From the IMG/VR virus record IMGVR_UViG_3300018080_008408, positions 1 to 37,178 of that record: DNA of 37,178 nt, one strand, 5' to 3'. Position 1 is the first letter of the stretch; every line of letters starts with the position of its first letter. This document shows positions 1 to 37,178 of this stretch, in pieces. Made by a program: the position numbers and the translations under genes. The stretch comes from a virus. The notes beneath the pieces were generated by a model. It was not told the DNA's origin. It saw only the letters and a program-made list of their open reading frames with translations, and made no database searches.

Positions 1-609
1 ACCCGTTAAATTGTTACAATCCGAATAAAAAACACGCTCATACTTTTCGTACGGCGTGTCAATGACATCTGTAGGTTTTCCAATCATCATGTATTCATCG
101 TTTTGGTTTTGGATCATGGCGAAAGTCACTGGCTGAAGTACTTCTAGTTCAAATATCGGGTCACCTGGTGCTGTTCCTTCGTAGTCGAGGGATACAGCGT
201 CAGATGGAAAAATTGCTTCTTTTTCCGGACCGTATTTGTAGGAGTCTAGACAGAGAAACTTTATTGTTCCATAACCCTTTGAAACAATTTCATTTGGTTT
301 AAAATCCCCTTCTACTACTGCAAAATATATTCGATCTGGTTCATCATCAAAGGTAAGCTCACATGGCTCTTCAGTTATTAACCATGATGCAAAATCTTCT
401 GCTGTTTTTCTTAAATTTAGATCAACAGTTGAAGAAATTTCCACATCAACTTCGATTGTTAATACGTCTGTTTCGCTTCCTTGTAATACAGCTCCAGGAC
501 GACCTGGAATATATAATAGATTCCGTTTAATGGGTGCCCAATATGATCTCCTTTTAGATAATGTCAATACGTAACTCTTCGTAGTTCCATTGAACGAGAA
601 CCCATACAT
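1..609 (-). CDS. Distal tail protein (Dit-like), 3' end cut off by the window
   Basis: The frame is open from an ATG at 609 to the first base, 203 codons with no stop, so the gene runs off the left edge. It begins MYGFSFNGTTKSYV and contains YIPGRPGAVLQG, which resemble the N-terminal domain of the siphovirus tail-component family that includes SPP1 gp19.1-type distal tail proteins. These form the hexameric ring joining the tail tube to the baseplate. It directly follows the tape measure gene, the usual position for Dit. The family call rests on context and these motifs; the missing C-terminal part could carry a fused receptor-binding or carbohydrate-binding domain. Confidence 0.8.
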   Translation of the reverse strand, partial: MYGFSFNGTTKSYVLTLSKRRSYWAPIKRNLLYIPGRPGAVLQGSETDVLTIEVDVEISSTVDLNLRKTAEDFASWLITEEPCELTFDDEPDRIYFAVVEGDFKPNEIVSKGYGTIKFLCLDSYKYGPEKEAIFPSDAVSLDYEGTAPGDPIFELEVLQPVTFAMIQNQNDEYMMIGKPTDVIDTPYEKYERVFYSDCNNLTG

Positions 610-617
610 CTAAACAC

Positions 618-3600
618 CTACCCTCTAAACGTCTTAGTCCTGTCTTCATTAAATTGTTGTTGTTCTGTCACGTATGGTTCCACCATTCTACCTACCTCAC
701 GTTCATTCATCACCACAGTTGCATTAAATCCTCTTGCAATCCCTCGTTCAATCTGACGTAACAAATCTATAACTCTTTCATCAACAATTGGTGAGGAATT
801 GCGATTACTGAATCCTGCATCAATCATTCTCATTAAATTAGCTTGTTGAGCCTCTGTTAGAACCATTTCATTGCGAAGTAAGCGCACATCAATTTCATTG
901 TGCATTGGTGCATTAGCAAACCATGAAGCCAGTCCTCCTGTATGAAGTTGTGGCATTTGTCCACGACCGACGATTCCGCCTGTGTGATATTCAGAATTTC
1001 TACCAGAAGAATGCTGTAGCTTTACAATTTGATATTTTCTCTCGTTAATTGTAATATCTTTATAAATTGGTTTCCCCAACAGACTATTCATTCTAGAAGC
1101 TTCTCCGATGATGTCACTTATTCTCCTGCGAACTGATTGAAGGTTAGATAATTGTTTGTCAATTTCACGAACAGCTTCTCTATATGCTCCTGTTTTCTTA
1201 TCTGCTGCCTTTGTATTGAGTTCCAAGCTCTCTTTTTCTTCTTGAAGCCTAGCAATTTCACGATCAAGCATCATAAGGCCTTCACCTTTTTTGAAATTTA
1301 TCCCTGCTTGTCTTAATTCCAATTCAATCATTTGTTGTTTAATTTTATCTAGCTTCCCGATTTCTTGCTTAATTTTATCTAGTTCTTTTGATTTTTCGAC
1401 TACTAAGTTTGCAGATTCATCACGTTGCTTTTTTAATTCTTCCAGCTTTTTCTTTTCAAGTGCTAGTTTAAAAGTAAGTCGATTGGCTTCACTTTCGTCA
1501 TTATTTTTCTTTGCTATAGCTAGTTGTTCTTCAAGTTTCTTAATTTTTTCCCTTTGAGAGTACTCTTCTTTGTCTAAACTATTCATTTCTTCCTTTATTG
1601 ACTTAATATCGTTCATTAGACGCTTTTCGTCTGTCAATAATTGCTTCATATTCGCTTCTGCTTTTGCCTTTTGAGCCTCGAGTTCTAAACGAATCATCTC
1701 TACTTGTTCTGAGTTAAACGCTTTTGCTTTATCTGTATTTTCGAGTAACACATTCCCTTGTTCGGTTAATGCAGTAGATGAATCTGGAACAACTTCTAAA
1801 ATTTGATTGTTTAAGTCTATCAATCTTTGCATTTCGTCATTTGATAAACCCGACTTCTCTCTTAATTGCTCTTGTTCTTTTCGTAAATTTTCAATTATTT
1901 TTGGATCAGCTGTTTTTTGTAGCTTTGAATTGATATCTACAAAACGAGCTAGTTCATCATTTGTTAGACTTGCTTTATTGCGAAGATCTTCATATTCCGA
2001 AATGATTGACTCTAACTTATCTTGTTCTTTACTTAATGATTCTACTGTTTCTAAACTTACTTCACTCAAACGCTTTTTGTTTTGTGAAATACCAACAAGT
2101 AGACCACCTATAATAGATAAACTTGTAATCATCCAGCCGGCTGGCCCCATTGAAAATGACAGTGTTCTTAATACTCCTATCAATTTAATGACTGATGAAC
2201 CAACTAAACCTATTGCTGCAGCTGTTCCTGCCATTTTCACACCCGTTGAAACCGTAGCAGGATTTAACTCTCCGAGCGTACGTACCATGTCTGTTCCAAC
2301 ACGTACAACTTCAGTAAATATAGGTAAAAACTCTTCACCAAGTTCAATTCCCGTTCCTTGTAAAGCAGATTTGAATTCTTCAAAGGAACCTAATAAATTA
2401 TCCATTTGAGTTTTAGCAACCCGATCAGCTGTCCCACCTGCATCCTTTAATTCTTTTGTATAATCTCTTAATGCACCTTCTCCCTGTTCGATTAATGCTA
2501 TAAAACCACTTGCTGCTTCTGTTCCTACTAACTGTGCAATGGTAGACGTTTTTTGAGCATCTGTCATTCCTTCTAGTTTTTCAGCAATATGACCAATAAG
2601 TTTAGGCAAAGGCTTCATTTTACCATTTGCATCTGTCACTTTAATTCCCAGCTTATCCATTGCCTTTTCAGTTTCACCAGTTGGACTTGCTAATGATAAT
2701 AGAGAAGCTCTTAAAGCTGTACCTGCCATGGAACCTTGTATTCCTGCATCACTCATCTTTGCCACAGCAGCAGCTGTCTCTTCAATACTCAAACCTAATG
2801 ATGCTGCCACCGGAGCAACATACTTCATAGCCTCACCTAATTGAGGTAAGTCAGTATTGGCACTTGTCATTGTTTTAACTAACACATCTACTGCATGACT
2901 GGTATCCTCAGCTGAGATGCCAAACCCCGTCATAATGTTTGATACAATATCTGCTGATCGTCCGAGATCAATTTGAGCCGCTGCTGCAAGATTGAGAACG
3001 GAAGGCATGGCGCTTAATATTTCATTCACATCAAATCCAGCCATAGATAGAAATTGCATACCTTCTGCAGCTTGAGAAGCGCTAAATTGCGTTGTTTCAC
3101 CTAATTCTTTTGCCTTCTCTTTTAGTGCCTCAAATTCTTGTTCGGTAGCACCGCTGATTGCCTTAACTCGAGACATGGCCTTTTCAAAATTAGCTGCAAC
3201 TCCAACGCTAGCTCCGACACCGGCAACAATGGCAGTTCCTATTGCCAATGACGCGGTTCTTATTTTATTTAAATCTTCTTCGAGGTTATGTGTAGTTTTA
3301 CTTGCCTTCTCAATTTCTTTAGCTAATTTATCGATTTCTTTACTATCCAAACCTAGCTTTTTTAATTCTTCTCTAACTTCGTTAAAATCCTTTTCTAGTA
3401 GTTTGGGATTAGCTTTCTTAATTTTCTCATTTATTTTGTCTATTTGAGAGGAGGATAATCCTACATCTTTTAAGGATTTATTTAAATTTTCAAATCCTTT
3501 GTTTGTATCTTTAGCTGCCTTGCCAGTTTTTTTCATTTCTTCTTTGGCATCATTCATACCCTTTTTGAATTGTTCAGCCTCGAGTAATAACTTAGCTCTT

Positions 3601-3620
3601 AGAGCTCCGATATCTTGCAA
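618..3620 (-). CDS. Tail tape measure protein, TP901 family
   Basis: A 1000-residue protein that sets tail length and is thought to be released during DNA ejection. The N-terminal ~120 residues are charged and coiled-coil-like. Residues ~130-330 are the TP901 tape-measure core (FEKAMSRVKAISGAT, TQFSASQAAEGMQFLSMAG, AGIQGSMAGTALRASL). A hydrophobic stretch lies near 465-515, followed by a long coiled coil rich in K, E and L (~530-830). The C-terminus has two HTGG motifs (YHTGGIVG, LHTGGLA). The start is TTG at 3620, chosen because AGAAGGGAGG lies eight bases upstream; a nearby ATG at 3627 is out of frame. It follows the tail chaperones, as in most siphoviruses. Confidence 0.95.
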   Translation of the reverse strand: MQDIGALRAKLLLEAEQFKKGMNDAKEEMKKTGKAAKDTNKGFENLNKSLKDVGLSSSQIDKINEKIKKANPKLLEKDFNEVREELKKLGLDSKEIDKLAKEIEKASKTTHNLEEDLNKIRTASLAIGTAIVAGVGASVGVAANFEKAMSRVKAISGATEQEFEALKEKAKELGETTQFSASQAAEGMQFLSMAGFDVNEILSAMPSVLNLAAAAQIDLGRSADIVSNIMTGFGISAEDTSHAVDVLVKTMTSANTDLPQLGEAMKYVAPVAASLGLSIEETAAAVAKMSDAGIQGSMAGTALRASLLSLASPTGETEKAMDKLGIKVTDANGKMKPLPKLIGHIAEKLEGMTDAQKTSTIAQLVGTEAASGFIALIEQGEGALRDYTKELKDAGGTADRVAKTQMDNLLGSFEEFKSALQGTGIELGEEFLPIFTEVVRVGTDMVRTLGELNPATVSTGVKMAGTAAAIGLVGSSVIKLIGVLRTLSFSMGPAGWMITSLSIIGGLLVGISQNKKRLSEVSLETVESLSKEQDKLESIISEYEDLRNKASLTNDELARFVDINSKLQKTADPKIIENLRKEQEQLREKSGLSNDEMQRLIDLNNQILEVVPDSSTALTEQGNVLLENTDKAKAFNSEQVEMIRLELEAQKAKAEANMKQLLTDEKRLMNDIKSIKEEMNSLDKEEYSQREKIKKLEEQLAIAKKNNDESEANRLTFKLALEKKKLEELKKQRDESANLVVEKSKELDKIKQEIGKLDKIKQQMIELELRQAGINFKKGEGLMMLDREIARLQEEKESLELNTKAADKKTGAYREAVREIDKQLSNLQSVRRRISDIIGEASRMNSLLGKPIYKDITINERKYQIVKLQHSSGRNSEYHTGGIVGRGQMPQLHTGGLASWFANAPMHNEIDVRLLRNEMVLTEAQQANLMRMIDAGFSNRNSSPIVDERVIDLLRQIERGIARGFNATVVMNEREVGRMVEPYVTEQQQFNEDRTKTFRG

Positions 3621-3636
3621 CTGCCATACCTCCCTT

Positions 3637-3948
3637 CTATCTGAATCTATTTGCTCCCATATTGGTTAGTAATCGTAAATGTTCGAATTTTTCACGATCA
3701 AATTGATTATTTTTCTCTTGTACTTCCAATATTTTTGTAATCTTTTCAATAAACTTTTTGAATTCTTCATCTTCTAACGAACGACTATTGGTAGCGAGTT
3801 GAATTATGACTTTTTCAAACAATTCCTTATGCTTTTCTTTCATTTTTTCTTCTAACATATGGGGAATATCCACCATATAAAATTCGTTTTCAATAACAGA
3901 TTGTGATACTCCAAGAATAATTGCAGCGCGAATTAAAAACTCATCCAC
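3637..3948 (-). CDS. Tail assembly chaperone, downstream frame (GT-type extension made by -1 frameshift)
   Basis: This frame probably has no start of its own. The GTG at 3948 lacks a good ribosome binding site, and the frame stays open upstream to 4008, where it joins the -1 frame of the preceding gene. Shifting at the slippery site at 4008-4014 would give a 238-residue fusion: 115 residues from the upstream frame plus 123 from this one, with the junction reading IKKREKPSAGTKQNG. Lambda G/GT-type chaperones coat the tape measure protein and recruit tube subunits; the T part contacts the tube protein. The sequence here is helical and charged. Position between tube protein and tape measure fits exactly. 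Confidence 0.85.
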   Translation of the reverse strand: MDEFLIRAAIILGVSQSVIENEFYMVDIPHMLEEKMKEKHKELFEKVIIQLATNSRSLEDEEFKKFIEKITKILEVQEKNNQFDREKFEHLRLLTNMGANRFR

Positions 3949-3960
3949 TGGAATATAAGA

Positions 3961-4014
3961 GCCTTCTACCGTTCCGTTTTGTTTGGTTCCGGCAGAAGGC
4001 TTTTCACGTTTTTT
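3961..4014 (-). promoter_or_regulatory. Programmed -1 ribosomal frameshift signal
   Basis: On the minus strand the heptamer A AAA AAC (4014-4008) lies in the zero frame of the upstream chaperone gene. Seven bases later begins an 11-pair stem: GCCTTCTGCCG (4000-3990) with CGGTAGAAGGC (3971-3961), including one G-U pair, around an 18-base loop. The zero-frame TAG (3968-3966) lies in the 3' arm. Slippery heptamer, spacer, stem and an open -1 frame are all present, so this is read as a functional recoding site and not a sequencing error. Confidence 0.9.
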
Positions 4015-4352
4015 ATTACATCTCTCAAATTATTCTTTTTTACGGTTCTTACTAAATAATCGATGATTTCATCTGTGCCTGCATGTTCATCGAGATAGCT
4101 CTTCTCAATACCACTAAGCACAGAAACAATTTCAACAATCTCATCCATTGCTAATTCGCTTGCGCTAATAACATATGAGTAAAATTCTTGTTTTGGAGCA
4201 AGTAACACTTGCACGATAAGACCAGGTAATTTATCAACAGTTGAGAATAGCTTTCTCCACATATTCGGAGTCAGTTTTTTTACCTCTACTCGCTTATTTC
4301 CTAGGTACAAAGTGTTTTCATTAGTAAAATGATTTTTTAAAATGTTTTTCAT
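3966..4352 (-). CDS. Tail assembly chaperone, upstream frame (G-type)
   Basis: A 128-residue protein between the tail tube and tape measure genes, starting at an ATG preceded by TTGGAGG. The sequence (NENTLYLGNKRVEVKKLTPN near the N-terminus) looks like the short chaperones of Gram-positive siphoviruses. It ends NVKSLLPEPNKTER at a TAG just past a slippery heptamer, so most ribosomes make this short form and a fraction make the 238-residue frameshift product. It is expected to bind the tape measure during tail assembly and to be absent from the virion. The role is inferred from position and the frameshift architecture; I cannot name the sequence family with certainty. Confidence 0.85.
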   Translation of the reverse strand: MKNILKNHFTNENTLYLGNKRVEVKKLTPNMWRKLFSTVDKLPGLIVQVLLAPKQEFYSYVISASELAMDEIVEIVSVLSGIEKSYLDEHAGTDEIIDYLVRTVKKNNLRDVIKNVKSLLPEPNKTER

Positions 4353-4370
4353 ACTTAAACCTCCAATTTA

Positions 4371-4394
4371 AAAGAGAGCTTAAAAGCCCTCTTT
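4371..4394 (-). terminator. Stem-loop between tail tube and chaperone genes
   Basis: Minus-strand AAAGAGGGC pairs with GCTCTCTTT over nine pairs (one G-U) around TTTTAA, followed by a weak TTAAATT tract. It sits just after the major tail protein stop. Probably a partial terminator or mRNA 3'-end stabiliser that raises the ratio of tube protein to downstream products. Confidence 0.6.
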
Positions 4395-4400
4395 CAACCT

Positions 4401-4940
4401 CTAAGCAATTGTTACTGACTCATCACCTAAGAAATACAGCAACCCATTGCTATCTGGATATCCTACAAAGGTAATATTCACAATTCGTTCATTATCTGAG
4501 TTATAGGTCACATCCATATCCGCCATTGGGGACGCAATTGGTATCGTGATGTAGTCATTTGGAGTCGTCCCTTCTGATGTGGGTTTAACGACTAATTTAT
4601 CTGCGTTACCAAGTAGATCAAAACCAGCATTAGCGTATACCTCAAGTTTTTTCTTGATATTTTGAGGGTCTGTATCATCTTCACCGTACTTGCTGTCAGG
4701 AGTTACCTTTGATAATTTTTGCAAATCATGTAGAGCAAATGGTACAACTACTTGACAAGTACGCCCCTTTAATACTGATTTAACAGGTGTATCACCAAAT
4801 TGATCCACGGTAACATCTTGTTTATTGGTGTTAACTCGAAATTGAACTCCACCTTTGGTAATGTCAAAAACCGTTGGTGAGGAGGAACCAAACTCAACAA
4901 TCGCTGGTCCAATAGGTACATCAATAATATTGGCAGGCAT
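4401..4940 (-). CDS. Major tail tube protein
   Basis: A 179-residue protein starting MPANIIDVPIGPAIVEFG, with AAAGGGG ahead of the ATG. Content and length fit a siphovirus tube protein: a beta-rich fold with FGDTPVKSVLKGRTCQVVVP early and YNSDNERIVNITFVGYPD near the C-terminus. Tube subunits stack as hexamers around the tape measure. It lies between the tail terminator and the chaperones, the conserved place, and a stem-loop follows its stop, as often seen for abundant structural genes. The call is strong by context and fair by sequence. Confidence 0.85.
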   Translation of the reverse strand: MPANIIDVPIGPAIVEFGSSSPTVFDITKGGVQFRVNTNKQDVTVDQFGDTPVKSVLKGRTCQVVVPFALHDLQKLSKVTPDSKYGEDDTDPQNIKKKLEVYANAGFDLLGNADKLVVKPTSEGTTPNDYITIPIASPMADMDVTYNSDNERIVNITFVGYPDSNGLLYFLGDESVTIA

Positions 4941-4956
4941 TTTTCACTACCCCTTT

Positions 4957-5364
4957 CTATGTTAAAAATGGTTGTAACTTAAATCTAAAGTTAGTTGAAA
5001 ACATTGGTCTATCTTTTTCGTCTAGACCAATTGGTATAGGATTACTTTGCATTGACCGACTTTCGTAAATATAATTACTACCAATCGTGTAATGAAGTTT
5101 ATGGTCTAATAGATTAATTAAACTCTTAGCCAATTGTTCTGTCGAGTCCATTTCGGTGAAATCAGTTTTATAATTTTTCCCTTTCACAATTACTTGGAAA
5201 GTAGGATATTGAATAGGAAGATCTCGATCTGTTTCTCCTCCACCTGTACCAAAAACAAAAAGAGCCGGTAATTGGCTCTCTTCCAAATCTGGTATGAAGT
5301 TGGGATCAGGATAAACATTATAACCTTCGCTAAGCAGGTATTCTATTAATTCTTTTGCTCTCAT
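4957..5364 (-). CDS. Tail terminator / minor capsid-type protein
   Basis: A 135-residue protein beginning MRAKELIEYLLSEGYNVYPD, with GAGGTG before its ATG. The ELIEYLLSEG opening and the PALFVFGTGGGETDRDLPIQ segment followed by FQVIVKG match the small tail-terminator (minor capsid) proteins of Gram-positive siphoviruses. These cap the tail tube when the set length is reached and then bind the head connector. It is nine bases downstream of the HK97 gp10-like gene and just before the tube gene, the standard order. Family assignment is by memory of the pattern. Confidence 0.75.
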   Translation of the reverse strand: MRAKELIEYLLSEGYNVYPDPNFIPDLEESQLPALFVFGTGGGETDRDLPIQYPTFQVIVKGKNYKTDFTEMDSTEQLAKSLINLLDHKLHYTIGSNYIYESRSMQSNPIPIGLDEKDRPMFSTNFRFKLQPFLT

Positions 5365-5373
5365 AATCTCACC

Positions 5374-5817
5374 TCAAAAAGTGAGTGCAGCTCGTAACTC
5401 TTCGATAATAAGCTTCTCATTAATTTTTATAGCGTTTTCTAAAAACTTTTTACCTGGCATATAGCCCTTATACATACCTTTACTCTTCGTTTTAGGGCCA
5501 GGGGACATATAGACTACTTTTCCGGTTTTAGTTTTACGGAACCCTTCGTGTTGAACTACTGCATAGTCATCTACATCAGGACTTGTTCCGAATTCAATAT
5601 ACATACTCTTAATCAATCGCTTTACATTTCCTACAACAAGTTCGGCTTCTAAATCCCCTGAATCTATGGGTGCCAACCTTTTGGCATCATCAATCACTTT
5701 ATCTGCTAAACGCTTAAGGGTTCTTTCAATCTTTCTATCTATTTCTTTTTCAATCTGATCTAAACGACTAAGCATCGCTTCAATGCCCTCTATATTGAAA
5801 CTGTATTGATTAGGCAT
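5374..5817 (-). CDS. HK97 gp10-like tail/neck protein
   Basis: A 147-residue protein that overlaps the upstream connector gene by eight bases. The segment DDAKRLAPIDSGDLEAELVV at residues ~52-71 is the hallmark of HK97 gp10-type neck or tail-completion proteins (typically K-x-x-A-P-x-D-T/S-G-x-L), followed by YIEFGTSP and the basic loop GKKFLENA near the end. Members are virion or assembly components at the head-tail joint. The first ~45 residues are helical. Recognition is good; the exact role (tail completion or neck) is less sure. Confidence 0.8.
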   Translation of the reverse strand: MPNQYSFNIEGIEAMLSRLDQIEKEIDRKIERTLKRLADKVIDDAKRLAPIDSGDLEAELVVGNVKRLIKSMYIEFGTSPDVDDYAVVQHEGFRKTKTGKVVYMSPGPKTKSKGMYKGYMPGKKFLENAIKINEKLIIEELRAALTF

Positions 5818-6127
5818 AAACGATCACCTTCTTTATGTTGTCAGTCCCAAGATATTTTTTGATTTCGATATGACGTGCATCATATCTAACGTCAACACCT
5901 AGTGCATTCGTGTACATAAAATAATCCTGTGTTTTCACCTCTTGAGGACCTTCAAGATGAATTTCAGCAATAGATTGAACTTCTTCACCTTTAGCGTTTT
6001 TTATCATCTTTTGTTCTTCGACAACTTTTGCTTTTTTAGGAACCGGATTATAGTCAGTTACCCGATTCCAATTGTCGAGAATAGCTTGATAATGTGTTAT
6101 ATCGGCAGGGTATCCAAATAGACTCAT
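5810..6127 (-). CDS. Head closure (stopper) protein
   Basis: A 105-residue protein starting MSLFGYPADITHYQAILDNW, overlapping the previous gene by four bases (ATGA arrangement). Gene order (capsid, adaptor, this gene, gp10-like, tail terminator) and size match the SPP1 gp16-like stopper, which sits below the adaptor, closes the DNA channel and binds the tail. The central FMYTNALGVDVRYDARHIEI region is plausible for the family's beta-barrel. Inference is mainly from position. Confidence 0.65.
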   Translation of the reverse strand: MSLFGYPADITHYQAILDNWNRVTDYNPVPKKAKVVEEQKMIKNAKGEEVQSIAEIHLEGPQEVKTQDYFMYTNALGVDVRYDARHIEIKKYLGTDNIKKVIVYA

Positions 6128-6486
6128 AGTAACATACCGCCTTCAAGCAAAATCGTTTCTTCCTCAAGTTCGAATGATGGAGTTCCCAGAATTTCTCTTA
6201 CTTCAGGTGAAACCTTGTCTCTTTTGTCATACTCAATACGGTCTCCATCCTCGCTAATATGCTTAATACCCTGCTTTTGATATTTGACAACGGGATCTAA
6301 GCCTTGAAGTTCCCAAATTGCTTGATAAGCCACTAGCTCATCATTTAATTCAACTTCTGGATACCATCGTTCAAGATTGCGTATAGCTTGTGTAACAGCT
6401 ACTTGTTGTTTTGAAGACTCATCCCATGCTTTTGAATCTAAGACATTCGCTTGAATCCATGAATTAACGGAATCAACAGTGATCAT
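6124..6486 (-). CDS. Head-tail adaptor (connector) protein
   Basis: A 120-residue, largely helical protein. It starts MITVDSVNSWIQANVLDSKA and has ATQAIRNLERWYPEVELNDE-like content resembling the PBSX YqbG / SPP1 gp15 type of head-tail connector that docks on the portal ring. AGAGGTGATCGATA precedes the ATG. It begins the connector cluster after the capsid gene and a 49-residue accessory gene, and its stop overlaps the next start. Context makes the connector role likely; the precise family is less certain. Confidence 0.7.
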   Translation of the reverse strand: MITVDSVNSWIQANVLDSKAWDESSKQQVAVTQAIRNLERWYPEVELNDELVAYQAIWELQGLDPVVKYQKQGIKHISEDGDRIEYDKRDKVSPEVREILGTPSFELEEETILLEGGMLL

Positions 6487-6498
6487 TATCGATCACCT

Positions 6499-6648
6499 CT
6501 ATTTCTTCTCTTGTTTTGTTTGAATTTCTTCAGCAACACTTAAATGAATTAGACGTTGACCCTCTTCTTCCTTAATCCGTTTCAATTCGTCTCCTGGACC
6601 GTATTGTTTTCCGTTATGTTTGACATTCCCCTTAATCTTCACATCCAT
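6499..6648 (-). CDS. Small phage protein of unknown function (49 aa)
   Basis: Starts MDVKIKGNVKHNGKQYGPGD at an ATG with AAGAAAGG about nine bases upstream, and stops at TAG 6501-6499. The K-G-N-V-K-H-N-G-K-x-Y-x-P-G-D pattern recurs in short proteins encoded beside phage capsid genes and suggests a small beta-hairpin or SH3-like fold, with a charged helical tail (KRIKEEEGQRLIHL). It lies between the major capsid and the adaptor. I cannot assign a function; a structural or accessory role in head completion is a guess. Confidence 0.75.
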   Translation of the reverse strand: MDVKIKGNVKHNGKQYGPGDELKRIKEEEGQRLIHLSVAEEIQTKQEKK

Positions 6649-6675
6649 CACCTTCACCCTTTCTTACATAATTAA

Positions 6676-6700
6676 AGGGTATCAGTAGAACTGACACCCT
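6676..6700 (-). terminator. Stem-loop after the major capsid gene
   Basis: Minus-strand AGGGTGTCAGT pairs with ACTGATACCCT (11 pairs, one G-U) around a three-base loop, followed by TTTAATTAT. It lies just past the capsid stop. The poor U tract suggests partial termination or transcript stabilisation, not a full stop, since connector genes continue downstream. Confidence 0.65.
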
Positions 6701-6709
6701 ATATAATTA

Positions 6710-7780
6710 CTAAATTACCGTTGCTGTAACAACAGAGTCGTTAAATCCAAATGAAGGGAACGCTAAGTTTACTCCGATTGTTTCTACACGAATCGGATGC
6801 TTATTTATCTTACGGAATACGAAAATTCCATTACTATCTGTTTTTTCTGCCTCAATATCATTCATCATTTCTTCTGTTGTCACAGCCCATAAATAATGAC
6901 CTAATGGACCGTCTGGAAGCATGACAAATCGATCTTGTGGAGCCATACGAATTGTTGTGAATGATACTTTACCGTTTGATAATGCTCGATTTTCAACACG
7001 TGCTTGCGTATCGTAGCGAATAACTTTTGGTAAACCAAGGTTATCAAACACTGTGTCCAATTGTTGTTTATTAAGCTGCGGTGGTTGTGCTGTACCAGAT
7101 GGGTTACCAAAGTATTGTTGACGAATTTTTAAGTTTTGTAACAAATACGAGATTACTTTACGTGAAGTAAAGGCTCTTGTTAATTCAATTCCCTTATCAG
7201 CCATTGTTTCCATCCAAGTTTGAATATCTTGAATAGGATTGGAATTTTCTATATCACTCCATAAATCTGTTCCGGAAAGTACCGGTTTTTGATCGGCTGT
7301 GTATCCAAAATCGACGGAGAATTGTACCCCACCTTCTGAATAAGTGACTCCACCTGTAGCAACGGACTGCATAGCAATCCACTCTTTACGTGCCTTGATA
7401 GCATCCACAGCATAGTCTGCATCGTTTAATTGAGTACGACGAATTTCTGCGTACTCATTGTCACGTAGATTTCCTTGTAATAATAGACGGACTAATTTTT
7501 CATCCATTGCACGACCGCGTTGAATTTTAGGAATTGTAATACGTTGACCAGTCATCCCTTCACGACTTCCGTATTCAACTTCTGTTCCAAGTTCTGCGAT
7601 TTGTGCCATTACAGGGAGACGAGAGCCTTCGCGAACCACATCAATGGTTAATTCAGAAGTTTCACGAGCCGGAAAAAGCAATTCGTGCAAATAATTTTGA
7701 GGAGTTGCTAGATTACGAGAATATACTAATAATTCTTCACTTGATAGTGCTTGTTCAAGACTAATTAACTCTGGAGGCAT
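6710..7780 (-). CDS. Major capsid protein (lambda gpE-like family)
   Basis: A 356-residue protein starting MPPELISLEQALSSEELLVY. Features recognisable from the gpE-type capsid family are ELLFPARETSELTIDVVREG, the RGRAMDEKLVRLLLQGNLRD segment and the C-terminal TIGVNLAFPSFG motif. It builds the icosahedral shell around the scaffold. AGAAAGGATG precedes the ATG. The upstream decoration and scaffold genes and downstream connector genes make the standard head module. Stem-loops lie on both sides of the gene, which probably isolate an abundant transcript. High confidence. Confidence 0.93.
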   Translation of the reverse strand: MPPELISLEQALSSEELLVYSRNLATPQNYLHELLFPARETSELTIDVVREGSRLPVMAQIAELGTEVEYGSREGMTGQRITIPKIQRGRAMDEKLVRLLLQGNLRDNEYAEIRRTQLNDADYAVDAIKARKEWIAMQSVATGGVTYSEGGVQFSVDFGYTADQKPVLSGTDLWSDIENSNPIQDIQTWMETMADKGIELTRAFTSRKVISYLLQNLKIRQQYFGNPSGTAQPPQLNKQQLDTVFDNLGLPKVIRYDTQARVENRALSNGKVSFTTIRMAPQDRFVMLPDGPLGHYLWAVTTEEMMNDIEAEKTDSNGIFVFRKINKHPIRVETIGVNLAFPSFGFNDSVVTATVI

Positions 7781-7806
7781 TTATATCATCCTTTCTTATT
7801 TTTGTT

Positions 7807-7834
7807 CAAAATAAAAACCATGGCATTACCATGG
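7807..7834 (-). terminator. Hairpin with U tract between decoration and capsid genes
   Basis: Minus-strand CCATGG, five-base loop, CCATGG, then TTTTTATTTT. The six-pair stem with a good U tract can terminate part of the transcription before the capsid gene, or mark the 3' end of an upstream message while capsid transcription starts or reads through. Confidence 0.6.
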
Positions 7835-7835
7835 A

Positions 7836-8411
7836 TTAACCAAAAACAATTTGTGTCATTTTACTTTTTAATGTTTCGTCTACAGTTACAGGAATGCGTT
7901 CTGAAATTACTTTTGCAACTTCGTATCCTGCTGCAATATGATCTCCGTCTTTTAAGTTGTACTCATGTTTTAGAATTACTGTTGGATTCTCTCCCCCATC
8001 AGTTGTATAAACCTTGGAACCTGTAGCAAAAGCATTCGAGAATTGAGCTGTGAATGTAATAACGTTCGTTGTATAGTCGATTGAGTCGATAGTCTTTTGT
8101 TCTGTATTTGTACCATTATCAAACGTCAAGATATCTCCTGTAACATATCGTGATGCATCTGCAACTTCTGCGGTTGTATCTGATGCACTTATATCACTAG
8201 CTAATGTTGTTCCAGTGTAAGCACGATATTTTCCATTTGACAGTTTCCCGACTGGCATACCTTTCTTTAGAATTTTGTCCCCGTTTGATTCAGCAGGGAA
8301 CTTAGAAGAATCAAGAGTAATCCCGTTTTGTACTTCACGAACCACTTCATAAGAAGCTAAAATTTCGTAAGAATCCTTTACTTCAAACAGTTGAACAGGT
8401 TGTAATCGCAT
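7836..8411 (-). CDS. Head decoration-type protein with an inserted domain
   Basis: A 191-residue protein encoded between scaffold and major capsid genes, with AAAGGAGG before the ATG. The outer parts (GDKILKKGMPVGKLSNGKYR at ~43-62, then ILKHEYNLKDGDHIAAGYEV near 146-165) resemble head decoration proteins of the lambda gpD type that plug threefold sites. Residues ~65-140 (TTLASDISASDTTAEVADAS onwards) look like an inserted beta-rich domain, so the protein is longer than a minimal decoration protein. An alternative is an assembly cofactor. Family match is by pattern and position. Confidence 0.7.
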   Translation of the reverse strand: MRLQPVQLFEVKDSYEILASYEVVREVQNGITLDSSKFPAESNGDKILKKGMPVGKLSNGKYRAYTGTTLASDISASDTTAEVADASRYVTGDILTFDNGTNTEQKTIDSIDYTTNVITFTAQFSNAFATGSKVYTTDGGENPTVILKHEYNLKDGDHIAAGYEVAKVISERIPVTVDETLKSKMTQIVFG

Positions 8412-8425
8412 GAATTATTCCTCCT

Positions 8426-9151
8426 TTATCCCCACGGATTAAACGTGGAGCTTTGATTTTCACCGCGACTTTGAGCTAATTTTTTTATATCTTCTAATTT
8501 ACTTTTCGATCTCTGACCTCCACCATTCGGAATATCAGCACCAAATCGATTATTTTTAGTTTGTTTAAGCAAATGAGGTTTTTTCTTCGCTAATTCTTCA
8601 AGCGCTTCTTTCACGCCAACGATATTGCCTTTATCGTCTTCTTTGACCTCTGATAAATCAGCAAGGGCTAAAGCATCTTCCCAATCAGTGAACCCGAGTT
8701 CGTTCGCAATCAATTTAACCTCGGAGTTAACAAGACGTTTAAATGTCTTTTGACGTTCTTCTTTTAACTTTTTTTCGATAATGGTATCAACGTCAACAGG
8801 TTCTTCTTTTTCAGGTGGTTCTTTAGGTTCTTTATTCTTTGTCTTATTTAGTGCTTCTTGCATTTCCTCTACAGATTCAAAACCTAGCTGTTTGGCTAGT
8901 TCTTTTTGGCCTTTCTTCTCCGCTCGGCTCAAGCGTTTATTTAAGTCGTCCTTGGTTTTGAAAACAGCAAATGGTTCATCTTCATCTCCACTCGGTGGAT
9001 CATTATCACCACCTTCATTTACTTCTGGCGGGTCATCTGCAAAGAATTGAAGATTCAACGGTAATAATGGTTTATGTGAATCAGACGAGTTAACCTCTTC
9101 TTTTTTGAAGAGTGATAGGATGTGAATCCAAAGTGCAAGCAAAAGTTTCAT
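8426..9151 (-). CDS. Capsid scaffold protein
   Basis: A 241-residue acidic, helical protein preceding the capsid genes. The start at 9151 is preferred to an upstream in-frame ATG at 9196 because GGGGAGG lies at good spacing. It carries the LPLNLQFFADDP motif (~residues 31-42) that marks many Gram-positive phage scaffold and capsid N-termini. Next come an acidic proline-rich linker, a KKxxLNKRLSRAEKK helix and a long coiled-coil region, ending with a Gly-Arg-Ser tail. The N-terminal MKLLLALWIHILSLF is hydrophobic. Such proteins guide procapsid assembly and are removed before DNA packaging. Confidence 0.85.
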   Translation of the reverse strand: MKLLLALWIHILSLFKKEEVNSSDSHKPLLPLNLQFFADDPPEVNEGGDNDPPSGDEDEPFAVFKTKDDLNKRLSRAEKKGQKELAKQLGFESVEEMQEALNKTKNKEPKEPPEKEEPVDVDTIIEKKLKEERQKTFKRLVNSEVKLIANELGFTDWEDALALADLSEVKEDDKGNIVGVKEALEELAKKKPHLLKQTKNNRFGADIPNGGGQRSKSKLEDIKKLAQSRGENQSSTFNPWG

Positions 9152-9228
9152 TGTTACCTCCCCGTTTAAAGCCCGTCGGCTGTTATTTCTCCTCACTGTT
9201 CTTTAACGTCTACAATGAGTCAAAAGAC

Positions 9229-9254
9229 AAAATAAAAAACACTCAATTTGAGTG
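9229..9254 (-). terminator. Intrinsic terminator before the scaffold gene
   Basis: Minus-strand CACTCA, loop AAT, TGAGTG, then TTTTTTATTTT. It lies just after the 62-residue gene stop and ahead of the scaffold leader. The stem is short but the U tract is strong, so it probably reduces read-through from the terminase-portal segment into the head genes. Confidence 0.65.
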
Positions 9255-9255
9255 C

Positions 9256-9444
9256 TTATATCTTATGAGCATATTTTTTCATGAACATCTGCCATTCTTT
9301 GTACTTCATTTCTCGTTGCGCTTGAGAAGCATTGAACGCTTCCTGTCTTAACCTTCGAGCCTCTTTACCATACAACACAGCACAAACTCTCTTGCAAACA
9401 CATTCTTGTTTCTTGTTCGGGCATCTTCCAGTGCTTATGTCCAT
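9256..9444 (-). CDS. Small cysteine-rich protein (62 aa), unknown function
   Basis: Starts MDISTGRCPNKKQECVCKRV at an ATG preceded by AAAGGAAGG with five-base spacing. Four cysteines fall in the first ~21 residues (C-x6-C-x-C-x3-C), suggesting metal binding. The rest is a basic helix (EARRLRQEAF, QREMKYKEWQ). It overlaps the 3' part of the preceding 73-residue frame by 80 bases, in another frame. The good ribosome binding site supports translation. No function recognised. Confidence 0.65.
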   Translation of the reverse strand: MDISTGRCPNKKQECVCKRVCAVLYGKEARRLRQEAFNASQAQREMKYKEWQMFMKKYAHKI

Positions 9445-9586
9445 TTGTACCTTCCTTTAATGTTTTTGAAATAACTTTTCCAATTGATTTTATTAATTCT
9501 TCCTGTTGTTTTATTATTAAAATTGGTTCACCACGACAGGGAAAAGTTGATAGATTCCCTGAAAAGACTCCACCTTTGATAGCCAT
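9365..9586 (-). CDS. Small unknown protein (73 aa)
   Basis: The ATG at 9586 follows directly on the TAG of the minor capsid gene, with GGAG upstream, so translational coupling is likely. Residues 1-48 (MAIKGGVFSGNLSTFPCRGE, then a helix EELIKSIGKVISKTLK) look coding. The last ~25 residues overlap the next gene in another frame and have unusual composition (CLQESLCCVVW), so the true protein may be shorter or the frame altered. Function unknown. Confidence 0.5.
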   Translation of the reverse strand: MAIKGGVFSGNLSTFPCRGEPILIIKQQEELIKSIGKVISKTLKEGTNGHKHWKMPEQETRMCLQESLCCVVW

Positions 9587-10639
9587 CTAACCACTCCTAT
9601 TTTTTATTTCTTGACCAATCTTACGATAATCCTCCATCCATTGTTGATAGAGTTTAGTATTCCTAGCCTTATGACTAGCAAATGTCCTTAAATCTGGTAA
9701 ATCAGGCATCCTAGCCTTATAACGAATCCATTGTTTTCGGGTCTCGTTTTTTTTCGACTTTTCACGTTGAATTTTTTCGTATTTTTGAATATTCATTTCA
9801 GTACGATTGTCTGTGAACGGTCTTGATGAATTCTGGATAGCCTTCTGGATATCTTCTTCAACCTGGTATTTTTCTACCCACGGAGTTGCATTGTGGACGC
9901 AATGACTATGATAAGGAGGTCTTCTTTCAAGTTTCGGGAACCGCTTATCATTTCCACTAATACTGTAGACTCTTCCTTGATATTTGGCACAAATCTCGCA
10001 AGTAATCCCAACGAAATTCACATAAACAAGGTCTTGATTGTTTTCAATCATGCGATTGATCGCTCCATCGACATGGGCTTTTCGTTGATGATAATGAATG
10101 ACATTTGCCATATACTTATCAGCTGGCATAACAGTACCGTTTTTATAAACCATTCCTGTTATTTGCTCTTTGTTTAGTTGTGCCACCGCATCTTTTGTAG
10201 CCTGTTTTCGGGAAACACCTTCGATAAGCGATCGTCTGTTTGCCTCTCGGGTAATTTCCTTGATTCGATTCTTTGCATCTTGCGTCATGTAGTCACTACA
10301 TTCAAGAATTCGATAGAACAATTCATCTGCAATTTCCTGTACAGTTTGAACATGAATCACTGATTTTAAAGAAGTTTCTAGTTCTTCTCGACTCTTCAAT
10401 CCTTGTTTAACTAATTCATTTACTGCTTCATTTGAACCTTCTTTGTAGGCTTCTTCCACTATCTCCTTCGCTAACTTGGCAGCTTCATCAGAAAGTGTTG
10501 CTATAATTTCATTAATTTGTTTTAAAATCATTCGTTTTCGTTGTTTAGTAGGTCCTTCTTCAAGTGATTGAATTAATTCTAGCAATTCAAATGCTGCATC
10601 AGAATACATTTGGATGAGCTTTTCTTTTTTATCCATCAT
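9587..10639 (-). CDS. Phage minor capsid protein (minor capsid 2 / gp7-like)
   Basis: A 350-residue protein encoded directly after the portal with a four-base overlap. Helical N-terminal half. The C-terminal part carries VNFVGITCEICAKYQGRVYS and PPYHSHCVHNATPW, the Cys/His pattern typical of gp7-type minor head proteins that associate with the portal and travel with the DNA. The HRxP/HCxH arrangement suggests a metal site. Two tandem ATGs open the gene; the one at 10636 has slightly better spacing to AGGTG. Confidence 0.85.
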   Translation of the reverse strand: MMDKKEKLIQMYSDAAFELLELIQSLEEGPTKQRKRMILKQINEIIATLSDEAAKLAKEIVEEAYKEGSNEAVNELVKQGLKSREELETSLKSVIHVQTVQEIADELFYRILECSDYMTQDAKNRIKEITREANRRSLIEGVSRKQATKDAVAQLNKEQITGMVYKNGTVMPADKYMANVIHYHQRKAHVDGAINRMIENNQDLVYVNFVGITCEICAKYQGRVYSISGNDKRFPKLERRPPYHSHCVHNATPWVEKYQVEEDIQKAIQNSSRPFTDNRTEMNIQKYEKIQREKSKKNETRKQWIRYKARMPDLPDLRTFASHKARNTKLYQQWMEDYRKIGQEIKNRSG

Positions 10640-12144
10640 TCATCACCTATATTGGTTTTAGGTGGTTGAGTAAACGCTGGTGAAAAACTATCTACAGCTT
10701 GCTCCTCTTGTATTTTCTGAACCTCTTCTTGAATCGCTTTTTCAGACCAAGTTGGATGGATATTTCGAACGGTTGTCTCGAGTGATTGAACACCTTTTTC
10801 ATACTTATTACTTTCCTCTTCATCACGTTCACTTTCTGCTTTTGGAAGCATATCCTTCCATTCAATAACTGGATCAGCAATCTTAAAGTTCGTACCACCA
10901 AGAGCATTTTCTAATATAATACACTTTCGGATGATTTCCTTAATTGCAGTATCAAATTTATCTTTAATCGCTTCGGCTTTTATGACCGATTGAATCCACT
11001 CATAAAGAATGGCAATTGCAGAACGACCACCATTTTCCGTATTAATTCCAACAGCTTGTGCTGATGTGTTAGAGATAGCCAACATGTAGTCAATTAACCT
11101 CTGAACATGTTTGAATGACTGTTCGGTTTGTGCGTCCCATGTAATATACATAGGAACAGCTCCATTTTTCTCATCGTAACTAACAACTTCTAAATCTGCA
11201 TTTCTGACAAATCTTTGTCCGTAATATGCATGATTTTGATTTGCAACCTTATCCCATAATGCTCTCGGAATTGCAAGTTTTGGCTTTCCGTGTTTTTCAA
11301 AAACGATTGAATCACGTGTAATTGTCCAGTTAATCTCTTCTTGAATGACATCAATATTTCGGAGTCCAGACCGTCCTCTTGGGTTTAGTAATGTTTCATC
11401 ATTTGGGATGAAGCCACACATCAATTCATTTATACCATTAATTACTTGGTCCTCAGGAATAACGATATTATAGATTGAAGCGTATTCTTTTATGTCCAGT
11501 TCCTCTTTAACGTTTTCTCCATTCATTAAAAAAACCAACTGTTGAACACTCAATTGGTCATCTTGAATTCGTTGTCTTTCCACCCGCAAGTATTTTTCTT
11601 TCCCTCGCTCTTCAATCCACGGTATATCTGCACCTAGACCGTCATCATGCTCAAAATATAAGTCTGCTGGTTTCCATTCAAACCATATTCCTTTTGAATC
11701 ACGAAGAATTCTATAAGCAATTCCACCGTCTACCTGGTGTTGAACAATAGCAGACCATATTTTCTGATGAATTTTTGAATGTTTCACCACATTTTGCACA
11801 AAATCGAGTAGTTGATTATCTGTTTCAGTGTCAGCTGAAATATTTCCCAAAGACCGGTTCATTAAGTATGCTGGTAACTCAGCTATTACTGATGCGAAAT
11901 TCACAACTACATAATGATATACTGCATGTTTTTGAGCCAATTTTTCAGCATTGTATCGAAAATAACGACGCTTGGATTTCATCAAATCATATTTGGTAAT
12001 TTGACCTTCTTTGGCTAACTCCTTTGCTCGTGGAAAAATGTTCTCGTGGTTACCCTCATATAAATCACGATAATATTGCATTTGCTCCACTTCTGAATCA
12101 AATGGAGTTGGAGGGAATTTTTCATTTATATATGTTATTGTCAC
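10636..12144 (-). CDS. Portal protein (SPP1 gp6-like)
   Basis: A 502-residue protein between the large terminase and minor capsid genes. Recognisable portal features are the N-terminal EQMQYYRDLYEGNHENIFPR, the AHxxYHYVVVNFA-like segment around residue 80, and the long C-terminal helix region with TSAQAVGINTENGGRSAIAI. The dodecameric portal is the DNA entry channel and the docking site for terminase and connector. GTG start at 12144 with GAGGTG upstream; length is typical of the family. Confidence 0.93.
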   Translation of the reverse strand: MTITYINEKFPPTPFDSEVEQMQYYRDLYEGNHENIFPRAKELAKEGQITKYDLMKSKRRYFRYNAEKLAQKHAVYHYVVVNFASVIAELPAYLMNRSLGNISADTETDNQLLDFVQNVVKHSKIHQKIWSAIVQHQVDGGIAYRILRDSKGIWFEWKPADLYFEHDDGLGADIPWIEERGKEKYLRVERQRIQDDQLSVQQLVFLMNGENVKEELDIKEYASIYNIVIPEDQVINGINELMCGFIPNDETLLNPRGRSGLRNIDVIQEEINWTITRDSIVFEKHGKPKLAIPRALWDKVANQNHAYYGQRFVRNADLEVVSYDEKNGAVPMYITWDAQTEQSFKHVQRLIDYMLAISNTSAQAVGINTENGGRSAIAILYEWIQSVIKAEAIKDKFDTAIKEIIRKCIILENALGGTNFKIADPVIEWKDMLPKAESERDEEESNKYEKGVQSLETTVRNIHPTWSEKAIQEEVQKIQEEQAVDSFSPAFTQPPKTNIGDE

Positions 12145-12163
12145 ATGATTTCACCTCAACTTC

Positions 12164-13429
12164 CTACCATCCTGCAGGTCGTTCATTGCTATACTCCAAT
12201 TCTGGACGACGTAATGGCTCTGTTGAATATCTTAAAGCTGCCATCGCATCATCAAATACTTCCACTGGTTCATCTAAGTATAATCCTGTTTTTCGGTCTT
12301 TTTTCCAAGACCACTGCTGAATCTCTTTAATTGTATTCACACACTTCGGATGGATATATATTTTTCGTTGCTTGAGATAGTCAATTTGAGCTTGAACACT
12401 TCCAGGTTCTTTTATCACTGGAACCGCATGATACCCAGCGTTATTCCACATTTGAATGCGATCAGGTTCCGCTGAATCGCAGTACATCGTCAAATATTTA
12501 TTAAGGCCTCTTCTATTTGCTAGTTCAATGATTTCACTTGTATCCATTTCGTGTATATAAATTTCATCACAAATATAAAAATCACCGTCTTTTACACCAA
12601 CGGTGAGGATTACATTTGCATGATTAAATCCGAAGTCTTGAGCATGGTGCATTGAATTATACATATTGTACGTTGTGTCAAACTCCATAACTTGATAGTT
12701 TTTAAGAATGACACCACCGACTTCTCCCCAATTTCCGAGCCCATAAACTTCATAACCTTCTGGATCTTGTTCTTTTCTCAGCATCATTCTTCGATGGTAT
12801 GCTTCATCAATAAAACGATTCTGTAAATACGTAGAATGATGAGTCAAAATATCTGGATTTACTATGTCGAAGTATTTTCTTTTTATCCAATGGGTTGCTG
12901 AAACAGGGTTAAACGTGAATGTAATTTGATAATACAAATTAGGGTTTGATAATTCCCCACGTAAACGGTCATCCAAAATATCAACATCAGATTCCTGTAG
13001 TTCTGTAGCTTCTTCAATCCAAATCCAAGTAAGTTTTCCATGAACGAACGTAATAGACTTGAGTTTCTCTCTATCCCGTGCATCATTCACTCCACGAAAA
13101 ATAACTTCGTTACCAGTAACACGGCTTCTTAATGTCAATGGAGATTGTCTGATTTCCCAGAATTCTTCTGCTCGCTCGCCATAAATTCGATTAATTGCAG
13201 CTGTTAATTCAGCATAGGTACTGTTGCGATTGGTTTCGTTAACCTTTCGAACACAAAGTAAATTCGCCCCTTTATACTTTGGATCACTGAGTTTTAATAT
13301 ATAATCTTGCGCTATATTAACTGACTTTCCCGACCCAGCACTACCTTTTAGAACGCGATAACGGTGCCGTGATTGGTTCACTTCTTTAAAATGGGAATTG
13401 AATTGGACTTTTACTATATCCACTCTCAT
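12164..13429 (-). CDS. Terminase large subunit (PBSX-type)
   Basis: A 421-residue packaging motor and nuclease. Walker A is GSAGSGKS at residues 29-36; Walker B with the catalytic glutamate is in [12 protein letters not shown] (~133-144). The C-terminal RNase H-like nuclease has [12 protein letters not shown] and [13 protein letters not shown], each with a conserved Asp. It converts ATP hydrolysis into DNA translocation through the portal and cuts the concatemer. Start overlaps the small subunit stop by four bases (ATGA), so the two are translationally coupled. Confidence 0.96.
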
Positions 13430-14160
13430 GGCTCATCACCATAATCAACAATGATTTTAATAGGACCTTTATCGTCTGTTTTAGATAGTGTTTTAACCTC
13501 GGCTTTTGCTTTTTCAATATCAGTCTTTGTTTTCTCAATCCCCATCCTCATCTGTTCAATCTTCAGACGACGTTCATCATCTTCATGGGCCATTGCTTCA
13601 AACTGTTTGATAAGACTCATAAGCGTTGACATCGCTCTACTTTGAGCGTTTAAGAATGTTGCATGTCGGTCCCAAGCGAATTGGAACTCCCACTCCTTTT
13701 CAGATCCAACTGATTTTTCTCCCCACATTTCCTTTTCTTTTTTGAGTTCTTTGATGATCTCGTCTTTGTTCTTGACAAACATTATCTTCTGAGCTCGAAT
13801 GATAGCAGCGTATTGAATCATAATTTGGTCCCACACCATATCAGCTGGTGAGCGTTCTTGAATCTCTTCCATGATCTCCAATGACTCTTTGGGAAGGTAT
13901 TTGGAGAAGAAGCCGTGTTTGACTGCGTTTTGGTTTCGCTTTGGAGCTCCGTGGCCTTTTGCGTTCTGATTACCAGGCTGACCGCCTCTCTTTTTTGTGT
14001 GCACACTCTTTTCTTTTGTATGCACACCGTCACGTGACCAACCATATCTTTGCTTCCAAGACTTGACCGTATTTAGGGTAACCCCATATTTTTTGGCTAT
14101 GTCTTTGTATTTCATGCCTTTCATGTAATCTTGTCGAGCCAATTCTTTTTTGTCTGACAC
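13426..14160 (-). CDS. Terminase small subunit (PBSX-type)
   Basis: A 244-residue DNA-binding protein that recognises the packaging site. Residues ~13-37 form a helix-turn-helix ([20 protein letters not shown]), followed by [20 protein letters not shown] and [13 protein letters not shown], which are characteristic of PBSX/XtmA-type small terminases. The C-terminal half is a long helix with heptad-like charge pattern. GTG start at 14160; the purine-rich GGAGGTGGGTG is a little far upstream. A terminator separates it from the upstream methyltransferase, so it may begin the late operon with its own promoter. Confidence 0.92.
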
Positions 14161-14200
14161 TACATTTCACCCACCTCCATCTTGTATTCGTTTGTTTTGG

Positions 14201-14230
14201 GCAAAAGAAAAAGCACCGTATTGGGTACTT
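14201..14230 (-). terminator. Intrinsic terminator after the methyltransferase gene
   Basis: Minus-strand AAGTACC pairs with GGTGCTT (seven pairs, one G-U) around CAATAC, followed by TTTTTCTTTT. It would insulate the methyltransferase transcript from the terminase genes. Confidence 0.7.
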
Positions 14231-15015
14231 TAATTTCCTACTTTTGAAACTGTTTCTATTTTTACAGGTTCTTTTCCTAATCTACATCTATTTTCATTGA
14301 TTCTTTTTAAACCTAATTCACAGTAATGCTCATCTAATTCAAAACCGATCCAATTTCGATTAGTATTATCCGCTGCAACAGCTGTTGTAAAACTTCCCAT
14401 ACAATTATCCAGCACAGTTTCCCCTTCATTTGTGTAAGTTTTAATAATATATTCAAATAATTCAGTTGGCTTTTGGGTCGGATGAAATGTTCTACTTTCT
14501 CTTGGAAAATTTAACACACTTTTAGGATAATTAGTTTTTCTAACTACGTACTTATTTTTTAATGAAGTTTTATTTTCTCCCAATATTTTTGGAACTGTTC
14601 TATTTTTTACGATTTTTGGCTTGATATGAATAATTCCTTGTGGGTTATATGTTGGTAGTTTTTTATAAAATACGCAAATATTTTCATGATTTTTTAATGG
14701 CATGCGGTTAGCATTTTGAAAACCAGTTGTATGTTCACCTTTTTTCCAAATCCATTCATATCTAAACCATCTAATATTTGATTGGATTAATTTTGTTGTA
14801 AATGGTTGGCTAGCAGTTAAAACGATGGCCCCATTTTCCTTTATTATTCTTTTGTAGTGATCCCATAACTTATCAAATGGAATAATATTATCCCATTTAC
14901 ACTCAGTGGTACCGTAAGGGAGATCACATAGAATTAAATCTATCGAATGGTCTTCAATAAATTTCATCCCTTTTAAACAATCCGTATGATAAATTGTATT
15001 AAGTTTAATTTTCAT
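14230..15015 (-). CDS. DNA methyltransferase, beta-class (N6-adenine or N4-cytosine)
   Basis: A 261-residue enzyme. Start at 15015 chosen over an upstream ATG at 15057 because AGAGGAG lies eight bases before it. Motif IV (DLILCDLPYG, a D-x-P-Y-G variant) comes first, near residue 26. The SAM-binding motif I (TVLDNCMGSFTTAVAA) follows near the C-terminus after FHPTQKP, the order of beta-class enzymes. It would methylate phage DNA at an unknown site, for protection from host restriction or for regulation. No restriction enzyme partner is visible. A perfect LexA-box core lies upstream. Confidence 0.9.
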   Translation of the reverse strand: MKIKLNTIYHTDCLKGMKFIEDHSIDLILCDLPYGTTECKWDNIIPFDKLWDHYKRIIKENGAIVLTASQPFTTKLIQSNIRWFRYEWIWKKGEHTTGFQNANRMPLKNHENICVFYKKLPTYNPQGIIHIKPKIVKNRTVPKILGENKTSLKNKYVVRKTNYPKSVLNFPRESRTFHPTQKPTELFEYIIKTYTNEGETVLDNCMGSFTTAVAADNTNRNWIGFELDEHYCELGLKRINENRCRLGKEPVKIETVSKVGN

Positions 15016-15049
15016 TTTATCTTCTCCTCTTTTCAGGTTATAATGAGAA

Positions 15050-15065
15050 CAGAACATATGTTCTG
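15050..15065. promoter_or_regulatory. LexA (SOS) box-like palindrome
   Basis: CAGAACATATGTTCTG is a perfect 16-base palindrome whose core GAACATATGTTC matches the Gram-positive LexA/DinR consensus GAAC-N4-GTTC. It lies 35 bases upstream of the methyltransferase ATG, and near a plus-strand TATAAT (15039-15044). LexA repression with induction on DNA damage is the inference. The flanks are A/T where the Bacillus consensus prefers C/G. Confidence 0.75.
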
Positions 15066-15085
15066 TATTTAAGAGGAGAATTAAT

Positions 15086-15232
15086 TTGAAGAGAAGTAGT
15101 AATAAAATCTATCTCTTTACGGTTAACAAATCTATCGGGGAGAACTCTTTCTCCCCCCTCCTGCCTTCCATTCTACATCGTTTCGTCTATCTCAAGTTTT
15201 TTATATCAAACAAAAAATCAGCCGTCCTTTAG
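15086..15232 (+). CDS. Possible small protein divergent from the methyltransferase (48 aa)
   Basis: A TTG-started frame with AAGAGGAGAA at good spacing. It would encode a basic peptide starting MKRSSNKIYLFTVNKSIGEN. It diverges from the methyltransferase gene across the LexA-like palindrome, and the two ribosome binding sites form a perfect 10-base inverted repeat. Against it: TTG start, ordinary composition, and an end that runs into the terminator of the convergent gene. Low confidence. Confidence 0.25.
   Translation: MKRSSNKIYLFTVNKSIGENSFSPLLPSILHRFVYLKFFISNKKSAVL
15137..15156. other. Strong 8-bp hairpin of unknown role
   Basis: GGGGAGAA, loop CTCT, TTCTCCCC, with no U tract on either strand. 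It lies between the methyltransferase promoter region and the terminator of the 94-residue gene. Could be an RNA processing site or a protein-binding dyad. Confidence 0.5.
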
Positions 15233-15242
15233 ACGACTGATT
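15211..15242 (-). terminator. Intrinsic terminator of the 94-residue gene
   Basis: Minus-strand AATCAGTCGTC pairs with GACGGCTGATT (11 pairs, one G-U) around TAAAG, then TTTTTTG. The stem overlaps the stop codon. A classic rho-independent signal. Confidence 0.8.
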
Positions 15243-15525
15243 AATATTTAATCTTTTTAGAGTATTTAATTGTTTTTTGAACCCAATCATTATCAATAAT
15301 TTTTCTTTCAATCATATTAATTATTTCCTGTACAGCTTCCTCAACAGTAGGATAGACTTTACCTGGAGAGAATCCTTCTCCAGATTCGATTATTTTACCT
15401 TGCGAACCGATCTGACCATTTTCAAATAACAAAATTTCAAATTCAGCCATTGTTCTACCTGCCACTGTGTATCTGTATGTTTTCACTTCATAACATAAGG
15501 CACCTTCAATATTTGATTTATACAT
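15241..15525 (-). CDS. Unknown protein (94 aa)
   Basis: Start at 15525 (MYKSNIEGALCYEVKTYRYT) chosen because GGGAGGAG lies at seven-base spacing; an upstream in-frame ATG lacks this. A beta-rich N-terminal half (YEVKTYRYTVAGRTMAEFEI) is followed by a helix (TVEEAVQEIINMIERKI) and a basic end. It has its own terminator and lies in the accessory pocket between the sigma-factor and terminase genes. No family recognised. Confidence 0.7.
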   Translation of the reverse strand: MYKSNIEGALCYEVKTYRYTVAGRTMAEFEILLFENGQIGSQGKIIESGEGFSPGKVYPTVEEAVQEIINMIERKIIDNDWVQKTIKYSKKIKY

Positions 15526-15655
15526 ATTATCAACTCCTCCCACCTATACTATTCGACGAAAGGAGACAATTCCCTTCAATATCCATAGAATAAAATTCCA
15601 TTTAGATTATCCTTCTTCACTTATTAGTGGCAATTGCAAGACAAATTTCTTCATA

Positions 15656-15862
15656 TTAACCTATTATCCAAATAAATGCTTTATAAGCTACATATAACAT
15701 ACCCAAACTTGCAATTGAAGTTGCTATATTTCTAGGTATTTTTAACATCCTTAGTATTGCGAGAAAAATATAAGCAGAAGCTAGTGTAATTAGAATAAAT
15801 AATACCAATTGTGTAACCATTCCATTTATAACATCTTTCATTGAACTAAAATCTATGACCAT
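15656..15862 (-). CDS. Small two-helix membrane protein (68 aa)
   Basis: Preceded by GGAGGTG at eight-base spacing. Two hydrophobic helices, ~19-37 (QLVLFILITLASAYIFLAIL) and ~47-66 (IATSIASLGMLYVAYKAFIW), separated by a short basic turn (RMLKIPRN). It resembles a small holin in layout, but it is far from any lysis cassette and is divergent from the plus-strand gene at 16018. A membrane role in lysogeny or superinfection is possible. No family recognised. Confidence 0.65.
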   Translation of the reverse strand: MVIDFSSMKDVINGMVTQLVLFILITLASAYIFLAILRMLKIPRNIATSIASLGMLYVAYKAFIWIIG

Positions 15863-15949
15863 AAAATTACACCTCCACTCATTTTATCGGGTGAAGGTAA
15901 ACATTATTTAATATATGTAAAAATTGTAAAAAATGATATGTTTTTGAAG

Positions 15950-16014
15950 GAATCCCCCAATATATGTCGAATATTCCCAACTTGAAGGAGAAGCAGCTAA
16001 ATTAAGGGGGATTC
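15950..16014 (+). promoter_or_regulatory. Leader dyad that could mask the ribosome binding site of the 16018 gene
   Basis: GAATCCCCC (15950-15958) is the exact complement of GGGGGATTC (16006-16014), which contains the Shine-Dalgarno sequence just before the ATG at 16018. In a plus-strand transcript starting upstream of 15950 the two would pair around a 47-base loop and block initiation. Confidence 0.45.
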
Positions 16015-16017
16015 TGA

Positions 16018-16662
16018 ATGTATGACGTTCAATTGCATGAAACAGTTATGACGGTCTCACCTACATCTAGATACAATGCAAAATTTGATATTGTCCATGT
16101 TGAAACTATAATAAAAACAGCACAACCTATTCCGAGTGAAGATATTTTCTTTGTTCCTTCCATGGACAAGGTTCCTAGTCATATTCTAGAAATATTAGAA
16201 TTAGGTGGCTTTTGTTTTGAACCTATTCCAATGTCTGAAGTAACTCGTCAAATTTCAAATTTTGAACAAGCTGTAAAAAATGGAACGAAAGAAGAGACTT
16301 TAGCTGATGCAATGGTCGGGTTAGGTGCAAAATTTATGAAACAAGTTAAAATGACTCCAATAGGTGATAACTTCTATCGTATCAGCTATGACTTTGCTTT
16401 AATGCCTGAAGATGATGGTTCTTTTGTAATTCAAACAACCTTACCACATAAAGGTTTTAATATGCCAAGAGCAGGCCAAGTAAGATTTATTGTTGTTCTA
16501 CCAACTAATGCGAAGTGTGATAGAGATGCTACAAAAGGAGAAGTTGAAGGTTCACACCAAATTATTGATGAACCAACTCCTCCAAATGTTGCAAACGGAA
16601 GACAAGTTGTTAGCTTTTTCTATCAAAATGATCCAAAGTTCACAGTGAAATATAAGTATTAA
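16018..16662 (+). CDS. Unknown plus-strand accessory protein (214 aa)
   Basis: A soluble-looking protein beginning MYDVQLHETVMTVSPTSRYN with AAGGGGG before its ATG. No signal peptide or membrane helix is apparent. The centre is helical (SNFEQAVKNGTKEETLADAM) and the C-terminal half beta-rich (FYRISYDFALMPEDDGSFVI; VRFIVVLPTNAKCDRDATKG). It runs against the late operon, so it is likely transcribed independently, as expected for a gene expressed from the prophage. No clear terminator follows. I do not recognise the family. Confidence 0.7.
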   Translation: MYDVQLHETVMTVSPTSRYNAKFDIVHVETIIKTAQPIPSEDIFFVPSMDKVPSHILEILELGGFCFEPIPMSEVTRQISNFEQAVKNGTKEETLADAMVGLGAKFMKQVKMTPIGDNFYRISYDFALMPEDDGSFVIQTTLPHKGFNMPRAGQVRFIVVLPTNAKCDRDATKGEVEGSHQIIDEPTPPNVANGRQVVSFFYQNDPKFTVKYKY

Positions 16663-16695
16663 ATTTCAATAAAAAAGCTGTTTCTCCTTCTTCAT

Positions 16696-16854
16696 CTATA
16701 TTTTATGATACTGTTCTTGAATTACTACGAAATCAGCATCGAAAGATTTCAACGAAGTTTGAATTGATTCTTCAGAAAATGGTGACCAACTTGCAATTTC
16801 ATTAACAACTTCTCCATTATGTTTTTTTAATATCATTACAAATAATTTTCTCAT
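16696..16854 (-). CDS. Small unknown protein (52 aa)
   Basis: Start at 16854 (MRKLFVMILKKHNGEVVNEI) is set by GGGGAG seven bases upstream; a longer in-frame start at 16887 has no such signal. Alpha-beta composition with a short hydrophobic first strand. It converges with the plus-strand gene ending at 16662. Function unknown. Confidence 0.55.
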   Translation of the reverse strand: MRKLFVMILKKHNGEVVNEIASWSPFSEESIQTSLKSFDADFVVIQEQYHKI

Positions 16855-17183
16855 TATCCTACTCCCCTTTACAACTTTCTTCTTCATAATATGGTGGCTT
16901 TTGTAAGACGAATTTTTTGTTTCATATTGATCTTATTCAATGAATATTTATTAATTAATGAACGGAGCATCGGGAGGGATTTTAATTTTTCCGATGCTAA
17001 AAATATATTTTTTATTCATCAATGAAGATAAACAGATTCTAATTGAATTTGAGTTAAATATTAGTTTAATACTTATACTCTTAGGATTAAAAAATAATTA
17101 ATGCTCCGTTCAGAGAAGGTAAGAAAAACCTTCTCTTCGGGGCATACATAAATTAAAATAAAATAACGAAAATAAAAACCTCT
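16855..17183. other. Gene-free stretch with overlapping inverted repeats
   Basis: No convincing gene. TGAACGGAGCAT (16959-16970) is repeated inverted at 17101-17112. The left arm overlaps a second stem, AGCATCGG (16966-16973) with CCGATGCT (16991-16998), so the two pairings exclude each other. A third stem (AGAGAAGG / CCTTCTCT) follows at about 17113-17135. The rest is very AT-rich. Confidence 0.5.
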
Positions 17184-17206
17184 TCACCCACAAAGGCAGA
17201 AGAGGC
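17172..17206 (-). terminator. Intrinsic terminator of the sigma-factor gene
   Basis: Minus-strand CCTCTTC pairs with GAAGAGG and is followed by TTTTTATTTTC. It overlaps the last codons of the gene, a compact arrangement. Confidence 0.75.
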
Positions 17207-17690
17207 TTTCTTTTATTCTTTCAGCTATTTTCTTCTCCGCACGTTCAATCATCTTCTGTACTGCCCCCCTTGAAATACATAAATAATTTGCAATTTGGGT
17301 ATAAGACAAACAATGTCCACGTGACATCAAGTATACTTCCTTTTCTTTCTCAGTAAGGACCGACAATGCATCGTCAATCCGTTGCATATCCCAATCGCTT
17401 AATTTGTGTTCTTTTACATGATCATCCCACTCATACACTTCTTCATCTTTACTTCTGAAATATTTTTGCATTAATAACGGATCGAATGGCTTCTCTCTCT
17501 GATATGCTGCTCTTCGTTCGATACCTCTTCTGTTACCTGGCATTCTAGATGTTTTCATCCATTCAATAGCGTATTCTAGGTCAGATATCATTCCACTGAT
17601 GATTTTCCTGTCTTCTTCACTAGAATTGGTGTACATTTCTCGTGCTGCCTTTAGTGATTGTTTGTATTCATAAATTAATTGATTAATCAT
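17184..17690 (-). CDS. xpf: Xpf-like phage sigma factor, late-gene activator
   Basis: A 168-residue protein, close in length to PBSX Xpf. Start at 17690 (MINQLIYEYKQSLKAAREMY) is chosen because GGAGGTG lies upstream; the longer frame has no such signal. The C-terminal ~60 residues are a sigma region 4-like helix-turn-helix (DALSVLTEKEKEVYLMSRGH, then YTQIANYLCISRGAVQKMIE). Xpf in PBSX activates the late operon that begins with the terminase genes; here those genes lie downstream past an accessory pocket. Symbol by similarity of architecture and position, not by alignment. Confidence 0.8.
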   Translation of the reverse strand: MINQLIYEYKQSLKAAREMYTNSSEEDRKIISGMISDLEYAIEWMKTSRMPGNRRGIERRAAYQREKPFDPLLMQKYFRSKDEEVYEWDDHVKEHKLSDWDMQRIDDALSVLTEKEKEVYLMSRGHCLSYTQIANYLCISRGAVQKMIERAEKKIAERIKESLFCLCG

Positions 17691-17704
17691 GAAATGGCAC
17701 CTCC

Positions 17705-17754
17705 AAAAATAAAAGGACACCAAACAAATGCCTAAAGCGTTCATTCGGTGTCCT
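17705..17754 (-). terminator. Intrinsic terminator upstream of the sigma-factor gene
   Basis: Minus-strand GGACACC (17753-17747) pairs with GGTGTCC (17721-17715), with partly paired sequence between, followed by TTTTATTTTT. It ends the XtrA/membrane protein transcript just before the ribosome binding site of the sigma factor, so it may attenuate sigma-factor expression. Confidence 0.8.
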
Positions 17755-17781
17755 CCAGTTGGCTGGTAGAACAAATTACTA

Positions 17782-18324
17782 TTACTTAACAATTTCATTA
17801 TTGAAGGGAATAAATAAAAGTCCCTCACTTTTTATATCTAACAATGAATTGTCATTATTTTTGTTTATAAATTGAAAATTTGGAGAAACAGATTTCATTT
17901 TTCTTTTATAAAGATTAGTGTAATATATTTCAAATTTAGCTGACTTACCAAACAAGGATTTGTCGTTATTTATCGTTATTTCAAAGCATCTCCCAGTTTC
18001 AATAAATTTATTATCAATCTTTAGATACTTATATAACAATTCTGTTTCTCTGCCTTCACATTCAATAGTCATTATTACTTTATCGACCTTTATTGACGGA
18101 GAAGCATCATTTAATACCACTAGTTTTATCGGAGAATTACTACCCATCCTGGAAATCGTTGTAACATGAAACCATGGTTGGACAGAAAATTGTTTTTCGT
18201 CATTATTGTTTTTATTATTTCTAATCGTAATAATTACAGTAATTAAAGCCGCTATACTAGCTACGGCCGAACCGATTGATCCGACCACATTCCAAATAAT
18301 ACTATTTATTATTAAATCATTCAA
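17782..18324 (-). CDS. Membrane-anchored protein (180 aa) inserted between XtrA and the sigma factor
   Basis: The N-terminal 35 residues form one membrane helix (SIGSAVASIAALITVIITIR). A short Asn/Lys-rich linker and a beta-rich soluble domain (~45-180; IKLVVLNDASPSIKVDKVIM, CFEITINNDKSLFGKSAKFE) follow. The ATG overlaps the XtrA stop by four bases, so translation is coupled, and a terminator follows. In PBSX xtrA is followed directly by xpf, so this gene looks like an addition. More AT-rich than its neighbours. Family unknown; an exclusion role is possible. Confidence 0.7.
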   Translation of the reverse strand: MNDLIINSIIWNVVGSIGSAVASIAALITVIITIRNNKNNNDEKQFSVQPWFHVTTISRMGSNSPIKLVVLNDASPSIKVDKVIMTIECEGRETELLYKYLKIDNKFIETGRCFEITINNDKSLFGKSAKFEIYYTNLYKRKMKSVSPNFQFINKNNDNSLLDIKSEGLLFIPFNNEIVK

Positions 18325-18521
18325 AACTCTTCCCCCTCGTCAAACTTGACTCTTTTCACCTTCCCCTGGTGAGTAATGATTTTTGTTTCACCATGTGAAG
18401 GCAATTCAGTAACTTTCGCCTTACCATTACACACAACAATGGCAAAACTGTTACTATATTCCATTATATCAACTTCTAATTTGAGAGTAGAAGGATTTAC
18501 TTTTAATTCTTTTAATCTCAC
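18321..18521 (-). CDS. xtrA: XtrA-like protein (66 aa)
   Basis: GTG start at 18521 chosen because GGGAGGG lies seven bases before it. Sequence starts MRLKELKVNPSTLKLEVDIM and ends GETKIITHQGKVKRVKFDEG plus EEF, as I recall for PBSX XtrA proteins. It sits at the end of the early region, upstream of the sigma-like activator, the XtrA position. Molecular function of XtrA is not known. Identification is from pattern and synteny. Confidence 0.7.
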   Translation of the reverse strand: MRLKELKVNPSTLKLEVDIMEYSNSFAIVVCNGKAKVTELPSHGETKIITHQGKVKRVKFDEGEEF

Positions 18522-18825
18522 AAGGAATCCCTCCCGTGCTATAATAAAGTTAGCCCACATTTGCGTCAGGAGGATTCCTGGCGTTTTTATTTTTCCCTTA
18601 TCTTCGACCTAAAGCACTTCCTTTTCAGTTGTAATTGAAGTGAGATTCCCTGAAATTATTAGGAATTATTTGTACTTCTGCATTAACTTCTTCAGTCATA
18701 AATAAACAATCTTGACGAGTAACTACACGTCCAATCACAATACTAAATCACATCTTTACCTTACTAGTCGAAATCTCCAAGTTATGCTAAGTTAAATGTA
18801 ACAATTATGGAAGGAGGTAACAGTT
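18522..18825. other. Intergenic stretch with leader structures
   Basis: Contains the XtrA leader with hairpin GCGTCAGGA / TCCTGGCGT (18567-18589). On the plus strand the hairpin is followed by TTTTTATTTTT, and a plus-strand TATAAT lies at 18540-18545. The left part of the hairpin can alternatively pair with the XtrA ribosome binding site region. The remainder to 18825 holds one doubtful micro-ORF and the ribosome binding site AAGGAGG of the next plus-strand gene. Confidence 0.5.
18625..18738 (-). CDS. Doubtful micro-ORF or gene remnant (37 aa)
   Basis: A GTG-started frame reading MIGRVVTRQDCLFMTEEVNA and ending NFRESHFNYN. Codon use looks coding, but there is no convincing ribosome binding site and the frame upstream is stopped at once, so it may be the remnant of a larger gene. 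Low confidence. Confidence 0.25.
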   Translation of the reverse strand: MIGRVVTRQDCLFMTEEVNAEVQIIPNNFRESHFNYN

Positions 18826-19074
18826 ATGATTTCAAAATATGGTCGTGGTTTAGGGAATGAAATTATTGATGCAATTTACAAAGGTAAATTGATTGAGCCT
18901 ATAGATGCTAAATCTGTAAAAGCTTATATGAATAGTAACGGATGGTACCCACCGGATAATTATTTACATGTATTCTTAGCAAATTCCTCAAGCCCTGATC
19001 ATAGTAACAATTTTAAAAAGCTATTTATTCGAGTAGAGGAAGGTAAGTACATTTTAAAGAGAAGTAACAATTAA
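18826..19074 (+). CDS. Small plus-strand protein, possible winged-helix (82 aa)
   Basis: ATG with AAGGAGG upstream. The sequence starts MISKYGRGLGNEIIDAIYKG, then KSVKAYMNSNGWYPPDNYLH, ending VEEGKYILKRSNN. The layout (helix, helix ending in a GW turn, then beta hairpin with EGKYIL) resembles small winged-helix domains, suggesting nucleic-acid binding, but I cannot name a family. It lies opposite to the early operon and has its own strong terminator, so it is an independent unit, possibly expressed in the lysogen. Confidence 0.75.
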   Translation: MISKYGRGLGNEIIDAIYKGKLIEPIDAKSVKAYMNSNGWYPPDNYLHVFLANSSSPDHSNNFKKLFIRVEEGKYILKRSNN

Positions 19075-19195
19075 TACTCTTTCATTACAGTTGCTCTTTA
19101 ATGAATGGAACATAATACAAACTAAGTATCATTACTGAATCTTCCGTATCTCGTCTCCTCCCATATTTTTCACAATTAAATACCATTTTACGAAT

Positions 19196-19240
19196 CAAGC
19201 TGTAGCGTGTCATGCACGCCATCAGCTTGTCCTCTTTTTT
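19196..19240 (+). terminator. Intrinsic terminator of the 82-residue plus-strand gene
   Basis: CAAGCTG (19196-19202) and CAGCTTG (19223-19229) enclose an inner GCGTG / CACGC pairing, followed by TCCTCTTTTTT. A strong plus-strand rho-independent signal. Confidence 0.85.
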
Positions 19241-19274
19241 CATTTACTTAGACCGGTCGTCAGCAATTAAAATA

Positions 19275-19907
19275 TTATGCTGCATCATTTTCACTGTCCT
19301 CATTTTCTTCCGCAGATTTTGATTCCTTATTCTCTTCATGTTTTTCATTACTCTGTTTCCATTCCCACCATTTCTGTGCTAACGGTGCAATTCGTTTGCG
19401 ATAAATATCAATAAATTCAACTAATTCTTTTCTTGAAATATCGAGTTCTCTAGCGAGCTTTTCATATGTTTCACCATTCAATCGACGTTTAACAATATGA
19501 GCAAAGTCATAAGGCAAGTCATTATAATTTGGTGACATACCTTCTGTTATAAATTGATCGATAACTTCACGATTGATTTCTTCTTTTTGTTCTTTTGTAG
19601 GTAATTTTTCTGGTGGTAACCCTAAATCTGCTTCAAGCTGTTTGGCTTCTTGTTTGACTTCTGAAACAACTCCTCGTTCATCTACTTTGTAAGTAATAAG
19701 TGGTTCATTTGTTTTTGCATTTACTGTTATCGTAAAATTTACAATTAAGTCCTCCATTGAAATTTCAACTTTTGAACCAACCATTTGAGATAATGCTTCC
19801 ATTTGTCCTTTTAAAAGACTAACTGGCGCTTCAAGTCCTATTTCTATAACTCCATCTTTTTTTAAATTTGCTTTTTTTACTTCAGCTTTATAGTTAACGT
19901 ACCCCAT
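19275..19907 (-). CDS. Conserved-looking early phage protein, unknown (210 aa)
   Basis: GGAGG precedes the ATG. N-terminal half is alpha-beta (MGYVNYKAEVKKANLKKDGV, then VGSKVEISMEDLIVNFTITV). The C-terminal half includes a helix-turn-helix-like segment (RRLNGETYEKLARELDISRK) and an acidic Glu/Asn/Ser-rich tail. It lies just downstream of the RusA gene, at the end of the early operon. Possibly DNA-binding; no function recognised. Confidence 0.7.
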   Translation of the reverse strand: MGYVNYKAEVKKANLKKDGVIEIGLEAPVSLLKGQMEALSQMVGSKVEISMEDLIVNFTITVNAKTNEPLITYKVDERGVVSEVKQEAKQLEADLGLPPEKLPTKEQKEEINREVIDQFITEGMSPNYNDLPYDFAHIVKRRLNGETYEKLARELDISRKELVEFIDIYRKRIAPLAQKWWEWKQSNEKHEENKESKSAEENEDSENDAA

Positions 19908-19922
19908 AATTTTTACCTCCGA

Positions 19923-20363
19923 TTAAATAATTAATAGCTGACTTTGCTGTTTCTCTACTGGCTTCACTTTGATTTCAATTCTAGGATTTTCGCTATAAAA
20001 CTTTGAAACATGTAAATCCACAATCTGACTATCATCTTTCCAAATCACTTTATTACAGGCATCTTTAATTGATTTCACATAGTTATCGACATCTGGCTTA
20101 GTAGTTGGGCGTACTTCACCACGTTCAGCTGCAACTTTCTTTTTCTTACTAAAACTTTTTAAAGACGGTTTAAAAATTTTCACTTCTAAATACAATGGTC
20201 CCTCTAATAATTGTTCTGGACGATATTCAGAAGCGACTAATTTAACATAGTCCTTAAACTCTCTTGATTTTTTTGGGTCGTACATTCGAACCTGACCATT
20301 AATTGTTGTAGCTCTAGGACGACCTTGAGCAACTGGTTCTCCGTATACCGTAAATGAAATCAA
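19923..20363 (-). CDS. RusA family Holliday junction resolvase
   Basis: A 146-residue endonuclease of the RusA family. Diagnostic features are SFTVYGEPVAQGRPRATT at the N-terminus and KPDVDNYVKSIKDACNKVIW plus DDSQIVDLHVSK, holding the conserved catalytic Asp residues. It cleaves four-way junctions during late replication and recombination, preparing concatemers for packaging. TTG start at 20363 with GAGGAG upstream. Located after the replication genes as in many Bacillus phages. Confidence 0.93.
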   Translation of the reverse strand: MISFTVYGEPVAQGRPRATTINGQVRMYDPKKSREFKDYVKLVASEYRPEQLLEGPLYLEVKIFKPSLKSFSKKKKVAAERGEVRPTTKPDVDNYVKSIKDACNKVIWKDDSQIVDLHVSKFYSENPRIEIKVKPVEKQQSQLLII

Positions 20364-20366
20364 AGC

Positions 20367-20735
20367 TTATCTCTCCTCTGTTTGAATTTTTGAAATTTCA
20401 CGGCCAACTTCACACTTTGCTTTTATGTGCTCTGCTTCCAATTCTGATAGAGTCAAAGATTCAAGTTCGGTTTTGTCATAACCGTAAAAGTATAGTTGAT
20501 TGATTAAGTAGCTTTTTCGTTTCTCAACAGCTTCTGCAAGTTTCAAGTCACCATCCTCCTTCCGTTGGACTGAAGGTAATCTCCCAACTCTCCCTAAACC
20601 GTGCCTCTTCTTCCAGTCTCGAAGTGTTTCCCTTGATACCCAAAAATCTGATGCTATTTCTTTGTCCGTCCAACCTTCTACTTTTCTCTCCAGATAGCCG
20701 TCTATAGTCAATCGCTCATCCAAAATACTAGGCAC
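20367..20735 (-). CDS. Helix-turn-helix early protein (122 aa)
   Basis: GTG start at 20735, placed by a perfect AAAGGAGG. A helix-turn-helix occupies residues ~14-46 (YLERKVEGWTDKEIASDFWV, then SRETLRDWKKRHGLG). The rest is helical with LINQLYFYGYDKTELESLTL. It overlaps the preceding gene stop by eight bases. Probably a small DNA-binding regulator or replication accessory. Function not recognised. Confidence 0.75.
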   Translation of the reverse strand: MPSILDERLTIDGYLERKVEGWTDKEIASDFWVSRETLRDWKKRHGLGRVGRLPSVQRKEDGDLKLAEAVEKRKSYLINQLYFYGYDKTELESLTLSELEAEHIKAKCEVGREISKIQTEER

Positions 20736-20937
20736 CGAATATTCCTCCTTTTCTCGGTTCAATGCGCCCTTTCTCTGCTCTGTCAAATATTAAGATGAAT
20801 ACTTCTTGCACCGGCCGTTTTGTTTTCTTTGCTATTTCTTCGATTGGAAGCCCTCTCTTCCATAATTCTTCAACCAAAACAACTTCATGAGGTTTCCAGT
20901 CAAGATTCATTTCCTCTAGCGCGATGTAATATTTCAT
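20728..20937 (-). CDS. Small helix-turn-helix-like protein (69 aa)
   Basis: ATG at 20937 (MKYYIALEEMNLDWKPHEVV) is preferred; a TTG at 20967 would add ten residues without a better ribosome binding site. KRGLPIEEIAKKTKRPVQEV (~32-51) looks like a helix-turn-helix. It begins ten bases after the zinc-ribbon gene stop and overlaps the next gene, so is part of the early operon. Unknown function. Confidence 0.65.
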   Translation of the reverse strand: MKYYIALEEMNLDWKPHEVVLVEELWKRGLPIEEIAKKTKRPVQEVFILIFDRAEKGRIEPRKGGIFGA

Positions 20938-20947
20938 GTTGTATGTA

Positions 20948-21124
20948 TCACGCGCTTTCTGTTTCAAGTTTCGCTTTTGCAGCTGCTATTTTCGCTCTTA
21001 TTCGCTTGTACTTTTCTTCAAGCTTTCGTTCATCAACTGGTCCGCAGTTCGGGCATGGATGATACTTGATGAAGTAAGAGCCGAACTCGTGAATGGTATG
21101 AGTACCGTTGCAAAGGATACACAT
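20948..21124 (-). CDS. Zinc-ribbon-like small protein (58 aa)
   Basis: Starts MCILCNGTHTIHEFGSYFIK just two bases after the loader gene stop, with AGGTG upstream. Cysteines C2-x2-C5 and CPNC at ~24-27 form a typical zinc ribbon, followed by a basic helix (ERKLEEKYKRIRAKIAAAKA). Likely binds nucleic acid or protein in the replication module. No specific family assigned. Confidence 0.75.
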   Translation of the reverse strand: MCILCNGTHTIHEFGSYFIKYHPCPNCGPVDERKLEEKYKRIRAKIAAAKAKLETESA

Positions 21125-21126
21125 GT

Positions 21127-21927
21127 CTAAGCACCTACCAATCTATGATTTAAGATTTTTCTATCACCCTTAATCACCACACAGAAATCTTGGCACATTT
21201 CGTATATTCTTGTTCCAAGCGCCTCATCCACATCAACCAACTCGTCAACCGTTAGCTCTGAAGAAATCATAATTGGTTGATGGTTAAGATATCGGTGATT
21301 GATTACAGCGTACATTTGCTCAATCTGCCATTCGGTTGCTCTTGGCTTTCTATCACGGCCAGTAGGCTTGAATAGATCGTCAATAAAGAGAACATCCACT
21401 TTTTTCATTCGTTCTAGCTTTTCTTCGAGTTTGTCAAAATCTTCTTTCAAGTCATTGAACCCTTCAACATAAGGGAAATACAGTACTGAAACATGTTTCC
21501 GTTGAATAAGGTTGTTTGCAATGGCTGTAAGCAAGTGAGTTTTTCCGGCACCAGGTTGACCTAAAAGCGCGATCGAATTTCTCCGTTCATTCCTCACATT
21601 CTCAAAGTCTTGGTAATATTCCAACGCACATTCGTAAGCATCGATGACCACTTGTGGTTTTCCGTCCGTACAGAAGTTTTTGAAGCCAAGACGTTTAAAT
21701 TCCTCGGTAATTTCACTCGATTTCATAAGTTTTTGAGCTCTTCTCCACTCGATACACGAACATCTAACCCACACTTCGTTCGGCCACTCGCCTTTGATAT
21801 AGCCAAGTTGATCCTTGCACTTAGGACAATCATATTGTTTTTCTTCGGATTCTGCCGACTCTGTTGCCAATGATTGATTCGACCTCATTTTTAGGTTTTC
21901 TAGGATTTCCTCGATGGTTCTGGCCAC
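21127..21927 (-). CDS. DnaC/DnaI-like helicase loader ATPase
   Basis: A 266-residue AAA+ protein. GTG start at 21927 chosen because AGGAGGGG lies at seven-base spacing. A zinc-binding N-terminal domain (YDCPKCKDQLG and VRCSCIEW) is followed by Walker A GQPGAGKTH and Walker B VDVLFIDDLF, with sensor motifs toward the C-terminus (MISSELTVDELVDVDEALGT). It would load the replicative helicase at the phage origin. It overlaps the initiator gene by 98 bases, as in many phages. Confident family call. Confidence 0.9.
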   Translation of the reverse strand: MARTIEEILENLKMRSNQSLATESAESEEKQYDCPKCKDQLGYIKGEWPNEVWVRCSCIEWRRAQKLMKSSEITEEFKRLGFKNFCTDGKPQVVIDAYECALEYYQDFENVRNERRNSIALLGQPGAGKTHLLTAIANNLIQRKHVSVLYFPYVEGFNDLKEDFDKLEEKLERMKKVDVLFIDDLFKPTGRDRKPRATEWQIEQMYAVINHRYLNHQPIMISSELTVDELVDVDEALGTRIYEMCQDFCVVIKGDRKILNHRLVGA

Positions 21928-22756
21928 CTTTTCTCCCCTCCTGTTCAGCAACATGTTTATCTAAAATCTTCGGCAAGCAATAGGCAAAGCTATTAATCTT
22001 GTCAAACTTGTGTTTAGGCTTATAGTCTCTAAAGCACTCTTTAAGCCATTGAATCACTTTATCAGTGTCAATATCGTATTTAAGCAACTCTAAAATGCTT
22101 GTCCTGTCTTTTTCGTTGATGTCAAATCCACGTATTGCTGCTAGCCTCATGTAAGCTTCTTTGATTCGTTCATAAGCGTCGATAGAAAAATTACCTGGTA
22201 TTTGTCCCTTACTCTGAACGGCATCAGCAAGCTGGACACTTTCGGTTGTAGGCACCCCGCCAGTTGGTTTTTCTTCGCGCGTGTTTATAGCAGCAGCATA
22301 TATATTATTTGTCATATCTACTGTAATATCTTTATTAGAGTGGACATTTTTGTCCGAGAGAGTGGACATATCTGTCCGTTCTGGATTGGACATTTTTGTC
22401 CATTCTCTTTCATCAGAGTGGACATTTTTGTCCGTCCTATATTGGAATTTTTTCGAGTTTTTAACTGAGATAATCAAACCGTAAGCAACTCTTGTAATCT
22501 TGATATATCCATTCTCTTCAAGAGCATCTAACCATCGCCTAATCGTTTTCTCATTTACTCCGAAAATATCAGCTAACTCTTTTAGCTTTAACGGCTTATT
22601 CCCTAGAACAATGCCCCAGACAACCCCATTTCGCTCGACTTCCTTTGTAGTGGAGCTGATGCACCAGAGAAAAAGCCATATCGCTGCTCCTATTCGTTTG
22701 TAGTGTTTTGGTTCCAAAATCCCCGAATACGTTGGAAATGGATAGCTGTCGGGCAC
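21830..22756 (-). CDS. Replication initiator with winged-helix domain, DnaD-like
   Basis: A 308-residue protein. GTG start with AAGGAAGG upstream. N-terminal winged helix (LKELADIFGVNEKTIRRWLD, EENGYIKITRVAYGLI) as in phage DnaD/O-type initiators. A low-complexity linker at ~105-140 (DKNVHSDEREWTKMSNPERT) is encoded by four iteron repeats. The C-terminal part (NEKDRTSILELLKYDIDTDK, then FAYCLPKILDKHVAEQEG) is DnaD-like. It should bind its own coding repeats and recruit the loader encoded next. Confidence 0.85.
   Translation of the reverse strand: MPDSYPFPTYSGILEPKHYKRIGAAIWLFLWCISSTTKEVERNGVVWGIVLGNKPLKLKELADIFGVNEKTIRRWLDALEENGYIKITRVAYGLIISVKNSKKFQYRTDKNVHSDEREWTKMSNPERTDMSTLSDKNVHSNKDITVDMTNNIYAAAINTREEKPTGGVPTTESVQLADAVQSKGQIPGNFSIDAYERIKEAYMRLAAIRGFDINEKDRTSILELLKYDIDTDKVIQWLKECFRDYKPKHKFDKINSFAYCLPKILDKHVAEQEGRKGGQNHRGNPRKPKNEVESIIGNRVGRIRRKTI
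22341..22433. repeat. Iteron array inside the initiator gene, probable replication origin
   Basis: Four copies of TGGACA-N4-TGTCC at 22341-22355, 22363-22377, 22387-22401 and 22419-22433; three read TGGACATTTTTGTCC and one TGGACATATCTGTCC. Start-to-start distances are 22, 24 and 32 bases, about two to three helical turns. AT-rich tracts lie on both sides (about 22295-22340 and 22438-22470). Layout is like lambda ori within O. Confidence 0.85.
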
Positions 22757-22773
22757 CGTATCACCTTCCTTTT

Positions 22774-23475
22774 TTAAGGGATGTAAACCATTTTTCCCGT
22801 TAATGCCTGAATCTCTTTCTTAAATAACTTTTCATCGCTATTGTTATCACTAAGATGCAACAACCAAATTTCTTGTACTTTTGATAGATTGTTTGCTTTC
22901 AAAAAATCTTTCACGTTCTCTAAACTAAAATGCGATCGTAACAGCCTCTTTTTCATGACCTTAGGAACTCTTCCAGAAGCAATATTTTCGTTTAATATCT
23001 CCATACTGTAATTACACTCAATCATTATGTGAGTAAGACCATTGAACTTGTATTTGATATAATAGGTATCTGTAGCAAAAAGGAGCTTCTCACCTTGTTG
23101 ATTCATCAAAAGGAATCCCAATGGTTCAGAAACGTCATGTTCAACGTCAAATGGCAAAATAGTCCATGTTTCAATTTGAAACTGCTGTTTCGCTTTTATT
23201 GTCTTAATTCTGTGGTGTTTTACATTTAGTGATTCAGCTGTTCCCTGTGACATGTAAACATTAATTCCTGCTTTGGTAATATCTTTAATTCCAGCACAAT
23301 GATCTTTGTGTTCGTGTGTTACTAAGCAACCTACGAGATTCGAGGTCTGGAAGTTTAATTTTTTTTGAATTTCTCTGAATTTAATTCCACATTCAAGGAG
23401 TATAGGGGTTTTGCCATCAGTAACGTGATAGCAATTCCCCTTACTTCCTGTTGCAAGAGCTGTAATCTCAATCAT
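22774..23475 (-). CDS. Metallo-beta-lactamase fold protein of the recombination module
   Basis: A 233-residue protein. The metal motif HEHKDH is at residues 54-59, and later metal-ligand candidates are ATDTYY and HLSDNN. The start (MIEITALATGSKGNCYHVTD) is like the WalJ/YycJ-type family. The ATG overlaps the RecT stop by one base, so they are translated together. Many RecT operons have an exonuclease such as YqaJ; here this protein occupies that place and may be a nuclease, though hydrolase function on other phosphodiesters is equally possible. Confidence 0.85.
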   Translation of the reverse strand: MIEITALATGSKGNCYHVTDGKTPILLECGIKFREIQKKLNFQTSNLVGCLVTHEHKDHCAGIKDITKAGINVYMSQGTAESLNVKHHRIKTIKAKQQFQIETWTILPFDVEHDVSEPLGFLLMNQQGEKLLFATDTYYIKYKFNGLTHIMIECNYSMEILNENIASGRVPKVMKKRLLRSHFSLENVKDFLKANNLSKVQEIWLLHLSDNNSDEKLFKKEIQALTGKMVYIP

Positions 23476-24398
23476 TAGAATCCTGGTCCTTCTGTTCCTG
23501 TCAAAGGTAATTCTTCTTGTACAGGTTCTTGTTGCTTCATTAGTTGAGAATTCGGTTGTGGTTCTTCAAGTTGCTCTGGTTCCTTCTCAACATCTTCATA
23601 CTCAATGTCAATGATTTCTTGGTTGGCATTTTCTTCGATTTCAGCTTGTATTTGAGCTTCTTCAATGATTTCATCCTGCCTATTAAAATGTTTGATTAAC
23701 AGACTGCTATCATCAGAGCTATTTAAAAATCTTTTACATGCTCTGTTTATGACTGTTTTTTTAGCCATTTCTTGCTTGAATTCGTCGTGCGTACTACCTT
23801 TTTTCTCTTTTGTCTGATCTTTACCCCACATTTGAGATTTGGACCATGCCTGACGAATTTCGTCAATTGTCATTAGTTCCGTGTAGACTTCATTGTTTGG
23901 TAAAACAATCGTGCAATATGCTCCAATAATTTTATCTTTGTTTATATTTCCGAATTTCTGTTTGTGTCTAAGATTGATAATTCGACCATATTCCATTTCG
24001 TAATCAACTTCATCGCCTTCATATATAACGTTTGCATTGATTTCTTTAGCTCCAGTTACTCGTTTCGTCACAGCCATTGTTCCAAAGTAAGAACGCTGAA
24101 ATACAAGTTGATTTCCGTAAACAATAAAGTAACCCTGTTTTTTAGAAGGATTTAAACCTTGAACGACCATGTCTAAGAGTGAATTGGCAATACTATCTTT
24201 TGTACAAACCTCTAAAGCTGGTCGCTTATTTCGGTCATACGTACTTTGCAGAATAAGCCATGCACTTTTCATTGCATTCTCCGGACTATAGTTCACAGGA
24301 AAGTGGATTTCTCCACGTTCCTGGAACTCTTTCACTTTTGCAGCAACTACATCGACAGTGTCTTTCTTCACTAATGCCAGTTGATTTTGATTACTCAT
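23475..24398 (-). CDS. recT: RecT family single-strand annealing protein
   Basis: A 307-residue recombinase. Recognisable RecT elements are SIANSLLDMVVQGLNPSKKQ, GYFIVYGNQLVFQRSYFGTM and MWGKDQTKEKKGSTHDEFKQ followed by MAKKTVINRACKRFLN. The C-terminal ~65 residues are acidic and Gln/Glu-rich, often the region contacting partner proteins. It anneals complementary strands in phage recombination. It sits between the SbcC-like ATPase and the metallo-beta-lactamase-fold protein. Confidence 0.95.
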   Translation of the reverse strand: MSNQNQLALVKKDTVDVVAAKVKEFQERGEIHFPVNYSPENAMKSAWLILQSTYDRNKRPALEVCTKDSIANSLLDMVVQGLNPSKKQGYFIVYGNQLVFQRSYFGTMAVTKRVTGAKEINANVIYEGDEVDYEMEYGRIINLRHKQKFGNINKDKIIGAYCTIVLPNNEVYTELMTIDEIRQAWSKSQMWGKDQTKEKKGSTHDEFKQEMAKKTVINRACKRFLNSSDDSSLLIKHFNRQDEIIEEAQIQAEIEENANQEIIDIEYEDVEKEPEQLEEPQPNSQLMKQQEPVQEELPLTGTEGPGF

Positions 24399-24477
24399 TT
24401 AATGGTTCCTCCAATACAGTTAAATTTAAAGGATCGCTATCATGCTCAAAATTTTCTATGTGTAAATCTTCAATAAC

Positions 24478-24603
24478 CTAACCCTGACAATTTACAAGTG
24501 TTATATATTCCCCATTCACTCTCTTAACAAGAAACAATCTATCCCAACGTCCACCGTCCATTAAACTTGGATTAAACACTTTGGCTGTAGTAAATAAGTT
24601 CAC
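24478..24603 (-). CDS. Small protein (41 aa), possibly truncated by an in-frame TAG
   Basis: GTG start at 24603 immediately follows the ATPase stop, with AAGGAGG eight bases upstream inside that gene's end. The product MNLFTTAKVFNPSLMDGGRW continues to LVNCQG, then a TAG at 24480-24478. The same frame stays open beyond the TAG for 28 more codons (VIEDLHIENFEHDSDPLNLT and onwards) and stops at 24391 just past the RecT start. That tail looks coding, so the gene was probably ~70 codons long before a nonsense mutation. Function unknown. Confidence 0.6.
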   Translation of the reverse strand: MNLFTTAKVFNPSLMDGGRWDRLFLVKRVNGEYITLVNCQG

Positions 24604-26589
24604 TTACATCGCCTCCTTCATTTCGCTTACTGGGAACTCAACTCTCAGTTGCTTGTCCTTTTCAGATACAACCAGGCTAATCACTTGTGAATCTATGTTT
24701 ATCAGTCTTGTTACAGCTTCCGCATTATCAACAAAAATTGGAGCTTTAAAGCCATAGTGGTTTGATAGAGTATTAATGATGTCTAACCCTACGTTGATTT
24801 TGGCTGCATTGTTTAATCCAAAACCGTATGGAACACCGTTGTATAACGTCTCGCAAACTTCTTGAAGTCCACCATTGATTTGTGTTTCAAAAAGCTTGAA
24901 ACGAGCGTGTTTGAATTTGCTGTTGATTTTTTCTTCAAGCATGTTAACTTTGCATCGAATGAATTCTTCAGTGAGATACAACTCTTCTTCCAGCTTTTCA
25001 AACTCAGCAGCTAGTTCTCGTTCTTGGTTTTCCAGTTCTTGAATTCGTTTTTCGGATTGTGTAACTAACGTGAATTTTGCAAAGTCATTTTCCAACTGAC
25101 TACGTTTCGATTTCAATTCAACAATTTCCATTTGAATGGATTGAATCGATTCATTTGCCGATTGTTGAAGCTCTGTAATTTCATGTTGTAGACGTTGTTT
25201 TTCTTTAAGTTTCGTAACATATGCAGGATTTTCAGTTATATCAACAACTGTGCTTTCGACAAGTTGCAACTGATCATTCAACTTATTGATAAGTTCCTTC
25301 TTTTCATCAATTTGAACGGTAAGTTTTTCATGCTCTTTTTGAAGCTTTTCATTTTCTTGAAGGAACTTCTCTTTTTGTTCCTTCCCTTGCTTCCCCTTGG
25401 CTTGGATTTCTTCAAGCTTTTTAGATTTAGTAAGATTAAACTGTGCTAAAGCTTTTTCTCGTGCTTCATTTACTTGTTCTTCTGGAAAGTCTTGACCACA
25501 TGTAGGACAAGTGCAGTCTACCTCATGTTTAAATTCCTCTGAATTAATTAGGTGCCATTCACTTCTTAATTCTTCCAATCTTTTTTCGATAGACTGAATG
25601 TTTTCATCGTTGTATTTCTTTTGATATTTAAGATTTTCAGCTTTCTGCTGAAGAATACTTAAGTTCGAATGTTCTTCTTGAATACGAGCTTTTAGTTTGT
25701 ATAACTCGTCTTTGGATCCAGCTTCATGTTGCTGTTTAATTTGAAGAAGTTCAATTTCAATTTCTTGGATTTGTTTCTGCTTCTGAGATATTGCGTTACC
25801 ATTACGAATGTTAGAGATAATATCTTGTTTTTCATCGATTTGGTTGTTAATAATGTTTATTTCTGCTTCTAACGCTTGTTTATCCAAACCTTCTAAACTT
25901 GGTAGGTTATGCTGAATCTCATCAATTCGAACAGGAATTTTTTCTAACTCTTTATTGATTTCTGAACGTCTAGCAACAATCACTTTACGATGGTTCTCGA
26001 TTGATCGACCTTTCAATATTTCTGGTAGTTTCAAAAGTGTTGGATTAGATGAAATAACTTCTTCATCTGTAATGTCACCAGCAACTTCAAGTAGTATTTC
26101 CCGTCTATCTTTCCAGTGGAGTTGTTCATTGAAGTAAGACGGGGATGTAAGAAGTTTGAAAATATCTTCATCAATAATCTCTGAAATTTTTTGATCGTAT
26201 TCTTTTTTCTTTGCTGGAACACCATCAATAAAATAATCTGTTGTATGCCCGCTAAATTGCTTTTCAGCTGAACCACGTTTCTTCGTCCATTTTTCGCTAT
26301 AAACTTTTCTTAGAGATAGTGGTTTACCATCGACTAGGAAACTAGCTTCAACCTCATGATTTAAACCATGAAGAGCTTGTCCTTTTTTATCTAAAGTTTT
26401 GATAGCAAAATCTTTTTTATTTTGACTGTCTTTATCGAACAAGAGCCACACAAATGCATCGAAAAGAGTTGTTTTTCCAGTAGCATTGTCGCCATACACA
26501 CGTACATTTTCACCTTTAGCTTCAAGGGTGAATGAACGAACACCCTTGAAGTTCTTTAACGACAACTGCAATAACTGAATTTGTCTCAT
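24604..26589 (-). CDS. SbcC/Rad50-like AAA ATPase
   Basis: A 661-residue ABC-type ATPase. Walker A GDNATGKT at 33-40 lies in the N-terminal lobe. Long coiled coils (~190-350 and ~370-560) flank a CPTCGQDF zinc-hook motif. The C-terminal lobe has GLNNAAKINVGLDIINTLSN (signature region) and FVDNAEAVTRL (Walker B-like, D-N in place of the usual D-E). It likely works in DNA end processing for recombination with RecT. No SbcD-type nuclease is present; the metallo-beta-lactamase-fold protein could supply that. Start overlaps the preceding gene by four bases. Confidence 0.88.
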   Translation of the reverse strand: MRQIQLLQLSLKNFKGVRSFTLEAKGENVRVYGDNATGKTTLFDAFVWLLFDKDSQNKKDFAIKTLDKKGQALHGLNHEVEASFLVDGKPLSLRKVYSEKWTKKRGSAEKQFSGHTTDYFIDGVPAKKKEYDQKISEIIDEDIFKLLTSPSYFNEQLHWKDRREILLEVAGDITDEEVISSNPTLLKLPEILKGRSIENHRKVIVARRSEINKELEKIPVRIDEIQHNLPSLEGLDKQALEAEINIINNQIDEKQDIISNIRNGNAISQKQKQIQEIEIELLQIKQQHEAGSKDELYKLKARIQEEHSNLSILQQKAENLKYQKKYNDENIQSIEKRLEELRSEWHLINSEEFKHEVDCTCPTCGQDFPEEQVNEAREKALAQFNLTKSKKLEEIQAKGKQGKEQKEKFLQENEKLQKEHEKLTVQIDEKKELINKLNDQLQLVESTVVDITENPAYVTKLKEKQRLQHEITELQQSANESIQSIQMEIVELKSKRSQLENDFAKFTLVTQSEKRIQELENQERELAAEFEKLEEELYLTEEFIRCKVNMLEEKINSKFKHARFKLFETQINGGLQEVCETLYNGVPYGFGLNNAAKINVGLDIINTLSNHYGFKAPIFVDNAEAVTRLINIDSQVISLVVSEKDKQLRVEFPVSEMKEAM

Positions 26590-26753
26590 GCCGTTACCCC
26601 CTTACGTCCAAGTGCAACATATTTTTCAAACTGCTCTTTTGTTTTGAATTGAAAGACTACCATACCGTTTGGCTTAATTGTGATTTGGCCGCCTGATTTC
26701 TCCAAACGTTCCTGATCAAACTTCTTTCCACTAAACATGATTTCAATCATCAT
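26586..26753 (-). CDS. Small unknown protein (55 aa)
   Basis: ATG at 26753 or 26750, both after AAGGAGG. Sequence starts MMIEIMFSGKKFDQERLEKS and ends KEQFEKYVALGRKGVTA. Alpha-beta composition. The stop overlaps the ATPase start (ATGA), so it may regulate or accompany that gene. An upstream inverted repeat may control its translation. Function unknown. Confidence 0.7.
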   Translation of the reverse strand: MMIEIMFSGKKFDQERLEKSGGQITIKPNGMVVFQFKTKEQFEKYVALGRKGVTA

Positions 26754-26776
26754 TCCTACCTCCTTGAATTTTTGGA

Positions 26777-26825
26777 GGGAATCCATTAGAATGAAATTAA
26801 ACCTATAAATTAGCCATGGATTCCC
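26777..26825 (-). promoter_or_regulatory. Leader inverted repeat upstream of the 55-residue gene
   Basis: A perfect 10-base inverted repeat, GGGAATCCAT with ATGGATTCCC, lies upstream of the ribosome binding site. Immediately after it, CCTCC can instead pair with the GGAGG of the Shine-Dalgarno sequence ten bases on. This allows two alternative structures, one of which masks initiation. Confidence 0.4.
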
Positions 26826-26853
26826 AAAGCTCACACCGCTAAGTGAGCTTTTT
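26826..26853. terminator. Hairpin at the end of the YqaI-like gene
   Basis: AAAGCTCAC (26826-26834) pairs with GTGAGCTTT (26843-26851). On the plus strand it is followed by TTTATTTT, a good terminator. On the minus strand the U tract is short (TTTGGG), so leftward termination would be partial. Confidence 0.6.
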
Positions 26854-27028
26854 ATTTTGCGGTATAAAACTTAAACCCATATGCTTCAGAAAGATATTTC
26901 TGTAAATCTCGTTGTTGAACTAAGGCTCCTGTATTTGGATCTTCGGCTATGTCATCTCCAATAACTAACTCTCCACCAAAGTGGTCTACACCGAAGTGTT
27001 CGGGTTGTTCAGTATCAGGTTTTCTCAT
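26852..27028 (-). CDS. YqaI-like small protein (58 aa)
   Basis: AAAGGAGG precedes the ATG. The sequence starts MRKPDTEQPEHFGVDHFGGE, continues LVIGDDIAEDPNTGALVQQR and ends DLQKYLSEAYGFKFYTAK. The pattern (HFG, E..V.GD.., ED..TGA, then L..YL.E..G) is like the YqaI family of the B. subtilis skin element and phages. Function unknown. It follows a long structured leader at 27050-27140. Confidence 0.75.
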   Translation of the reverse strand: MRKPDTEQPEHFGVDHFGGELVIGDDIAEDPNTGALVQQRDLQKYLSEAYGFKFYTAK

Positions 27029-27049
27029 AACTTTCCTCCTTTCTGATGC

Positions 27050-27140
27050 TTGTCCGCATCAATATGGCCAGGAAGTTGGAAGGAGGATGGGTGAGTGGTA
27101 AAGGGGGATTGGGTCTTCCCAGCCATATTGACAAGGACAA
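27050..27140. repeat. Long imperfect inverted repeat with G-rich centre
   Basis: Left arm 27050-27075 and right arm 27115-27140 pair as TTGTCC/GGACAA, TCAATATGGC/GCCATATTGA and GGAAG/CTTCC with small internal loops. The ~39-base centre is G-rich on the plus strand (GGAAGGAGG, GGGTGAGTGG, GGGGGATTGGG). It is the leader of the YqaI-like gene on the minus strand and precedes a plus-strand promoter. Confidence 0.6.
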
Positions 27141-27157
27141 GAGCCTTGCCATGTAAT
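27128..27157 (+). promoter_or_regulatory. Plus-strand sigma-A-type promoter
   Basis: TTGACA (27128-27133, exact -35), 18-base spacer, TGTAAT (27152-27157, five of six). It points against the early operon. A strong terminator ends only ~80 bases further on. Confidence 0.6.
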
Positions 27158-27163
27158 TTAATA

Positions 27164-27241
27164 GAGTGATAAAATAAGAACAGATGATTTTACCATTGCT
27201 TGCAGTTAGCTTCTGGAAATAGCTAGCTGCTTTTTATTTTT
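27164..27241 (+). ncRNA. Candidate small RNA, ~75 nt
   Basis: Inferred from a near-consensus promoter at 27128-27157 and a strong intrinsic terminator at 27202-27241, with no gene between. It would be antisense to the untranslated stretch between the 29-residue membrane protein and the YqaI-like gene. Prediction only. Confidence 0.4.
27202..27241 (+). terminator. Plus-strand intrinsic terminator
   Basis: GCAGTTAGCT pairs with AGCTAGCTGC (10 pairs, one G-U), nine-base loop, then TTTTTATTTTT. Very strong on the plus strand; no U tract on the minus strand. Confidence 0.85.
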
Positions 27242-27323
27242 CAATTGAATACCAAACTATTAAACTCCCAAACACCACAAACAAGAACCCGACATATGCT
27301 AGAACAAGATGAAGGTCATCCAT
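27234..27323 (-). CDS. Tiny membrane protein (29 aa)
   Basis: MDDLHLVLAYVGFLFVVFGS and then LIVWYSIEK: one transmembrane helix with a short acidic head and basic tail. ATG overlaps the upstream stop by one base (TGATG) and GGGGG lies before it, supporting coupled translation. No function recognised. Confidence 0.6.
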   Translation of the reverse strand: MDDLHLVLAYVGFLFVVFGSLIVWYSIEK

Positions 27324-27556
27324 CACTTCTGCCCCCTGAGAGCATTTCTCGCAGCGTAACACAACATATCTACAGCTCTTTTTTCCATGTTCATTCTTTT
27401 CATATTTTTTAAAGAACGGATCATGTCGTAACATCTATCAATTGCCAAGTCATATTCTTGATCAATCATCCTACCTTGTACCTCATGACTGAGATTCATA
27501 ACGCATTCCGTTTCTTTCAACATTTGTTTGTAATATCGCTCTTCGTATGAGTTCAT
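27323..27556 (-). CDS. Small helical protein (77 aa)
   Basis: ATG at 27556 overlaps the stop of the upstream gene (ATGA). A TTG at 27580 would lengthen it by eight residues but lacks support. MNSYEERYYKQMLKETECVM and the following QEYDLAIDRCYDMIRSLKNM are helical and charged. Part of the early operon. Function unknown. Confidence 0.65.
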   Translation of the reverse strand: MNSYEERYYKQMLKETECVMNLSHEVQGRMIDQEYDLAIDRCYDMIRSLKNMKRMNMEKRAVDMLCYAARNALRGQK

Positions 27557-28074
27557 TCCATCCACCCTTTCGCTTTCCAAGTCGGTATCCTGCTTCTATA
27601 CGCTTCTTTCCATGATATTTTGTACTCTGAGCAAAGAATCGCTGCTAAGTTTCGAGCCCACGCTTCAACATCTAACAACTCTCCAATCGTATCTTTGATA
27701 CGCTGCCTTTCTTCCTTTGTCACCAGTGCTGGTGACTTAACAAGACTTACTTCCTCAAGGGTTTTGATTGCTTCGTAAGCTTCTGTTATAGTTACTTCCT
27801 CAAAAGCTAATCGGTGTTCTTCTACTGACTTCCCTCGAAATACTGGTGGTGAACAATAATCCGAGAATTTATGTAGTATCTCCATGATGTAAAAAGGATT
27901 ATCTAGTTTTCTTATTGAATGTTCAGCTATGTCCGGTTGCATTTTTCGTCGATTGTTTTTGTAATGGGAAACCAGTTGCTCAGAAATGTTCAAATCCCAT
28001 GCCAACTGAACACCTGGAATATCTTCATCTTCAAGAAGCCGTTCAACAGCCTCTCCTACAAATTGAGCTTGCAA
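27553..28074 (-). CDS. XRE-type helix-turn-helix early protein (173 aa)
   Basis: TTG start with AAGGGGG at seven-base spacing. The helix-turn-helix is in residues ~19-45 (PGVQLAWDLNISEQLVSHYK, then NNRRKMQPDI). The remainder is helical (HRLAFEEVTITEAYEAIKTL, KEERQRIKDTIGELLDVEAW). Such proteins are common in the early operons of Bacillus phages and may be regulators or replication helpers. Function not established. Confidence 0.75.
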   Translation of the reverse strand: MQAQFVGEAVERLLEDEDIPGVQLAWDLNISEQLVSHYKNNRRKMQPDIAEHSIRKLDNPFYIMEILHKFSDYCSPPVFRGKSVEEHRLAFEEVTITEAYEAIKTLEEVSLVKSPALVTKEERQRIKDTIGELLDVEAWARNLAAILCSEYKISWKEAYRSRIPTWKAKGWME

Positions 28075-28137
28075 GTTAATTCCCCCTTTGTATTCGCTGG
28101 TATATTTTCCTATACATGGAATGAATTTATGATTTAA

Positions 28138-28839
28138 TTAAGAAACCTTTCTTGGCACCCAGTTTTCGATATAGTTGATAGCCTGTAACATATCACGACG
28201 TTTTAAATCTCTATAGCTTGCTACAGCAAACCTGTCTTTGATTTCTCTGTATAACTCACGGAAAAGCTTGGGTCGATGATCAGGATCATCACAAAGTTCA
28301 TAGACTCTTGCTGCTACACATTTTTGAATACGTCTTTGTTCACCGTGGTCCAGAGTGATTTGTTCTTCAACTTTGTTATCAATCTGAGAAACTAGTTTTC
28401 TGATTTCATGTTGCTCCTTGACAATTAAATCTTGTTGCTCTACTAAATCTGCTGTAGTTCTTAAAACTGTTACTAGGGCTTGTTCTTTTGATAATGGAAC
28501 GACATTTTCTTTAATTCTGTAATATTCATCAACTAACTTTTCGTAAGCGTCCCATGCTTCATCAGTGTTCAAGGATTTGGCGTGTAACCAAGCTCCTTTT
28601 TCTGTCCAGAGATATAACTTAGTTGAATACTTGAGCTGGTTATCAATTTGATAAGTAGCTTTAAAGTTCTTAAGCTCATCACCTTGAAGCAGATGAAAAT
28701 GCTTACCTTCTTTGTACCGATCTTTATTACGATTGAAGTTAATTTGAATTCTTTCGTTTTCAGTTCCGTAAGCTTCAGCTAATTGTGAGGTCGTTAAAAC
28801 ACGTTGACCATTTAAAACAATAGGTTGTAACTGATTCAT
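28138..28839 (-). CDS. ORF6N/ORF6C antirepressor-like protein
   Basis: A 233-residue protein. The start at 28839 has AAAGGAGG seven bases upstream. The N-terminal ORF6N domain covers ~1-100 (VLTTSQLAEAYGTENERIQI, GKHFHLLQGDELKNFKATYQ, LWTEKGAWLHAKSLNTDEAW). The C-terminal ORF6C domain covers ~125-230 (CVAARVYELCDDPDHRPKLF, YREIKDRFAVASYRDLKRRD, AINYIENW). Known members act as antirepressors. Located in the first part of the early operon it could counter the CI-like repressor. Overlaps the preceding gene stop by one base. Confidence 0.88.
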   Translation of the reverse strand: MNQLQPIVLNGQRVLTTSQLAEAYGTENERIQINFNRNKDRYKEGKHFHLLQGDELKNFKATYQIDNQLKYSTKLYLWTEKGAWLHAKSLNTDEAWDAYEKLVDEYYRIKENVVPLSKEQALVTVLRTTADLVEQQDLIVKEQHEIRKLVSQIDNKVEEQITLDHGEQRRIQKCVAARVYELCDDPDHRPKLFRELYREIKDRFAVASYRDLKRRDMLQAINYIENWVPRKVS

Positions 28840-28964
28840 CAAGAGGCCTCCTTTTCTTTTTGTTCTTGCTCTTTCTTTTTCATTTCAGCAAGTATTCTTG
28901 GAACTGAAGTTCTCATGAAGAACTCGATCATTTTTCGTTTTGTTTCTTCTGAGGGTTGGTTCAT
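28839..28964 (-). CDS. Small charged helical protein (41 aa)
   Basis: MNQPSEETKRKMIEFFMRTS followed by VPRILAEMKKKEQEQKEKEA and S. AAAGGAGG precedes the ATG at ideal spacing, and the stop overlaps the ATG of the antirepressor gene. Probably a single amphipathic helix. Function unknown. Confidence 0.7.
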   Translation of the reverse strand: MNQPSEETKRKMIEFFMRTSVPRILAEMKKKEQEQKEKEAS

Positions 28965-28977
28965 CAAGATCCTCCTT

Positions 28978-29196
28978 TCATTTGCGATAACAATCTATAA
29001 CGGCTTTTGCAATTTGTTTAAGAACGGGATTTCCTTTTTCCCATTCTTTTTGATACCACTGTTTGCGTTCACTTGGACTCATATGAACCAATTTGGAGTG
29101 AATGACAACCGTCGTGTTGCCGAATTTATATTCCTTCATGCTCGCATTCCCCCTTGATTCATGTTTATGCGAAGCATGAAGTTGAGTTGTGCTCAT
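28978..29196 (-). CDS. Small early protein (72 aa, or 53 aa from an internal start)
   Basis: Two in-frame starts have good ribosome binding sites: ATG at 29196 (TAGGAGGTGG) and ATG at 29139 (AAGGGGG). The conserved-looking part begins at the second (MKEYKFGNTTVVIHSKLVHM), then SPSERKQWYQKEWEKGNPVL. The first 19 residues are Ser/His-rich. Both forms may be made. The SPEERKQWYQEEWEKGNP-type motif recurs in small phage proteins of unknown role. Confidence 0.75.
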   Translation of the reverse strand: MSTTQLHASHKHESRGNASMKEYKFGNTTVVIHSKLVHMSPSERKQWYQKEWEKGNPVLKQIAKAVIDCYRK

Positions 29197-29207
29197 TCGA
29201 CCACCTC

Positions 29208-29351
29208 CTATAAGTTGTGTTGTTCAATGATCTGTAGGAGATCATTGACAGCATCTTGTTTCGTATATCGCTCATCATCTTGGAGATTCAGAGCGATAAT
29301 GAGAATGTCAGTTTTCAACTCAGATTTTTGAAGTTGTTCAGCTATGTTCAT
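29208..29351 (-). CDS. Small helical protein (47 aa)
   Basis: MNIAEQLQKSELKTDILIIA continuing LNLQDDERYTKQDAVNDLLQ and ending IIEQHNL. AAGGAG lies seven bases before the ATG, and the stop is followed closely by the next gene's GGAGG. Mostly helical. Function unknown. Confidence 0.7.
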   Translation of the reverse strand: MNIAEQLQKSELKTDILIIALNLQDDERYTKQDAVNDLLQIIEQHNL

Positions 29352-29419
29352 GGTGTAACTCCTTCAAAGGAATTCCTCACTTCCTGTCGAATATTGGTAA
29401 ACGGGAAGGAGGTGTGTAT

Positions 29420-29692
29420 ATGGCAACTAGGGCTGATATTACTTGTAAAAATTGCGATAATGTATTTCAAGTTTTTTGGCACGCTTTTGAGAAACAACTT
29501 CCATTGTCTTGCCCTTATTGCAGTAAAAATATTGATGAGACAATGACTGAAATGATTAAGCATGCACTTGGTTCTGTATGGGAAGTTAATTATCACTTCC
29601 GTAAGTATCACGAGGAACGAAACGAACCTTTGTTTACAGTTGATGTCAAAGACGTATTCGTTCCAATTGATAAATTTGATTTAGATGATTAA
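29420..29692 (+). CDS. Zinc-ribbon protein on the plus strand within the early operon (90 aa)
   Basis: ATG at 29420 with AAGGAGG at seven-base spacing. Residues ~9-12 CKNC and ~32-35 CPYC form a zinc ribbon (MATRADITCKNCDNVFQVFW). The C-terminal half is acidic and helical to beta (LGSVWEVNYHFRKYHEERNE, DVKDVFVPIDKFDLDD). It runs opposite to the flanking genes, and its 3' end overlaps the 3' end of the convergent minus-strand gene by 47 bases. Function unknown. Confidence 0.7.
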   Translation: MATRADITCKNCDNVFQVFWHAFEKQLPLSCPYCSKNIDETMTEMIKHALGSVWEVNYHFRKYHEERNEPLFTVDVKDVFVPIDKFDLDD

Positions 29693-29864
29693 TTAAGTAA
29701 GCTGACTTAATTTCATCAAGACCGTTACGTTCAAGAACTTCTTTTAGTTCACTCACAACACTTTCGTAACGGTCTTTCCCTAGAAGGATTTGTAGTTCTT
29801 TCTGACCGTGCTTAATTGTATCTATGTGCTTTTCAAGATTGGCAATCCTTTGTTCACAGTTCAA
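29646..29864 (-). CDS. Coiled-coil early protein (72 aa), 5' end possibly frameshifted
   Basis: TTG at 29864 is chosen because GGGAGG lies seven bases upstream. The frame stays open to a TTG at 29903 with coding-like sequence (KSNLTTAWEVKLLNCEQRIA). Body: NLEKHIDTIKHGQKELQILL, then KDRYESVVSELKEVLERNGL; helical. Just upstream, a strong ribosome binding site and ATG (29925) read MNDIVELLEI then stop; a one-base shift would fuse that start to this frame. Probably the first accessory gene after the Cro-like regulator. Confidence 0.6.
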   Translation of the reverse strand: MNCEQRIANLEKHIDTIKHGQKELQILLGKDRYESVVSELKEVLERNGLDEIKSAYLINHLNQIYQLERIRL

Positions 29865-29892
29865 TAACTTCACCTCCCATGCGGTGGTTAGA

Positions 29893-29925
29893 TTAGATTT
29901 CAAGCAGTTCGACGATGTCGTTCAT
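29893..29925 (-). pseudogene. Ten-codon ORF, probable displaced 5' end of the next gene
   Basis: AAAAGGAG stands at ideal spacing before an ATG that gives only MNDIVELLEI before TAA. Skipping one base near 29904 would continue as MNDIVEL-LKSNLTTAWEVK in the frame of the following gene. A one-base insertion is the simplest explanation; a translated leader peptide is the alternative. Confidence 0.4.
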
Positions 29926-29938
29926 GGTGAAACTCCTT

Positions 29939-30175
29939 TTACGAAACTTCTTTTGGGTTTCCGTGTTCACTTACAGTTAACTTATTATCCAAAAAAATAT
30001 AATCAGGACTCGCTTTAAAAACTTTTGCGATTTTTACCGCCAATTCGTAGGTTAACCGGCGCTTACCGTTTTCAATCATCCAGTAGTATTCTTTGGATAT
30101 GCCTACTTTATCAGCAACCTGTTGATAAGTAAGCCCTTCAGTAGTACGAATATGTTTAAGTTTTTCTAGCGCCAT
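29939..30175 (-). CDS. Cro-like helix-turn-helix regulator
   Basis: A 78-residue XRE-family protein, the first gene of the early (lytic) operon. Helix-turn-helix at ~15-40 (LTYQQVADKVGISKEYYWMI, then ENGKRRLTYELA). The end (SPDYIFLDNKLTVSEHGNPK) is common in phage Cro-type proteins. It diverges from the repressor gene across the operator array and likely binds the same GTTAAC sites to shut off the lysogenic promoter. Confidence 0.85.
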   Translation of the reverse strand: MALEKLKHIRTTEGLTYQQVADKVGISKEYYWMIENGKRRLTYELAVKIAKVFKASPDYIFLDNKLTVSEHGNPKEVS

Positions 30176-30195
30176 TATCTTTCCACCACCTTTTG

Positions 30196-30314
30196 GTTAA
30201 CTCGAAGTTAACTTTATTATAATTAACCAAAAGTTAACTTTCAAGTGTTTTTTAAGAAATAATTTCTATTTAGTTAACTTATTGTTTCCTTCTTTATGTT
30301 ATCTATTTGTTAAC
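30196..30314. promoter_or_regulatory. Operator array of the lysis-lysogeny switch
   Basis: Five GTTAAC sites at 30196-30201, 30207-30212, 30233-30238, 30273-30278 and 30309-30314, four of them extended to GTTAACTT, plus TTAACC at 30223-30228. They overlap or flank both divergent promoters. The first two are 11 bases apart, one helical turn. Repressor and Cro-like protein are the expected ligands. Confidence 0.8.
30216..30244 (-). promoter_or_regulatory. Early leftward promoter, sigma-A type
   Basis: On the minus strand TTGAAA (30244-30239), 17-base spacer, TATAAT (30221-30216). Transcription would begin near 30209, within an operator; another operator fills part of the spacer. Drives the Cro-like gene and the early operon. 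Confidence 0.85.
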
Positions 30315-30315
30315 T

Positions 30316-30321
30316 TATAAT
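30316..30321 (+). promoter_or_regulatory. Probable -10 element of the repressor promoter
   Basis: TATAAT lies just after the operator at 30309-30314 and before the ribosome binding site AGAGAGG. No good -35 is seen at 16-18 bases, so activation or an extended element may be needed. The leader would be short. Confidence 0.5.
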
Positions 30322-30346
30322 TATTTTCAGAAAGAGAGGTGATGTA

Positions 30347-30775
30347 TTGGTGTTAGGTGAAAGAATTAAAAGATTGCGACAACAAAAGAAGCTTACTCAA
30401 GGTAAATTAGGAGAAAAAGTAAATGTTACAAAAGTTTCTATTTCTGGTTATGAAAATGGAAACCGAACACCTGATACAGAAACCCTCCAAAAATTAGCTG
30501 ATGTACTCGAGACAAGTACTGACTATCTTTTGGGTAGAACCGATAACCCTTCTCCGAAGGAACCTGTTACTGTAGCAGATCAAAAAATAGAGCTAACTCC
30601 AGAAGAATTAAAAATTTTAGAAGTAATTAAAAAAAGTCCTGTGCTTTTCCATGATTTAGCTTCAGACCCAGAAAAGAAAGTAAAGGAATTAATAAAACTA
30701 TACAAAATGAAGAAAATCCTTCTAGAAGACGATGACGAAGAGTATGGAAACGGTTTTGGAGACTTGGAAGATTAA
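30347..30775 (+). CDS. CI-like repressor, XRE family
   Basis: A 142-residue protein. TTG start at 30347 (or GTG at 30350) after AGAGAGGTG. N-terminal helix-turn-helix, ~5-60 (GERIKRLRQQKKLTQGKLGE, KVNVTKVSISGYENGNRTPD, LADVLETSTDYLLGRTDN). The C-terminal part is charged and helical, with an acidic tail (LLEDDDEEYGNGFGDLED). It lacks a LexA-type peptidase domain, so induction probably works by proteolysis by the ImmA-like protein encoded nearby, as in ICEBs1, or by the antirepressor. Terminator follows. Confidence 0.88.
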   Translation: MVLGERIKRLRQQKKLTQGKLGEKVNVTKVSISGYENGNRTPDTETLQKLADVLETSTDYLLGRTDNPSPKEPVTVADQKIELTPEELKILEVIKKSPVLFHDLASDPEKKVKELIKLYKMKKILLEDDDEEYGNGFGDLED

Positions 30776-30818
30776 ATAAATTAAAATAAAACAATATAAA
30801 GAAGATCGAATCCTTTAT

Positions 30819-30845
30819 AGACACGGCTAAAATCGTGTCTTTTAT
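30819..30845 (+). terminator. Intrinsic terminator after the repressor gene
   Basis: AGACACG (30819-30825) pairs with CGTGTCT (30834-30840) around an eight-base loop, then TTTATT. Confidence 0.75.
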
Positions 30846-30951
30846 TAGAACCTCATAAGGTAAATAATTCAATAACATATATTTTTTACTATTTAAGTAG
30901 TAATATTTTACAATGTATTTTTATCTATTTTTATTTTTATAGGGGGTAAAT

Positions 30952-31617
30952 ATGGAATACTTGAAATCAAAATTTGTTTGGGTAATCACAGCTTGTGGTC
31001 TATTGATACTTATTTTGGGTTACGGGGTTGGGAAAAGTACTGCAAGTGTTCCGTTAGATGAAGGTAAAGTGAAGTATGAAGAATTGCAACAAAAAATAAA
31101 AGAAAAAGAAAAAGAACTTAGTGACCTCAATGATGAAATCGAGGAGAAAACCGAAGAAAAAGAAAATATTTTAGCAGAAGTGACTGAAAACAAAAAAACA
31201 TTTGACGAAGCTATGAAAATTATTGATAACAAAGTTGAATTGTTAGAGGAAATTAAAGAACTTGAAACTCAAATATCTTCAAAAAAATCCGAAATAGAAA
31301 AGCTTAATGCTGATATTGATTCTAAAAATGCTGAATTAGCAAAAGTTACTGGACAAATTAAGGAAAAAGAAGAAGCACCAAAAGAATTGAGTGCAGGTCA
31401 GTTCATAGTCGGTCAAGACATTCCAGCAGGACGATATAAAGTAGTTCCTATTGGGCGTGGAAGTAACTTCGTAGTCTATGATTCAAGTGGTCAATTGTTT
31501 GTAAATACCATTATCAGTAACACTTCTGGCCACGGTGTTCCTGAATATGTTACTTATCTTAATGATGGGTACATTATTGATAGTTCAACTCCTGCAAAAT
31601 ATATACCTGTTGAGTAA
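30952..31617 (+). CDS. Membrane-anchored coiled-coil protein (221 aa)
   Basis: AGGGGG precedes the ATG. One N-terminal membrane helix (FVWVITACGLLILILGYGVG, residues ~8-27), then a long coiled coil (~40-145, KIKEKEKELSDLNDEIEEKT). The C-terminal beta-rich domain (~150-221) has SAGQFIVGQDIPAGRYKVVP, a motif seen in extracytoplasmic domains of Firmicutes proteins. The soluble part probably faces outside. Position beside the repressor suggests a lysogen-expressed surface function such as superinfection exclusion; this is inference. Confidence 0.75.
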   Translation: MEYLKSKFVWVITACGLLILILGYGVGKSTASVPLDEGKVKYEELQQKIKEKEKELSDLNDEIEEKTEEKENILAEVTENKKTFDEAMKIIDNKVELLEEIKELETQISSKKSEIEKLNADIDSKNAELAKVTGQIKEKEEAPKELSAGQFIVGQDIPAGRYKVVPIGRGSNFVVYDSSGQLFVNTIISNTSGHGVPEYVTYLNDGYIIDSSTPAKYIPVE

Positions 31618-31655
31618 TTCACTTAATGAAAATTAGCTAGAAGGGAAGGGAAACG

Positions 31656-32792
31656 ATGTTATCTACTGACTTACCTGAAAATATCCATCCAATTTATCTT
31701 AAAAAATTACCCAATGGTCTTTATCCAGGAGAAGTAGTACTTTTGGATTAGATAAACGGTAAAAGTATCAATAGTACCTTCCCTGGTTATTTTCAGTACA
31801 CATATGGAATAGATGCTTCAAGATCATTAAAAAGACTACTTAAAGATGGTTATTTATCTGAAGCTACCCTGAAAGAATCTCTTCCATCTTTAAAAGTAAA
31901 TCAATTAAAAGAGATACTTAAAACTAATAATTTAAAGGTTTCAGGAACAAAAAAAGAATTAATTAATCGAGTTATTGATAATTTGTCTCCTGATAAATAT
32001 AAGGAATATATAAAAAATCCAACAATAAAAATTTCAGACAAAGGAAATGAAGTATTAAATGAATTTTACTTTATAGTTCCCGCTCACAAAAATGGTTCTA
32101 AAGAAGGAATATATAATCCTGCAACTGCGATTCATTATATGAAAAATAGAAGAAATAGACCATCTAATAATGACATTTCATGGGCATTATTTGCTGAAGC
32201 ATTTGCAAAATATCAACTTGAACGAAAATACGGTTTACTGTGTATTGTAATGAGAAATATGGCTTCTCAATTATATAAAGAGAAAAAGTATAGAGAATCG
32301 TTAAATTATTATTTGCAAATTTTTATTGTTGAGCTAAGTGGATTGAATAACGGTGATTATATTAGCACCCCTGAATATATATTTATATCCCCTAATACGG
32401 GAGACAATATATTAAGAATAATGAATATTCTTGAAATCGATAAAAATCAGTTACGAGATGAATTTAGGAATTCTTGGATTAAAATAAATAAGATCCTCCC
32501 TTTTCATTATCTGGATCAAGAAACTGCATTTCAATGTTTGTTAGCTTCTTTTGATGACCAAGTTGAATTTATTTCGGAAGCAATTAACAAAGCATATAGA
32601 AATATTGATAAAAGTGTAATAGAAAAGAAATATAACTTAAGGTTTCTAGACTTTCATATTACCGATTCAACTGATAATAAAAGTTCTAAAAATAACGTAA
32701 AGGCAGAAACTTCTGTAGGATGTTTTACACAAATTATGTTTTTATTGTCTGTAGTTTCTCTTTTAGGTTTTTGGATTAATTTTATATTATAG
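31656..32792 (+). pseudogene. SAP-domain protein gene interrupted by an in-frame TAG
   Basis: ATG at 31656 with AGAAGGGAAGGG upstream begins MLSTDLPENIHPIYLKKLPN, reaches a TAG at codon 32 (31749-31751), then stays open in the same frame to 32792 (379 codons in all). Codons ~85-109 form a SAP DNA-binding motif (LKEILKTNNLKVSGTKKELI). The C-terminus has a membrane-like helix (IMFLLSVVSLLGFWINFIL). TGG to TAG (Trp, giving LLDWINGK) is a plausible cause. A restart at TTG 31983 would lose the SAP domain. Function unknown. Confidence 0.7.
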
Positions 32793-32828
32793 AATTTTAT
32801 TATTGTTACATCAATGGGGATGACATTT

Positions 32829-33413
32829 ATGTTATTAAAAGATATTTTACCTGAAACGAATAACGATTACTGGGAAAAACGGGCCAACAAGGTCCTCTCC
32901 CACTTTAATTATCAGTACCCAGATGAAATCGACATGTATGAAATATGCTGGCGGTACGGCATAAAAATCATGCCATTGGACAAGCCTTTTCTGGATGAAG
33001 ATGTCGATGATGGATTAAAGGCATTTTCTATTGCAGGACAAAAAGGACGGCGGGGAGTTATCTATTTACGTCCAGGTTTAGATGCTATTGAAAAGAAATT
33101 ACTTCTTGCCGAGGAATTCTGCCATATATATGCTCACCATATATCTCAGTTGAACATGAATCATAGTTTCATAGCCAAAACTGAGAATCAAGCGAAACGG
33201 ATGTCTGCTTATTTGTTGATGCCATCAAAGTACTTGGAAGATGTTTATGTTGCTGCCGCTGATCAGATGGTCGTTATCTCTGATATTGCGGATTATTTCT
33301 TGGTTACAGAGAAATTTGCCCAATATCGATTGGAGCTGATTTTTAACCGCAGGGTCGATGCCTTTGCGAAGGTTAAAGGTAGAGTTGGGAGTATTGAGTG
33401 GATATGTAACTAA
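32829..33413 (+). CDS. ImmA/IrrE-type metallopeptidase
   Basis: A 194-residue protein; ATG at 32829 is preferred to 32814 because GGGG lies upstream only of the former. The active-site helix reads LLLAEEFCHIYAHH, a variant in which the usual first His of H-E-x-x-H is Glu. The downstream ENQAKRMSAYLLMP matches the family. ICEBs1 ImmA cleaves its repressor after SOS signals; here the likely target is the repressor at 30347. Base composition is clearly more GC-rich than the neighbours, suggesting separate acquisition. Confidence 0.85.
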   Translation: MLLKDILPETNNDYWEKRANKVLSHFNYQYPDEIDMYEICWRYGIKIMPLDKPFLDEDVDDGLKAFSIAGQKGRRGVIYLRPGLDAIEKKLLLAEEFCHIYAHHISQLNMNHSFIAKTENQAKRMSAYLLMPSKYLEDVYVAAADQMVVISDIADYFLVTEKFAQYRLELIFNRRVDAFAKVKGRVGSIEWICN

Positions 33414-33444
33414 AAATACAGTAGTTTATAAGGAGGAATAAATA

Positions 33445-35316
33445 ATGTCATACTTTATGTCAGCTAACGCTAACATAATCGAAAATACGAATTTGAGAGA
33501 ACCACAGATTGAAGCGTATGAAAAAATTTTTGAGCATTTTGTTGAAAGAAAAAATACAGAACACGCTTTAGTAGTTCTTCCAACTGGTACTGGAAAAACT
33601 GGATTAATGGGTATTGCACCTTATGGGATTTCAGCAGGGAGAGTATTAATTATTACTCCCCAAACTGTTATTAGAGACTCAGTCCTAGGCTCTTTAGATC
33701 CCCTTTATTCAAAAAACTTTTGGTTATTTACTAGAGTATTCGAGAATTACGATGAACTTCCATCTGTTATTGAATATGAAAAGAGTATAACTGATGAAGT
33801 TTTAAATAGTGCAGATATTATTATTCTTAATGTTCATAAATTACAAGAAAGGCTAGATTCTTCTCTTTTAAGAAGAGTACCTTCAGACTTTTTTGACTTT
33901 ATTATTATCGATGAGGCACACCATTCAGAGGCTAATACTTGGAAAAGAGCTTTGTCGTACTTTAATAATGCTAAAGTTTTAAAGGTTACTGGTACACCAT
34001 TTCGAAGTGATGGTAAAAAAATTGAAGGTAAAGAAATTTATACATACAGTTTAGGGAAAGCTATGGCATATGGCTATATAAAGAGTTTAGAAAAAATCGA
34101 TTATATTCCGGGAAAAATATACCTAACTCTCGATCAAAATTCTGAAAAGTTATATACATTAAATGAAATAAGAGAAATGGGATTAAAGGATGAGGAATGG
34201 ATACAAAGATCAGTTGCTTTATCTAAAGAAAGTAATATGAGTATTGTTGAGCAATCGATTAAATTTTTGAAAGAAAAAAAGGAGAAAACAAATAATCCAC
34301 ATAAAATAATTGCTGTTGCATGTAGCATATGGCACGCAGAACAAATAAAAGAGTTATATGAGGAAAAAGGATATAAATGTTCGATCGTTCATAGCGAATT
34401 AGAAAAACACGAGAGAGAAAATGAATTTAGAAAAATAGAACAAAATGAAGTTGAAGTAGTAATTAACGTTGCAATGCTTGGTGAAGGATATGACCATAAA
34501 TTTTTATCTATTGCTGCTATATTTCGTCCTTTTAAATCTTTACTCCCATATGCACAATTTATAGGTCGTGTTTTACGTTCGATATCAGAAAGTGATGTAA
34601 ATGGAAATTTATCTGAAGAAGATAATATTGCTGCAGCTATACATCATAAAGAATTAGGATTAGATGAATTATGGAACTATTATAAAAAAGAAGTTAAAAA
34701 GAGGGACATTATTAAAAAGATAAAGACTGATTTTCCTATAGATCCAGCTGATAGATCTCCAAGAGATATTTCTTTTGGTTCTGTTAAAGAGTCAGAAGAC
34801 TATTCTACAGAGAGGGATGCTTTTATTGAAAGTGAATTATTAAAAATACGGAAACAAAAAATAGAAGAAGAAAAAAATAAGATAAATGAGCTTCAAAAAC
34901 TATTAGATATTTCTGAAGAAAAAGCTAGAAGTTTATATCAACAAAGTTTAAAAGCTCATGATAAAGAACGATTTTTGCGACCAGACCTATATCTTAAAAG
35001 AAAGAAAAAGGAATTAGATAAACTAATAAGAGAGGATTTAATCCCTCAATTGTTGGTAGACTTTAATTTAGACCTTGATGGTAAAGATTTGATAATAAAC
35101 AAATTTATACTCCCTAAAAAATATTTATTTTTATATAAACTTTCAAAGAATAATGGTGCTTTACTAGGACATTACTTTAATATATCATTAAAACATCATA
35201 TTGGTGATAGTAGAAGTGACTGGAAGTTAGATGATTATGATCGTGCAATATCTCATGTTTATGAAATCGAATACCATCTCCGTGCGGTTATGAATAAATT
35301 TTATAGAGGTGAATAA
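33445..35316 (+). CDS. DEAH-box superfamily 2 helicase, candidate defence protein
   Basis: A 623-residue ATPase. Motif I PTGTGKT at 46-52, motif II DEAH at 156-159, motif III TGTPFR at 182-187, and motif VI QFIGRVLR in the second RecA lobe (~370s), as in type III restriction and Ssl2-like helicases. The ~220 C-terminal residues are a coiled coil (ELLKIRKQKIEEEKNKINEL) and an unassigned domain. TAAGGAGG precedes the ATG. More AT-rich than the phage core and placed next to integrase, where phages carry cargo genes; the coupled small gene suggests a two-component system. Confidence 0.85.
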   Translation: MSYFMSANANIIENTNLREPQIEAYEKIFEHFVERKNTEHALVVLPTGTGKTGLMGIAPYGISAGRVLIITPQTVIRDSVLGSLDPLYSKNFWLFTRVFENYDELPSVIEYEKSITDEVLNSADIIILNVHKLQERLDSSLLRRVPSDFFDFIIIDEAHHSEANTWKRALSYFNNAKVLKVTGTPFRSDGKKIEGKEIYTYSLGKAMAYGYIKSLEKIDYIPGKIYLTLDQNSEKLYTLNEIREMGLKDEEWIQRSVALSKESNMSIVEQSIKFLKEKKEKTNNPHKIIAVACSIWHAEQIKELYEEKGYKCSIVHSELEKHERENEFRKIEQNEVEVVINVAMLGEGYDHKFLSIAAIFRPFKSLLPYAQFIGRVLRSISESDVNGNLSEEDNIAAAIHHKELGLDELWNYYKKEVKKRDIIKKIKTDFPIDPADRSPRDISFGSVKESEDYSTERDAFIESELLKIRKQKIEEEKNKINELQKLLDISEEKARSLYQQSLKAHDKERFLRPDLYLKRKKKELDKLIREDLIPQLLVDFNLDLDGKDLIINKFILPKKYLFLYKLSKNNGALLGHYFNISLKHHIGDSRSDWKLDDYDRAISHVYEIEYHLRAVMNKFYRGE

Positions 35317-35317
35317 T

Positions 35318-35644
35318 ATGTATGAAAAATTAGAACGTCTTTATGATGAAATTTACGGTCCAAAATTAACTCCTTATGAATTATTAGACAACGTTAAATT
35401 ACCACATTATATCTCTGTTGACTTTAAGAAAGAAAATAATTTTATACAGGGTATAACTAAATGTTATATAGAAACTGGAGAACTTGCTGTATTTATTTAT
35501 ACTTTTAATCAAGATAATAAGCTAATAAGTCTAAAATCAATAATTAATAATATTGAAGAGGAAATATATAATAGAGAATTAGCAATCCAACAACTGTATT
35601 CAAAAACCATTAAAGATATTAAACCTCAAACAAATGCTAGTTAG
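35318..35644 (+). CDS. Small partner protein of the helicase, unknown (108 aa)
   Basis: ATG at 35318, one base after the helicase stop; AGAGGTG is in the end of the helicase gene, so translation is coupled. A GTG at 35309 would add three residues. Sequence MYEKLERLYDEIYGPKLTPY, with LPHYISVDFKKENNFIQGIT in the middle and a helical end (NIEEEIYNRELAIQQLYSKT). No known domain recognised. Same AT-rich composition as the helicase. Followed by a bidirectional terminator. Confidence 0.75.
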   Translation: MYEKLERLYDEIYGPKLTPYELLDNVKLPHYISVDFKKENNFIQGITKCYIETGELAVFIYTFNQDNKLISLKSIINNIEEEIYNRELAIQQLYSKTIKDIKPQTNAS

Positions 35645-35707
35645 AGCTTATTAATACAACTTCGATAAAATTTCAATATTTTACACAAAATCAAAAACAA
35701 AATGTTT

Positions 35708-35731
35708 AAAAAACCCATTTTTGGGTTTTTT
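35708..35731. terminator. Bidirectional intrinsic terminator
   Basis: AAAAAACCCA, loop TTTT, TGGGTTTTTT: a perfect 10-pair stem with U tracts on both strands. Ends the helicase module and isolates integrase. Confidence 0.85.
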
Positions 35732-35740
35732 AAATACCAC

Positions 35741-35766
35741 AAAAACGAACATATATTCTCGTTTTT
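35741..35766. promoter_or_regulatory. LexA-like box and dyad ahead of integrase
   Basis: AAAAACGA and TCGTTTTT form an inverted repeat around ACATATATTC. Overlapping it, GAACATATATTC (35747-35758) matches the GAAC-N4-GTTC LexA core at all but one position, and TATATT could serve as -10. It stands just before the integrase ribosome binding site. Confidence 0.5.
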
Positions 35767-35780
35767 TAGGAGGTAGTTGA

Positions 35781-37178
35781 ATGACAGTAGCTATCTATAT
35801 CCGAGTTTCAACCGAAGAACAAGCAAAAGAAGGATATTCGATCTCTGCTCAACGAGAAAAACTAAAAGCATACTGCCAAGTCCAGGACTGGAGTGACTAC
35901 AAATTTTATGTTGATGAAGGTATTTCAGCAAAAGACACTAACCGTCCACAACTGCAACAAATGATTCAACACATTAAAGAAGGTCTAATACATACAGTTC
36001 TTGTATATCGTTTAGATCGCCTTACTCGTTCGGTGGTTGATTTGTACAAGCTTTTAGAGTTATTTGAGAAACATAATTGTACGTTTAAGTCAGCTACAGA
36101 GGTTTATGACACTTCAACAGCAATAGGGAGATTATTTATTACTCTCGTTGCTGCTATGGCACAGTGGGAACGTGAAAACCTGGGAGAACGTGTTCGAATG
36201 GGGCAAATTGAAAAAGCTAGACAAGGACAATACAGTGCTAAAGCTCCATTTGGGTTTGATAAAGGACCGAATGACCGGTTAGTTATAAATGAGGATGAAA
36301 AAACTGTTTTGCTTGATATGATTGAAAAGGTCAAAGAGGGATATTCAATAAGGAGATTGGCTCACTACATGGATAACAGTGGAATACCACCTATTAGAGG
36401 TTATAAGTGGCATATCGCGAGTATATTAGATATTCTCAAAAATCCAGCTCTGTATGGTGCTGTTAAATGGAGAGATGAAATTATTGAAGGGGCTCATGAA
36501 GGGATTATAACAAAAGAAGAGTATCAGCATCTTCTAAAGGTACTAGAGAGTAGACAAAACTTCAAAAAACGTGAAACCTATAGCATTTTTTTATTCCAAA
36601 TGAAAATTATATGTCCTCAATGTGGGAATCGTTTATCCAGTGAACGTTCAAAGTATTATCGAAAACGCGATAATAAGATTGTTGAAAGTAATCACTATCG
36701 TTGCCAAGCATGTGTATTAAATAAAAGGAAAGCGATTGCAGTCAGCGAAAAGAAAATAGAACGAGCTCTATTAAAGTACTTTGATTCAATAAAGTTTGAC
36801 CATATCCCTGAAATTGAAGATAATTCGAAACAAGAAGTTGACCAACTAACAGCACAGCTCAAAAAAATAGAAAGACAGCGTGAGAAATATCAAAAGGCGT
36901 GGTCAAATGATTTAATAACAGATGAAGAGTTTTCACAACGAATGAGGGAAACTAAACAAATGTATGAAGAAATCAAAACAAAACTCGATGCCGTTCAACC
37001 AACACAACAACAAGAATTTGACATCGAGAAAATGAAAGATATTATTAATAATTTAAATGTAAACTGGTCTTATTTATCTCCGCTAGAAAAGAAGCAATTT
37101 GTTAATACTTTTATTGAGAGTATACAGTTTGAAAAGAACGAAGGAAACGTTAAGATATTGGATGTTAACTTTTATTGA
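35781..37178 (+). CDS. Large serine recombinase (integrase)
   Basis: A complete 465-residue enzyme after AGGAGG; its TGA is the last codon of the window. Resolvase-type catalytic domain, ~1-150, with nucleophile Ser10 in IYIRVSTEEQAKEGYSISAQ and the Arg-rich VYRLDRLTRSVVDLYK. The recombinase domain follows (~160-260), then a zinc ribbon (CPQCGNRLSS, HYRCQACV) and a coiled coil (~335-400) that controls directionality. It would integrate the phage by attP x attB recombination; excision would need a directionality factor not identified here. attP should lie adjacent, past the right edge or in the 35645-35780 gap. Confidence 0.95.
   Translation: MTVAIYIRVSTEEQAKEGYSISAQREKLKAYCQVQDWSDYKFYVDEGISAKDTNRPQLQQMIQHIKEGLIHTVLVYRLDRLTRSVVDLYKLLELFEKHNCTFKSATEVYDTSTAIGRLFITLVAAMAQWERENLGERVRMGQIEKARQGQYSAKAPFGFDKGPNDRLVINEDEKTVLLDMIEKVKEGYSIRRLAHYMDNSGIPPIRGYKWHIASILDILKNPALYGAVKWRDEIIEGAHEGIITKEEYQHLLKVLESRQNFKKRETYSIFLFQMKIICPQCGNRLSSERSKYYRKRDNKIVESNHYRCQACVLNKRKAIAVSEKKIERALLKYFDSIKFDHIPEIEDNSKQEVDQLTAQLKKIERQREKYQKAWSNDLITDEEFSQRMRETKQMYEEIKTKLDAVQPTQQQEFDIEKMKDIINNLNVNWSYLSPLEKKQFVNTFIESIQFEKNEGNVKILDVNFY

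Follow-up and report, generated by a model that had tools for sequence, protein, structure and literature searches.

The helicase gene and the small gene that follows it in an IMG/VR virus record of 37,178 bases, the whole of which was analysed here and is referred to as the window, are inherited as one obligate unit. The constant pairing of the two genes, their anti-virus cargo positions and the self-destruct-like tag on the small protein, which we call the partner, indicate that they probably constitute an undescribed and tightly controlled antiviral system. The minus strand of the record carries terminase, portal, capsid and tape-measure genes and is followed by a lysogeny region with an HTH regulator (30347-30775, plus strand; Pfam HTH_3, 5.6e-17). 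After this region, the plus strand encodes, in this order, an ImmA-type peptidase, the helicase, the small gene and a large serine recombinase. The peptidase (32814-33413, plus strand) is of the ImmA/IrrE (M78) type (Pfam PF06114, 1e-12; phrog_87, metallo-protease), and the recombinase (35781-37178, plus strand) is the integrase (Pfam PF00239, 8.7e-43; PF07508, 5.7e-15). The helicase gene (33445-35316, plus strand) starts with an ATG, is preceded by the ribosome binding site aaggagg (33430-33436, plus strand) and codes for 623 amino acids. Its TAA stop codon occupies positions 35314-35316, and the ATG of the gene for the 108-amino acid partner (35318-35644, plus strand) lies one base past this stop; an alternative start taken from the ORF listing, the GTG at 35309, would extend the partner by three codons. 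A terminator-like palindrome is located 3' of the pair (35705-35734), and the GC content of the pair is 28.8% versus 35.3% for the window, which is within the lowest 1.4% of 2.2-kb windows. The initial annotation, made from the sequence, had described a 108-codon gene one base after the helicase stop, an AT-rich pair with a terminator behind it and a location between immunity genes and the integrase, and all of this was found again here. An Rfam search of positions 30000-37178 gave no match. An ORF of 269 amino acids (31983-32792; GC content 27%), located between the genes for the regulator and the peptidase, has a hydrophobic stretch towards its C-terminus; no significant family match was obtained for it in four libraries, and it is possibly a second cargo gene. 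A further plus-strand ORF, coding for 214 amino acids and without a Pfam match, is found within the minus-strand gene block (16018-16662).

When bacterial genomes and viral contigs were scanned, 87 loci had a helicase scoring above 480 bits, which correspond to 62 distinct loci at 90% identity, including L024, whose helicase is split. A partner homologue is encoded directly downstream and on the same strand in 61 of these 62 loci (helicases less than 90% identical), and the sole exception, L098, is a contig that ends 158 bases past the helicase. As 61 of 62 distinct relatives retain the partner, the adjacency of the two genes is not a matter of chance. Helicases under the clean score gap (458 bits or less) are followed by other small genes or by none. 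Among 399 Bacillota genomes, the helicase is present in seven and the partner is found adjacent to it in those same seven, neither gene being found alone; weaker partner matches in these genomes arose by chance within frames that are long or broken. In the first viral scan, the partner used as a single-sequence query gave no match. The distances between helicases and those between partners, compared over 58 loci, are correlated (Mantel r 0.81; the highest of 5000 permutations reached 0.15). Matched divergence and pairing amount to co-inheritance, and a physical complex of helicase and partner is not proven by that alone. The proposal in the initial annotation that the two proteins act together is strongly supported by the 61 loci, the seven Bacillota genomes and the matched divergence, and the co-occurrence check suggested with it revealed that homologues of the helicase do not lack the partner. 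At L024, L027 and L103, the helicase is broken and the partner is intact; we do not regard this as a toxin-antitoxin signature, since the helicase gene has about six times the length of the partner gene and the pattern is therefore uninformative.

The helicase belongs to the DEAH-type SF2 proteins, as motifs I, II, III, V and VI are present and ResIII (2.2e-25) and Helicase_C (2e-11) score above the Pfam cut-off. The complete motif set noted in the initial annotation could be confirmed; it consists of the Walker A motif PTGTGKT (motif I, residues 46-52; 33580-33600, plus strand), the Walker B motif DEAH (motif II, residues 156-159; 33910-33921, plus strand), TGTPFR (residues 182-187), EGYDH (residues 347-351) and QFIGRVLR (motif VI, residues 371-378; 34555-34578, plus strand). 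The ATPase motifs are strictly conserved across the family: P46, T47, G48, G50 and K51 of motif I, D156, E157 and H159 of motif II, and Q371, G374, R375, L377 and R378 of motif VI are invariant in 51 relatives. With Pfam, only ResIII, Helicase_C and related helicase-core models were matched and nothing beyond about residue 400, in keeping with the unassigned C-terminus noted before. In the AlphaFold2 model (pLDDT 86), a two-domain motor extends to about residue 400 and is followed by an all-helical bundle (residues 400-623; 34642-35313, plus strand), of which residues 433-469 are predicted to be disordered. A nuclease domain was sought in the helicase with Pfam and in the model and was not found. 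The closest PDB relatives by sequence are RadD (best match, 6jde, 1.3e-19), XPB and an HsdR fragment, and RadD is also the top Foldseek match of the model (E 2.1e-15).

The partner belongs to phrog_12848, a family without an assigned function (6.5e-13; residues 3-96 aligned with positions 4-97 of the 100-position profile), which is matched by the Leptospira partner at 4e-46. Its AlphaFold2 model (pLDDT 90.6) consists of two helices, a five-stranded antiparallel sheet, a further helix and a flexible tail. Fold searches brought no significant match, with nothing below E 0.1 in the PDB or below E 0.001 among viral predicted structures. Pur-alpha, Ugi-2 and immunity repressors of mycobacteriophages came up only as weak leads with low TM scores; in the Foldseek search with the partner model m6bd12bcc2adc, the repressors of phages Giles and Ein37 appeared at E 0.04-0.05, below significance. 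Similarity to Csm6-HEPN (Pfam 0.027, PADLOC 7e-4) was ruled out because the alignment covers about 60 residues and falls under the cut-off, and because an RxxxxH motif is not conserved across 55 partners. Neither in the helicase nor in the partner was a recognised DNA-specificity or nuclease domain found by Pfam or in the AlphaFold2 models. No family in Pfam, NCBIfam or PADLOC describes the pair, and since the matches are restricted to the helicase core, the earlier statement that it fits no known defence family holds for these three libraries.

The partner of the window ends in TNAS (35630-35641, plus strand), a flexible tail predicted with low confidence (pLDDT 58 in the last block). When 61 distinct partners were aligned from their C-terminal ends, the information content was 2.2 bits at position -2 and 1.6 bits at position -1, compared with 0.2-0.8 bits at the preceding positions. 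The pattern [AVSIT][AVSI] at these last two positions is found in 46 of 61 partners versus 43 of 407 control ORFs (10.6%; p 6e-26), the controls being ORFs below 200 amino acids from the same loci, and in four of 62 helicases. It persists after reduction to partners below 35% identity (16 of 24) and is present in both partner subgroups despite their unequal tail lengths. The codons used at -2 and -1 are diverse, and selection therefore acts on the protein. Based on these alignments, small ssrA-type residues are conserved across the family at the extreme C-terminus of the partner, which makes this end a putative degron. Common ends are RLVA, SLVA, TLAA, KAAV and GKAI, and the partners of L008 (LPF), L198 (KPN), L218 (VSK) and L019 (GNM) are off-pattern. 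TNAS itself is within this tail class, but it is no textbook degron. Besides ssrA, the C-terminus of MuA, KKAI, is another ClpX signal. In ssrA, the terminal Ala-Ala-COO- is the main determinant for ClpXP (PMC7652416), and in Bacillus thuringiensis, LVA and AAV have been used to tag proteins for degradation (PMC5732988). The last residues of the antitoxin CmdA are LAA; during phage infection this antitoxin is lost in a ClpP-dependent manner, which frees the toxin and triggers defence (PMC11618068).

The pair is present in Bacillota, Gammaproteobacteria and Leptospira, where it is carried by prophages, plasmids and P4 satellites; the plasmids with the two genes side by side come from Lysinibacillus, Priestia, Leptospira, Pasteurella, Peribacillus and Pseudomonas. 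On the Leptospira mayottensis plasmid, a gene for a caspase-family protease lies directly 5' of the pair (L008:3155-5881), and this protease may be a third component there. Of 39 proviruses or virus records longer than 20 kb, 23 have the pair at most 4 kb from an end, where 8.3 would be expected (KS p 7e-6), a statistic that is based on IMG/VR provirus boundaries, which are themselves predictions. Its immediate neighbours include many S24 and HTH repressors, ImmA peptidases and integrases. Neighbouring proteins also match HEC-05, type III RM, PD-Lambda-1, AbiEii, AbiD and Old (E 1e-238 to 1e-50), which are raw occurrences. In the P4-like satellites L183 and L181, the gene order is int-helicase-partner-psu. 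Matches to the L183 pair are found in 40 of 5426 complete E. coli genomes and reach at least 99% in 39 of these, and the pair is encoded between int and psu in E. coli O145 RM9872 (WP_000220867.1 and WP_000611230.1) and in E. coli L1_E925 (WP_047648268.1 and WP_047648267.1). As described by Rousset et al., the int-psu locus of P4 satellites is a reservoir of antiphage systems, which was established by cloning and phage challenge, with seven of 19 gene sets tested being active (PMC9122126). The E. coli P4 hotspot, the provirus edges and the defence-gene neighbours support the candidate assignment to defence or exclusion cargo that had been made from the window. No paper on the pair or mentioning its E. 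coli accessions was found in a search of largely open-access literature, and the supplementary tables of PMC9122126 may list the pair, even as a tested set.

Related helicases with other small genes were also encountered. The sister helicases of L012, L013, L014 and L015 (349-458 bits) are not accompanied by the partner of the family, and in several of these loci a small zinc-ribbon-like or cysteine-containing gene comes right after the helicase stop or overlaps it. L014 is a mobilizable Salmonella plasmid of 5.9 kb with relatives on small Klebsiella plasmids, and loci of this type may represent a parallel module of a helicase and a small partner. A third subgroup (L030, L114, L115 and L219) has helicases of about 660 amino acids next to small proteins of 93-114 amino acids, which do not match the partner profile, yet have a late FSR/YSR-like motif in common with the partner; they terminate in NIA, CVS, HVS and KTA, so that the tail pattern of the family extends to these distant sister partners. 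At L024 (4087-6612; Firmicutes UBA5435), the helicase extends over several frames and the upstream pieces contain a PLD-nuclease-like stretch with GSSN, which suggests a candidate nuclease-fused variant of the helicase.

Antiviral systems composed of a helicase and a partner are already known, such as Hachiman and helicase + DUF2290, and by the tests made the pair of the window is neither. Hachiman (HamAB) is likewise a two-gene antiphage system built on a helicase, but no HamA or HamB model was among the PADLOC matches of either protein and no HamA nuclease domain was present. Helicase + DUF2290 (Rousset et al., 2022) is a helicase and partner pair from the same P4-satellite hotspot and also from Bacillus prophage hotspots. 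Here, PF10053 (DUF2290) gave no match at E<=1 in the window partner or in eight related or sister-module small proteins, and our helicase profile gave none at E<=10 in four DUF2290 loci; as judged from this search and these sampled loci, both components are unrelated. PsyrTA combines a helicase-type effector, a proposed toxin, with a partner gene; in PADLOC, PsyrT was matched with 28 bits, confined to the helicase core, and PsyrA not at all. AbpAB, another prophage helicase pair, was set aside, as AbpA has 538 amino acids and the layout is unlike the one described here. The motors of type I and IV restriction systems (EcoAI-type HsdR, SauUSI-like mREase_IV) share the ResIII-type helicase core, whereas the pair has no PD-(D/E)XK or PLD nuclease, no modified-base reader and no adjacent methylase or specificity genes. 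For a type I, III or IV restriction enzyme, a nuclease was found neither by Pfam nor in the model, and the neighbouring genes code for a peptidase and an integrase. Finally, CmdTAC and other TAC systems resemble the working proposed below, in that an antitoxin with a C-terminal ClpXP signal is lost and an effector is freed (PMC11618068). In contrast to these systems, the pair includes no ADP-ribosyltransferase and no SecB-like chaperone, and the effector would be the helicase.

Based on the genomic context, it is very likely that the pair is an antiviral module, in the sense of inter-element conflict, regardless of whether the partner is a labile inhibitor or an activator or subunit. Whether it is a two-gene antiviral cargo module in which a nuclease-free RadD/XPB/HsdR-like helicase is held by a labile, antitoxin-like partner with a putative degron seems to us an evenly balanced question. 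According to this model, the partner would bind the helicase and keep it in check, and would be intrinsically short-lived, like CmdA in CmdTAC, because its tail would be read by ClpXP. An invading phage might upset the supply or protection of the partner, leading to the release of the helicase. In the next step, the free helicase, an ATP-driven motor, would act on nucleic acid and block replication or transcription of the phage and perhaps also of the cell. Several points count against this model: to our knowledge, helicases are rare as toxins, and type II toxin-antitoxin systems do not usually have the effector gene in front of the partner gene. The atypical TNAS end, the off-pattern members and the activity of only seven of the 19 gene sets from the P4 locus likewise weigh against it. 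We only tentatively speculate that the pair stands for a widespread undescribed antiviral class, in which a nuclease-free SF2 helicase as the effector is gated by a partner of unmatched fold with its own ClpXP tag, so that loss of a short-lived inhibitor triggers immunity.

The pairing, position and neighbour evidence applies equally to a defence module whose partner acts as an activator or specificity factor or forms a structural subunit, and this alternative has to be taken seriously, although we think it somewhat improbable. In such a module, a complex of both proteins would recognise or process invading DNA, and the tail would be a docking peptide or a handle for a ClpXP-dependent off-switch. 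The similarity of the motor to HsdR and RadD would fit, and there are precedents: EcoKI restriction complexes are proteolysed by ClpXP in type I restriction alleviation (PMC11109961), and both genes of PARIS, from the same P4 hotspot, are required, with neither deletion being toxic (PMC9122126). However, neither protein has a nuclease or a recognised DNA-specificity domain, and a purely structural subunit would not need a conserved degron-like end.

The labile-inhibitor model shares its apparently labile partner with a selfish addiction (toxin-antitoxin) module that would stabilise mobile elements and have no antiviral role. The presence of the pair on plasmids, satellites and prophages would suit such a module, but its clustering in the P4 antiphage hotspot and near defence genes argues against it, and addiction and defence can coexist; we regard a purely selfish role as unlikely. 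Even less probable, and hardly to be expected from the data, is a RadD-like accessory of the element for DNA repair, replication or recombination, a possibility that had been raised together with the initial annotation. RadD and XPB are the nearest solved structures and the helicase matches phrog_16, 'DNA helicase', at 1.1e-51. RadD (YejH) has the same SF2 core, but this repair ATPase works on its own and contains a zinc ribbon; in the window helicase, the C-terminal part is a helical bundle, and the protein comes with an obligate partner. In addition, none of the NCBIfam equivalog cut-offs for RadD, EcoAI, UvrB and XPB was reached by the helicase, which scored 68.4 bits against the RadD model with its cut-off of 720; no repair or replication family among these models scored above its cut-off. 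The pair is also sited in lysogeny or cargo regions and not in replication modules, its distribution is sporadic, as seen for the seven of 399 Bacillota genomes, and in 50,697 records of isolated phages, neither a full-length helicase related to this one nor a relative of any of the three partners tested was found.

Taken together, what has been annotated anonymously as a 'DEAD/DEAH box helicase' and a 'hypothetical protein' is now a defined two-gene unit, and the tie to the helicase is new information on phrog_12848. With WP_000220867.1 and WP_000611230.1, a copy is located in an established antiphage hotspot of E. coli, which makes the unit directly testable. If the partner is indeed a labile inhibitor, a nuclease-free DNA motor would serve as an immune effector, and ClpXP-gated immunity would reach past the TAC systems.
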